This document shows, in pieces, positions 1-46,065 of a stretch of DNA of 46,065 bases (its first letter is position 1; each line of letters opens with the position of its first letter). Origin of the DNA: Spirochaetota bacterium (GTDB lineage: Bacteria > Spirochaetota > Spirochaetia > Treponematales > UBA12059). Both the position numbers and the translations under genes were made by a program. The stretch covers positions 1 to 46,065 of the forward strand of contig QKAK01000106.1 of the NCBI GenBank assembly GCA_003247225.1, in the 5' to 3' direction. The notes beneath the pieces are model-generated. The model searched no databases. It was not told where the DNA came from and saw only the letters and a program-made list of their open reading frames with translations.

Positions 1-52
1 GAGCGCGCTCCGGGGCTCCCCACGCCTCGGTGAATCGGGCTAGTATGGGCGC

Positions 53-1015
53 ATGAACGAAGCACCGATCGCGCGGCCCGTCATTTCCCTGGCCCCGCTC
101 CAGGGCGTCACGACGCGCGTGTTCAGGAACGCCTTCGCGAGGCGTTTCGGCGGCGTCGACTACGCGGTCGCGCCGTACGTCATGTCGGTGCCGACGCCGG
201 ACCCGCGCGGCGACCACTTCAAGGAGCTGTTCCCCGAGTACAACGCGCGGATGCCGCTCGTGCCGCAGATCCTGAGCAACGACGTCGCGGGCTTCGTCGA
301 GACGGCGGCCGCGCTCGGGGAGCTCGGCTACGGAGAGGTGAACTGGAACCTCGGCTGCCCGTACCCGATGGTGACGCGGAAGCGGCGCGGCGCCGGCCTG
401 TTGCCGCATCCCGACGCGGTCAGGGCCTTCCTCGACGAGGCCTGCGGCGGGCTACGGATTGCGCTATCGATCAAGCTGCGGCTCGGGCTGGACGCCCCGG
501 ACGAGATCCTCAGGCTCATGCCCGTCCTGAACGACTATCCGCTGCGCGCCGTCATCCTGCACCCGCGGGTCGGCGCCCAGATGTACGAAGGCTCGGTAGA
601 CCTGGACGCCTTCGCCGAGGCCGCGGGCCTATCGTCGCGTGACCTCGCGTATAACGGCGATATCGTCGACCCAGGCTCGTACGAGGCCGTCCGCGCCCGG
701 TTCCCCGCCGTACGAGAATTCATGCTGGGGCGGGGCGTCGTCTCCGACCCCTTCCTACCGGCCAGGATCAAGGGCCTGCGCCTGCCCGACGACCCGACGG
801 CGACGCTCGAGGCCTTCCACGACGACGTGTACTTCGGCTACAGGGAGGCCCTGTCCGGCCGGAAGCACGCGCTCGACAAGATGAAGGAGCTGTGGTCGTA
901 CCTGGGCGCCTCGTTCCCGCGGGCGGAGAACGGGCTTAAGGAGATACGCAAGTCCACAAGCTTCGAAACGTACGAGGCGGCGGTTCGGACGGTGCTCTCC
1001 GTCGCGGCTCAATAA
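53..1015 (+). CDS. tRNA-dihydrouridine synthase (Dus family)
   Basis: A 320-aa flavoprotein that should reduce uridine to dihydrouridine in the D-loop or nearby positions of tRNA. The FMN TIM-barrel is visible from about residue 10 (LAPLQGVTTRVFR). The NLGCP motif at 99-103 holds the catalytic cysteine C102. K141 (KLRLG), H170 (LHPR), NGD at 201-203 and GRG at 226-228 are the expected FMN- and tRNA-contacting residues. The length matches the family. It does not clearly fall into DusA, DusB or DusC by eye, so no symbol is given. The ATG at 53 is the only start before the conserved N-terminal strand. The gene ends at a bidirectional hairpin shared with the converging RRM gene. Confidence 0.9.
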   Translation: MNEAPIARPVISLAPLQGVTTRVFRNAFARRFGGVDYAVAPYVMSVPTPDPRGDHFKELFPEYNARMPLVPQILSNDVAGFVETAAALGELGYGEVNWNLGCPYPMVTRKRRGAGLLPHPDAVRAFLDEACGGLRIALSIKLRLGLDAPDEILRLMPVLNDYPLRAVILHPRVGAQMYEGSVDLDAFAEAAGLSSRDLAYNGDIVDPGSYEAVRARFPAVREFMLGRGVVSDPFLPARIKGLRLPDDPTATLEAFHDDVYFGYREALSGRKHALDKMKELWSYLGASFPRAENGLKEIRKSTSFETYEAAVRTVLSVAAQ

Positions 1016-1041
1016 AAAAACCGGCCTCGCGGCCGGTTTTT
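1014..1041. terminator. Bidirectional intrinsic terminator
   Basis: A 6-bp GC stem (CCGGCC, 1021-1026, with GGCCGG, 1031-1036) has a TCGC loop, an A-run on its left and a T-run on its right. It can therefore end transcripts from both sides. It lies exactly between the converging dus and RRM genes. Confidence 0.85.
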
Positions 1042-1056
1042 GTATCCGCTAACGGA

Positions 1057-1329
1057 TTAGTAGCGGTTGTTGTCGCGGCGCGGCTTATCCATCGCCTCGT
1101 TCACCTTGAGCTGCCTGCCGTCGACCTCGCGGCCGTTGATGCCCTGGATGGCGGCCTGCGCCTCGGCGTCCGAGCCCATCTCGACGAAGCAGAAGCCCTT
1201 GGACTGGCCGGAGTCGCGATCGGTGATGATCTTGACCGAGTCGACCTGGCCGTAGGCGGCGAAGAGATCGCGGAGCGCGTTCTCGTAGGTGTTGTAGCTC
1301 AGGTTGCCAACGTAAATTTTCCTGCCCAT
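1057..1329 (-). CDS. Small RRM-domain RNA-binding protein
   Basis: A 90-aa protein that is almost entirely one RNA recognition motif. RNP2 is IYVGNL at residues 5-10 and RNP1 is KGFCFVEM at 44-51, with the aromatic residues Y6, F46 and F48 in place to stack on RNA bases. A short basic tail (KPRRDNNRY) follows the fold. Bacterial proteins of this size and type occur in cyanobacteria, spirochaetes and other groups and are often linked to cold or RNA stability, but the target here is unknown. AAGGAAC just upstream is a good ribosome binding site. The upstream leader carries a 7-bp hairpin (1344-1360) and a larger dyad (1375-1394). Confidence 0.9.
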   Translation of the reverse strand: MGRKIYVGNLSYNTYENALRDLFAAYGQVDSVKIITDRDSGQSKGFCFVEMGSDAEAQAAIQGINGREVDGRQLKVNEAMDKPRRDNNRY

Positions 1330-1343
1330 GGTTCGTTCCTTTT

Positions 1344-1360
1344 CGGAGGCCTCGCCTCCG
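1344..1360 (-). promoter_or_regulatory. Hairpin in the leader of the RRM gene
   Basis: A perfect inverted repeat (CGGAGGC 1344-1350, GCCTCCG 1354-1360) with a 3-nt loop sits about 5 nt from the ribosome binding site of the RRM gene. One arm contains GGAGG, so it could also compete for the ribosome. A role in controlling translation is inferred from position only. Confidence 0.45.
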
Positions 1361-1374
1361 AGCGTTTGATAGTA

Positions 1375-1394
1375 CGCCTATACGGGTATAGGCG
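1375..1394. promoter_or_regulatory. Perfect 9-bp dyad, possible operator
   Basis: CGCCTATAC (1375-1383) and GTATAGGCG (1386-1394) form a perfect dyad around a 2-bp centre. A symmetric TATAC/GTATA core upstream of the RRM gene looks like a protein binding site. No regulator is identified. Confidence 0.45.
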
Positions 1395-1769
1395 ATTGCG
1401 GGAGTTCAGGACCACCGGGCGTAAATCTTTGCGTCGGCCGGGCGTCGCGCTCGCGCGCGAAGCCCGTGAAAGGGCGTTACATCGATGTCTAGATAGACTC
1501 TCTCGGGGAGCAGTATACCCGAAGCGGTTGAACGTACATAGTACCGTTAAGGTTAAAATAGATGCGTTTAGCCGAATTTCTATGAAATACCGACGATTTT
1601 AATGAAAAACCCGCATGAACGGTCGGAGCCGTCCTGGTCAATAATCTTGACCGGGCGTTTATGCCAGGTTACCCTGTAGCCATGCGACCGATCTGATCGA
1701 CAGAGGAAGACCCGCCCGAATCGTCGCGCCGAGAGCGCGACCATCCTCGCAGTACGAAAGAGATCGATC
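1395..1769. other. Gap without a recognised gene
   Basis: About 375 bp between the RRM gene leader and the MFS gene. Base composition is lower in GC than the flanking genes, especially around 1530-1610. A TTGACC at 1648-1653 could be a -35 box for the downstream MFS gene, but the -10 region after it is poor. Short open frames here lack ribosome binding sites and family resemblance. I see no RNA gene. Confidence 0.5.
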
Positions 1770-2981
1770 ATGCCGCATACCCGCAACTACCGCCTGCTCG
1801 CGCTGATGGCGCTGATGCAAGGCATCGTATTCTACGGCCCCGTGGCCACTATCTACCGCCGCGCCTACGGCCTCGACGTCGAGGCCCTGTTCCTGATCGA
1901 GTCTATATCCTGGATCGTCACCCTGGCGCTCGAGTCGCCATGGGGACGCTTCGCCGACCGGTTCGGCTACAGGCTAACCATCGTGCTCGGCAACATCGTC
2001 TTCCTGGCGTCGAAGCTCGTCTTCTCGGTCGCCTACGGTTTCTCGGGCTTCCTGGCCGAGCGCCTGCTCCTGTCGGTAGCGCTGTCCGCCCTGAGCGGCT
2101 GCACCGAGGCCCTGCTCTACCGCTCGGCCGGCGCGGAGGCCTCGGAGAAGGCCTTCGGGCGCTGGAACGCCGCGAGCGCGGCGGGTCTATTGATAGCGTC
2201 CGCGGCCTCGCCGCTCCTGTACGCGTCGTCGCTCAGGATGACCGCCTACGGCACCGTCGCGCCCTACGCGATCGCCGCCGTGGCCTCGTTGTTCCTCGTC
2301 GACGTTGACGAGGAGGAGACGACGGACGGGGCGACTACGAGGGGCGGGGCGACGGGCGCGGCCCTCGCGACGACGGGCCTCCGAGGCGCGTTCAGGGCGC
2401 TGGCGCGGGATCGCGGCCTCCTCCTGTTCGTGGCGGCGTCGGCCGTCATGGGCGAGGCTGCCCAGGCCGCCACGGTGTTCCTGGCGCCGCTCCAGTACGA
2501 GCGCGCCGGGATACCGATCGCGGCATTCGGGGCGCTGTACGCGGCGCTGCAGGTCGCGTCGCTCGCGGCGGCCGGGGCCTGGAGGCTCGTCGGGGCGGTC
2601 GGCCGGGAGAGGACGCTACGGGCCCTGTTCGCGGTCGGGGCGTCGGCGCTGGCGATCCTGGCGCTGTCGGACGGAGCCTGGACGAGCGTAGCGGCGCTGC
2701 TGGCGCTGGCCGCCGCCGCGGCCCTGTTCCGGCCGTTGTCGGCGTCGATCCAGAACGAGCGCGTGATCGGCTCCGAGCGCGCCACGGCCCTATCGGTCAA
2801 CGCGATGGCCGCCGAGATCATAGCGGCGCTCGTCAACGTCGGCGTCGGCAGGCTCGCCGGCATCGGCCTGCCGGCGGCCTTCGGGGCTCTGGCGGCTATC
2901 CTCGGCGCGCTAGCCGTATCCCCCGCGGCCTCGCCGCGGAGGCCGGCCCGGGCACTTGAGCACGGCGACGCGGAGGAGTAG
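1770..2981 (+). CDS. MFS transporter
   Basis: A 403-aa membrane protein with about twelve hydrophobic segments. The loop after the second helix reads GRFADRFGYR (59-68), a version of the MFS motif A (GxxxDRxGxR). Several glycine- and alanine-rich helices follow, and an acidic, charged loop near residues 180-190 likely marks the middle of the protein. It probably exports a small molecule by proton or sodium exchange, but the substrate cannot be read from sequence. It ends 11 bp before a radical SAM gene, and an AraC-type regulator and a MATE exporter follow. The cluster may therefore serve detoxification or export of one product. Confidence 0.85.
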   Translation: MPHTRNYRLLALMALMQGIVFYGPVATIYRRAYGLDVEALFLIESISWIVTLALESPWGRFADRFGYRLTIVLGNIVFLASKLVFSVAYGFSGFLAERLLLSVALSALSGCTEALLYRSAGAEASEKAFGRWNAASAAGLLIASAASPLLYASSLRMTAYGTVAPYAIAAVASLFLVDVDEEETTDGATTRGGATGAALATTGLRGAFRALARDRGLLLFVAASAVMGEAAQAATVFLAPLQYERAGIPIAAFGALYAALQVASLAAAGAWRLVGAVGRERTLRALFAVGASALAILALSDGAWTSVAALLALAAAAALFRPLSASIQNERVIGSERATALSVNAMAAEIIAALVNVGVGRLAGIGLPAAFGALAAILGALAVSPAASPRRPARALEHGDAEE

Positions 2982-2992
2982 GCTATGACCCT

Positions 2993-3961
2993 ATGTTCCA
3001 CCCGGAAGAAGTGATCTTCGCGCCTACGGGCCGATGCAACCTGCGCTGCGCCCACTGCCGCGTACGGCGTGACGGCCCGGAGCTGGCGATCGAAGCCGCC
3101 GTATCGTTCCTCGACTCGTGCTCGGCGGCCGGCGTCGAGCGCGTCGGCTTCTCCGGCGGCGAGCCCTTCCTGCGGCTCGACTTCGTCGTCGCCGTGACCG
3201 CGGCCGCGGTGGACCGGGGTATGTACTTCGACCGGCTGATGACCAACGGCGATTGGTGGGCGACCGAGGCGTCGCTGCGCGAGGCGCTCGGCGCGGTCGC
3301 GGAGGCCGGCTTCGACGGCGTTATCGGCCTGAGCTACGACGCCTACCACGGCCAGGCGCCAGAGCGGGTCGCGGCCTTCATGGCGGCGGCCTACGAGGCC
3401 TTCGGACGCCAGGACGCGGTGGAGATCCTGTCGGTGCGCTCGCCGGACGACGAGGCGTTCTTCCGCGGGCTCGAGGCGGCGGCGGCGGCCCTGGGCGGCC
3501 GCCTGGAGTACGAGCTCGGGGAGCCGTCCAGGATAGTCGACGACGCATACCTGACGCGGTCGGAGTCCGATCCGGACGACGGCTCGGCCCTCGTCGCGCA
3601 GGTCGTCAGGTCCCCCCGCTCGAGGTCGGCCGAGGAGGGCGCCTGGGACGCCGAGCGCTGGTTCGCGGACGACTACTGCGAGGGCCCGGGCAACGTGCTG
3701 TACGTCCACCCCGACGGCGGCGTGGCGGTCTGCTGCGGCTTCGCCAACGAGAGGCCCCAGCTCATCGTCGGTACGGTCGGCGACGCGGTCGACGCGATCG
3801 TCGCCGAGGCGGCCGCCCGCCCGCTCGTGCGCGCCTGCTACGATACCGGCCTCGCCGCGACGAGGAAGCGGCTCGAGGCGGAGGGCGTACGCTTCCCGGG
3901 CAGGACCGGGGACGCCTGCTTCTTCTGCGACTACCTGTGCAAGCGAGGCCTCGTAGAATAG
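2993..3961 (+). CDS. Radical SAM protein with SPASM-like C-terminus
   Basis: A 322-aa protein. The N-terminal CNLRCAHC motif (C15, C19, C22) binds the [4Fe-4S] cluster that cleaves S-adenosylmethionine, and GGEP (55-58) is the usual SAM-contacting motif. The C-terminal third has more cysteines (YC near 228, VCCG near 248, and the CFFCDYLC group at the end). This pattern resembles SPASM or twitch domains that hold auxiliary iron-sulfur clusters in enzymes maturing peptides or modifying proteins. No precursor peptide gene is visible nearby. GGAGGAG at 2972-2978 overlaps the end of the MFS gene, so the two are probably co-transcribed. The reaction is unknown. Confidence 0.8.
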   Translation: MFHPEEVIFAPTGRCNLRCAHCRVRRDGPELAIEAAVSFLDSCSAAGVERVGFSGGEPFLRLDFVVAVTAAAVDRGMYFDRLMTNGDWWATEASLREALGAVAEAGFDGVIGLSYDAYHGQAPERVAAFMAAAYEAFGRQDAVEILSVRSPDDEAFFRGLEAAAAALGGRLEYELGEPSRIVDDAYLTRSESDPDDGSALVAQVVRSPRSRSAEEGAWDAERWFADDYCEGPGNVLYVHPDGGVAVCCGFANERPQLIVGTVGDAVDAIVAEAAARPLVRACYDTGLAATRKRLEAEGVRFPGRTGDACFFCDYLCKRGLVE

Positions 3962-4001
3962 GCGCGTGACGGACTGTCCGTACTCGTTGTATCCTAGGCC
4001 G

Positions 4002-4856
4002 ATGATCGATCACGCCGAGGTAGTGGAAGCGGCCGTCTCATGGATTTACGAGCATCCTGACGAACGCCCGAGCGCTCGCGACGTGGCCGAACGCGCCGCA
4101 TACTCGGTCGACCATTTCGGACGTATCTTCAAGGCCGTCGCGGGCGAGCCGCTCGGCGATTTCCTACTGCGGATACGGCTGGAACGGGCGGCCTGCCGTC
4201 TCCTCAAGAGCCCGTCCATGAGCGTCACCGATATAGCCGCCGAGGCGGGATATTCCAGCTCCAATTTCGCGGTCGCGTTCAGGCGGCGCTACGGCGCTAG
4301 CCCCTCGGCCTACCGCTCCGACCCGGCCTCGGCGGTCCCGGACGCGTACCGGGAGGTCATGCGGCGGATCGCCGCTACGCGGCGCGACGAGGAAGCGTCA
4401 CGTCGAGTCGAGTCCTCCTGCTCGATCCGGACGATACCCGGGATGACCCTGTACCGCGAGCGGTTCCGCGGGCGATACGAGGATCTGAGCCCGGCCTGGC
4501 ACTCCTTCTGCATACGTGCCGCCGTCAAATTCCCCGGCGGCGACCACACGTACGTCGGCATCTCGCGCGACGACCCTATCACCAGCGACCCGGCCAGGTC
4601 GGCCTACGACCTGTGCGTCTCGGTGCCGGGCGGTAGCGGCCACTCGTTCCTGCGCGTGCCCGAGCGCGTCTACGCCGTCTATTCGTTCGACGCTCCGGTG
4701 ACGGAGATGATCTACGGCTATAACGAGCTCATAGCCGTATGGATGCCGAAGCACGGCCTGACGCTGGGCGACGGCCCTTCGCTGGAGCTCTATAGGTCGT
4801 CCGGACGTCCCGACGGCTCGATAGCCTGCGACATCTGCGTCCCGGCGCGCGGCTGA
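4002..4856 (+). CDS. AraC-family regulator with GyrI-like effector domain
   Basis: A 284-aa transcription factor. An N-terminal double helix-turn-helix occupies roughly residues 5-105 (second helix region DIAAEAGYSSSNFAVAFRR). A GyrI-like small-molecule binding domain fills about residues 130-284 (for example the PGMTLYRERFRGRYEDL stretch). This order matches Rob- and BmrR-like sensors of drugs or metabolites. The ATG at 4002 starts directly at the HTH. A GTG at 3966 would add 12 residues but has no ribosome site. It lies between an MFS/radical SAM pair and a MATE exporter, so a natural guess is control of one or both transporters in response to an exported compound. Confidence 0.85.
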   Translation: MIDHAEVVEAAVSWIYEHPDERPSARDVAERAAYSVDHFGRIFKAVAGEPLGDFLLRIRLERAACRLLKSPSMSVTDIAAEAGYSSSNFAVAFRRRYGASPSAYRSDPASAVPDAYREVMRRIAATRRDEEASRRVESSCSIRTIPGMTLYRERFRGRYEDLSPAWHSFCIRAAVKFPGGDHTYVGISRDDPITSDPARSAYDLCVSVPGGSGHSFLRVPERVYAVYSFDAPVTEMIYGYNELIAVWMPKHGLTLGDGPSLELYRSSGRPDGSIACDICVPARG

Positions 4857-4952
4857 CAAGCCGGGAATAGCGTAAAACCAGAACCGGACCGTCGCTCCGT
4901 GAATACCTGCGGGCCCGAGCGGCAGAATCGGCGGAGCCGGCGCTCGGGCTAG

Positions 4953-4978
4953 GATCCTCCCGTATAGCGAGGAGGATC
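4953..4978 (+). promoter_or_regulatory. Hairpin covering the ribosome binding site of the MATE gene
   Basis: GATCCTCC (4953-4960) pairs perfectly with GGAGGATC (4971-4978), and the right arm contains the ribosome binding site of the gene starting at 4985. The 8-bp stem would hide the site from ribosomes unless opened. This is read directly from sequence, while the regulatory role is inferred. Confidence 0.55.
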
Positions 4979-4984
4979 GTAACG

Positions 4985-6322
4985 ATGACAGAGAATAAGG
5001 GGATGCCGCTCCGGGCCGACGGGAGGGCGGGCTTGCGCGGCTCGTTCGCGGCCAACGCCGTACCGGCGATCGTATCGATGATGCTGACCTCGGGCGTCGT
5101 GCTCGTCGACGGCGCCTTCCTGGGCCGCGTCGTAGGGCCGGACGCCCTGGCGGCCGTCAACCTCGGGCTACCTATCCTGTACGCGTTCATGGGCGTCGCC
5201 CTCTTCGTCGCGGTAGGGTTCTCGAGCCGGGCGACGGTGGCCCTGGGCGCCGGCGAACCGGGCGACGCGTCCCGCTACTTCTCCGCGGCCGCGATCGCCG
5301 TGGTAGGCGCGTGCGGCGCCGCCGCGCTCGGGCTAGCCCTCGCGGTCGGTCCGGCGGCCTCGTTCCTGGCTCGCGGCGGCGACCTGTCCGGGGCGCTTCG
5401 GGACTACCTGTCGGTCATGGCGCCCGGATATTTCTTCATGACGCTCAACATGTCGTTATCGGTATTCGCCCGCGCCGAGGGCAAGCCGATGGACGCCCTG
5501 GCAATCGGCCTCGTCGCCAACGTCGCTAACGTGGCGTTCGACTGGCTCTTCGTCGCCGCGCTGGGGTTCGGCGTGAAGGGCGCGGCCGCGGCGACCGGCG
5601 TAGCCGCCGTCCTAGGATGCGCCGCCGGGCTAGCCCGCGTGCTCCTCGGCCGCTCGGCGTTCAGGTTCGTACGGCCGGGCCTCGGGCGGCGGGAGTACGC
5701 GGCCGCGCTGTCGAACGGGCTGTCCGAGCTGATAGGGCAATACTCCGTAACGCTTACCTCATGGATGGTCAACGCGGCCTGCCTGCGGACCATGGGCGCC
5801 GCAGGGCTCGCGGCGCTTACCGTGGCCGGCTACCTGTCCTTCGTCGAGTCGATGGTCGTTACGGGACTATGCATCGGTATGGGGCCCATCGTCGGAAGGG
5901 CGTACGGGGCCGGGGACCCGTCGACGGCGGCGGCCGTCATGCGTATGGCGGCGCGGGCGGCGTTCGCGACCGGTTTCGTCGCGTTCGCCATAGCCGCCCT
6001 CGGGGGCCGGGCGGCGGCCTTGTTCTGGACAGGGGGGGACGAGCGGATCGCCGGACTAGCCGCCGGGGGCTTCGCGATATTCGGCGCGGGATTCCTGTTC
6101 AACGGCTTCAACGCCGTGGCGGCCGCGTGGTTCACCGCGCGCTGCGACGCGCGTCGGTCCGGCGCGATAGCCGCCCTGCGCGGCGTCGCGCTGCCGGTCG
6201 CCGCGATAACGGCCCTGCCCGCGGCCCTCGGCGCTACCGGCGTCTGGCTGGCCATGCCGGCCGCGGAGCTGCTGACGCTCGCATACGCGCTACCCGTAGC
6301 GCTACGCGCGGCGCGCGGGTAG
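4985..6322 (+). CDS. MATE family efflux transporter
   Basis: A 445-aa protein with about twelve transmembrane helices in two similar halves, the size and layout of multidrug and toxic compound extrusion pumps driven by sodium or protons. Typical sequence is seen in PAIVSMMLTSGVVLVDGAF near the start (helix 1, substrate cavity) and in the second half around LSNGLSELIGQYSVTLTSW. A strong AGGAGG lies 9 nt before the ATG but within a perfect hairpin. It follows the AraC-GyrI regulator by 128 bp. The substrate is unknown. Confidence 0.88.
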   Translation: MTENKGMPLRADGRAGLRGSFAANAVPAIVSMMLTSGVVLVDGAFLGRVVGPDALAAVNLGLPILYAFMGVALFVAVGFSSRATVALGAGEPGDASRYFSAAAIAVVGACGAAALGLALAVGPAASFLARGGDLSGALRDYLSVMAPGYFFMTLNMSLSVFARAEGKPMDALAIGLVANVANVAFDWLFVAALGFGVKGAAAATGVAAVLGCAAGLARVLLGRSAFRFVRPGLGRREYAAALSNGLSELIGQYSVTLTSWMVNAACLRTMGAAGLAALTVAGYLSFVESMVVTGLCIGMGPIVGRAYGAGDPSTAAAVMRMAARAAFATGFVAFAIAALGGRAAALFWTGGDERIAGLAAGGFAIFGAGFLFNGFNAVAAAWFTARCDARRSGAIAALRGVALPVAAITALPAALGATGVWLAMPAAELLTLAYALPVALRAARG

Positions 6323-6328
6323 CGGCCC

Positions 6329-7048
6329 TCAGTCCGCGTTTATCTCGAAGCGCTCGCCGAGCACGGCCAAGCCGACGCGGTCCTCGACGTCCAGCTTCTT
6401 GTAGGCGCGGGCCAGCGTGTTCCTGACCGTAGACTCGGACAGCTCGAAGTCGATCGATATCTCTTTCTGCGATTTGCCCGCGAGGGTCTGGCCGATGAAC
6501 GCCCGCTCGGCCGTCGATAGGCCCTTCTCCGCCAGCGACAGCTTAGGCTTCGGCTCCTTGAGTATCACGACGAGCCGGTCCTTGTAGAGGAACCACAGGA
6601 AGACGCCGAACGCGACGATGAAGAAGGTCGGTGCGCTGGCTTCGATCGGGGACTTGCCGCTTCTGACGACGCCGACGATTTCGATAGCGAGGAGATAGAT
6701 AAGGCTGAGAAGAAGCTTCGGTAAGCGGTGCTTCGCGTAGAAGCCCGTGCGCTCGAGCAAGAGGATACCCATGATGAAAAACCCGAGGCCATAGATATTC
6801 CTCGTGCTTTGGATTATGGATACGGGGCTAAAGACTAAGAAGACTATCGGTTGCAGAATGTAAAGCGGTCGTACCAGCGCGCTTACTATAAATACCGCGC
6901 ATATAGCCAATTGAGCTAGCTGATAGGGGTTCGTCGTCGACCAGATGAAACCGTGCTTCCCGATGTCGGAAACGAGGTTAATCAAAAAACCGCCGATGAA
7001 TACTGCCGCGAATATGAATCCGGTAGACCTGAGCTTCTTATTGTCCAT
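6329..7048 (-). CDS. Membrane-anchored LuxR-type regulator
   Basis: A 239-aa protein. About five hydrophobic helices fill residues 10-165. A short linker leads to a C-terminal LuxR/GerE helix-turn-helix (about 175-235: LSTAERAFIGQTLAGKSQKE, then STVRNTLARAYKKLDVEDR). DNA binding from the membrane implies sensing of a membrane or envelope signal. There is no recognisable ligand domain outside the helices. Its start overlaps the end of the upstream gene by 11 bp, so the two are translationally coupled. The GC content of the membrane part is lower than that of neighbouring genes. The regulated genes are unknown. Confidence 0.8.
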   Translation of the reverse strand: MDNKKLRSTGFIFAAVFIGGFLINLVSDIGKHGFIWSTTNPYQLAQLAICAVFIVSALVRPLYILQPIVFLVFSPVSIIQSTRNIYGLGFFIMGILLLERTGFYAKHRLPKLLLSLIYLLAIEIVGVVRSGKSPIEASAPTFFIVAFGVFLWFLYKDRLVVILKEPKPKLSLAEKGLSTAERAFIGQTLAGKSQKEISIDFELSESTVRNTLARAYKKLDVEDRVGLAVLGERFEINAD

Positions 7049-7580
7049 CTGGTGTTTCCCAAAAAGCGTAGATTGCGTTATCAGCCGTAATAATAGAATC
7101 GATGACCGAAGGTTCCTCGGAGGCGGCGACTGAACGCGACGAAGCGGCTGACATCGTCGAATCGACGGCGCCGCCGTTCACCGGATTGTACTCGCCCGTC
7201 AGGCGGTCGACCTCGGCGTCCCTACGGTAGCCGCTTACCATGCACAGAGCGAGGCGGGCCATGCCCTGCTCGAGCACCGCCGGGTCGCCGCCCTTGAAGT
7301 CGGCGATGGTGCGGAGGCGGGCCTGCGGATCGGCGTCGTCGGCCGGCGCGTGGTCGAAGACGCGGCGGGCGCGGCCCCGGTTGGCGATCACGAAGGTCGC
7401 CAGGTGGCTGAGCGACGAGCGCATCGCGTCGTCGCAGCCGGCGATGAACGGCAGGAGGCCGACGAGCTTGGCTACCTTGTTGTTCTTGAAGGCGCGCGCT
7501 TCAGGTTCATTCATGCGGAGCGCCTCGATGGATATATCGGCCAGCTTGCCCCAAAGTATGTTCATGGTGTCTACAGTCAT
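7038..7580 (-). CDS. Unknown protein coupled to the LuxR-type regulator
   Basis: A 180-aa soluble protein I do not recognise. The first 110 residues look helical (MNILWGKLADISIEALRMNE) and the tail is low-complexity (SSRSVAASEEPS). The open frame continues upstream, but composition and charge change there, so I start at ATG 7580. An ATG at 7565 is equally possible. A promoter-like pair (TTGACC 7615-7610, AATACT 7592-7587 on the minus strand) would place the transcript start near 7580, making the mRNA leaderless or favouring the 7565 start. Because it overlaps the membrane LuxR gene, it may be a partner or modulator of that regulator. Confidence 0.6.
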   Translation of the reverse strand: MTVDTMNILWGKLADISIEALRMNEPEARAFKNNKVAKLVGLLPFIAGCDDAMRSSLSHLATFVIANRGRARRVFDHAPADDADPQARLRTIADFKGGDPAVLEQGMARLALCMVSGYRRDAEVDRLTGEYNPVNGGAVDSTMSAASSRSVAASEEPSVIDSIITADNAIYAFWETPDGQ

Positions 7581-7586
7581 ATCGAG

Positions 7587-7615
7587 AGTATTCGAGAGTT
7601 TCGAGAAACGGTCAA
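7587..7615 (-). promoter_or_regulatory. Candidate promoter for the small protein/LuxR pair
   Basis: On the minus strand, TTGACC (7615-7610) and AATACT (7592-7587) are 17 bp apart. The predicted start of transcription falls at or just before the ATG at 7580. Confidence 0.4.
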
Positions 7616-7706
7616 GGGATTTTTTCCCTCGGCGAGATGAGCCTCGAGCTGACGACCGCGTTATCAGCGCTTGAGCGGACCGATCGCTTCGTCGTATCAT
7701 GGGGGC

Positions 7707-9263
7707 ATGAAGCCCGCGACCGGACTGCCGCATAGAGCTACCTTCATGCTCGTCGCTATCCCCGTCGCCGCGGCGATAGCCTTGGCGTGGGTCGTAGTCG
7801 ATAAGGCGTCCGGGCGCCTGCACCTCGAGCTGGCGGAGCGCAATCGGTCCCTGCAGGTCGAGCTGGCGCGCAACGCGATGCAAGAGGGCTTCGAGCGCCT
7901 GCTCCAGGAGAATCGCATCCTCGCGGCGTATTCGTTCCCCGAGTACGCTCGCGGCCTACGGAGCCGGGCCTCGATGGCGGCCTTGCTCGAGGTCGAGGGC
8001 GATTCGTACCGGGAGTCGCTATCGTACTGTTACCTGACCGGGCCCGGCCGGCTCGAACTATCGTGGGCGCGCCCGGGGGCCGAGGAGACCGTCGAGCGCC
8101 TCGTCTCCGCCTCCGTCGCTCAATGGGACGGCTTCCTGGCCGGGAACGAGCCGGTCGTGCTATCGAGCCAGTCGAATCGACCCGAGCCGTACTTCATGGC
8201 GCTGTTCCCGGTGCGCGTCGGCGACGATATGGTGGGCCTCCTCGCAACGGCCATCGGCCTCGGGCTCAGCATAGACAAGTACCTGTCGCCGCTGGCCGAG
8301 GGCGAAGGGCGGCGCTCGTTCCTGATGTTCGGGGCCGGGCGCGTGCTCTGGGCCTCCGACGATCGGCATCCGACGCTCTTCGAGCTCGACCAGGGAAGCC
8401 TGATGACCTCCCGCTCGTTCAGGCTCGGGAACGGGGAATTCACGATCATCGCCGACGAATCGCGGGCGTCCCTGCTGTCCGAGCTCGAGGCCATCGATAA
8501 ACCGCGCCTCCTGGTCGGCGCCACGGGCCTACTGACCCTGATCGCCGCCCTGTACTTCGCGAACCGCCTGTACCTCGAGCGCCGGGAGCGGCAGGCCCTC
8601 GCAGGGGAGGAGCGGCGCCTGTCCGCCAGGGTGGCGGCCAGCGAGCGCGAGCTCAGGGGGCTCCTCGAGGACCGCGAGCTGCTCCTGAGGGAGCTACACC
8701 ACCGCGTGAAGAACAACTTCCAGTTCCTCGACAGCCTCATCGAGCTGCAGAAAGGCGGAGCCTCGGGCGACGCGGCCGCGGCGCTGTCGGATATCCAGGC
8801 GCGCATCTCGGCGCTCGCGGTCGCCTACCTGATAACCTCCGACCGCCCGGAGTCGCTCAGGGTCGACGCCCGCGAGTACCTGAGCTCCCTCGCGGGCAAG
8901 GCCGTCGAAGGAACTGGCGTCGAGGCGTCCATCGAGGCCGACGACATACCGGTGTCGCTCGACTCGGCGGTGCCGCTTGGCCTGCTGTTCCACGAGCTGA
9001 TGACCAACGCCGTACGCCACGGCTACGCCGGGGACCGCGGCCCCGCCGGGGGGCGATCCGGCAGGATAGACGTACGGCTCGCGCGCGACGGGGAGGCGGC
9101 CGTGCTCGAGGTACGGGATTACGGCCGCGGTTTCGAGGACGGGACGGCCGACGGCTTGGGCCTGACCATAGCGCGGGCCCTCGCGGCGCAGCTGAACGGC
9201 GGCATCACGGTAGCGCCCGAATCGATCGGTACCCGCGCCGCGGCGCGTATGACTCTATCCTGA
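7707..9263 (+). CDS. Sensor histidine kinase (HisKA_2 type)
   Basis: A 518-aa membrane kinase. A transmembrane helix lies near residues 13-33, followed by an extracytoplasmic sensor of about 230 residues (dCACHE-like by size and position) and a second helix near 268-290. A coiled-coil linker leads to LHHRVKNNF around 330-338, where the phosphorylated histidine sits. The ATPase domain follows, with its N-box in LLFHELMTNAVRHG and its G-box in DYGRGFEDGTADGLGL. HisKA_2 kinases often signal to PatA-like or antiterminator-type regulators, but no response regulator lies nearby. I use ATG 7707 after a G-rich site. TTG 7671 would add 12 residues. It is transcribed away from the LuxR pair. Confidence 0.88.
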   Translation: MKPATGLPHRATFMLVAIPVAAAIALAWVVVDKASGRLHLELAERNRSLQVELARNAMQEGFERLLQENRILAAYSFPEYARGLRSRASMAALLEVEGDSYRESLSYCYLTGPGRLELSWARPGAEETVERLVSASVAQWDGFLAGNEPVVLSSQSNRPEPYFMALFPVRVGDDMVGLLATAIGLGLSIDKYLSPLAEGEGRRSFLMFGAGRVLWASDDRHPTLFELDQGSLMTSRSFRLGNGEFTIIADESRASLLSELEAIDKPRLLVGATGLLTLIAALYFANRLYLERRERQALAGEERRLSARVAASERELRGLLEDRELLLRELHHRVKNNFQFLDSLIELQKGGASGDAAAALSDIQARISALAVAYLITSDRPESLRVDAREYLSSLAGKAVEGTGVEASIEADDIPVSLDSAVPLGLLFHELMTNAVRHGYAGDRGPAGGRSGRIDVRLARDGEAAVLEVRDYGRGFEDGTADGLGLTIARALAAQLNGGITVAPESIGTRAAARMTLS

Positions 9264-9274
9264 TCGCGCCGGAC

Positions 9275-10054
9275 CTAGCCCTCGAGGTCCCGCCACGGGC
9301 AGAGCAGCCGCTCGGCCAGGTCCACCGCCACGAAGAAGCCGAGCCCCAGGAGGCTCAGCGCGACGATGCCGGCGTACATCTCCGCGTACGCGACCCTGGC
9401 CCAGGCGTCGACGATCAGGTAGCCGAGCCCCGTCTCGGTCGCGAAGGTCTCCGCGAGGAACAGTACGGCGACCGCCGTGCCCAGGCTGACCCGCAGCGAG
9501 GTCAGCAGGTCGGGCAGGGCCGACGGGACGACGACCCGGAGCGCCAGGCCGAGCCGTGACGCTCCGAGCGAGCGGACCGAGTCGACGAGCGGCCGCGGTA
9601 TGCGCCTGGCCGCGTCGCGGGCCGCCACGAGTATCTGGCTGAAGACGATCAGCGCGACGAGGATGATCTTCGACGCCTCCCCGAGCCCGAAGACCAGCAT
9701 GATGATGGGCAGGAAGGCCACCTTGGGTAGCGGGTGGAGGACGTAGACTACGGGGGCGACGACTGCGTCGACGCGGCGGGACCTGCCGGCCGCCAGCCCG
9801 AGGGCCGCCGCCGGGAAGAAGCTGGCGGCTAGCGCCCAGAGCACGCGGCCGGCGCTGGCAGCGGCGTGCCGGCCGAGCGAGCCGTCGGCGGCCAGGCGCC
9901 CGAACGCCGCGAGGGTCGCCGACGGGCCCGGCAGGAAGGGCTTCCCGAGCGCGGCGGCCGCCGCCGACCACAGCGCGGCTATGGCGGCGACGGCGATCGC
10001 CACCGACGCGGCCTTCCTCGCCGCCAGTGCGCTTTTTCCCGACCCGGCCGTCAT
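9275..10054 (-). CDS. ABC transporter permease (SsuC/TauC type)
   Basis: A 259-aa inner-membrane permease with about six helices. The EAA-type loop that docks to the ATPase is visible in LVDSVRSLGASRLGLALRVV, followed by PSALPDLLTSLRVSLGTAV. It belongs to the BPD-type permeases of nitrate, sulfonate, taurine and thiamine-precursor importers. Its ATG overlaps the stop codon of the ATPase gene by 4 bp (ATGA at 10054-10051). The open frame extends further upstream, but that part has no membrane sequence and lies over the ATPase gene, so I start at 10054. It is the last gene of the importer operon and converges on the histidine kinase. Confidence 0.88.
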   Translation of the reverse strand: MTAGSGKSALAARKAASVAIAVAAIAALWSAAAAALGKPFLPGPSATLAAFGRLAADGSLGRHAAASAGRVLWALAASFFPAAALGLAAGRSRRVDAVVAPVVYVLHPLPKVAFLPIIMLVFGLGEASKIILVALIVFSQILVAARDAARRIPRPLVDSVRSLGASRLGLALRVVVPSALPDLLTSLRVSLGTAVAVLFLAETFATETGLGYLIVDAWARVAYAEMYAGIVALSLLGLGFFVAVDLAERLLCPWRDLEG

Positions 10055-10893
10055 TCGCGCGCCTCCGCGGCGGAATCGTCGGTCGGGCCCGAGCCCCGTA
10101 GCGCCGAGCGGATCGCGCCGCACAGCTCCAGGTAGCGCGGGGCCGACCTGAAGTCCCCCGCGCCCGGCGCGAAGCGATAGCCGGCCGAATTCTCCGGTAC
10201 GTCGAAGCGCGCCTCGACGGAGCCGGGGTTGCGGCCGCCCATCACGAAGACCGCCTCGGCCAGGTAAGCCGCTTCCTCTATCGAGTGGGTCACGACGACT
10301 ATGGTCATCGGCCTCGAGCGCCTGACCTCGAGCAGGGCCTCCTGGGCGGCCTCGCGCGTGAGCGCGTCGAGGCTCGAGAAGGGCTCGTCCATCAGGAGGA
10401 GGTCGGGTTCGGAGGCCAGCGCCCTGGCGATGGCGACGCGCTGCTTCATGCCGCCGGAGAGGCGGCTCGGGTAGAAGCCTCCGAAGGACGACAGGCCGAG
10501 CTCGCGCAGGATGGGCAACACCCGGCGCCGCCGCTCGGCGCGGCCCGCGCCGCGCACGGCCAGCGGCAGCTCGGCGTTGCCCTCGACGGTCAGCCAGGGC
10601 AGCAGTCCGTAGTCCTGGAAGATCACCGCGGTGCGCGGCCTGACGCCCCGCACCGGCTCGCCGTCGATCAGCGCCTCGCCGGAGCTCGGCGCGAGCAGGC
10701 CGGCCATTACGCCTACCAGGCTGGACTTGCCGCAGCCAGACGGCCCGACGATGGCCGAGATCGCTCCGGAGGCGAAGACGGCGCTGACGTCGGCGACCGC
10801 CGGTACGCGGCGCTCGAGCCGCCCGAGCCGTCCGGTCCATCCGGGCGATGAACCGCCCGGATAGTCTATGGACAGCTTCCGGAGCTCTACCAC
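10051..10893 (-). CDS. ABC transporter ATP-binding protein (SsuB/TauB type)
   Basis: A 280-aa cytoplasmic ATPase. Walker A is GPSGCGKS (50-57), the Q-loop is in VIFQDYG, the signature is LSGGMKQ (145-151), Walker B ends in MDEP (168-171), and the H-loop is VTHS. The start is a GTG at 10893 that overlaps the stop of the binding-protein gene (shared GTGGTAG), so translation is coupled. An in-frame ATG further upstream would lie wholly inside the binding-protein gene and adds only arginine-rich sequence. The C-terminal extension of about 60 residues beyond the core is longer than in many relatives. Confidence 0.87.
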   Translation of the reverse strand: MVELRKLSIDYPGGSSPGWTGRLGRLERRVPAVADVSAVFASGAISAIVGPSGCGKSSLVGVMAGLLAPSSGEALIDGEPVRGVRPRTAVIFQDYGLLPWLTVEGNAELPLAVRGAGRAERRRRVLPILRELGLSSFGGFYPSRLSGGMKQRVAIARALASEPDLLLMDEPFSSLDALTREAAQEALLEVRRSRPMTIVVVTHSIEEAAYLAEAVFVMGGRNPGSVEARFDVPENSAGYRFAPGAGDFRSAPRYLELCGAIRSALRGSGPTDDSAAEARE

Positions 10894-11837
10894 GCGGCGA
10901 CGGCCCTGTCGTCGAGCAGGCCGGAAGGATCTACGGGCTTGGATAGCAGGCCGCGCTCGGCGAGCCACGATACGGCCGCCTCGACCTGGCCGAGCGGGGG
11001 CAAGGTAGGCTTCCGATAGGTCACGAAGCGGTAGGCGCGGGCCGCGTCCTCGGGGAAGCGGGCCTTCTCGACGAGGAAGGCGCGGTACGATTCGGGCGCC
11101 GCGTTGATGCGGGCCGCGGCGTCGGCGTAGGCCTCGTAGAGCCTGCGCACGTCCTTGAGCCTGTCGTTCAGCGCCGCCTCGGAGAACACGACGACCGCCG
11201 CGTCGATATGGAACTGCTCGGTCGTGCCGACCAGGGCGGCGCCGCGCTCGACCGCGGTGGTCAGGAAGGGCTCGGGCAGGCCGGCCGCGTCCACCTGGCC
11301 GGCGAGCAGCATCTCCATCCGCACCGGCATCTTGGGTATCGCCACGGCCGTATAGGCGTCCGGGGCCAGGCCGGCCGCGCCGACGACGGCGTCGACCGAG
11401 TATTGGATGATCGTGTTGGTGGACAGCCCGACGCGCCTGCCGGCGAGGCCAGCCGCCGAGGCTATGCCCGAGCCCGGGGCCGCCGCGATGCCGTAGCGCC
11501 CGTCGGTCGCGCTCGTGATCCTCGTGTCGAAGCCGCCGGCCGCGAGGAAGGCCGCCGCGAGCACGTCGGACACGGCGCCGTCGAGGCGGCCGGCCTGGAC
11601 CGCGGCGTCGCGCTCCTGGGCGTTCGCGAAGCTGACGAGCTCGACCTCGACGCCGCGCTTGCCGAACAGGCCCTCCGCCTCGGCGACGAGGAAGGGCAGC
11701 GAGTCGGCGTCCGGCATGATGCCGAGCCTGAGCGGCTCGGCCGGCCCCTTCGGGGCGCAGGAAGAGACCGAGACGGCGAGCAGGGCCGTAGCGGCGAAGG
11801 CGATCGACGCCTTGAGAGTGGTCTTGGGAATATGCAT
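10887..11837 (-). CDS. ABC transporter substrate-binding lipoprotein (NMT1/SsuA type)
   Basis: A 316-aa exported protein. The signal peptide ends in a lipobox (SVSSC), so the mature protein should be anchored by lipid at C27. The fold LRLGIMPDADSLPFLVAEAEGLF followed by EVELVSF is the start of NMT1/THI5-type binding proteins. These capture aliphatic sulfonates, taurine, nitrate or pyrimidine precursors for import, and the ligand cannot be told by eye. AGGAGC lies 7 nt before the ATG. It is the first gene of a three-gene operon, with overlapping junctions to the ATPase and permease. A perfect 16-bp dyad lies just upstream (11865-11880). Confidence 0.88.
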   Translation of the reverse strand: MHIPKTTLKASIAFAATALLAVSVSSCAPKGPAEPLRLGIMPDADSLPFLVAEAEGLFGKRGVEVELVSFANAQERDAAVQAGRLDGAVSDVLAAAFLAAGGFDTRITSATDGRYGIAAAPGSGIASAAGLAGRRVGLSTNTIIQYSVDAVVGAAGLAPDAYTAVAIPKMPVRMEMLLAGQVDAAGLPEPFLTTAVERGAALVGTTEQFHIDAAVVVFSEAALNDRLKDVRRLYEAYADAAARINAAPESYRAFLVEKARFPEDAARAYRFVTYRKPTLPPLGQVEAAVSWLAERGLLSKPVDPSGLLDDRAVAAW

Positions 11838-11864
11838 CCGGGGCTCCTATCGGCGCGGCCCGGG

Positions 11865-11880
11865 CGATCGCGAGCGATCG
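11865..11880. promoter_or_regulatory. Perfect 16-bp dyad upstream of the ABC importer
   Basis: CGATCGC (11865-11871) and GCGATCG (11874-11880) flank a 2-bp centre, about 28 bp before the start codon of the binding protein. Size and position suit an operator. No regulator is assigned. Confidence 0.45.
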
Positions 11881-11941
11881 TCCGGAACCGCGCCCGAGCC
11901 TCAGAGTCTACCGGAGCCCGCCCGCGAAGGCAAGAACCGGA

Positions 11942-14900
11942 CTAGAAACTGGCCATCTTGGCGACGAGGTTGATCAGGAACACCTGTCCCGTCGCCGCGA
12001 CGGTCGGCACGTCGTAATAGCCGAAGTAGCAATACTCTCCCTGCCTGACGACCGGGAAGTACGAGCCGGAGTACGCGTCGCCGGCGTAGATGTAGCCTCC
12101 CGTCGGGTTCGCGCCCGACGATATATACACGCCCCTCCTCCCGGTATCCGCCGTGAAAATATTGACCGCGACCGACGACTCCCGGTACGAGTTATAGAGC
12201 ACGCTATAGTACAGCGGCGTGTACCAGATGTCCTCCGAGGTCGACGACGCGACGGTCTTGGCCGTGCGGATGGCGTTGAGGCCCATCTGGTTGCCCGCGT
12301 CGATGTCGGAAGGCTGCGTACCGCTCAGGGCCCACGCGCTCCAGTTCTGGTCGACGCGGTAGATGAAGTACGCGCCCCCGTTGCCCATCGCGACGGTGCC
12401 CTTGCTCGACGCGGCGATATTCCTGACGCGGCCGTCATAGGTCGAGGCCGTCGTGAAGGACGCGCCGTGCGTGATGATGATAGGGTCGCCGTAGATCCTC
12501 GCGCCGTCCGAATAGGTCGTGGCGATCAGGTCTTCCGGCAGCAGCGTGACGGTCCATGCCGGCATGGATCCGTAGATGTTGGCGAGGCCCGTAATGCCCT
12601 GGTCGTCCTCCAGTATGGCCCTGATGGCCTCGGCGCGAAGCGCGTCGGCGCTCTCGCCGTCGTCGTAGATGACGGTCACGTTCGACGAGAAGCCGAGGAC
12701 CGGCGCGGCGCTGTACGGGCCGTAGCCGCCGGTATCGTTATCGTAGGCTCTCACGAAGAAATACTGCAGCTCGCCTTTCGGGATAGGCGCGTAGCAGCTA
12801 GCGGTGCTCGTCGTATAGTTGCGATAGGTGACCGGGTCGCCCGCGTTCGGGTCGGCGCCGGGATCGGTCGTCGAGTAGACGTAGTAGCGCGTCGTGTAGC
12901 TGCCGCCGGCCGGGTCCGTCACCGGCGCGTAGTAGACGTACGAGTAGCCGCCCGAGTAGGTGCCCTTCGTGGCGTAGGTCGGTACGGGTACCTCGAGGAC
13001 GATGCTGTCAGACGCCGACGCCGTGTTGCCGGCCGCGTCGCGTAGGCCGACGTAGGCGTACTTGGATCCGGCCGAGGCGGGCCACTGGAAGTCCGACAGC
13101 ATCGAGGTGGCGTAGGCCCGGTACGGCATCCAGCCGCTTGCGTACGGATCGTAGTCGCGGACCTCGAGCTGGCTGTCCGTCGAGATGTTGTCGCTGGCGG
13201 TCAGGGTCAGGTAGAACGACAGTGACGGCGTCGTCGCCGCCCCGCCGTTGATGCTGAAGGTTAGTGTCGGGGGCGTCGTGTCGAGTATGATCGTATCGTA
13301 CTTGTAGGCCGTGGTGTTTCCCGCCTCGTCGATCAGCCTGGCGTAGACGTACCTCGTGCCGTTCGTGGCCGGTATCTCGGTGCTGATCGTCTTGATCACC
13401 GTTCCCGTGCCGGACGGGAAGGCCGTGCCGTAGTCCTCCCATGCCGACGCCGGCTGGTAATCCAGGTAGTTGATCGTTACCGGCCGGGAGAACGTCGCGT
13501 TGTCCTCCGAGTCTATGTCGCCTGCTATGTCCACCGAGACGGTCGCCGAGTTGGAATAGGTATAGTCGGTATCGTCGGGATGGGTAGGCCCGCGTATCAG
13601 CACGCTGACCATGGTCGGCTTGGTCACGTCGACGGTCGTATACTGCGTCGACTCGATCGACCAATTGCCGGCGTCGTCCCGCTCCATGACCGACAGCGCG
13701 TAGGTGCCCTCGCCCAGGGCCGACGACGGCGTATAGCTGGTCGTGGCCGTCTCGGCGGTCTGCGCCACGATCACGGCGCCGTCCGCGACGCCGGCCGCCG
13801 TATAGGCCCGCGTGACCCGGTAGGAGTACATGCCGTTGCCGCCGCCGCCTGACGTCCAGGTCCAGGTGGGGGTCGTATCCGGCGTAGCGCTGCGGTAGCT
13901 CTGGCCGGTGGCCAGGCCGGTACCCGTAAGCGTCGGTTTAGTCGGAGCGATAGAATCCACCGTTATCGTGTTGCTCGCTTGGATGTCGGTGCGCCAGGTA
14001 GTGTCGATGCGTTCCTGTACGACGATGGTGTGGGCCCCTTCGGATAGGCCGGAGCGGCTGATCGTAGCGGGTACGCTATCCCCGAGAGCCGTATAAACGT
14101 AGGTCCAGGCGCCTGACGAGTCGACGTCGTAGCGGTAGGCGTTGGCGGCGCCTCCGCAGCCGGTCAGCAGGTCCCATTCGACCGATTTTACCGTACGCAG
14201 CGCCGGATAGCCGTCGCCGAGGGTGATCTGGGCCGGGGTCGTCGCCGAGGTGTCGACTACGGTCGTACGCGTCCCGTAGGCCGACCAGTTGCCGGCTCCG
14301 TCCCGCTCGCGGACGTGCATGCTATACGTCTTCTTATCCGTCAGCGGCGAGGCTGGCTTGTAGCTCTTCGCGGCGACCTCGCCGCTCGCGTATACCGTGC
14401 TCGAATCGCTGTCGTTGGTAAGGTAGAACTGGAAGACGCCGGCGCCGCCGCCGCCCGAGCTCCAGGACCAGGTGGGCTGGAGGCTCGGCGTGATGGCCGG
14501 TCCGGTCACCGTCGTGGCGGCCGGCGGGCTCGTGTCCCTGAGCAGCGAGACCGTCGCGTAGCTCACGTTGCCCGCGAGGTCCCTGGCCCGGAAACGTATC
14601 TGGTAGGTCTTGTCGACCGAGGCGCTCACCGTCGTCGATAGGGCGTTGGCCGATCCGAAGCTGAGGTACTTGGGCGTGGACAGCTCTTCCCACAGGTACG
14701 ACGACCCGTCGAGGCCGCTCTGGACGCCCGAGCCGGAGTCCGCTACGCTGCCGTGCGAGCCGAGGAAGGAGATGGTAACGGTCGGGGCGGCGACGTTGGC
14801 GACGAAGCTGTTGGTCGTGACCGATATCGTCGGCGCCGTGGTGTCGACGTGGGTCAAAGCCGATCCCGTCGCCGAGAAATTCCCCGCCTCGTCCTGGGCG

Positions 14901-17485
14901 CGCACGTAGAGCGTCTTGACGCCGTCGGGCGTGAGCGGCGCGTTCGGCGTGAACGAGGTCGAGTAGACGTCGACGTAGCTCGAGAAGGTCGACGAATAGC
15001 TCGTACGGTAATAGTCGGCGTCGGCCACCGGAGCCCAAGACCAGGTAGGCTGCCCGCTCGTGTCGTACGCGCTCGCCGTGACGGGGCCGAGGTCGGCCGG
15101 CGGCGTCACGTCCCACGCGAAGGGGACGGTAGCCTGGGCCGAATTCCCCGCGTTATCGGTTACGGTTACCCGCGCGAAGTACGACCCCTCGGCGCTCGCG
15201 TGGACGTACGGCTCCATGAGCCCGATGCCGTCGTTCGCCGTCGCGCCCCCGTCCGTCGCGTTGAAGTAGAGCGTCCCGGGGCCGCTCAGCTGCTCCCAAG
15301 CGTACGTGGCCACGCCGTACGGCTCGACGATACGGTAGAGGTCCGCGCCGTCGCCGCCCTCGGCGAGCAGGGTCGGCTCGCTCGACAGGATGCTCTCGAC
15401 GTTGAACGAGACGACCGGGGCGGCGCGGTCCAGCGTGATCGCGCCGGACGAATCGGTCGAGGATTCCTGATCCAGGTAGTCGCGTACCTTCACGTAGAAC
15501 GAGCGGGGCCCGTCGCCGTCGGGCAGTACCCATTCCCTAATGATAGGCGTATAGTCCGTCCACGACGCGCCCGTGAAGCTCGGGTCGTTCGAGACCATCA
15601 TCTGCTTGACGCCGCTATATGCGTCGTTCGCCTCGACCGTCAGGTCTACGGCCCTGTCGGCCGCGTTCGTATGGCTCTGCCCGCCGTTCACCGATACGGC
15701 CGTTATGGTAGGGGCCTCGCCGTCGTCCAGGATGATCCTGAGCTGGCGCGGGGTCGGGGATTGGTTGTTAGCCGAATCCATCAGCTTGTAGAGCACGTAC
15801 TTGGTGCCGGAGCCGGCCGACAGGGTCCACGATACGGTGTCGGACCAGGTCATCCAGCTCGCGTCGTCCTCGAAGAAAGCGGCGGCGTTGCCGTTGTCGC
15901 CCCAGATCTTGATGCCGTAGGGAACGTTGTAATCGTCGGTGACCCCCGAGAAATCCAGCTCGAGCGTCGCGGCGTCGGTCGCTATCGAACCCGACGGCAG
16001 CTTGACGACGGCGACCGCGCCGCCCTGGTCGGTCAGCGACACCGCGCCGGTCGGCGGGCTCGTGTCCTCGGCGTCGCCCGTGCTGAAGTACCAGGACTTG
16101 TCGGGGCCCAGCTCGTTGCCGGCTACGTCCTGGACGGCTCCGGAGAGCGTCACCAGGTACGAGGTGTTCGGGTATAGCTCGAGCCCCCATAGCTCGGCCG
16201 TGGCGTTCGGGATAGTCCCGGAAGCGGCCAGGTTGACGGTGCCGTCTACGGCTCCGCCGGTCGTGCTCGCGAGCGTGAAGCTGCCCTCGGCGAAGCTGTC
16301 CGGCTTCATCTCCTCGTCGAACTGGATGCGCAGCACGCTGCCGTTGTACGGGAAGAGGGCCTGGTCGTCCCAGCTGACGCCTATGACCGTAGGCGGCGTC
16401 TGCTCGTACCGTATCGTCCTCGACGAGACGGCCGACAGGTGGCCGACCCGATCGACGACCTGCGCCTCGAAGGACGCGCTGCCGCCTAGCTCCGCGCCTA
16501 CGGCCAGGTCGGCTACCGCGCCGATACCGGCGCCGCTATCGAGCGACAGATCAAGCCAATCGCTCCAGGAACCGCCGGCCGGCCGATAGCGGAACCTGTG
16601 GAGGCCGCTCGAAGCGCCGTCGTCGTCGCCGGCGAAGACCTCGAGGTCGACGAGATCGGAGTTTGTGGCGCTCGCCCCGCCGTTGATGAGGATATTGCTG
16701 ATGGCAGGCGGCTCGAGGTCGAGGTAGACGTCCTCGGATACGCGGACGTCGCTGACGTTGCCGGCGCCGTCCTTGACCTTGCCGTAGACGCGCCGGAGGC
16801 CGTCCGCGCCGCCGAGCTCGAGCTCGTAGACCGGCGCGGCGGCGTTGAAGGTAACCCATGACGCGTTCGAGAACGACGAGCCGTCGGACAGCATAACCTG
16901 CGCGACGGCCCGGTCGTCGGAGGCGGCCACGGTGACTCGGACGGTCAGCGAGCCGAGCCAGGTACGGTCGAGGTCGTCGACGTACGCGTCGGCCGACTCG
17001 AACGACAGCGAGGCGAGGGCCGGAGCCACGACGTCGGGCGTGAGGCTCGTGACGAAGGTCCAGGAATACTCCTCGGCGAGCGGGTTGCCGTCCGTATCGA
17101 GCACGCCCGAGGTGATCGTCGCGGTATAGCGCTTCCCGTAGCCGAAGCCCCCCGTGGCGCTGAAGATAATCGTGGCGTCGGAGACGGAGTACTTTCCGCC
17201 GACCGCCGCTCCCGCCGCGTCGACGATAGGCAGGGTCGACCCGTTGACGGTCGCGGCGTCGATGTTCTTGGAGAAGGTGATCGACAGCTCGGCGTTGATC
17301 GGGACCTCGGTCGCCTCCTCGGTAGGGTACACGGCCGAGAGCACAGGCGGCGTCACCGCCTCGGCGACCTCCTCGAGCACGAGGCCGAGGAGGGGGCTCT
17401 TGCAGGTGGTCAGGGCGAGCGCGAGCGGCAGGGCCGCGAGGGCCGCCGCGAGGCGCGTTCCGTATCGTCGGGCTTCGGTCTTCAT
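11942..17485 (-). CDS. Giant Ig-like repeat surface lipoprotein
   Basis: A 1847-aa exported protein. The signal peptide ends in LALTTC, a lipobox with C28. Residues about 45-150 form an SbsA-type Ig-like domain (SAVYPTEEATEVPINAELSI), and a second one lies near 365-470. The rest is a chain of beta-sandwich repeats of about 90-100 residues that often begin with D-x-x-x-P and contain WxWxSGGGG modules (PTWSW and PTWTW, at least three copies). The last 250 residues differ and may be a separate domain (a class I amidotransferase-like start, VTVIYDDGESADALRAEA, then IIITHGA). It starts 5 bp after the barrel/transglutaminase gene and shares its operon. Likely role: adhesion or an extended surface fibre. 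Confidence 0.8.
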   Translation of the reverse strand: MKTEARRYGTRLAAALAALPLALALTTCKSPLLGLVLEEVAEAVTPPVLSAVYPTEEATEVPINAELSITFSKNIDAATVNGSTLPIVDAAGAAVGGKYSVSDATIIFSATGGFGYGKRYTATITSGVLDTDGNPLAEEYSWTFVTSLTPDVVAPALASLSFESADAYVDDLDRTWLGSLTVRVTVAASDDRAVAQVMLSDGSSFSNASWVTFNAAAPVYELELGGADGLRRVYGKVKDGAGNVSDVRVSEDVYLDLEPPAISNILINGGASATNSDLVDLEVFAGDDDGASSGLHRFRYRPAGGSWSDWLDLSLDSGAGIGAVADLAVGAELGGSASFEAQVVDRVGHLSAVSSRTIRYEQTPPTVIGVSWDDQALFPYNGSVLRIQFDEEMKPDSFAEGSFTLASTTGGAVDGTVNLAASGTIPNATAELWGLELYPNTSYLVTLSGAVQDVAGNELGPDKSWYFSTGDAEDTSPPTGAVSLTDQGGAVAVVKLPSGSIATDAATLELDFSGVTDDYNVPYGIKIWGDNGNAAAFFEDDASWMTWSDTVSWTLSAGSGTKYVLYKLMDSANNQSPTPRQLRIILDDGEAPTITAVSVNGGQSHTNAADRAVDLTVEANDAYSGVKQMMVSNDPSFTGASWTDYTPIIREWVLPDGDGPRSFYVKVRDYLDQESSTDSSGAITLDRAAPVVSFNVESILSSEPTLLAEGGDGADLYRIVEPYGVATYAWEQLSGPGTLYFNATDGGATANDGIGLMEPYVHASAEGSYFARVTVTDNAGNSAQATVPFAWDVTPPADLGPVTASAYDTSGQPTWSWAPVADADYYRTSYSSTFSSYVDVYSTSFTPNAPLTPDGVKTLYVRAQDEAGNFSATGSALTHVDTTAPTISVTTNSFVANVAAPTVTISFLGSHGSVADSGSGVQSGLDGSSYLWEELSTPKYLSFGSANALSTTVSASVDKTYQIRFRARDLAGNVSYATVSLLRDTSPPAATTVTGPAITPSLQPTWSWSSGGGGAGVFQFYLTNDSDSSTVYASGEVAAKSYKPASPLTDKKTYSMHVRERDGAGNWSAYGTRTTVVDTSATTPAQITLGDGYPALRTVKSVEWDLLTGCGGAANAYRYDVDSSGAWTYVYTALGDSVPATISRSGLSEGAHTIVVQERIDTTWRTDIQASNTITVDSIAPTKPTLTGTGLATGQSYRSATPDTTPTWTWTSGGGGNGMYSYRVTRAYTAAGVADGAVIVAQTAETATTSYTPSSALGEGTYALSVMERDDAGNWSIESTQYTTVDVTKPTMVSVLIRGPTHPDDTDYTYSNSATVSVDIAGDIDSEDNATFSRPVTINYLDYQPASAWEDYGTAFPSGTGTVIKTISTEIPATNGTRYVYARLIDEAGNTTAYKYDTIILDTTPPTLTFSINGGAATTPSLSFYLTLTASDNISTDSQLEVRDYDPYASGWMPYRAYATSMLSDFQWPASAGSKYAYVGLRDAAGNTASASDSIVLEVPVPTYATKGTYSGGYSYVYYAPVTDPAGGSYTTRYYVYSTTDPGADPNAGDPVTYRNYTTSTASCYAPIPKGELQYFFVRAYDNDTGGYGPYSAAPVLGFSSNVTVIYDDGESADALRAEAIRAILEDDQGITGLANIYGSMPAWTVTLLPEDLIATTYSDGARIYGDPIIITHGASFTTASTYDGRVRNIAASSKGTVAMGNGGAYFIYRVDQNWSAWALSGTQPSDIDAGNQMGLNAIRTAKTVASSTSEDIWYTPLYYSVLYNSYRESSVAVNIFTADTGRRGVYISSGANPTGGYIYAGDAYSGSYFPVVRQGEYCYFGYYDVPTVAATGQVFLINLVAKMASF

Positions 17486-17489
17486 ATCG

Positions 17490-19571
17490 TCACTCCTCCC
17501 CGCCGTCCCACAGGGCCGACGAGGCGCGCATGATCGTGGTCGAGGCGCTGCCTATGTACGCGTAGCGCGCGGCGACGTCCGGGGCGAGCGCCGAGAGGCG
17601 AGCGTACTGCGACTGGGCCTCCAGGTATTCCTCTCGCTCGTATTGGACGCGGGCCAGCCCCGCGACGGCCAAGGGGTTGTCGGGCTCGACGGACGCCGCG
17701 CCGCGGTACCACTGCAGCGCGTCGTCCATGCGCTCGCGCAGGTAGAACAGGTTGCCGAGGTTTATCATCGCGTTGACCGAGCGGCGGTCGAGGGCGAGGG
17801 CGGCCTTGAACTGACGCTCCGCGTCGTCGAAGCGGCCGTAGCGCGCGTACATGATGCCGTAGGCGTTCCTGGTGCTGGCGCGGTCGCCGCCGCGGCGTAT
17901 GATCGACTCGTAGCCGTCGATCTTGGGCTGGATCTCCTGCGCGACGAAGGCGTCGAGGCTGGCCTTGTAGCTCTGGACGACCAGGTCGGACTGCGGGAAC
18001 AGCAGCGACAGCGTGTTGCCGGTGTAGCCGACGGGCGCGTAGGTCCGCCAGGCCTCGTGGATGGGGTAGAACGCGCCGACCCCCTTGGATACGGCCTCCT
18101 TCCACTGCTTGATGCCCGTCTTGAAGGCCTTGTTGAAGCCGTCCTGCACGATGGTCACCTCGACGGGCACCCAGGCCTTGCCGTCGGCGTAGATGAAGTC
18201 GCCGGCGCTCGTGAAGGCCTGCCTGGCCTCGAGCTCGGTCAGGCCGAGCGAGAAGGCCATGAAGATATGGCCGGGAACGGTGATGAACGCGGTCTCGATG
18301 CCGACCGACTCGAGCAGGGCCGCGTACAGGATCGACAGGTCGTCGCAGTCGCCGGCGCGGTAGATCAGCGACTGGGACGGGAACTGCAGGTAGTCGAGGA
18401 AGAGCTCGTCCTTGGACGCCTCGACGAAGGACGACAGGGGGTCGATCACGTAGTTGAGCCCGTAGAGCCGCATCGCCTCGAAGATGCCCATCGCTATCCT
18501 GAAGTTCAGGTTGAGCGGGTTGGCGCCGAGGTCGCGGATGATGCCGGCGGTGTTCTTCGAGAAGATCATCACGGTCGGGTCGCGCGGCGTGACGAAGGAG
18601 GCCGCCTTGCGGTCGTCGTCCCAGGTCATCGAGTTCCGGTCGAGCACGGTGACGGTCACCGGCTGCGAGTAGGAGACGCGCTCGCCGAGGTAGGTGTACG
18701 ACACCTTGATCTCGGCGGCCACCTTGGCGCGCTCGGTCAGGTTCATCAGGCGGCTCGTGAACAGGGCCTTGAGCGGCACCTCGACGCTGTCGCGTCGGCC
18801 GATCGACGGGAAGCTGGCCGTCAGCATCGGCTGCTCCATGTACTCGCCGACGTAGAAGTACACGTCGACGTTGGTGATGGCGCTGTTCTCGAGGTTGGAG
18901 ACGGTCATCGTGCCGAAGGGATTATGCTCGTAGTAGCCGAAGAACACCGGGAAGAGCGGCTCTGTCCTCAGGTCGGCTATCCTGAGCTTGCGTCGGCCCG
19001 AGTCGGGCTGGAGCCTGAGTATCGCGCCGGCCCAGACGCCGACGCCCTGGTACAGGTCTGTGAACGCGCCGGCGGCGGGGTCCCAGCCGACGTGGTAGCG
19101 GTAGGCGCCGCCGGCCGACAGGGCGAAGCCTGGGCTCAGGTCCCAGGCGGCGGCCAGGCTGCCGCCGAGGTACGGGTTGCCGGCCGGATCGTAGGCCCCG
19201 AAGAAGCCGAACGAATAGCCGCCCTGGGCCCCGAGCTGGAGGCTGACGCGGTCGAGCACCCTGAGGTCGCAGCCGAATCCGACGCCGGCCGAGGCCAGGG
19301 TCAGGGCGTCGGCTGCCTGGGTGGGGTGGAGGCCTACGGTCGCGCCGCCCTCGGCGTACAGGAACGGGGCCTTCGGGAACAGGTACTGGCCGTAGATCGC
19401 GGCGTTGCCGCCTACGCGATAGGCCGCGTCCTCGTAGAATAGGGCGCTCTTCCCGCCGATAGGCAGGTCCACCTCCGGCCTGACGTGGAACGAGAAATTC
19501 TCGGCTACCTGGGCGTAGCCGGAAGCCGCGGCCGCTAGCAGCAGCCAGGCGAACAGGCGCTTGCGCTTCAT
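17490..19571 (-). CDS. Beta-barrel/transglutaminase-like/TPR protein
   Basis: A 693-aa exported protein with three parts. A signal peptide (AAAASGYA) leads to about 200 residues of alternating beta-strands like an outer-membrane barrel. The middle region has a transglutaminase-like core around GDCDDLSILYAALLESVG and VPGHIFMAF, where the Cys-Asp and His residues of such proteases or peptide-processing folds are present. The end (about 560-680) holds TPR repeats (NAMINLGNLFYLRERMDDALQWY). The order resembles periplasmic or outer-membrane proteins that handle a partner protein. The giant lipoprotein gene directly follows, with its ribosome site inside the end of this gene, so an export or assembly role for that lipoprotein is plausible. 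Confidence 0.75.
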   Translation of the reverse strand: MKRKRLFAWLLLAAAASGYAQVAENFSFHVRPEVDLPIGGKSALFYEDAAYRVGGNAAIYGQYLFPKAPFLYAEGGATVGLHPTQAADALTLASAGVGFGCDLRVLDRVSLQLGAQGGYSFGFFGAYDPAGNPYLGGSLAAAWDLSPGFALSAGGAYRYHVGWDPAAGAFTDLYQGVGVWAGAILRLQPDSGRRKLRIADLRTEPLFPVFFGYYEHNPFGTMTVSNLENSAITNVDVYFYVGEYMEQPMLTASFPSIGRRDSVEVPLKALFTSRLMNLTERAKVAAEIKVSYTYLGERVSYSQPVTVTVLDRNSMTWDDDRKAASFVTPRDPTVMIFSKNTAGIIRDLGANPLNLNFRIAMGIFEAMRLYGLNYVIDPLSSFVEASKDELFLDYLQFPSQSLIYRAGDCDDLSILYAALLESVGIETAFITVPGHIFMAFSLGLTELEARQAFTSAGDFIYADGKAWVPVEVTIVQDGFNKAFKTGIKQWKEAVSKGVGAFYPIHEAWRTYAPVGYTGNTLSLLFPQSDLVVQSYKASLDAFVAQEIQPKIDGYESIIRRGGDRASTRNAYGIMYARYGRFDDAERQFKAALALDRRSVNAMINLGNLFYLRERMDDALQWYRGAASVEPDNPLAVAGLARVQYEREEYLEAQSQYARLSALAPDVAARYAYIGSASTTIMRASSALWDGGEE

Positions 19572-19707
19572 GACAAGCCTCCCGGTGGGTTGGGTTGGGA
19601 AGCTATGTTTGGATTATTTAATGTATGAAGACCGCGATGCTATGAGTGTAGTGCGGAGGAAGGGCGTTTTCCAGGGTTTCGCCGCGCGCCGCTCGCGATT
19701 CGAGCGC

Positions 19708-20337
19708 TCAGCCGCCCCAGCGCCTGAACAGCTCGGGCGTGCCGTCGCCGTGCCCGACGCCTTCGCGCCCGACGCCGTTGTATCCGACGCCGTCGTACTC
19801 AACGATGAGCCTGTCCAGGATCTTGCCGACGACGTGGTCGACGAGGTCGGCTATCGTCTCGGGGCCGTGGTAGAAACCGGGGCAGGCCGGCAGGATGGCG
19901 GCCCCCGCCTCGGCCAGCGCCGTCATGTTCCGCAGGTCGACGAGGGACAGCGGCGTCTCGCGCGGCACGAGCACGAGGCGCCGGCCCTCCTTGAGGGCGA
20001 CCGCGGCCGCGCGGTGGACCAGGTTCGTCGTCGCGCCGGAGGCGATCGCCCCGAGGCTGCTCATCGAGCAGGGGACTACCGCGACGCCGTCGAGCCGCCA
20101 GGAGCCTGACGACGGCGGGGCGGCCAGGTCGTCCGGGGCGTAGAGCCGATCGCGCGGGAAGGCCGTCGCGTCGAGCCAGGCGTCGAGCGACAGGCCGGTC
20201 TCGGTCCCGAAGACGCGCCTCCCCCAGGTCGAGAACACCGCGTGGACCTCGTGCCCGGCCGACGCCAGCGCCTCTATCGTACGCTTGCCGTAGGCCGCGC
20301 CGCTCGCTCCGGTCACGCAGACCAGGTATCGTCCCAT
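19708..20337 (-). CDS. ubiX: Flavin prenyltransferase UbiX
   Basis: A 209-aa enzyme that prenylates FMN to make the cofactor of UbiD decarboxylases. The N-terminus LVCVTGASGAAYGKRTIEAL is the FMN-binding loop of the UbiX/Pad1 family, and VPCSMSSLGAIASGATTNLVHRAA with LVPRETPLS are the expected active-site segments. The start is ATG 20337 after GGGAGG. The open frame runs further upstream over ubiA but without family sequence. The last 25 residues are glycine-rich and unusual. It sits in an operon with ubiA and the ubiD-type decarboxylase, whose cofactor it should supply. Confidence 0.93.
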   Translation of the reverse strand: MGRYLVCVTGASGAAYGKRTIEALASAGHEVHAVFSTWGRRVFGTETGLSLDAWLDATAFPRDRLYAPDDLAAPPSSGSWRLDGVAVVPCSMSSLGAIASGATTNLVHRAAAVALKEGRRLVLVPRETPLSLVDLRNMTALAEAGAAILPACPGFYHGPETIADLVDHVVGKILDRLIVEYDGVGYNGVGREGVGHGDGTPELFRRWGG

Positions 20338-20348
20338 CGTCGCCTCCC

Positions 20349-21239
20349 TTATGCCAGGTACACGTCGGCGGCCGTGGCGGCCAGCACGACGAGGGGCAGG
20401 ATCTCGTTGATCGAGTAGCTGGCTATCCGGATGTGGCGCTCGGTTCCGCCCCGCGCGATCAGGTGCTCGGCCGCCAGCAGGGCCGCCGCCAGCGCGACGC
20501 CGGTCAGGTAGGGCCAGGACAGCTCCCAGAATAGCGGCAGGGCGGCCAGCGCGACGACAGTGCCCGCGTGGGACAGCGCCGCGATCAGCCTGGCGCCCCG
20601 GGCGCCGAACCTGGCCGGCACCGAGCGTAGGCCGGCGGAGCGGTCGAACTCGATGTCCTGGAGGGCGTACAGGATGTCGAATCCGGCCACCCAGAGCGCC
20701 ACGGCGCCGGCCAGCGCGAAGTAGCCGAGCTCGAAGCGGCCCGACAGGGCCAGGAAGGCGCCCATGGGCGCCGCGGCGCAGGCCGCGCCGAGCCAGTAGT
20801 GGCACAGCCAGGTGAAGCGCTTCGTGTACGAGTAGCCGATTATCATGACTGCGGCGACCGGCAGCAGGGCCACGCACAGCCAGTTGAGCATCGCGGTCGC
20901 CGCGACGAGGACGGCGCCCATGACCGCCGTGAACGCGAGCAGCTCCTTCTTGGACAGCCTGCCGGTCGGCAGGTGGCGGCCGGCGGTCCGCGGGTTCCTG
21001 GCGTCGATCTCGGCGTCGACGACGCGGTTGAGCGCGTTGGCCGCGTTCCTCGCGGCCATCGCCGCGACGAGTATCAGGACGAGCTTGCCGACCGGCGGCC
21101 GCCCGTCCGTCTCCAGCAGGATGGCGACGACGGCGAACGGTAGCGAGAACAGGGTATGCCTGACGATGACAGCGTCGCCTATGTCGCCGAGCCGCCGCCA
21201 GCGGCCGCGGGCCGGGACGGCTCCGGGTTCAGAGCCCAT
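20349..21239 (-). CDS. UbiA-type prenyltransferase (menaquinone pathway, MqnP-like)
   Basis: A 296-aa membrane enzyme with about eight helices that attaches a polyprenyl chain to an aromatic acid. The first aspartate motif is in NRVVDAEIDARN and the second in DILYALQDIEFD, both typical for UbiA prenyltransferases that bind diphosphate through magnesium. The partner genes are a flavin prenyltransferase and a UbiD-type decarboxylase with no ubiquinone genes. In an anaerobe this points to menaquinone made from futalosine rather than ubiquinone. The start overlaps the end of the decarboxylase gene by 11 bp. Confidence 0.88.
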   Translation of the reverse strand: MGSEPGAVPARGRWRRLGDIGDAVIVRHTLFSLPFAVVAILLETDGRPPVGKLVLILVAAMAARNAANALNRVVDAEIDARNPRTAGRHLPTGRLSKKELLAFTAVMGAVLVAATAMLNWLCVALLPVAAVMIIGYSYTKRFTWLCHYWLGAACAAAPMGAFLALSGRFELGYFALAGAVALWVAGFDILYALQDIEFDRSAGLRSVPARFGARGARLIAALSHAGTVVALAALPLFWELSWPYLTGVALAAALLAAEHLIARGGTERHIRIASYSINEILPLVVLAATAADVYLA

Positions 21240-22689
21240 ACTCGTCCCAGCGGCCGTCGACCAGGTCCCTGACGCGCGCGTCCATCTCGAGCGGGTCGGG
21301 CCAGGGGCGCTCGTGGCCCTCGTCGGGGCCCTTGCGCGTCGCGTCTATGCCGAGCCGCGTGCCGTAGCGCGGCAGCGGCGACGAATGGTCGAGCGCGTCG
21401 AGCGGGCCGTCGGAGAACACGAGGTCGCGGCGCGCGTCGATGTTGTTGAACGCGCGCCAGGCGACCGTCGACACGTCGGACGGCTTCACGTCGTCGTCGA
21501 CCACGACGATCAGCTTCGTGTACATCATCTGGCCCATGCCCCACATGAAGTTCATCACCTTGCGGGCCTGGCCTGGGAATCGTTTCTTGATCGATACGAT
21601 GACGCAGTTATGGAACACGCCCTCGAGCGGCATCGACAGGTCGACGATCTCCGGGCAGAGCTGCTTGAGCAGCGGCAGGAAGAGCCGCTCGGTCGCCTTG
21701 GCCATCCAGCAGTCCTCCTTGGGCGGAATGCCGACTATGGTCGCCGGATAGACAGGCGAGCGGCGGCGCGTTATACGCTCCAGGTGGAAGACCGGGTACT
21801 CGTCCTCGAGCGAGTAGAAGCCCGTATGGTCGCCGAAGGGCCCCTCGACGCGGACCTCGCCCGGGTCGACGTAGCCCTCGAGCACGAATTCGGCGTCGGC
21901 CGGCACGTCCAGCCCGCTTAGGGTGGCCTTGGCTATCTCGGCGCTCTTGCCGCGCAGGAAGCCGGCGAACAGCATCTCCCAGACGCCCTCGGGCAGCGGC
22001 GCCGTCGACGCGTAGGTGACGGCCGGATCGCAGCCGAGCGCCACCGCCACCGGCATGCGCTCGCCGCGCGCCTTGTACTTCTGGAAGAAGTGGGCGCCGT
22101 CCTTGTGGAGGTGCCAGTGCATGCCGGCGGTCCGGTCGTCGTAGACCTGCATGCGGTACATGCCGACGTTCTGGACGCCTGTCTCGGGGTCGCGGGTGCA
22201 TACGAGCGGCAGGGTCAGGAAGCGGCCGCCGTCGAGGGGCCAGCATTTGAGTACCGGCAGGCTCGAGAAGCCCTCGTCGTCGGAGACGACCTCCTGGCAT
22301 TTCGGCCGCGATACCCGCCTCGGGAAGAGGCTCAGGGCCACGGGCAGCTTGGGCAGGGCCTCGGGCACGGCCTTGAGGAGATTGAAGCCGCGCAGCTGCT
22401 TCCAGGCCCACGCGATGAGGTCCTCTATCTCGGCGGCCTTCTCGTCGAGGCTGGAGGCGCCGAAGGCCATCGCCATGCGCTCCTCCGAGCCCATCGCGTT
22501 GATCAGGAGCGGGTAGGGCGAGCCCTTTACCTTCTCGAAGAGCAGGGCCGGCCCGCCTCCGGGCCGCCGCATCACGCGGTCGGCTATCTCGGTTATCTCG
22601 AGCTCGGGGTCGACCTCTACGCTTACGCGCCTGAGCAGGCCCTTCGACTCGAGGGCCGCCATATAATCCTGTAGATCGTTATACGCCAT
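21229..22689 (-). CDS. UbiD-family decarboxylase (menaquinone pathway)
   Basis: A 486-aa prenyl-FMN-dependent decarboxylase. Recognisable segments are DLQDYMAALESKGLLRRV at the start, NVGMYRMQVYDDRTAGMHWHLHKDG (the metal and prenyl-FMN region), GPFGDHTGFYS and PPKEDCWMAKATERLFLP. The length is normal for the family. It probably removes the carboxyl group of a naphthoic acid intermediate in menaquinone synthesis, using prenyl-FMN from UbiX downstream. The start is ATG 22689. The open frame continues into the upstream crp-type gene but without family sequence. A strong hairpin (22711-22740) lies between this gene and the crp-type gene. Confidence 0.88.
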   Translation of the reverse strand: MAYNDLQDYMAALESKGLLRRVSVEVDPELEITEIADRVMRRPGGGPALLFEKVKGSPYPLLINAMGSEERMAMAFGASSLDEKAAEIEDLIAWAWKQLRGFNLLKAVPEALPKLPVALSLFPRRVSRPKCQEVVSDDEGFSSLPVLKCWPLDGGRFLTLPLVCTRDPETGVQNVGMYRMQVYDDRTAGMHWHLHKDGAHFFQKYKARGERMPVAVALGCDPAVTYASTAPLPEGVWEMLFAGFLRGKSAEIAKATLSGLDVPADAEFVLEGYVDPGEVRVEGPFGDHTGFYSLEDEYPVFHLERITRRRSPVYPATIVGIPPKEDCWMAKATERLFLPLLKQLCPEIVDLSMPLEGVFHNCVIVSIKKRFPGQARKVMNFMWGMGQMMYTKLIVVVDDDVKPSDVSTVAWRAFNNIDARRDLVFSDGPLDALDHSSPLPRYGTRLGIDATRKGPDEGHERPWPDPLEMDARVRDLVDGRWDEYGL

Positions 22690-22710
22690 AGTGTTTCCAG
22701 TATATAGCAG

Positions 22711-22740
22711 GGCGGGCCGTCGATGATAGGACGGCCCGCC
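22711..22740 (-). terminator. Strong hairpin between the crp-type and ubiD genes
   Basis: A perfect 10-bp stem (22711-22720 with 22731-22740) with a 10-nt loop. There is no T-run on either side, so it may be a weak terminator, a processing site or an RNA stability element rather than a classical terminator. Confidence 0.45.
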
Positions 22741-22742
22741 GC

Positions 22743-23381
22743 CTAGTCGCCGGAACGGCGGTCGTTGGCCCGGATGAAGGCCTCGGGCAGCGCGAGGCGC
22801 TCGTGGGTCTTGGCGCTGGTCGGGGCCCAGGCTATCGACTCGAGCCGTATGAAGCGGGCTATAGCGGCCTCGACCTCGGCCTTGGGCACGCCGAGGTGGC
22901 CGTTGATCCAGCTCGTCGCGGCGGCCAGGTCGATCGTTACGGCGCCGTCGTGGATGCGCTCGCCGTGGTTGCCGGCGAAGTCGACCAGGCCCCTCGCGAT
23001 GCGTTCCCGGGGCATCGTCTCTATCAGGTCGGAGACCTGCTCGTTCGATCGCCTGATGCGCTCCGACAGCACCTTGATGATCTTGAGGGCGAACTTGCCG
23101 TTCGTCAGTATCATCGTCTCGAAGGTCGGCCCGTCGACCGCGAGCAGGTTCGTCCGCCTGAGCGCGACGGCGGTGGCCGAGCGCGGCCTCTCGTCTATCA
23201 GCGCCATCTCGCCGAAGAACTCGTTCGGCGTATCGATGGTCTTGATCACCGTCTCGCCCCTGTCCACCTTGATCTTCAGCTCGACCGCCCCGGCGAGCAG
23301 TATGTACATCCTGTCGCCCGGTTCGCCCTCGCGGAAGATCACCTCGCCGGACTCGAACTGCGTCACGTTGTCGTTGGCCAT
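22743..23381 (-). CDS. Crp-type cyclic-nucleotide-binding regulator
   Basis: A 212-aa regulator. The N-terminal jelly-roll domain (10-115) shows the phosphate-binding cassette FGEMALIDERPRSATA, with the E and R-S residues used to bind cAMP or a similar cyclic nucleotide. The C-terminal part has a helix-turn-helix (about 150-190, SWINGHLGVPKAEVEAAIARF) whose second helix is less canonical than in Crp, so DNA binding is likely but not certain. It lies upstream of the menaquinone genes on the same strand, separated by a hairpin. Control of that pathway or of energy genes is an inference. Confidence 0.82.
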   Translation of the reverse strand: MANDNVTQFESGEVIFREGEPGDRMYILLAGAVELKIKVDRGETVIKTIDTPNEFFGEMALIDERPRSATAVALRRTNLLAVDGPTFETMILTNGKFALKIIKVLSERIRRSNEQVSDLIETMPRERIARGLVDFAGNHGERIHDGAVTIDLAAATSWINGHLGVPKAEVEAAIARFIRLESIAWAPTSAKTHERLALPEAFIRANDRRSGD

Positions 23382-23436
23382 GGCCTAGAGCATAGAGCCT
23401 CTCCACAAATACGGCAATACGGCGTATAGTCGAGCC

Positions 23437-24147
23437 ATGGGACGAGAACGCCTTCGTCGCGCGCTGGCGATAGCCGGCTTCCCGGCGGCCATCGCGGCCG
23501 TCGCGCTCGCGGCCTTCGCGTTCCGCGCGCAGCTGCTCGGGCTGTTCAGGTCGTCCGAGGCGATACGCGACGCGGTCGCAGCAACCGGCTCCTGGGCGCC
23601 GCTCGCCTTCGTCGGGCTGCAGGCCGTCCAGGTGATCGTGTTCTTCATCCCCGGCGAGGTGGTGCAGATAGCCGGAGGCTTCGCCTTCGGCCTATGGGGC
23701 GGGACGCTCTGGTCGGTAGCCGGCATCCTGCTCGGCTCGCTCGTCAACTTCGGCGTGGGCCGGCTCCTCGGCCGCCCCTTCGCGGCCGCGGTGCTGAAGC
23801 CGGAGCGCCTCGCCCGCGTCGAGGCCAGCACCGCCGGCGGCAAGGCCGTCGCCGGCTTCCTGCTCCTGTTCGCCATACCCGGTATCCCCAAGGACGCGCT
23901 GACCTACGCGGCCGGCGCGAGCGGGCTGTCGTTCTGGGCCTTCATCGTCGTGTCGACCATGGGGCGGCTGCCCGGCATACTCGGTAGCGCCTACATGGGC
24001 TCGGCGGTCTTCGACCGCGAGTACGGGGCGGCGATAGCCGTCCTGTCGGTCGCCCTGGTCGCGCTGTTCCTGGGCTTCGCCTTCAGGGAGCGGCTGCACG
24101 ACCTGGTCGACCGACTGATCTCTAGGCTCTCCGGCCCGAGGCGATAG
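23437..24147 (+). CDS. VTT-domain membrane protein (TVP38/TMEM64 family)
   Basis: A 236-aa membrane protein with about five to six helices. The family signatures are FFIPGEVVQIAGGFAFGLW and FAIPGIPKDALTYAAGAS, with the G-rich re-entrant segments between them. Relatives (DedA/VTT) move lipids or help keep the membrane potential. No precise substrate is known here. ATG 23437 opens the helix. Its stop codon overlaps the stop of the converging RlmL-like gene by 26 bp. Confidence 0.85.
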   Translation: MGRERLRRALAIAGFPAAIAAVALAAFAFRAQLLGLFRSSEAIRDAVAATGSWAPLAFVGLQAVQVIVFFIPGEVVQIAGGFAFGLWGGTLWSVAGILLGSLVNFGVGRLLGRPFAAAVLKPERLARVEASTAGGKAVAGFLLLFAIPGIPKDALTYAAGASGLSFWAFIVVSTMGRLPGILGSAYMGSAVFDREYGAAIAVLSVALVALFLGFAFRERLHDLVDRLISRLSGPRR

Positions 24148-25282
24148 AGCGCTGCAGCCAGCGCGTCTCGGCGCCGTCCACCAGCTTGGTCCTCTTCCAG
24201 GCGCCGGCGGCCCCCGGTACGGCGCGCTCGCCGGCGAAGCCGCCGAATTCCTCCCGGTCGACCACGAAGCACAGCTCCCATCGGGAGAAACGCTCCGAGA
24301 ACGCGCCTAGGGACGCGTACAGGGCGGTGGCCTCCGCCGGCGTGCCGAGGCGCTTGCCGTAGGGCGGGTCGGTGACCACGAAGCCGCGCTCGGCGAACGG
24401 GGCGGCTTCCTCTGCCTTGGCGCGGAAGAAGCGGATGCGCTGGCCGACTTTCGCCAGGCCGGCGTTCGCGAGGGCCGCGTCGAGGGCCGCCTGGTCCGAG
24501 TCGGAGCCGGCGATCATCGCCTCGCGGTCAAGTCGGACCGCGGCCTTAGCGGCATCCTTCGCGGCCGCTACCTCGGCTTTGCCGCCGTCGGGCATCCCTT
24601 CCCACGAGAAGCCCCTGCCGAGGCCCGGGGCTATGTCGAAGGCGTAGAGCGCGGCCTCGATCGGGATCGTGCCCGAGCCGCAGAAGGGGTCGTATAGCGG
24701 GAAGGAGCGTCGCCAGCCCGACAGGAACAGCACCGCCGCGGCCACGCTCTCCTTGAGGGGCGCCTCGGTCGGCCGCTTGCGGTAGCCGCGCCGCGACAGC
24801 GCCTCGCCGCAGAGGTCCAGCTCCACGGTCGCCTCGTCGCGCTCTATCCTGACCCGCGTCTGCACCGTCGCCGCGGTCTCGGGCATGCGGACCACGCCGT
24901 ACTCGCCGCAGAGCCGCTCGTAGGCGGCTTTCTGGCCGACCGACTGGATAGCGTTCTGGGCCGACAGCGCCGAGCGTATCGACCGCGCCTTCTCGATGAC
25001 CAGCCTGTCCCGCGGCCCTACCCATCGTTCCCAGGGTATCGCCTTGAAGCCTTCGTACAGCTCGTCGAAGTCGCGGGCGCGGAAGCGCCCCGCCTCGAGG
25101 AATATCCTGTCGGCGCATCGCAGCCCTACCAGGGCCTTGGCCAGGCCCGCCTTATCGGCCTCGAAGCCGACGCGGCCGGCCGACCTGGTTGAAGCCGACA
25201 GCCCGAGCCGCTCGAGCTCGCCGGCCACGACCTTCTCTATGCCCACGGCGCATGACGCCGATAGTCTCAAAACGCTGTTCAT
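24122..25282 (-). CDS. RlmL-like RNA methyltransferase
   Basis: A 386-aa enzyme that should methylate a guanine in 23S rRNA at N2. A THUMP-type RNA-binding region fills roughly residues 40-150. The methyltransferase domain follows, with the SAM motif DPFCGSGT (198-205) and the catalytic DPPYG (305-309). E. coli RlmL carries an additional C-terminal domain (RlmK) that is missing here, which is common outside the gammaproteobacteria. ATG 25282 is chosen over an upstream start because the family begins near there. The site upstream is weak. It converges with the VTT gene. Confidence 0.85.
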   Translation of the reverse strand: MNSVLRLSASCAVGIEKVVAGELERLGLSASTRSAGRVGFEADKAGLAKALVGLRCADRIFLEAGRFRARDFDELYEGFKAIPWERWVGPRDRLVIEKARSIRSALSAQNAIQSVGQKAAYERLCGEYGVVRMPETAATVQTRVRIERDEATVELDLCGEALSRRGYRKRPTEAPLKESVAAAVLFLSGWRRSFPLYDPFCGSGTIPIEAALYAFDIAPGLGRGFSWEGMPDGGKAEVAAAKDAAKAAVRLDREAMIAGSDSDQAALDAALANAGLAKVGQRIRFFRAKAEEAAPFAERGFVVTDPPYGKRLGTPAEATALYASLGAFSERFSRWELCFVVDREEFGGFAGERAVPGAAGAWKRTKLVDGAETRWLQRSIASGRRA

Positions 25283-25357
25283 AGCACCAGTATGCGTCGC
25301 CCGGGCCCGCCGACGCAATAGACGGCAGGAGCCTCGAAAAATTATCGAGCGATCCGC

Positions 25358-25386
25358 TTGACACGCCCATGCCCGATCGCTAGAAT
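25358..25386 (+). promoter_or_regulatory. Promoter of the tRNA-Ala gene
   Basis: TTGACA (25358-25363) and TAGAAT (25381-25386) are 17 bp apart, close to the consensus for the housekeeping sigma factor, and lie 12 bp before the tRNA. Confidence 0.8.
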
Positions 25387-25398
25387 GCCACTCGCTTC

Positions 25399-25471
<73 letters not shown>

Positions 25472-25474
25472 CTT

Positions 25475-25518
25475 AGCAATAAAAAAGACCGCCTACTGGC
25501 GGTCTTTTTTATTGCTAA
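25475..25518 (+). terminator. Very long terminator hairpin after tRNA-Ala
   Basis: Perfect 20-bp arms (25475-25494 with 25499-25518) around a TACT loop, including A- and T-runs that make it bidirectional. The inverted match continues beyond the arms as a copy of the tRNA T-arm (25529-25544). Confidence 0.9.
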
Positions 25519-25736
25519 CCCGAATGGAGTGAGGGGAATTGAACGGTACGAGCGCCGAGCGGAAGCGAGGAAGAGGCGCCAGGATGGCGCCGGAAGCGAG
25601 TACCGCGGGCTGGAGGCTCGAGCCACGACGGCGAGAGCCGGAAGCCAATTCCCTCGCCGGTACCCCGGCGAGTTACAATCCTGCCATACGCAAAGTCGCC
25701 TATTGGCGGTCTTTTTCATTGCTAACCCGGTATGGA
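25499..25736. repeat. Two copies of a terminator-plus-tail sequence
   Basis: The segment starting GGCGGTCTTTTT with the following ATTGCTAACCCG and ATGGAGTG occurs at 25499-25531 and again at 25705-25739. The second copy has a degraded left stem (AAAGTCGCC) and, after ATGGAGTG, a 17-bp palindromic insertion (CGCGAG 25741-25746, CTCGCG 25751-25756) before the shared GGGGAATTG. Confidence 0.7.
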
Positions 25737-25980
25737 GTGTCGCGAGAGTACTCGCGGGGGAATTGTATCGCGGTTCGCCCGAGGCGAACACGTTCAATAC
25801 AATTCCTTGCGATGCTCCGCTACTGCGGAGTACGGTTCGCCCCGCGCCGCGGCCGCGGCGATGAGCGCGCAGGATGCGCGAGTAAGGGGCGAACCGCGGC
25901 CCGGAATGAGAAAACAGGATGTTTTCGAATGGAGGGCGATTCCCTCGCCGGTACCCCGGCTCCCCCGCGATTTTATCATA
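25519..25980. repeat. Palindrome-rich non-coding island
   Basis: No gene is supported here. It contains a 16-nt inverted copy of the tRNA T-arm (25529-25544) and a 22-bp direct repeat (25648-25669 and 25939-25960). A 52-bp hairpin has ends GTATCGC and GCGATGC (25764-25815), and an adjacent CTCCGC-TACT-GCGGAG hairpin lies at 25815-25830. An 11-bp inverted pair (25833-25843 with 25886-25896) encloses more GC palindromes. Confidence 0.75.
25764..25830. repeat. Palindromic element with GTATCGC/GCGATRC ends (copy 1)
   Basis: Hairpin I runs 25764-25815. Inner arms GTTCGCC and GGCGAAC are enclosed by the pair GGAATTGTAT (from 25758) and ATACAATTCC, with the sequence TTCCTTGCGATGC at its end. Hairpin II (CTCCGC, GCGGAG) follows. 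The same architecture and the CAATA-TTCCTT-CGAT core recur at 42182 and 42302. Confidence 0.6.
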
Positions 25981-25984
25981 GTAG

Positions 25985-25998
25985 TATAATGCTATAAT
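25985..25998 (+). promoter_or_regulatory. Candidate promoter of the GAF gene
   Basis: Two perfect TATAAT boxes (25985-25990 and 25993-25998) lie in an AT-rich strip 28-40 bp before the GAF start codon. No convincing -35 box accompanies them. Confidence 0.4.
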
Positions 25999-26025
25999 GG
26001 AATCGTACGCCATGGAGGGAGCGCA

Positions 26026-26997
26026 TTGACCGACGATTACCGGAAGGTACTGAGAAGCATCAACTCGAGAGCGTCCCTGCCCGTGGTATACGCGAGCTGC
26101 CACGCGGAGCTCGCCGCTCGCATGCCGGCGGCCGATATGTACGTATCCCTCGTCGAGGGGGATAAGCTCCGTTTCCCCTACTACGTCGATAGGATGAACG
26201 CCGAGAGCACGTTGACGATACTACCCCGGAACGGCTGGACGGCGTACGTGCTGGACCGGGCGGAGCGCTACTGGATGTCGGTCGATCCGCCGCCTCCGGA
26301 CGGCGTAGCGCCGATCGGGACCGTCCCGAGCGACTGGCTGGGAGTGCCGCTGCTCGACCGCGACGGCTCGCCTATCGGCGTGCTGGCGGTCCAGACCTAC
26401 GAGCCCGGCACGAGCTACTGCGACGATGACCTGGCCTTCGTCGAATTCGTGGCCGGCGCGATTTCCCTTGCCGTCCAGCTGGCGTCTCAGGACCGCGAGC
26501 TGGCCATCCGGCGTATCGCGGCGCTCGTCGACGAGGCCCTGGATATAGGCGACCTGTACGCCAGGATCCACGACATCATGAAGTCGGTGCTTCCCGCCTC
26601 GCGCAGGAACATCGTCATCGCCAAGGTCGACGAGGACGCCGGAGTGTTCCGGCCCGTCTACTGGCGCGACGAGAAGGACGATTTCGACGCGCTGCCCTGG
26701 ACGCTGGACTCGGGGTTCTGCGGTTATATCTACGGGCACCTCAAGGCCTCGTTCGTCTTCGAGGCCGGCAAGGTACCCGTCCCTCCCGAGGTCCGGCAGA
26801 TAGGGTATCCGTCGAAGTACTGGCTCGGGGCGCCGCTGTACGGGCGCGACCGCATCATCGGCGTCGTCGTCATCCAGTCATACGATCAACGCGAGGCGAT
26901 CACTAAGGAAGACCAGTATGCGCTCGACGGCATCTGCCCGTATATCGCGGCGGCCATCGGCGCGACGGAGCTGTTCCAGCGCTCGCGCTGCCTCTGA
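26026..26997 (+). CDS. Protein with two GAF domains
   Basis: A 323-aa soluble protein made of two GAF domains (about 20-160 and 170-315). Each ends in the usual sequence of a strand plus helix (LGVPLLDRDGSPIGVLAVQTYE; LGAPLYGRDRIIGVVVIQSYD). GAF domains bind small ligands or chromophores and usually regulate an attached output, but none is fused here. A TTG start at 26026 follows GGAGGGA. The next gene, of unknown function, begins about 90 bp downstream on the same strand, so the two may form an operon in which the GAF protein acts as a sensor. Confidence 0.82.
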   Translation: MTDDYRKVLRSINSRASLPVVYASCHAELAARMPAADMYVSLVEGDKLRFPYYVDRMNAESTLTILPRNGWTAYVLDRAERYWMSVDPPPPDGVAPIGTVPSDWLGVPLLDRDGSPIGVLAVQTYEPGTSYCDDDLAFVEFVAGAISLAVQLASQDRELAIRRIAALVDEALDIGDLYARIHDIMKSVLPASRRNIVIAKVDEDAGVFRPVYWRDEKDDFDALPWTLDSGFCGYIYGHLKASFVFEAGKVPVPPEVRQIGYPSKYWLGAPLYGRDRIIGVVVIQSYDQREAITKEDQYALDGICPYIAAAIGATELFQRSRCL

Positions 26998-27088
26998 TCC
27001 GCCGCGCGGTCAAACTTGTATCCTCGCCCGCGATGGAGTACACTGCACGGGTACGCAGCATCCATCAATAATGCGGGGACGGCACGCG

Positions 27089-28750
27089 ATGTCTGAAGAG
27101 ATCGATCCTGAGATTGCGGCGCTCATAGGCGGCGGGATAGAGGAATACTCGGCCAAGCCGGCGGGAAGGTCGCCCGGGGCCGGCGGGCCTAGCTTCGAGG
27201 CGCTGTTCGGGGACATGGGCGTCGCCGGCGACGTGGAGGCCAAGGGCGAGTTCGACGTCGACCTGTCCAAGAAGGCCTACGACCCGGTCGAGCGCTTCGA
27301 GTCCGACCCCCCGAACGCGTTCTTCGACGACCCCCAGTACTATCAGAAGGCTCTCGCCGGAGAGGGAGAGGCTTCGCAGCGCTTCCACGAGCTGCTCAAG
27401 AAATACCTGCAGTCTACCGACCCGAAGGATCGCGGCATGTACCGCCAGCAGGTGATAACCGCCTACTGGAACATGGTCTCGAGGATGATACCGAGGGTCG
27501 TCTCGTCCAACCCGATAATACCGAAGCAGCTCATGGTCCGTTTCGGCCTTTCGCTCCCGACGATGATATCCCCGGAGCAGCGGGCTATTTTCTCTAGGAT
27601 CATCCATCAGAAGACGACGACCGAGCCGGTCTATTACCTCGACGAGTGGCTGCGCTCCATCGCGATGGGCCAGATCAACCCGAGCAGCACCGACGAGGTG
27701 AGCCAGTCCAGGGGCGACGAGCGGGCCAGGATCAATACGCTGCTCCAGAAGGCTATGGGCAAGCGGGACACCGCCGAGGCCCTGCTCAAGTCCAAGGCGG
27801 AGGAGCGGAAGACCCTCGAGGGCATGCTGCGCGACCGCATAGACATCATCTGCGAGCACGCCGGACTGCCGGGCTACTACCAGGTGCCGGCGCCGTACAC
27901 CGACGCCCAGAAGAAGACCATCGCCGAGCTCGGCGAGATCCTCCGCCGCATGCTCGCCGCCGATAAGGAGCTCGTCTCGAGCGCCGAGTCCTTCGAGGAG
28001 GCAGGGAAGGACGTGCAGACGATACGTGACAAGGCCGGCGCCCTCGGCGAGGACACGAAGGCTAACCTGCAGGCCCTGTCGCAGGAGTTCGATACCGCCA
28101 GGCAGATGCTCAAGATGTGCGTCGGCAGGCAGGGCAACCATTTCCCCCTCGTCACCAAGGAATACTTCCACCTGAACCTGCGCGAGATAGGCACGCGCGA
28201 GAACGTGCTCGACGCGCTCGGTTGGCTCGAGAGCATCGATTGCCAGGCCTATTGCCGCCCGTACAAGAGCGCGCTCAACCGTATCGAGCCGTTCGTGCTG
28301 CTCCTGCCGAGCTACGGCGACCAGGGCATCTGCTGGGAGCCGTTCGACCGGTACAACCGGCACACGAGCCGCTCGAGGCTCGCCGTCCCGATGTACCCCA
28401 AGAACCTGAAGATAGCCCTGGCCACCGCCGTCGCCGACATGCGCTGGCAGGCGGCCAAGGAGAAGGCCTCGTACTATTGGATGGAGGAGGGCCTGACGGG
28501 CCAGTACTACCAGTGGTTCGTCAAGCAGAAGCTCAAGGGCGACGTCAAGGAATTCTTCATCCAGGACTACATCACCTGGATCACCAAGGAGAGCGACGGC
28601 ATCCAGAAGCTCGACAAGGAGGTGCGCGGCATCTTCTGGCGCCTGATGCCGTTCGCGCAGCCCGTCAAGGACAAGCTGCGCGACCGCAGCTTCGTATACC
28701 AGGAGCTGTACCAGCGCGACATCAACCGCACCCTGTCCGACGGCTATTGA
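27089..28750 (+). CDS. Large conserved protein of unknown function
   Basis: A 553-aa soluble, mostly helical protein. A disordered, glycine- and serine-rich start precedes the conserved body from residue 60. Residues near 200-290 and 300-360 look coiled-coil (NTLLQKAMGKRDTAEALLKS; EEAGKDVQTIRDKAGALGED). The C-terminal half is rich in aromatic residues (YYWMEEGLTGQYYQWFVKQK). I know of similar proteins in treponemes but no function. The start is ATG 27089 after GGGGAC. Upstream ATG 27071 would add six residues. Its stop overlaps the converging EamA gene by 7 bp. Confidence 0.7.
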   Translation: MSEEIDPEIAALIGGGIEEYSAKPAGRSPGAGGPSFEALFGDMGVAGDVEAKGEFDVDLSKKAYDPVERFESDPPNAFFDDPQYYQKALAGEGEASQRFHELLKKYLQSTDPKDRGMYRQQVITAYWNMVSRMIPRVVSSNPIIPKQLMVRFGLSLPTMISPEQRAIFSRIIHQKTTTEPVYYLDEWLRSIAMGQINPSSTDEVSQSRGDERARINTLLQKAMGKRDTAEALLKSKAEERKTLEGMLRDRIDIICEHAGLPGYYQVPAPYTDAQKKTIAELGEILRRMLAADKELVSSAESFEEAGKDVQTIRDKAGALGEDTKANLQALSQEFDTARQMLKMCVGRQGNHFPLVTKEYFHLNLREIGTRENVLDALGWLESIDCQAYCRPYKSALNRIEPFVLLLPSYGDQGICWEPFDRYNRHTSRSRLAVPMYPKNLKIALATAVADMRWQAAKEKASYYWMEEGLTGQYYQWFVKQKLKGDVKEFFIQDYITWITKESDGIQKLDKEVRGIFWRLMPFAQPVKDKLRDRSFVYQELYQRDINRTLSDGY

Positions 28751-29646
28751 CGGTCCGGCGCCTTCGGGCGCCTCCGGCCGCCGCCCGAGAAGCTGGCCAG
28801 GTAGACGCCGCCGACCGCGACCGCGCCGCCGCCGAGCTGGACGGGGCTCAGCCTTTCGCCCAGTATGACGAACGACGCCGCGACGGACACCACCGGTATC
28901 AGGTTGATGAACACGCTCGACACGCCGGCCCCGAGCGCCTTGAGGCTGGCGACGTAGAACAGGTAGCCGACCGCCGAGCAGAAGACGCCCAGGTATAGCA
29001 CGTTGAGCGCGACGACCGGGGTGACGGCCGCCCAGTCGGTCCTCTCGGCCAGCGCGAACGGGACGAACCCGGCCGCCCCGAACACGCTCTGCCAGAACGT
29101 CACCTCGAGGGTCTCGTACCTGCCGAGCAGCGGCCTCGTCATGAAGGCGTAGGCCACCCAGGACAGCGCCGCGACGGCCATGTACAGGTAGCCGAGCGGC
29201 GCCGGGCTCAGCCGAAGCGACTCGACGACGATCAGCGCGACGCCGAGCGCCGACAGCGCCGCGCCGGCGTACTGCCAGGCCGACAGTCGCGCCTTGGTGA
29301 ACAGGCGCTCGGCGAGCATCGTTATCACGGGGATCGTGCCGACGATGATCGACGCCTCCGACGCCGACAGGAGCAGCACGCCGTTGTTCTCGCCGAGGAA
29401 GTACAGCGTCACGCCGACCAATCCGGCGCCGGCCATCAGGGGCAGGTCCTTCGGCGCTAGCCTCGGCCGCCTGCGCATGATCGCGAAGATGGCCAGCAGC
29501 ACGACGTCGGCGACGACGAAGCGGGCCAGGCCGAGGGTGATCGGCGGGATCACGGCCACCGCCGTCTTGATGCTGAGGAACGATAGCCCCCAGATGAAGG
29601 CCGTCAGCGTGGCGAGCAGTATCGCCGTCTTCTTGGTGGTCGCCAT
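28744..29646 (-). CDS. EamA/DMT family transporter
   Basis: A 300-aa inner-membrane protein with ten helices in two EamA repeats. Helix 1 AFIWGLSFLSIKTAV and the second repeat AALSWVAYAFMTRPLL carry the family pattern. Members export amino acids, amines or other metabolites. The substrate is unknown. The charged tail GGGRRRPKAPDRQ is short. The gene starts 16 bp after the end of the protein on the same strand (29663-30628), which may put them in one operon. Confidence 0.87.
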   Translation of the reverse strand: MATTKKTAILLATLTAFIWGLSFLSIKTAVAVIPPITLGLARFVVADVVLLAIFAIMRRRPRLAPKDLPLMAGAGLVGVTLYFLGENNGVLLLSASEASIIVGTIPVITMLAERLFTKARLSAWQYAGAALSALGVALIVVESLRLSPAPLGYLYMAVAALSWVAYAFMTRPLLGRYETLEVTFWQSVFGAAGFVPFALAERTDWAAVTPVVALNVLYLGVFCSAVGYLFYVASLKALGAGVSSVFINLIPVVSVAASFVILGERLSPVQLGGGAVAVGGVYLASFSGGGRRRPKAPDRQ

Positions 29647-29662
29647 GGCAAGTCGCCCGATC

Positions 29663-30628
29663 CTAGCGGGGGATCGTCGCGTCCCCTTTCCATCCCCGTA
29701 CCGCCTCCGCGAGGCCCCCGAAGGCCGTGAACGGATCGTCGAGGCTATCGTAGCGTCCCGAGAAGAAGGTCCTGGCGGCGGCGCTGAGCGCGTCGCGGCC
29801 GTACGAGTCGAGGAGCCACGAGGCGAAGCCGTTGCACGCGGCGTAGAACTCGGCCGATTTCTGCGGCAGGTCGTAGGTCGCCATGATGATCTCGGCCTCG
29901 CGGGCCGCCACGTCCGATTCGGGATCGGCGTAGCGCCTGGCCGTGGACGCCGAGAACGACGACCAGGCCCGCTCGACGCTCCCGGCGCTCTCGGCCAGCT
30001 CGACGAGGTCGCTCGCGAGCAGGGCGAAGGTCTCGTCGACGAAGCGATACGCGAATTTCAGCTCCGGGTCGAAGTCCTGGTCCAGGACGAAGGCCGGCGC
30101 GAGTGAAGCCGGAGCGTTGGCCGTGGCTATAGAGTGGGCGTACGCGTGGAGGAGGGATGCGCGCCAGCCGTCGTCGATGTTGACGAAGACGTAGGCGCCG
30201 TCCTGGGACGCGACCGACCTGGTCACCAGCTCGTTAGCGTAGAAGGTGGATCCTATCGACCTGAACAGCACGAAGTCGGACGACGGCCGCCCCTTGAGGC
30301 GACGCTTCACGAGCGGGTCGTTCGCGCTGAGGACGCCGTAGTGGCGGTCGGCGGCGAAGAACGCCACCGGCCCGCGCTCCGGGGCCTCGCCGAGCAGTCC
30401 GGCGGCATGCATGAAGCCTTCCGTGTAGTAATCGATCCCGGCGGCGAATTCGTTCCGCAGGGACTCGTCCACGTACTTGTCGATGAACACGAGCGAGCCG
30501 CCGGACGATAGCTCGACGAAGCGGCTCTGTACCCGCGCCGAGGTCAGGATGGCCATGGAGGCTATCATCGCGACGCCTACCGCTACGATCGCCGCTTTCT
30601 TGATGGTTTCCTTACTCTCTATCGTCAT
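29663..30628 (-). CDS. Membrane-anchored protein with a degenerate peptidase-like motif
   Basis: A 321-aa protein of unknown function with an N-terminal helix (about 10-30) that acts as anchor or signal. The body looks like a gluzincin metallopeptidase domain. At 161-165 the sequence HAYAH stands where HExxH would be, with DETFA (198-202) in the position of the downstream acidic ligand. The catalytic glutamate is therefore replaced by alanine. If the fold call is right, it would be a pseudo-enzyme or a binding protein. The gene lies upstream of the EamA gene and is divergent from the DUF1015 gene. Confidence 0.55.
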   Translation of the reverse strand: MTIESKETIKKAAIVAVGVAMIASMAILTSARVQSRFVELSSGGSLVFIDKYVDESLRNEFAAGIDYYTEGFMHAAGLLGEAPERGPVAFFAADRHYGVLSANDPLVKRRLKGRPSSDFVLFRSIGSTFYANELVTRSVASQDGAYVFVNIDDGWRASLLHAYAHSIATANAPASLAPAFVLDQDFDPELKFAYRFVDETFALLASDLVELAESAGSVERAWSSFSASTARRYADPESDVAAREAEIIMATYDLPQKSAEFYAACNGFASWLLDSYGRDALSAAARTFFSGRYDSLDDPFTAFGGLAEAVRGWKGDATIPR

Positions 30629-30658
30629 GTTCAGGCTCCTCCGGCGATACTATCCCCT

Positions 30659-30672
30659 GCGTCCCGGGACGC
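30659..30672. promoter_or_regulatory. Perfect 14-bp palindrome
   Basis: GCGTCCCGGGACGC lies between two divergent genes, about 30 bp upstream of the 29663-30628 start, and could be an operator. No binding protein is known. Confidence 0.35.
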
Positions 30673-30737
30673 GCAAGCGGCTCCCGGCGTCGTCGCCTTC
30701 GTCGTCGCTTAACGGCGGCCGCGACGGCCCGGCGTAT

Positions 30738-30766
30738 TTGACCATTCCGTCCATTAGTCGCATAAT
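30738..30766 (+). promoter_or_regulatory. Promoter of the DUF1015 gene
   Basis: TTGACC (30738-30743) and CATAAT (30761-30766) are 17 bp apart, about 60 bp upstream of the start codon. Confidence 0.6.
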
Positions 30767-30828
30767 ACCTGCCGCAGGGTCGCGCGGAGCCGCGCTCCGT
30801 CCTCGGCCCCGCGAAAAAGGAGCGGATT

Positions 30829-32166
30829 ATGAGCGATGTAACGCGAAGACTGGCGGCGCAGGGAGTCGCCGTGCCAGAGGTATACCTGCCCGCCGCGGGC
30901 GCCGACTACGCCGACTGGGCCGTCGTCGCCTGCGACCAGTACTCGAGCGAGCGCGAGTACTGGGAGGACGTCTCCAAGCTGGTCGGCGGCAAGCCGAGCA
31001 CCCTCAACCTGATCTTCCCCGAGTGCTACCTCGAGGACGACGACAAGGCGGCCCGCGTCGAGCGCATACGCTCCGCGATGCGCTCTTACCTCGATTCGGG
31101 CAAGGTCGCCAAGCAGGCGCCGGGTTTCGTACTGGTCGAGCGCTCGACCCCGTTCGAGAAGCATCCCCGAAAGGGGCTCGTCATCGCCGTCGACCTCGAG
31201 GCCTACCAGTACGGCAAGGGCGTCACGAGCCGCATTAGGCCGACCGAGGGCACCATCGTCGAGCGCCTGCCCCCGCGCATGGACATACGCCGCGGCGCGC
31301 CCCTCGAGCTGCCCCACATCATGCTGCTGATCGACGACCCCCGGCGCAGCGTCATCGAGCCCCTGTACGCCAAGATGGATAGGCTGCCCAGGCTCTACGA
31401 CTTCGACCTGATGAAGGGCGCCGGGCATATACGCGGCGCGATGGTCTCCGACGAGGCCGACCTGGCCGGGATCGCCTCTGCGCTCGAGGCGATAGCCGAC
31501 GAGGGCGCCTACCGGGCCAAGTACGGCTCGCCCGACGTGCTGCTGTTCGCCGTCGGGGACGGCAACCATTCGCTGGCCACCGCCAAGGCCATCTGGGAGG
31601 AGATCAAGAAGGCCAACGCCTCGGACCCCGAGCTGATGAGCCACCCTGCGCGCTACGCCCTCGTCGAGCTGGTCAACATCTACGACGAGGGCCTGCCGTT
31701 CCATCCGATCCACCGGGTGCTGTTCAAGGCCGACGAACGGGCCCTGCTCGCCGATCTCGCCGCCGCCGGCGCCGTCTTCGAGCCGATGGACTGGAAGAAG
31801 GCCGTCGCGAAGACCGACGAGCCCGCCGGCGCCGAGCATCGCTTCGCGTTCGTGTCGGCCGGGACGAGCGGCCTCGTCCGCTTCGCGAAGCCGAGCGCCA
31901 ACCTCGCGGCCGGGACCATCCAGGAGGTCCTGGACGCCTACCTCAAGGCCCATGCCGGCGCCACGATCGACTATATCCACGGCACCGACAGCCTCGCGAC
32001 CCTGGCCCGGAAGCCCGGCAACCTCGGCCTCTACCTGCCGCCGATCGATAAGTCGAGCTTCTTCGGCACCGTCATCCGCGACGGCGCCATGCCCCGCAAG
32101 ACCTTCTCGATGGGAGAGGCGCCGGAGAAGCGCTTCTATATCGAGGCCAGGAAGATAACCCGCTGA
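30829..32166 (+). CDS. DUF1015 family protein
   Basis: A 445-aa cytoplasmic protein. The central motif VGDGNHSLATAKAIWEE and the C-terminal FSMGEAPEKRFYIEARKI are the hallmarks of DUF1015. In other bacteria some members are linked to serine or amino-acid metabolism, but the reaction is not settled here. AAGGAG lies 7 nt before the ATG and a good promoter further upstream. A strong terminator follows the stop codon, so it is probably a single-gene transcript. Confidence 0.85.
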   Translation: MSDVTRRLAAQGVAVPEVYLPAAGADYADWAVVACDQYSSEREYWEDVSKLVGGKPSTLNLIFPECYLEDDDKAARVERIRSAMRSYLDSGKVAKQAPGFVLVERSTPFEKHPRKGLVIAVDLEAYQYGKGVTSRIRPTEGTIVERLPPRMDIRRGAPLELPHIMLLIDDPRRSVIEPLYAKMDRLPRLYDFDLMKGAGHIRGAMVSDEADLAGIASALEAIADEGAYRAKYGSPDVLLFAVGDGNHSLATAKAIWEEIKKANASDPELMSHPARYALVELVNIYDEGLPFHPIHRVLFKADERALLADLAAAGAVFEPMDWKKAVAKTDEPAGAEHRFAFVSAGTSGLVRFAKPSANLAAGTIQEVLDAYLKAHAGATIDYIHGTDSLATLARKPGNLGLYLPPIDKSSFFGTVIRDGAMPRKTFSMGEAPEKRFYIEARKITR

Positions 32167-32173
32167 CGCCCTC

Positions 32174-32200
32174 GCCGGCCCCCAGACGGGGGCCGGCTTT
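32174..32200 (+). terminator. Intrinsic terminator
   Basis: A perfect 10-bp stem (GCCGGCCCCC 32174-32183, GGGGGCCGGC 32188-32197) with AGAC loop, followed by a short T-run. It ends the DUF1015 transcript. Confidence 0.8.
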
Positions 32201-32230
32201 CCATGCTATGATGCCGCCCGGGGGTATGCG

Positions 32231-32602
32231 ATGGTCACCGATGAAGCGCGGCTGCTGAAAGAGCTGATCCGCAGGGAAGAACGGCTACTGGAGAACAGCG
32301 TCAGGAACGACCCGGCGAAGATCGGCGCGCTCGTAGACGCGCGCTGCCTTTTCGTCTCGGCGTCGGGCGCCCGCGGCGTCTTGGAGCCGGGCGAGCCGTT
32401 CGACAGCCTGCAGGGCGTCTCGTATATAGACAGCAACGCGGTCGAGCTCCTGGAGCTGTCCGAGGAGTGCAGGATGCTCGTCTACGTAGCGGCTACCGTC
32501 AGCAAGAATACCCGCGCCAAGTCGCGCTGCAGCTCGGTCTGGAAGCGGGACTCGGGCGATTGGAAGATCGTTTTCCATCAGGAGACCACCATACAGGAAT
32601 AG
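32231..32602 (+). CDS. DUF4440-like small protein (NTF2 fold)
   Basis: A 123-aa protein with an N-terminal helix pair (LLKELIRREERLLENSV) and a beta-strand core ending in SVWKRDSGDWKIVFHQETTI, the pattern of DUF4440/SnoaL-like NTF2 folds. Such proteins are usually small enzymes or ligand binders. The ATG at 32231 follows a G-rich site. It stands alone between a terminator and the lysine operon promoter. Confidence 0.7.
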   Translation: MVTDEARLLKELIRREERLLENSVRNDPAKIGALVDARCLFVSASGARGVLEPGEPFDSLQGVSYIDSNAVELLELSEECRMLVYVAATVSKNTRAKSRCSSVWKRDSGDWKIVFHQETTIQE

Positions 32603-32647
32603 TCGAAGCCATCGTTTTTACTGGTGAAACGGCTATTTTATCGTAAC

Positions 32648-32677
32648 TTGACGTTTCCGCTGGGGCGGGTTTATAAG
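32648..32677 (+). promoter_or_regulatory. Promoter of the lysine fermentation operon
   Basis: TTGACG (32648-32653) and TATAAG (32672-32677) are 18 bp apart in an AT-rich strip about 70 bp upstream of kdd. It is the only good promoter visible before the cluster. Confidence 0.6.
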
Positions 32678-32747
32678 GTATGATCCTTACATCCATCCGG
32701 CTGCGTCGCCCTCGGATCGCGCCGGAAAATACCCAGAAGGAGGCACT

Positions 32748-33788
32748 ATGGCTTTAGGATGCAAGTACGGCACCCACCGCGTCATCGAACCGGTCGGGGC
32801 CATGCCGCAGACCGCGCAGCGTATCGACAACGATATGTCCAAGGTCTACGACAACGAGATCCTGCTCGACGTCATCGCGCTCAACGTCGACTCCGCGAGC
32901 TTCACGCAGATCGAGGAAGAGGCCGGCGGCGACCCGGACAAGATCGGCAAGAAGATCATGGAGATCGTCGCGGCCCGCGGCAAGCAGCAGAACCCGGTCA
33001 CCGGGTCCGGCGGCATGTTCATCGGCAAGGTAGCCAGGATCGGCTCCGCGCTCAAGGATCGCGACCTCAAGGTGGGCGACAAGATCGCCAGCCTCGTGTC
33101 GCTGTCGCTGACCCCGCTCAAGATCAACAAGATCATCAAGGTGATGCCCGAGGTGGACCGCGTCCTGATCGACGGGCAGGCCATCCTCTTCGAGTCCGGC
33201 ATCTACGCCAAGCTTCCCCCGGACATGGACGAGGGACTGGCCCTGGCCGCCCTCGACGTGGCCGGAGCGCCCGCCCAGACCGCCAAGCTCGTCAAGCCCG
33301 GCGACAGCGTGCTCGTGCTCGGCGCCGGCGGCAAGTCCGGCCTGATGTGCTGCTACGAGGCGATGAAGCGCGTCGGCCCGACCGGCAAGGTCATAGCCAA
33401 CGTGCGCAAGGAGAAGTACGTCAAGACGCTCCGCGACCTGAACCTCTGCCACGAGATCGTGATGGCCGACGCTCAGAAGCCCGTCGAGGTCTACAACGAG
33501 GTGCTCAAGGTCAACGGCGGCAAGGAAGTCGACGTCGTCATCAACTGCGTGAACATCCAGGGCACCGAGATGGCCAGCATCCTGCCCGTCCGCGACAACG
33601 GCATCGTCTACTTCTTCAGCATGGCCACCAGCTTCACCCGCGCCGCGCTCGGGGCGGAAGGCATCGGCAAGGACGCGCTGATGATCATCGGCAACGGCTA
33701 TACCAAGGACCACGCCGAGATCACGCTGTGGGAGCTCCGCGAGAACGCCGCTCTCCGCAAGTTCTTCGAGGACCAGTACGTAAAGTGA
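32748..33788 (+). CDS. kdd: L-erythro-3,5-diaminohexanoate dehydrogenase
   Basis: A 346-aa NAD-dependent enzyme that oxidatively deaminates 3,5-diaminohexanoate to 3-keto-5-aminohexanoate, the third step of lysine fermentation. The nucleotide-binding loop is GAGGKSG (192-198). The start MALGCKYGTHRVIEPVGAMP and the segment NPVTGSGGMFIGKV are typical of Kdd. The neighbouring kce and kam genes make the assignment nearly certain. The start has a very strong ribosome site (AAGGAGG). It opens the operon, and the following kce gene lies after an unusually long structured gap. Confidence 0.95.
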   Translation: MALGCKYGTHRVIEPVGAMPQTAQRIDNDMSKVYDNEILLDVIALNVDSASFTQIEEEAGGDPDKIGKKIMEIVAARGKQQNPVTGSGGMFIGKVARIGSALKDRDLKVGDKIASLVSLSLTPLKINKIIKVMPEVDRVLIDGQAILFESGIYAKLPPDMDEGLALAALDVAGAPAQTAKLVKPGDSVLVLGAGGKSGLMCCYEAMKRVGPTGKVIANVRKEKYVKTLRDLNLCHEIVMADAQKPVEVYNEVLKVNGGKEVDVVINCVNIQGTEMASILPVRDNGIVYFFSMATSFTRAALGAEGIGKDALMIIGNGYTKDHAEITLWELRENAALRKFFEDQYVK

Positions 33789-34339
33789 TCCGGGATCCCG
33801 TTCGGCGGGATCGATTGCCAGGATCTGGCGTCGGGAGGACGGCGAGCCGGGACGCGCGAGCGCGCGTATATCCGGCGGGGGCAGTCCGTCTCCCTCTTCC
33901 GTACGCGGCCTAGCGGCCGGTCGGGATAGAGCCGGAACGAACTAACGTGAGAAGACGGGAGACCGTCTCTCGCCCCGGGGGCTCCCCGTCCCCGGCGCGG
34001 CGAGCGCGCGCGGCCTTGCGATACTGCGCATGGACGAGCCCGCGCGAGCCGGAACGTATCGGAATCGGGTCTGGAAGGGCCCGGAGGATGGACGAGACCA
34101 TCCGTGCCGATTCTACTGTTTTCCCGTTCTCTGTCTCTCTCGCTATCCATGGGGTCGCGTCGGCCGGTCGGCGGTCTAGACGGCGGCGCCGGATCGAGCG
34201 GGATGCCCGGAAGCGCCGTCGGCGTCGCCGGCGCTATCGCGCATCCCGTTCGATCCGGCCGAACCGGACGGCCGTTCCGGTCCGGCGCTTCCCCTTTATC
34301 GCTACGCCGCCGGAACCCGCGGCGACGGAAGGAGTACGT
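33789..34339 (+). other. 551-bp structured gap between kdd and kce
   Basis: No gene is supported (long open frames here are GC-rich shadows). Near the start is GATCCCG-TTCGG-CGGGATC (33794-33812). A 19-bp inverted repeat (34188-34206 with 34241-34259) matches at 18 of 19 positions, the exception being a G-U-type pair, and encloses a second 7-bp stem (34212-34218 with 34229-34235). It ends about 80 bp before kce. Confidence 0.6.
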
Positions 34340-35167
34340 ATGGCCCTTGAAGGCAAGCTCGTGATCACCTGCGCCTGCACCGGCGCCGAGACCACGAAGG
34401 CCCAGAATCCCGCGTTACCCATAACACCCGACGAGGTGGCCAAGACCGCCGAGGAGTGCCGAGCCGCCGGCGCCGCCATCCTGCACCTGCACGTGCGGAA
34501 CGACGACGGCACCCCGACCGCGAGCGTCGCCCGCTTCAAGGAGGCCATCGAGGCCGTCCGCAGGAAGACCGACATCATCGTCGAGATCACCACCGGCGGC
34601 GCCGTCGGAGACACCGCCGAGGATAGGCTCAGGCCGATCGCCGCCCTCCAGCCGGAGATGGCCAGCCTCGACTGCGGTACCGTCAACTTCGGCGACGAGT
34701 ACATCGTCAACGACCTGCCGACGATGCGCGCCTTCGCCGCCGAGTTCAGGAAGCACAAGGTCCGCGCGACCCTCGAGTGCTTCGACCTCGGCCACGTCTA
34801 CGCGAGCCACTACCTGATCAAGGAAGGGCTGCTCGAGGCTCCCTACCACTACGGCTTCGTGCTCAACGTGCCCGGCGCCGTGCCGTACTCGGTCGAGAAC
34901 CTGTCGGCCTTCATCCGCGCGCTGCCGGCCGGGGCCGACTACACCGTGATGGGCATCGGCCGCTCGTCGCTGCCCGCCCAGTTCGGCGCGATGGCGAACG
35001 GCGGCTGGATACGCGTCGGCTTCGAGGACAACGTGTACTTCTCGAAGGGCGTCCTCGCCAAGAGCAACGCCGAGCTGGTCGAGCGCGCGGCGCGCATAGC
35101 CCATGAGGGCGGCCTCAAGCCGGCGACCCCCGACGAGGTCCGCCAGTACCTGAAGCTACGGGGCTGA
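34340..35167 (+). CDS. kce: 3-keto-5-aminohexanoate cleavage enzyme
   Basis: A 275-aa zinc enzyme of the BKACE family that cleaves 3-keto-5-aminohexanoate with acetyl-CoA to 3-aminobutyryl-CoA and acetoacetate. The metal-binding HLHVR (H49, H51), the substrate loop TTGGA and LECFDLGHVY are in place, and the length is normal. ATG 34340 with GGAAGGAG is preferred. The longer open frame upstream carries arginine-rich, non-family sequence. Confidence 0.95.
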   Translation: MALEGKLVITCACTGAETTKAQNPALPITPDEVAKTAEECRAAGAAILHLHVRNDDGTPTASVARFKEAIEAVRRKTDIIVEITTGGAVGDTAEDRLRPIAALQPEMASLDCGTVNFGDEYIVNDLPTMRAFAAEFRKHKVRATLECFDLGHVYASHYLIKEGLLEAPYHYGFVLNVPGAVPYSVENLSAFIRALPAGADYTVMGIGRSSLPAQFGAMANGGWIRVGFEDNVYFSKGVLAKSNAELVERAARIAHEGGLKPATPDEVRQYLKLRG

Positions 35168-35181
35168 TACCGGGAATATGG

Positions 35182-35284
35182 CCACGGAGTCACGGAGGCA
35201 CGGAGAAGACAGGAGAGTGATTAAGGAAATGAGAAGGTTCCAGGCTTATCCTTTTCTTTCCTCCGCGTCTCCGTGTCTCCGTGG
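35182..35284. repeat. Short element with inverted NCACGGAG 8-mer arrays (no gene)
   Basis: Three 8-mers CCACGGAG, TCACGGAG, GCACGGAG (35182-35205) face their inverted counterparts (35261-35284; one array has a CTCCGCGT unit) across 55 bp of non-coding DNA. It lies between kce and kamA. It looks like a gene-less version of the element behind kamA. Confidence 0.85.
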
Positions 35285-35313
35285 TTGATTTTTGTCTTTA
35301 AGGAGGCTTTCTA

Positions 35314-36609
35314 ATGCATACGTATCCGTCATACGACTATAAGCGCATACCGCTGTACAGGGACGTTACGCCGGAGCAGTGGAACGACTGGCGCTGGCAG
35401 ATGAAGAACGACATCAAGGACGTGGAGACGCTCGCCAAGGTCGTCCCGCTGAGCGACAAGGAGAAGGCCGACATCTCCGAGGTGCTCAAGGTCTTCCGCA
35501 TGGCCATCACGCCGTACTACGCGTCGCTCATCGACCCGGCCAACCCCGGCTGCCCGGTCAGGCTCCAGGCGATCCCGCGCCTGCCCGAGACCCACTTCGA
35601 CGAGAGCGACCAGGACGACCCGCTGCACGAGGACTCCGACAGCCCCGTGCCCGGCCTCACGCACCGCTACCCCGACCGCGTGCTGCTCCTCGTCACCCAT
35701 ATCTGCTCGATGAACTGCCGCCACTGCACCCGCCGCCGCATCGTCGGCGAGGAGGACGCGAACATGCTCGACCACCAGGTCGACGCGGCCATCGAGTACA
35801 TCAGGAAGACCCCGATCATCCGCGACGTGCTGATCTCCGGCGGCGACCCCCTCGTGCTGTCCGACGACAAGCTCGAGCGCATCATCAAGAAGATACGCGA
35901 GATCCCGCACGTCGAGATGATACGCATCGGCACCCGCACGCCGGTGGTCATGCCGCAGCGCATCACCGACGACCTCGTGAACATGCTCAAGAAGTACCAC
36001 CCGCTGTACATCAACACGCACTTCAACCACCCCAAGGAGATAACCGCCGAGGCCCGCGAGGCGTGCCGCAAGCTCGCCGACGCCGGCATCCCCCTCGGGA
36101 ACCAGAGCGTGCTGCTGCGCGACGTCAACGACTGCCCGGTGCTGATGAAGCAGCTCGTGCAGAAGCTGCTGACCATCCGCGTGCGCCCGTACTACATCTA
36201 CCAGTGCGACCTGTCGCGCGGCATCAGCCACTTCCGCACCACGGTGTCCAAGGGCATCGAGATCATCGAGAACCTCCGCGGCCATACGACCGGCCTCGCG
36301 GTGCCGACCTTCGTGGTCGACGCGCCCGGCGGCGGCGGCAAGACCCCGGTGATGCCCGACTACCTGATATCGCAGAACGACAAGCGCGTGATCCTGCGCA
36401 ACTACGAGGGCGTGATCACGACCTACGACGAGCCGGACGGCTACCACGAGGATTGCGGCAAGTGCAGCATCTGCTCCGACGAGCCCCAGCTCAACGCCAC
36501 CTGCGGCGTAGCCAGGCTCCTGTCCGGGGACGACAAGACGCTCGAGCCCAAGAACCTCGTCCGCGCGGCCAGGGGCGATACCAAGTTCATCCCGCGCAAG
36601 CGGAAATAA
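35314..36609 (+). CDS. kamA: Lysine 2,3-aminomutase
   Basis: A 431-aa radical SAM and PLP enzyme that moves the alpha-amino group of L-lysine to give L-beta-lysine. The iron-sulfur motif CSMNCRHC has C131, C135 and C138. The PLP lysine is K343 in GGGGKTPV. The C-terminal CGKCSICS region matches the zinc site known in clostridial enzymes. AAGGAGG lies just before the ATG, inside the right flank of the repeat element. It is bracketed by two NCACGGAG elements, which is unusual for a gene within an operon. Confidence 0.96.
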   Translation: MHTYPSYDYKRIPLYRDVTPEQWNDWRWQMKNDIKDVETLAKVVPLSDKEKADISEVLKVFRMAITPYYASLIDPANPGCPVRLQAIPRLPETHFDESDQDDPLHEDSDSPVPGLTHRYPDRVLLLVTHICSMNCRHCTRRRIVGEEDANMLDHQVDAAIEYIRKTPIIRDVLISGGDPLVLSDDKLERIIKKIREIPHVEMIRIGTRTPVVMPQRITDDLVNMLKKYHPLYINTHFNHPKEITAEAREACRKLADAGIPLGNQSVLLRDVNDCPVLMKQLVQKLLTIRVRPYYIYQCDLSRGISHFRTTVSKGIEIIENLRGHTTGLAVPTFVVDAPGGGGKTPVMPDYLISQNDKRVILRNYEGVITTYDEPDGYHEDCGKCSICSDEPQLNATCGVARLLSGDDKTLEPKNLVRAARGDTKFIPRKRK

Positions 36610-36628
36610 CCGAGATACGAGAAACCCG

Positions 36629-37122
36629 AACCACGGAGACACGGAGTCACGGAGATGGCGCAATGATCATAGGCGATGACTCGATAAGCGCTAAGGTGAT
36701 CGGTTGTTCCATCGCCGTACACCGTGAGCTCGGACCGGGCTTGCTTGAGTCTATTTACGAGGAAGCCCTCTGTATCGAACTCGGCCGTGCCGGGATTCCC
36801 TTCGTTCGGCAAATGGAGCTACCCGTTATCTATAAGGGCGTCCAGCTCTCAGGGGCATTCAGGGTGGATTTGCTTGTCGACAACACCGTGGTGGTGGAGT
36901 TGAAGTGCGTTGATACGATCCTCCCGGTTCATGAGGCTCAGGTTTTATCGTACTTACGCTTGGGTGGATGGAGAATCGGCTTGCTTATCAATTTTAAATC
37001 CGCTGTACTTAAGAACGGGATCCGTAGGGTCTTATTATGAGCCATACTCCAAGCTCTACAATCATGGTGCGCTTTGGCCTTGAAACGTTTTGCATCCTCC
37101 GTGCCTCCGTGTCTCCGTGGTT
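36629..37122 (+). mobile_element. NCACGGAG-flanked cassette carrying a GxxExxY gene
   Basis: A left array of CCACGGAG, ACACGGAG and TCACGGAG (36631-36654) faces a nearly perfect inverted array (37097-37120), matching at 23 of 24 positions, and the match extends by AA/TT outside. The only gene inside is the 125-aa GxxExxY protein. The GC content inside is visibly lower than in the flanking kam genes. No target duplication is seen. The mechanism of movement is unknown. Confidence 0.75.
36663..37040 (+). CDS. GxxExxY protein (PD-(D/E)XK_3 family)
   Basis: A 125-aa protein. The naming motif is GLLESIY (26-32). The nuclease-like core is D69 in RVDLLV, ELK at 79-81 and Q93xxxY97, an arrangement of the PD-(D/E)XK fold. 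Nuclease activity is not proven for the family as far as I know. The start ATG 36663 uses the GGAG of the last 8-mer as its ribosome site. The gene is inserted between kamA and kamB and has a lower GC content and different codon use from them, so transfer is likely. Confidence 0.88.
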   Translation: MIIGDDSISAKVIGCSIAVHRELGPGLLESIYEEALCIELGRAGIPFVRQMELPVIYKGVQLSGAFRVDLLVDNTVVVELKCVDTILPVHEAQVLSYLRLGGWRIGLLINFKSAVLKNGIRRVLL

Positions 37123-37145
37123 GTCTTCGGCGGAAAGGGCTCGAC

Positions 37146-38057
37146 ATGCTCGATAGGCCCGAGGATTTCGTCGGCAGGGTCACCTTCGTGACCGGGCCGG
37201 AGAAGCATTGCGGGAAGACGACCTTCATGAACCGGGCCGCGGCCCTTGCGCGGCGCGGCGCGCGGGAGTCGGGGAGGCCCGCTCCCGCCCTGCTGACCGT
37301 CGGCTACGACGGCGAGGCGCGCGACTTCCTGTCCGGAGCCCGCAAGCCCGCGGTCCCGGTCGAGCCGGGCGACCTCGTCGTCACCACGGAGCGCTTCGCC
37401 AGGCCCTGCTCGCCTGAGATCCTGGACGCGCTGCCCGGCTCGACGGCGCTCGGCCGCCTCTGCGTCGCCCGGGCCGGCCGGCCGGCGACCGTCGCCCTGG
37501 TCGGCCCCGAGGGCAATTCCCTAGTCGCCTGGGCCGTCCGGCGCATCCTCGACGACGGCCTGGCCGATACCGTCCTGGTCGACGGCGCGATCAACCGCGT
37601 GACCCAGGCCGCCTCGATAGACGGCGCGCGCTTCGTCTACGCGGTCCGCGTCGACGCCGCCGGCCTCGATCGCTCGGTATCGCGGGTGCGGCGCATGGCC
37701 GCGCTCGCCGGCCTGCCCCTAGCCTCGGCCGACGCGCCGGTAGGGGGCGGGGAAGGCGCTTGCGGCAGGGTCGCCGTCTCCGGCGCGCTGACCGCCGAGA
37801 CCGCGGCCAGGCTGCCGCCTTCCGCCGAGGAGGTCGTCGTCGACGACTTCACCAAGGTCTTCCTGTCGGACGCCGAGCTGGCCGCCTTCACCCGAGGCCG
37901 GCGGCTCCTCGTCGCCAGGCGGGTCGAATTCGGCGGCTTCGTCGTCGCGTGCCGCGGCCTGTCCGACGACGCGTTCCTGGAACGGCTTGCCGACGACTCT
38001 ATAGCCGCGGCGGTCGCGTTCAACCCCTACGAGGAACGGCCGGGGAGGGCCGCGTGA
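37146..38057 (+). CDS. kamB: KamB-like P-loop protein of the lysine 5,6-aminomutase cluster
   Basis: A 303-aa protein with a Walker A-like loop GPEKHCGKTT (17-26). The location between kamA and kamC fits the conserved kamB position in lysine fermentation clusters. I name it from position and the P-loop; the sequence itself I do not know well. A role in assembly or reactivation of the adenosylcobalamin mutase is a family-level idea, not shown here. The start at ATG 37146 follows GGAAAGG, and the frame upstream runs through the repeat array. Its stop overlaps the kamC start by one base. Confidence 0.7.
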   Translation: MLDRPEDFVGRVTFVTGPEKHCGKTTFMNRAAALARRGARESGRPAPALLTVGYDGEARDFLSGARKPAVPVEPGDLVVTTERFARPCSPEILDALPGSTALGRLCVARAGRPATVALVGPEGNSLVAWAVRRILDDGLADTVLVDGAINRVTQAASIDGARFVYAVRVDAAGLDRSVSRVRRMAALAGLPLASADAPVGGGEGACGRVAVSGALTAETAARLPPSAEEVVVDDFTKVFLSDAELAAFTRGRRLLVARRVEFGGFVVACRGLSDDAFLERLADDSIAAAVAFNPYEERPGRAA

Positions 38058-39817
38058 TGGATACCTACAGGCCCGAGGAGGCCTGGGCCTTCGCCCAGCT
38101 CGACGAATTCTGGGAGCGCTACCGCCCCTTGACGCCCTGGGGCAAGGACGCCGCGGAGGCCCGCCCGTTCATCGCCGACCGGGCGGAGCTCGAGCGCCGC
38201 TACGACGACGTCGAGGCCGCGCTCGGCTTCCTGGCCGACCGGGCGGGCGATCCGTCGTCGCTCGACCGCGCCTCGTACCACCTCAGGCGCATGCCCAGGC
38301 TCGCCCTCGAGGCCAAGGACTCGTACGAGCTGATAGAGCTGTTCCAGATAAAGAAATTCATCGCCAACTATAGGGGCGCCCGCTCGGCGCTCGGCGAGCC
38401 GCTGGCGCTGCGCTTCGGCATGGAGGGCCTGGCCGACGGCTCGGCCGCGAAGGCCCTCGCCGCGGAGCTGGACCGCGGCGGCTCGGATCCGGAGACCTTC
38501 TACGTGGCCGACTGCTACGACGGCGGCCTCGCGGAGGCGCGCGCCAGGGTCGCGGCGGCCGACGCCGCGATCAGGAGCGAGCGGGTCAGGGCCGAGGCCG
38601 GCGCGAGGCTCGACTTCGGGGTCGGCTTCGACGGCCGAGAGTTCCTCGTGCTGCCCAAGGAGACGACGCGGGCGATGATGGCCGCGGCGGGCTCCCGCTT
38701 CTCGGCCGAGCCGTTCGACGACGCCCGCTACGTCGTCCGCGTCATGCCGTCCGACGCCGCCCTCGAGGCCATGTCCGACCGCGAGCGGGCGCTGGCCGAC
38801 GAGCGCCTGGCCGAGGAGCGGGTGATCGCGCGCATCTCCGCCCTGGCCGCGGCCGCGATGCCCGAGCTATCGGCCGCCGTCGCCGCTACCGCGCGCTGGG
38901 ACCTGGCGCGGGCCGGGGCGGCGCTGGCGACCGAATTCGGCATGACTCGCCCGCGGCTCGACTCTGGCTCGCTCGCCCTGGAGCGCGCGCGCTTCGAGCC
39001 CTGCGCCTGGGAGTGCGGGCGCCTGGGCCTCGGCTACACGCCGCTGACCGCCGAGTTCCGTTCCTACGCCACCGTGCTCTTCGGCTCGAACATGGGCGGC
39101 AAGACCGTCGTGCTCAAGACCCTCCTCTTCTTCCAGCTCCTCGCCCAGGCGGGCCTCTTCGTGCCGGCCGATCGCTTCGAGACGCGCGTCTACGCCCGCG
39201 TGGCGTACGTCGGCGAGCTGACCGGGGAACGCCTGGCCGGGCTGTCGGGCTTCGGGCTCGAGCTGTGGCGCCTCATGCGGGCCAGGGGGGAGGACGACGA
39301 TATGCCGGCGGCGGAAGGCGCCGACGCCTGCGGCGCGTCGCCCGCCCAAGCGGGCGCGCCCGCCCCGTCGGGCGAGCCCGCCGAGGGCGCCGCGCTGATA
39401 GCCTTCGACGAGCTCGCGCGCACCACCGGCTCCCACGAGGCGGAGGCCCTGCTGTCGGCCGTCGTCGAATCGTACTCGGGCGGGCCCGGCTCGGCGTCGT
39501 CGGGGAACGGCGACCGGGCCTTCTTCGCGACCCATTTCCGCGGCGTGGCCAGGCTGCCCGGCGTCGAGTACCGGCGGATGCGCGGCCTAGACCGCGAGGC
39601 GGCGGCCGCGGCCATCTCGTCGGCCGGCGGAGCCGGCATCCCCGGCGGCGGCCTGGAGGGCCGTCTCGCCGGCATCAATAAGCACATGAGGTACGAGGTC
39701 GTCGACGACGACGGCTCCGGCTCCGAGAGCGACGCGCTAGCGATAGCGTCGCTGCTCGGGCTGGACGGCCGGATAGTCGAACGGGCCCGATACTACCTAA
39801 CGAAGGATGGACTATGA
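38057..39817 (+). CDS. kamC: KamC, MutS-like ATPase
   Basis: A 586-aa protein with a MutS-type ATPase domain at its end. Walker A is GSNMGGKT (343-350), Walker B ends in DE (451-452) within ALIAFDELARTTGSHEA, and the ATHF switch is 491-494. The mismatch-binding parts of true MutS are absent. Between Walker A and Walker B is an alanine-, proline- and glycine-rich insert (about 411-445), probably a flexible linker. The cluster position is that of kamC in other lysine fermenters. Its stop overlaps the kamD start by 4 bp. A repair or reactivation role for the mutase is possible but not proven. Confidence 0.82.
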   Translation: MDTYRPEEAWAFAQLDEFWERYRPLTPWGKDAAEARPFIADRAELERRYDDVEAALGFLADRAGDPSSLDRASYHLRRMPRLALEAKDSYELIELFQIKKFIANYRGARSALGEPLALRFGMEGLADGSAAKALAAELDRGGSDPETFYVADCYDGGLAEARARVAAADAAIRSERVRAEAGARLDFGVGFDGREFLVLPKETTRAMMAAAGSRFSAEPFDDARYVVRVMPSDAALEAMSDRERALADERLAEERVIARISALAAAAMPELSAAVAATARWDLARAGAALATEFGMTRPRLDSGSLALERARFEPCAWECGRLGLGYTPLTAEFRSYATVLFGSNMGGKTVVLKTLLFFQLLAQAGLFVPADRFETRVYARVAYVGELTGERLAGLSGFGLELWRLMRARGEDDDMPAAEGADACGASPAQAGAPAPSGEPAEGAALIAFDELARTTGSHEAEALLSAVVESYSGGPGSASSGNGDRAFFATHFRGVARLPGVEYRRMRGLDREAAAAAISSAGGAGIPGGGLEGRLAGINKHMRYEVVDDDGSGSESDALAIASLLGLDGRIVERARYYLTKDGL

Positions 39818-41385
39818 ACAGTAAGCTGAATCTACCGGCCGATCGCGTCGCGTACGCGAGGGAGCTGGCCGAGCGCATCACCGCGCCGGTCCAGGATTTC
39901 ATAGACGGGCACAGCTCCGTCACGGTCGAGCGCGCCACGCTCAGGCTGGCCGGCGCCGACGGGGCCTCTCCCGACGGCGTGCCGGTCGCGAACCTGGTCG
40001 TCGACCGCATCAGGGCCGCCGATCCGGCCGCCCTCGAGGACGGCGCGACGGTCCGCTACGTCAACGCCCTCCTCAAGTCGGGCGGCGACGTCAGGGCCCT
40101 CAACGACAGGATAGCCGCCGGCTTCGACGTGACGAGCCTGCCGCTCGGCGACCGCGCCGCCATCGAGGCCAAGGCCGACGAGATCGTCGCCGGCACCCTC
40201 GCGCGGATCAAGGGCAACCGCGAGTTCCGCGAGGGCAAGCTCGAGCAGTGGAAGGGCCGCAACAACAGCCCGCTCCTCTACCTGATCGTCGCGACCGGCA
40301 ACATCTACGAGGACGTCAAGCAGGCCGCCGCCGCGGCCGAGCAGGGCGCCGACGTGATAGCCGTCATCCGCACCACCGCGCAGAGCCTTCTCGACTACGT
40401 GCCCTACGGCGCCACCACCGAGGGCTTCGGCGGCACCTACGCCACGCAGGAGAACTTCCGCATCATGCGCGCCGCCCTCGACGAGGTCGCCGAGAAGCAG
40501 CGGCGCTACATCCGCCTGACCAACTACGCCTCCGGCCTCTGCATGCCCGAGATAGCCGCGATGGGCGCCGTCGAGCGCCTGGACATGATGCTCAACGACT
40601 CGATGTACGGCATCCTGTTCCGCGACATCAACATGTACCGCACCTTCGTCGACCAGATGTTCAGCCGCATGCTCAACTCCTACGCCGGCGTCATCATCAA
40701 CACCGGCGAGGACAACTACCTGACCACGAGCGACGCCTACGAGAAGGCCTATACCGTGCTCGCGAGCCAGCTCCTCAACGAGCGCTTCGGCTTCCGGGCC
40801 GGCATGCCCTCGAACCTGCTCGGCCTCGGCCACGCGTTCGAGATGGACCCGACCCTCAAGAACGGCTTCATGTACGAGCTGGCCGAGGCCCAGATGGCCC
40901 GCGAGATCTTCCCCGACTGCCCGCTCAAGTACATGCCGCCGACCAAGCACATGTCCGGCGACATCTTCAAGGGCACCGAGATGAACACCCTGTTCAACTT
41001 CGTCTCCAAGGCGACGAACCAGGGCATCCACCTCCTCGGCATGCTGACCGAGGCCATCCACACGCCGTTCATGATGGACCGCTACCTCGCGGTCGAGAAC
41101 GCCCGCTACGTGATGAACTACGTCGACGGCTTCTACGACGACGTCGAGTTCAAGAAGGACGGCATCGTCGTCTCGCGCGCCCACCAGGTCCTCAGGGAGA
41201 CCATAGAGTTCCTCGAGCACGTCGAGAAGACCGGTATGTTCGACGCGATCGAGCAGGGGCTGTTCGCCGAGATGAAGCGCCCCAAGGACGGCGGCAAGGG
41301 CTTCGAGGGCCTCGTCAAGAAGGGCCCCGCGTACTACAACCCGTTCGAGAAGGCCCTCAAGCGCGAGCTCGGGATCGTAAGGTAA
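39814..41385 (+). CDS. kamD: Lysine 5,6-aminomutase alpha subunit
   Basis: The 523-aa large subunit of the PLP- and adenosylcobalamin-dependent mutase that moves the 6-amino group of beta-lysine (and of D-lysine) to the 5 position. Family segments include TTAQSLLDYVPYGATTEGFGG, RLTNYASGLCMPE and the long C-terminal KYMPPTKHMSGDIFKGTEM. It overlaps kamC by 4 bp and is followed 10 bp later by kamE, whose ribosome site covers its stop. Confidence 0.95.
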   Translation: MNSKLNLPADRVAYARELAERITAPVQDFIDGHSSVTVERATLRLAGADGASPDGVPVANLVVDRIRAADPAALEDGATVRYVNALLKSGGDVRALNDRIAAGFDVTSLPLGDRAAIEAKADEIVAGTLARIKGNREFREGKLEQWKGRNNSPLLYLIVATGNIYEDVKQAAAAAEQGADVIAVIRTTAQSLLDYVPYGATTEGFGGTYATQENFRIMRAALDEVAEKQRRYIRLTNYASGLCMPEIAAMGAVERLDMMLNDSMYGILFRDINMYRTFVDQMFSRMLNSYAGVIINTGEDNYLTTSDAYEKAYTVLASQLLNERFGFRAGMPSNLLGLGHAFEMDPTLKNGFMYELAEAQMAREIFPDCPLKYMPPTKHMSGDIFKGTEMNTLFNFVSKATNQGIHLLGMLTEAIHTPFMMDRYLAVENARYVMNYVDGFYDDVEFKKDGIVVSRAHQVLRETIEFLEHVEKTGMFDAIEQGLFAEMKRPKDGGKGFEGLVKKGPAYYNPFEKALKRELGIVR

Positions 41386-41395
41386 GGAGGACGAC

Positions 41396-42127
41396 ATGAA
41401 GGTAGTAAGGCCGTACGGCGATACCATGGACGACGGCAAGGTCCAGTTGTCCTTTACCCTGCCGGTGCCCGACGGCGCCAAGGGCCGCGAGGCCGCCCGC
41501 AAGCTCGTGCTGTCATGGGGCTTCAAGGACTGCGAGGTCGTCCACTCGGCCCCGCTCGCCGCCGAGTTCTCGTTCTACGTGGCCTACGGCAAGACCGAGT
41601 CGTCGATAGACTACGACTCCGTGGTGGCCGACGAGGCCTCGGCCGACGCGTCGATGAGCATGGACGAGGTCAACGAGTACATACGGCGGAATATCGGCCG
41701 CAAGGTCGTCGTCGTCGGCGCCTGCACCGGCTTCGACGCACACACCGTCGGCATCGACGCGATCATGAACATGAAGGGCTACAACCACCACTTCGGCCTC
41801 GAGCGCTACCCTGAGATGGAGGCGTACAACCTCGGCGCCCAGGTGCCGAACGAGAAGCTCATCGACTACGCGGTCAAGGTGAACGCCGACGCCATCCTAG
41901 TCAGCCAGGTGGTCACCCAGAAGGATACCCATATCCACAACATGACCGAGTTCATAGAGCTGCTCGAGGCCAAGGGACTGCGCGACAAGTTCATCTGCGT
42001 CGCCGGCGGCCCCCGCATCGGCAACAAGCTCGCCGTGGAGCTGGGATTCGACGTCGGCTTCGGCCGCGGCGCGTACGCCGACGACGTCGCCACGTTCGTA
42101 GTAAAGAAGCTGGCCGAGAAGAACTGA
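41396..42127 (+). CDS. kamE: Lysine 5,6-aminomutase beta subunit
   Basis: The 243-aa B12-binding subunit. The DxHxxG motif is DAHTVG (114-119), in which H116 should coordinate cobalt. K127 in NMKGYNHH is the PLP lysine, with the same 11-residue spacing I recall from the clostridial enzyme. SQVVTQKDTHIHNMTEF and CVAGGPRIGNKLA complete the Rossmann-like domain. Its last 26 codons recur downstream (42269-42301 and 42389-42433). Confidence 0.95.
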   Translation: MKVVRPYGDTMDDGKVQLSFTLPVPDGAKGREAARKLVLSWGFKDCEVVHSAPLAAEFSFYVAYGKTESSIDYDSVVADEASADASMSMDEVNEYIRRNIGRKVVVVGACTGFDAHTVGIDAIMNMKGYNHHFGLERYPEMEAYNLGAQVPNEKLIDYAVKVNADAILVSQVVTQKDTHIHNMTEFIELLEAKGLRDKFICVAGGPRIGNKLAVELGFDVGFGRGAYADDVATFVVKKLAEKN

Positions 42128-42181
42128 TCCCGCCGCGGCCGGAGCCGGCGCGCGATGAGCGCGTACGGTTCCGGCGGCTTT

Positions 42182-42268
42182 GTATCGCGCGTCGCGCCGC
42201 CGCTACCGCGGCGCCGCGACGCTTTACAATAAATTTCCTTGCGATGCCGACGGCGCGCAGCGACGGCG
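42182..42268. repeat. 87-bp palindromic element, copy 2
   Basis: It begins GTATCGC. The inner stem GCGTCGCG pairs with CGCGACGC, then come TTTACAATAAATTTCC and TTGCGATGC (ending 42247), and a second GC segment to 42268. It lies between the kamE stop and the duplicated piece. Confidence 0.75.
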
Positions 42269-42301
42269 GATGTCGGCTTCGGTCGCGGCGCGTACGCCGA
42301 C

Positions 42302-42388
42302 GTATCGCACGTCGCGCCGCCGCTACCGCGGCGCCGCGACGCTGTACAATACGTTTCCTTACGATACCGACGCCGCATAGCGGCGGCG
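42302..42388. repeat. 87-bp palindromic element, copy 3, inside duplicated kamE codons
   Basis: The same length as copy 2 and the same layout. GTATCGC is paired with CGATAC (42362-42367), the outer arms ACGTAT and ATACGT are perfect, and a second hairpin CGCCGC-ATA-GCGGCG (42371-42385) follows. It splits the repeated kamE reading frame between GAC and GAC and is 29 codons long, so the frame is kept. Confidence 0.8.
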
Positions 42389-42433
42389 GACGTCGCCACG
42401 TTCGTAGTAAAGAAGCTGGCCGAGAAGAACTGA
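42389..42433 (+). pseudogene. Remnant of duplicated kamE 3' end
   Basis: It encodes DVATFVVKKLAEKN and a stop, identical to the end of KamE, but has no start or ribosome site of its own. It is the second half of the split duplicate. Confidence 0.8.
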
Positions 42434-42517
42434 TCCCGCCGCGGCCGGAGCCGGCGCGCGATGAGCGCGCACGGTTCCGGCGGCTTTGTATCGCACGTCG
42501 CGCCGCCGCTACCGCGG

Positions 42518-42564
42518 CGCCCGGCAGGGACCGGGAATCGCGACGCCGCCGGGCGTTTCTGTTT
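42518..42564 (+). terminator. Probable terminator after the kam genes
   Basis: CGCCCGGC (42518-42525) pairs with GCCGGGCG (42548-42555) around a 22-nt loop, followed by a T-rich tail. The loop is long, so it is less convincing than the other terminators. It follows the truncated third start of the palindromic element (42488 onward). Confidence 0.5.
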
Positions 42565-42652
42565 AGAATAAATAAAGATTGAGAAATTTTAAATTCGGGT
42601 GCAAGCTATTGCCTTATTCGTATCGTTCCATTTTTTAAGGAGGCATAGGATT

Positions 42653-44296
42653 ATGGAACAGTTGCACTTCGGGCTCCTATCGATCCTGCCGCCCCTCCTG
42701 ACGATCATACTCGCGATCGCCACGAAGGACGTCATCATCTCGCTGTTCGTCGGCATCTTCTCCGGAACGCTTATCGCCGCGGGCGGTAACCCGTTCTACG
42801 CGCTCGTCCGCCTGTCGGACCTGCTGGCCGACACGCTCGCCGACGGCTGGAACATCCGCATCATGATGTTCACCATCCTGCTCGGCCTGCTCGTCGGCAT
42901 GCTGGCCAAGACCGGCGCGGCCTACGCGCTGGGAGACTGGGCCAGCAAGCGGATCAAGACCAAGACCGGCGCCCTGCTGTTCACCTGGGTGTTCGGCATC
43001 CTGATCTTCTTCGACGACTACTTCAACTCGCTGACGATCGGCACCTGCATGAGGCCGCTCTGCGACGCCAAGAAGGTGTCCCGCGCCAAGCTCGCCTACA
43101 TCCTCGACTCGACGGCCGCCCCGGTGGCAATCATGGCGCCTATATCGACGTGGGTCGTCTACGTGATGGGCACCTACAAGGACATCCCCGAGTTCCAGGG
43201 ACTCGGCGTCGGCGATATCTCCTTCTTCGTGAAGACGATACCCTTCAACCTCTACGCCATCTTCGCGGTGTTCATGGTCCTGTTCATCACGCTGACGCAC
43301 AAGGACTTCGGCCCGATGGCCCGCTCCGAGTACCGCGCCGACAAGGGCATAGGCCTCTACGACGAGGAGAAGTACGGCGCCGTATCCAGCCAGGTCGAGT
43401 CCAAGGCCATGACCTCGAAAGCCAAGGCCTTCGACTTCCTGATCCCGATCGTCGCGCTGATCGCGATAGCGCTGTTCTTCTTCCCGATGACCACCTGGAT
43501 GGGCGCCATCGACGGCGAGGAGATCACCAGCCTCGGCCAGGCCATGGCCGCGATCCCGTTCGGCCAGGCCTTCAACGACACCGACTCGTCGATGGCCCTG
43601 ATGTACGCCGCGATCTTCGCTAACGTGTTCGCGTACATCTACTACGTGGCTCGCCGGCTGCTCAACATCAAGAACGCGACCGACGCCCTGATGGACGGCT
43701 TCCGCGCGATGGTGCCGGCCGTGATGATCCTGACCCTCGCCTGGGCCCTCGGCTCCGTCATCAAGACCAGCCGCCCGGACGGCGGCGTCGGCCTCGCCGA
43801 GTACGTCTCCGAGATCGTCATCAACGGCAACTTCCCGATGGCGATAATGCCGCTCGTCGTGTACATCTTCTCCTGCCTGATATCGTTCGCGAGCGGCACG
43901 AGCTGGGGCACGATGGGCATCATGATCCCGATCGCGGTCCCGGTGATGATCCAGCTCGCCGGCGCCTCCGGCCTCGCCTCCGCCCAGACGATCAACGCCA
44001 CGGCGCTGACCATCGGCGCGGTGATGGGCGGCTCGGTGTTCGGCGACCACTGCTCGCCGATATCCGATACGACGGTGCTTTCGTCGACCGGCGCCGCGGT
44101 GCCGCACCTCGAGCACGTCGCGACGCAGCTGCCGTACGCGCTGTTCGTGGCCGTCTGCGTGATGATCGGCACGATAGCCGCCGGCCTGACCTGGAACCCG
44201 ATCGTCGGACTGGTCGTCACCGGCGCCCTGTTCGTCGCGGGCGTCTACCTGCTCCCGGTCTGGTTCGGCCCCAAGAAGTACGAAGCGGAGAAGTAA
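42653..44296 (+). CDS. NhaC-type antiporter, likely amino acid or acid transporter
   Basis: A 547-aa membrane protein with about twelve helices. ILIFFDDYFNSLTIGTCMRPL and LISFASGTSWGTMGIMIPI together with SVFGDHCSPISDTTVLSSTGA are the signatures of the NhaC Na+/H+ antiporter superfamily. In amino-acid fermenters relatives act as metabolite or amino-acid exchangers, so lysine uptake or export of an end product is plausible here because of its place in the operon. The start is ATG 42653 with AAGGAGG. Upstream codons are AT-rich leader. An intrinsic terminator follows. Confidence 0.88.
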   Translation: MEQLHFGLLSILPPLLTIILAIATKDVIISLFVGIFSGTLIAAGGNPFYALVRLSDLLADTLADGWNIRIMMFTILLGLLVGMLAKTGAAYALGDWASKRIKTKTGALLFTWVFGILIFFDDYFNSLTIGTCMRPLCDAKKVSRAKLAYILDSTAAPVAIMAPISTWVVYVMGTYKDIPEFQGLGVGDISFFVKTIPFNLYAIFAVFMVLFITLTHKDFGPMARSEYRADKGIGLYDEEKYGAVSSQVESKAMTSKAKAFDFLIPIVALIAIALFFFPMTTWMGAIDGEEITSLGQAMAAIPFGQAFNDTDSSMALMYAAIFANVFAYIYYVARRLLNIKNATDALMDGFRAMVPAVMILTLAWALGSVIKTSRPDGGVGLAEYVSEIVINGNFPMAIMPLVVYIFSCLISFASGTSWGTMGIMIPIAVPVMIQLAGASGLASAQTINATALTIGAVMGGSVFGDHCSPISDTTVLSSTGAAVPHLEHVATQLPYALFVAVCVMIGTIAAGLTWNPIVGLVVTGALFVAGVYLLPVWFGPKKYEAEK

Positions 44297-44321
44297 GCTA
44301 GACCGATTCGTAGCGTTCATG

Positions 44322-44349
44322 CCGGCCGCGCTAGCGCGGCCGGTTTTTT
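44322..44349 (+). terminator. Intrinsic terminator after the antiporter
   Basis: CCGGCCGCG (44322-44330) pairs with CGCGGCCGG (44335-44343) around CTAG, followed by six T. It is strong and separates the antiporter from the atoDA genes. Confidence 0.88.
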
Positions 44350-44394
44350 CTATCCCGAGCCGCGCCGTCGGCGTCGACGACGGCGCGTTAGCGC

Positions 44395-44423
44395 TTTCGC
44401 GAAGGCCGTCGGCGTGGTATACT
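44395..44423 (+). promoter_or_regulatory. Candidate promoter of atoDA
   Basis: TATACT (44418-44423) has a weak -35 (TTTCGC 44395-44400) 17 bp upstream. The transcript would have a leader of about 60 nt before atoD. Confidence 0.35.
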
Positions 44424-44490
44424 CGGGCAAACGACGTCAGAGCCCTTCCTCCGGATTACGACCGCGGAGGATGGCGCGCGGAGGATACCA

Positions 44491-45162
44491 ATGATAGTGA
44501 AACCCGTCATATCGGCCGCCGAGGCCGCGGCCAAGGTCAAGGCCGGCGACGTAGTGCAGCTGGGCGGATTCCTGGGATGCGGGAGCCCCGATTCGATAAT
44601 CGAGGCGCTAGTCGCCGCGGGCGCGAAGGACCTGACCCTCGTCTGTAACGATACCGGCATCCATAACGAGGCCAAGGGCGTATCGAACGGACCGGCGCCG
44701 CTGGTCAAGGCCAAGGCCTTCAAGACGATGATCGTCTCGCATATCGGTACCAACCCGGAGACCCAGCGGCAGATGAACGCGGGCGAGTCGGACGTTCGGC
44801 TCGTTCCGCAGGGTACGCTGGCGGAGCGTATCCGCGCGGCCGGGAACGGCCTGGGCGGCGTGCTGACGCCGACCGGCGTCGGCACCGAGGTGGAGGAGGG
44901 CAAGCGGAAGCTGACGCTCAATGGCAAGGACTACCTGCTCGAGGAGGCGCTGCCCGGCGACGTGGCCTTCGTCAAGGCCAAGAGGGCCGACAAGGCCGGC
45001 AACCTCGTCTACGCCAAGACCGCGCGCAACTTCAACCCGATCATGGCTACCGCCTGCGCCGTGGTGATAGCCGAGGTCGAGGAGCTCGTCGAGATCGGCG
45101 CTATAGACCCGGACCAGGTGCATACGCCGAGCATCTTCGTCGACTACATCGTCAAGGCATAG
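44491..45162 (+). CDS. atoD: Butyrate/acetoacetate CoA-transferase subunit A
   Basis: A 223-aa subunit with VQLGGFLGCGSPDSIIEAL near the start, the glycine-rich CoA-binding loop of class I CoA transferases, and GNLVYAKTARNFNPIMATA in the C-terminal half. With AtoA it should move CoA between butyryl-CoA and acetoacetate, closing the lysine fermentation to butyrate and acetoacetyl-CoA. GGAGGA precedes the ATG. The stop is 15 bp before atoA. Confidence 0.9.
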   Translation: MIVKPVISAAEAAAKVKAGDVVQLGGFLGCGSPDSIIEALVAAGAKDLTLVCNDTGIHNEAKGVSNGPAPLVKAKAFKTMIVSHIGTNPETQRQMNAGESDVRLVPQGTLAERIRAAGNGLGGVLTPTGVGTEVEEGKRKLTLNGKDYLLEEALPGDVAFVKAKRADKAGNLVYAKTARNFNPIMATACAVVIAEVEELVEIGAIDPDQVHTPSIFVDYIVKA

Positions 45163-45177
45163 TAAGGGAGCGCCGTA

Positions 45178-45840
45178 ATGATCGAGTACGTAGAGAACAA
45201 GGAAATCATCGCGCGCAGGATCGCCCGCTTCTTCGCGTCAGGCGACGTGGTCAACTTGGGGATAGGCCTTCCGACGATGGTCGGCAACTTCGTTCCCGAG
45301 GGCGTGACCGTGGTCCTGCAGTCCGAGAACGGCATGATGGGCCTCGGCCCGGCGCCCGAGAAGGGCAAGGAAGACAAGGACCTGACGAACGCCGGCGGCA
45401 TGCCGGTGACGGTGCTCGACGGCGGCTGCTTCTTCGACTCGGCCGTCAGTTTCGGTATCATCCGCGGCGGGCACGTCGACTTCACGGTGCTCGGCGTGCT
45501 CGAGGTCGACCAGGAAGGCAACCTCGCCAACTATAAGATCCCGGGTAAGATGGTCCCCGGCATGGGCGGAGCGATGGATCTCGTAGCCGGCTCCAAGAAG
45601 GTCATCGCGGCGACGACGCACCTCGAGAAGTCCGGCTCGTCGAAGCTCAAGCGTCGCTGCGTCCTGCCGTTGACCGCCGCCCACGAGGTGGACATCGTCG
45701 TCACCGACGTCGGGTACTTCACGGTCAAGGACGGGAAGTTCCGCCTCGAGGAGTACTTCGCTCCGTATACGCCGGAGTGGATAGTCGAGCATACCGGCGC
45801 CGACATCGTCGTCGCGCCCGGCTGCAAGGAATTCCGGTAA
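45178..45840 (+). CDS. atoA: Butyrate/acetoacetate CoA-transferase subunit B
   Basis: The 220-aa second subunit. The catalytic glutamate that carries the thioester is E50 in QSENGMMGLG, followed by NAGGMPVTVLDGGCFFDSA, typical of AtoA/ScoB. It forms the enzyme with the preceding AtoD. The ATG follows AAGGGAG. A terminator ends the pair. Confidence 0.93.
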   Translation: MIEYVENKEIIARRIARFFASGDVVNLGIGLPTMVGNFVPEGVTVVLQSENGMMGLGPAPEKGKEDKDLTNAGGMPVTVLDGGCFFDSAVSFGIIRGGHVDFTVLGVLEVDQEGNLANYKIPGKMVPGMGGAMDLVAGSKKVIAATTHLEKSGSSKLKRRCVLPLTAAHEVDIVVTDVGYFTVKDGKFRLEEYFAPYTPEWIVEHTGADIVVAPGCKEFR

Positions 45841-45847
45841 AGAACCT

Positions 45848-45877
45848 GGCCGCCGCGTCGACGGGCGGCCTTTTTTT
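45848..45877 (+). terminator. Intrinsic terminator after atoA
   Basis: GGCCGCC (45848-45854) pairs with GGCGGCC (45864-45870) with a 9-nt loop, followed by seven T. It separates atoDA from the thiolase gene. Confidence 0.85.
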
Positions 45878-45887
45878 ATCATAGCGC

Positions 45888-45915
45888 TTGAGAGGTGATT
45901 CACCTAACGTATATT
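45888..45915 (+). promoter_or_regulatory. Thiolase promoter with a dyad in its spacer
   Basis: TTGAGA (45888-45893) and TATATT (45910-45915) are 16 bp apart. AGGTGA-T-TCACCT (45893-45905) occupies the spacer, a classic place for a repressor to block RNA polymerase. The dyad is clear and the regulator unknown. Confidence 0.6.
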
Positions 45916-45932
45916 GATTCCAGGGGGGAACC

Positions 45933-46065
45933 ATGAAAGACGCATTCATCGTAGGCGCCGCGAGGACGGCGGTAGGCAGCTTCAACGGGGCTCTGGCCGG
46001 CGTGAGCCCGGTGGAGCTGGGGCGGACGGCGCTCGTCGCGGCGCTCGATCGGGCGGGGCTGAAGC
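45933..46065 (+). CDS. Acetyl-CoA acetyltransferase (thiolase), partial
   Basis: The first 44 codons are seen, and the gene runs off the window. MKDAFIVGAARTAVGSFNGALAG is the classic thiolase start, with a GGGGGGA ribosome site 5-6 nt before the ATG. It should split acetoacetyl-CoA, made by AtoDA, into two acetyl-CoA, or run in reverse. Its own promoter with a dyad suggests separate control from atoDA. Confidence 0.88.
   Translation, partial: MKDAFIVGAARTAVGSFNGALAGVSPVELGRTALVAALDRAGLK

What the first reader, a model, noticed from the sequence alone, without database searches (positions are those of the whole stretch)
35182..37120. kamA bracketed by two NCACGGAG inverted-array elements, one with a GxxExxY gene
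The gap before kamA has a 103-bp gene-less element and the gap after has a cassette with the GxxExxY nuclease-like gene. Both have the same 8-mer arrays in inverted orientation. The layout resembles an autonomous element and a non-autonomous relative flanking a catabolic gene, the sort of arrangement that could move kamA as a unit. The GxxExxY start codon even uses the last 8-mer as ribosome site. How these elements move is, to my knowledge, not established.
Basis: partly seen in the sequence, partly recalled or inferred. Interest (0 to 1): 0.8.

Follow-up and report, generated by a model that had tools for sequence, protein, structure and literature searches.

The report
Nuclease gene inside dispersed hairpin repeats
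A small nuclease gene sits between short repeated DNA units that also form dozens of gene-less hairpins across the same genome, and the same pairing of this gene with such repeats turns up in many bacterial phyla, which looks like a hairpin-spreading system run by an unusual enzyme.

Summary
Both gaps around kamA hold inverted arrays of CACGGAGN: one element (109 bp) is gene-less, the other (about 500 bp) encodes a GxxExxY nuclease. The genome has 31 such elements, some decayed, and one GxxExxY gene. They lie at gene 3' ends and in operon gaps; some sites are empty in relatives. The gene-array link is general: 72 of 80 GxxExxY loci from many phyla have such arrays on at least one side, 42 on both, against 2.4% and 0 of 861 random placements. 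Unit spelling differs between genomes, and the resident gene's arms mostly match its genome's gene-less copies. kamA is not cargo: its operon is intact in relatives without the elements. Best reading: a REPIN/RAYT-like pair of resident gene and many hairpins, with a Cas4-like nuclease in place of the transposase. Not shown: that the protein binds or cuts arrays. Against it: recent insertions have unique interiors with no donor found, some array-rich genomes lack the gene, and S23 genes sit in similar arrays. My searches of one open-access library found no description of the link.

The parts
35179..35287 (.). Gene-less hairpin element between kce and kamA: inward-facing arrays of CACGGAGN with a purine-rich then pyrimidine-rich interior
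   Evidence: RNA fold z -6.9; same element in G005, other elements or none in other relatives
35183..35205 (+). Left array, three CACGGAG units, 8-bp period
35261..35283 (-). Right array, two exact units plus one decayed (CTCCGCG)
36628..37123 (.). Gene-bearing element between kamA and kamB
   Evidence: I2: 26-nt arms, 96% complementary; fold z -4.7
36632..36654 (+). Left array, three CACGGAG units; the last unit's GGAG lies 8 nt before the ATG
36663..37040 (+). GxxExxY gene (125 aa), predicted PD-(D/E)XK nuclease, nearest solved fold Cas4; G26, E29, Y32, D69, E79, K81, Q93, Y97 invariant in 30 Spirochaetota sequences
37097..37119 (-). Right array, three CACGGAG units, 56 bp after the stop
34340..35167 (+). 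kce (3-keto-5-aminohexanoate cleavage enzyme), operon context, not part of the element
   Evidence: NF052387 368 bits, just under its cut-off 382; PF05853
35314..36609 (+). kamA (lysine 2,3-aminomutase), operon context, not cargo
   Evidence: TIGR03820 625 bits; synteny
37146..38057 (+). kamB-like, operon context
   Evidence: NF052386 110 bits, under its cut-off 210

Best explanation
This is a two-component hairpin-repeat system that works like REPIN/RAYT. A resident nuclease gene (GxxExxY), vertically inherited at the kam operon in this family, lies between inverted arrays of a short unit, and dozens of gene-less hairpins with the same kind of arms are scattered in 3'-end and operon gaps. I infer that the GxxExxY protein recognises the arms, as folded single-stranded DNA or as a cruciform, and by cutting or trimming lets the elements insert or be recopied at low rate, often at or inside older elements; the arms then co-evolve with the protein, so each genome has its own unit spelling. 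SHOWN: gene-array link across phyla, gene-less relatives, insertion polymorphism, matching spelling between gene arms and gene-less copies in most genomes of one clade, a predicted nuclease fold with conserved active-site residues. INFERRED: that the nuclease acts on the arms and is what spreads them.
For: Link: 72 of 80 GxxExxY loci from many phyla have a tandem C[AG]C[AG][AG]A[GT] pair within 140 bp on at least one side, 42 on both (33 facing inward); random placements 2.4% one-sided, 0 of 861 two-sided. Motif-free inverted-repeat test: 48 of 78 at or above the null 99th percentile; 8 of 14 in the window's family. One gene, many hairpins: 1 GxxExxY and 31 elements in G000. No Y1/RAYT transposase found in G000. 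Mobility: of 29 G000 sites, 3 are empty in the close relative G005, two of these in G007 too. Spelling: in nine genomes whose GxxExxY sits at the kam operon, arm spelling correlates with the genome's other arrays (Spearman 0.86, permutation p 0.003, genomes not independent); eight of these genes (the ninth, G021, too short) form one clade, 95/82. ACAGGAT pairs are most frequent, 49, in G020, whose gene has ACAGGAT units upstream. Fold: Cas4 4ic1 is the best match in both structure comparisons (Z 9.6, next 7.7). Rare on mobile replicons: 0 of 50,697 phage and 8 of 72,556 plasmid records matched the window protein.
Against: No binding or cutting shown. Array-bearing genomes without a GxxExxY hit: G015 (96% complete; 33 CACGGAG or CACAGAG pairs, 15 ACAGGAT), G016 (99%; 7 and 12), G001 (79%; 28), G006 (64%; 100 and 11). 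The converse too: G013 and G010 have the gene and at most 2 pairs of the three spellings sought. G014's gene has ACAGGAT arms but only 1 of its 5 ACAGGAT pairs lies away from it; G008's arms are mixed. The gene is not always single: 6 matches in G012, 14 in G322, fragments included. Interiors of 7 G000 elements absent or different in G005 were found nowhere else in G000, G005, G007, G001, so no donor; 378 interior pairs of G000 show nothing shared beyond low-complexity runs. No target-site duplication; 12-43 bp of unconserved flank per side come with insertions. S23 genes, not known as nucleases, lie in like arrays. 8 of 80 GxxExxY loci had no array by the motif test.
Confidence: 0.5

Rival explanations
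1. Passenger model: the arrays belong to a hairpin element spread or maintained by some other factor (host or unlinked gene). Small genes such as GxxExxY and S23 settled between the arms, as in 23S rRNA intervening sequences, and are cargo or regulators, not the engine.
For: Two unrelated families sit in the same architecture (GxxExxY and S23: 12 of 30 S23 loci at or above the null 99th percentile); array-bearing genomes without a GxxExxY hit; no donor copies; some genes lie between elements rather than inside one (6 of 42 two-sided loci face outward).
Against: GxxExxY keeps its active-site residues over great divergence; arm spelling of gene and genome agree in most of nine genomes; unit letters around S23 and GxxExxY genes differ by eye.
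Confidence: 0.3
2. mRNA-structure model: the elements are kept by selection as stem-loops at gene 3' ends and in operon gaps, for mRNA stability, processing or termination; the nuclease gene is incidental.
For: Of 31 elements, 22 lie between co-directional genes, 5 between convergent genes, none between divergent genes, 4 undecided, none inside a gene; the kce-kamA gap is filled, by eye, in 15 of 18 family genomes where both genes were seen, mostly by unlike elements; strong fold.
Against: Does not explain the gene link across phyla, the genome-wide spelling differences or empty sites; absence from divergent gaps also fits selection against hits in promoters.
Confidence: 0.13
3. Composite transposon: the two elements flank and move kamA.
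For: Arms 35182-35205 and 37097-37120 are 96% complementary (I7).
Against: In 28 kamA loci, kce lies beside kamA in 25 and kamB in 26 (three kce and two kamB not seen, some at contig ends), with or without elements; the kce-kamA element occurs alone in several genomes.
Confidence: 0.02

Closest known systems
REPIN / RAYT (REP-associated tyrosine transposase) systems
   Same: A vertically inherited gene associated with the repeats; many non-autonomous inverted-pair hairpins in extragenic space (PMC3116915 abstract, PMC8049555 passages).
   Different: Enzyme is a PD-(D/E)XK nuclease, not a Y1 transposase; no Y1 gene found in G000; arms are tandem arrays of a 7-letter unit, not one REP; the gene lies inside one element and is multi-copy in some genomes.
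23S rRNA intervening sequences with an S23 ORF
   Same: Small ORF in the loop of a long terminal stem; called selfish, mobility hypothesised (PMC4990558 passages).
   Different: Ours lies in operon gaps, has array arms and encodes a nuclease; S23 relatives in Spirochaetota do sit in similar arrays (whether any of those lies in rRNA was not checked).
MITEs
   Same: Short, inverted termini, no gene, dispersed.
   Different: No transposase partner known, no target-site duplication seen, interiors not shared between copies.
Cas4 / lambda exonuclease / RecB nucleases
   Same: Fold and active-site layout D, E-x-K, Q-x3-Y (motif names recalled). One paper tells of a pipeline that reported a GxxExxY domain where another tool saw cas4 (PMC8934634 passage).
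   Different: Only 125 aa; three scattered cysteines instead of Cas4's four-cysteine cluster (by eye; cluster recalled); no CRISPR or recombinase gene among the neighbours identified.

Membership tests
GxxExxY (TIGR04256) / PDDEXK_3 (PF13366) | Score over curated cut-off along the whole model | tested here: met
   148.4 vs 35 bits; 144.9 vs 22 bits
GxxExxY (TIGR04256) / PDDEXK_3 (PF13366) | Nuclease active site kept (D, E-x-K) | tested here: met
   D69, E79, K81 invariant in 30 rows; D69, E79 invariant and K81 at least 90% in 77 rows
GxxExxY (TIGR04256) / PDDEXK_3 (PF13366) | Nuclease activity | not testable with these tools
   needs biochemistry
REPIN/RAYT | Y1 (HUH) transposase in the genome | tested here: not met
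   PF01797 not found in G000 and seven more of 23 genomes, among them array-bearing G003, G016, G017, G022
REPIN/RAYT | Inverted pairs forming a hairpin in extragenic space, many copies | tested here: met
   31 elements, none inside a gene; z -6.9 for the window element
REPIN/RAYT | Associated gene vertically inherited | tested here: met
   eight kam-operon genes form one clade, 95/82; other copies in the family lie on other branches
REPIN/RAYT | Associated gene single-copy | tested here: inconclusive
   One copy in G000, but 6 matches in G012 and 14 in G322, fragments included
Transposon/MITE | Target-site duplication | tested here: inconclusive
   None seen at 10 sites with an empty relative; divergence may hide short ones
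Transposon/MITE | Copies share their interior | tested here: not met
23S rRNA IVS | Lies in 23S rRNA with an S23 ORF | tested here: not met
   Protein-coding operon, GxxExxY ORF; only a tRNA is found by Rfam in the window

The most novel reading that the evidence does not exclude
A bacteria-wide class of hairpin mobile DNA driven not by a transposase but by a tiny Cas4-like nuclease that recognises arrays of short units at the ends, with the unit's spelling changing genome-wide in step with the resident enzyme; new elements are made with fresh interiors rather than copied whole, and S23 four-helix-bundle genes (the kind found in 23S rRNA intervening sequences) run a parallel branch with 7-letter units.
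Probability: 0.3. Interest if true: 0.9.

Novelty: new variant of a known kind. Interest (0 to 1): 0.74.

Why it matters
GxxExxY is a widespread family for which I found no described role in the papers searched. Tying it to a defined DNA substrate, in many phyla, makes its function directly testable: express it and offer it array hairpins. If it spreads the hairpins, it would be a transposase-free counterpart of REPIN/RAYT and would suggest how S23 intervening sequences reached rRNA genes. The difference in unit spelling between species of one genus, at orthologous gaps, is a natural experiment in enzyme-site co-evolution.

Tried and rejected
Rejected: kamA as cargo; Y1/RAYT as mobiliser in G000 (the 10 Y1 loci fetched show no such arrays at their ends, scores 5-16, one with a truncated flank); whole-element copy-paste from a resident donor (a donor under about 85% identity could have been missed); Rfam identity (weak plant and animal microRNA hits far under their cut-offs); copying between the two arms of one element (spacer letters of left and right arms vary freely by eye). 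No PDB relative by sequence; no Foldseek match at E 0.001 or better (best 0.0016). An idea that the arrays are added by a templated, telomerase-like process was dropped because the eighth base varies (G 29, A 28, C 6, T 5). L039 stayed unresolved in the G005 comparison. A search for array letters in papers found 0; GxxExxY, TIGR04256, PF13366 and PDDEXK_3 gave three papers (passages read in two; the third, PMC9756366, seen as a listing), none on repeats; searches on S23 and flanking repeats showed nothing on the link in their listings. Only an open-access library was searched, so absence from print is not shown.

29 of G000's 31 elements were compared across four relatives (the window's two only at the kam operon); G005 resolved 28, G007 25, G006 11, G001 5. 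Gene orientation rests on open frames chosen by GC3 bias. Several site classes (same, other, empty) were read by eye.

Full report
WHAT IS THERE. The window is contig C122 of a 3.38-Mb draft genome. Its phylum is Spirochaetota by inference: contig G149:C92 of the same-phylum set has the same length, 100,894, as a Leptospiraceae record (L132), and both carry a GxxExxY match at that contig's end. The region is a lysine-fermentation operon kce-kamA-kamB-kamC. The kce-kamA gap holds a 109-bp element, 35179-35287; the kamA-kamB gap holds a roughly 500-bp element, 36628-37123, with the GxxExxY gene 36663-37040. Both have inward-facing arrays of three CACGGAG units at an 8-bp period, one unit of the first being decayed.

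IN THE GENOME. CACGGAGNCACGGAG matches 77 times against 2 for the reversed control. I read these as 31 elements, a few with one decayed or missing arm: 29 outside the window (one of the 30 listed is a repeat, because contigs C8 and C14 end in the same element) plus two in the window. One GxxExxY gene was found. Arms are GAACCACGGAGNCACGGAGNCACGGAG or close. Interiors are purine-rich on the left and pyrimidine-rich on the right in most of 25 measured, and otherwise unalike (28 elements). By open-frame reading, 22 elements lie between co-directional and 5 between convergent genes, none between divergent genes, 4 undecided, none within a gene.

THE GENE-ARRAY LINK. In Spirochaetota, 69 of 296 genomes have a GxxExxY match. 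The flanks of 30 such loci were printed and read by eye; most have inverted short-unit arrays, but the letters vary. A tandem C[AG]C[AG][AG]A[GT] pair lies within 140 bp on both sides in 42, on one side in 30, on neither in 8; of 861 random placements 2.4% have one side and none has both. Of the 42, 33 face inward, 6 outward, 3 other. A motif-free inverted-repeat test gives 48 of 78 at or above the null 99th percentile (two loci too short), and 8 of 14 for the window's family.

SPELLING. Counts of CACGGAG pairs vs CACAGAG pairs: G000 77/0, G005 49/2, G001 28/0, G003 6/8, G006 5/95, G017 8/56, G019 201/9, G021 143/4, G022 0/25. In nine genomes whose GxxExxY sits at the kam operon, arm spelling follows the rest of the genome (Spearman 0.86, permutation p 0.003; genomes not independent; G003 tied, G008 mixed, G002 rests on three pairs). 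Eight of these genes form one clade, 95/82 (the ninth, from G021, was too short), while seven other copies of the family lie on other branches. The nine lie in the kamA-kamB gap (G000, G005, G003, and cut short in G002) or just upstream of kce (G017, G008, G019, G021, G022); G012 has a remnant there. ACAGGAT pairs are most frequent in G020 (49), whose gene has ACAGGAT units upstream, no right arm seen; but G014, also with ACAGGAT arms, has only 5 pairs, 4 of them beside the gene, and G022 (19), G015 (15) and G016 (12) have such pairs without a known gene of that spelling.

MOBILITY AND TURNOVER. For 29 G000 sites in G005: 20 hold the same element, 1 the same arms with another interior (L036:3273), 4 another element, 3 are empty (L038:2734, L043, L055), 1 unresolved. 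At L038:2734 and L043 the empty junction is a tight stop-to-start gap, alike in G005 and G007; no target duplication is visible, and at 10 sites 12-43 bp of unconserved flank per side accompany the element. In G007, 25 sites resolve: 10 empty and 15 filled by other sequence, most of it hairpin-like with other units by eye. In G006, 11 of 11 resolved sites hold at least one exact CACAGAG unit. In G001, 5 resolve: 2 with partly alike interiors, 1 different element, 1 a single arm, 1 empty. So gaps are refilled by unlike elements; nested arms (L038:2050, L039, L040 and several G006 sites) suggest insertion into older elements. The kce-kamA gap holds, by eye, an element in 15 of 18 family genomes with both genes seen; it is 6-70 bp in the other three and 7-50 bp in seven genomes of another family.

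A PUZZLE. Interiors of seven G000 elements that are absent or different in G005 were sought in G000, G005, G007 and G001. Each matched only its own place (besides the contig overlap, one weak 38-base low-complexity match in G000 and two 19-base ones elsewhere), while three control interiors were found in G005. New insertions thus do not look like recent copies of a resident element. Donors may be lost, unassembled, diverged or in other strains, or the process may not copy interiors.

THE PROTEIN. AlphaFold2 on 77 sequences: pLDDT 94.9. Foldseek puts Cas4 SSO0001 (4ic1) first (probability 1.00, E 0.0016), then lambda exonuclease and LHK-Exo. In the second look 4ic1 stands apart at Z 9.6; the rest, Z 7.7 or less, mix restriction enzymes, Hjc resolvase (6.9), other Cas4 (6.5) and LHK-Exo (6.3), a range the tool itself calls middling. 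Conserved D69, E79-x-K81 and Q93-x3-Y97 suit that branch (motif names recalled).

CONTROLS AND COUNTER-EVIDENCE. No Y1/RAYT gene was found in G000 and seven other family genomes, and G013 has five Y1 genes without any array of the first two spellings. Array-bearing G015 (96% complete), G016 (99%), G001 (79%) and G006 (64%) lack a GxxExxY hit, while G013 and G010 have the gene and almost no arrays of the three spellings sought. S23 four-helix-bundle genes of Spirochaetota also lie between inverted arrays, of about 7-bp units with other letters (12 of 30 at or above the null 99th percentile), so the architecture is not GxxExxY's alone. Phages of the INPHARED set gave no match and plasmids 8 of 72,556; an algal virus is reported to encode a GxxExxY protein (PMC12085832 passage).

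READING. The closest analogue is REPIN/RAYT: RAYTs are described as single-copy and vertically inherited, replicating REPINs at very low rates (PMC8049555, passages; PMC3116915, abstract). The present system shares much of that layout but fails the defining Y1 test, so it works like REPIN/RAYT without being one. Whether GxxExxY drives it (0.5) or rides in it (0.3) is open. No paper linking GxxExxY to such repeats was found in searches (listings, plus passages).

Noticed in passing
L218-L247: Four-helix-bundle (TIGR02436, S23-type) genes in Spirochaetota often lie between inverted arrays of about 7-bp units (such as TGAGACG, ATTACNA, ATTCCTG), with spelling differing by genome.
   Followed up: partly
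window 33868-34259: Leader of kce: stretches such as GGCGGGGGCAGTCCGTCTCC and GGGGGCTCCCCGTCCCCGGCGC recur before kamA in G004 (L066), and a 34-nt inverted repeat lies at 34188-34259. Candidate structured leader RNA; no Rfam match.
   Followed up: no
L304, L308, L311 (G007): A second hairpin family with GTGTGAGT-type arms; two of the three copies have a GATACGCTATC centre. It fills gaps orthologous to CACGGAG elements of G000.
   Followed up: no
L067, L085 (kce-kamA gap of G016 and G008): Two genera share a long palindromic filler (GATCCGAGCTGGCGCAGGATCGCAGGGTCCGGGG) between array arms.
   Followed up: no
L331, L335, L336, L338, L339: Y1 transposase (RAYT-like) genes have GGGGACAGA or AGGGACAGAG repeats upstream, perhaps a separate REP-like system in the same family.
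   Followed up: no
contig ends C8/C14 (L032, L034), also C131, C164, C174: One break in the draft assembly falls inside a hairpin element (C8/C14 overlap), and three other contigs have an element within about 400 bp of an end, so element counts may be low.
   Followed up: no
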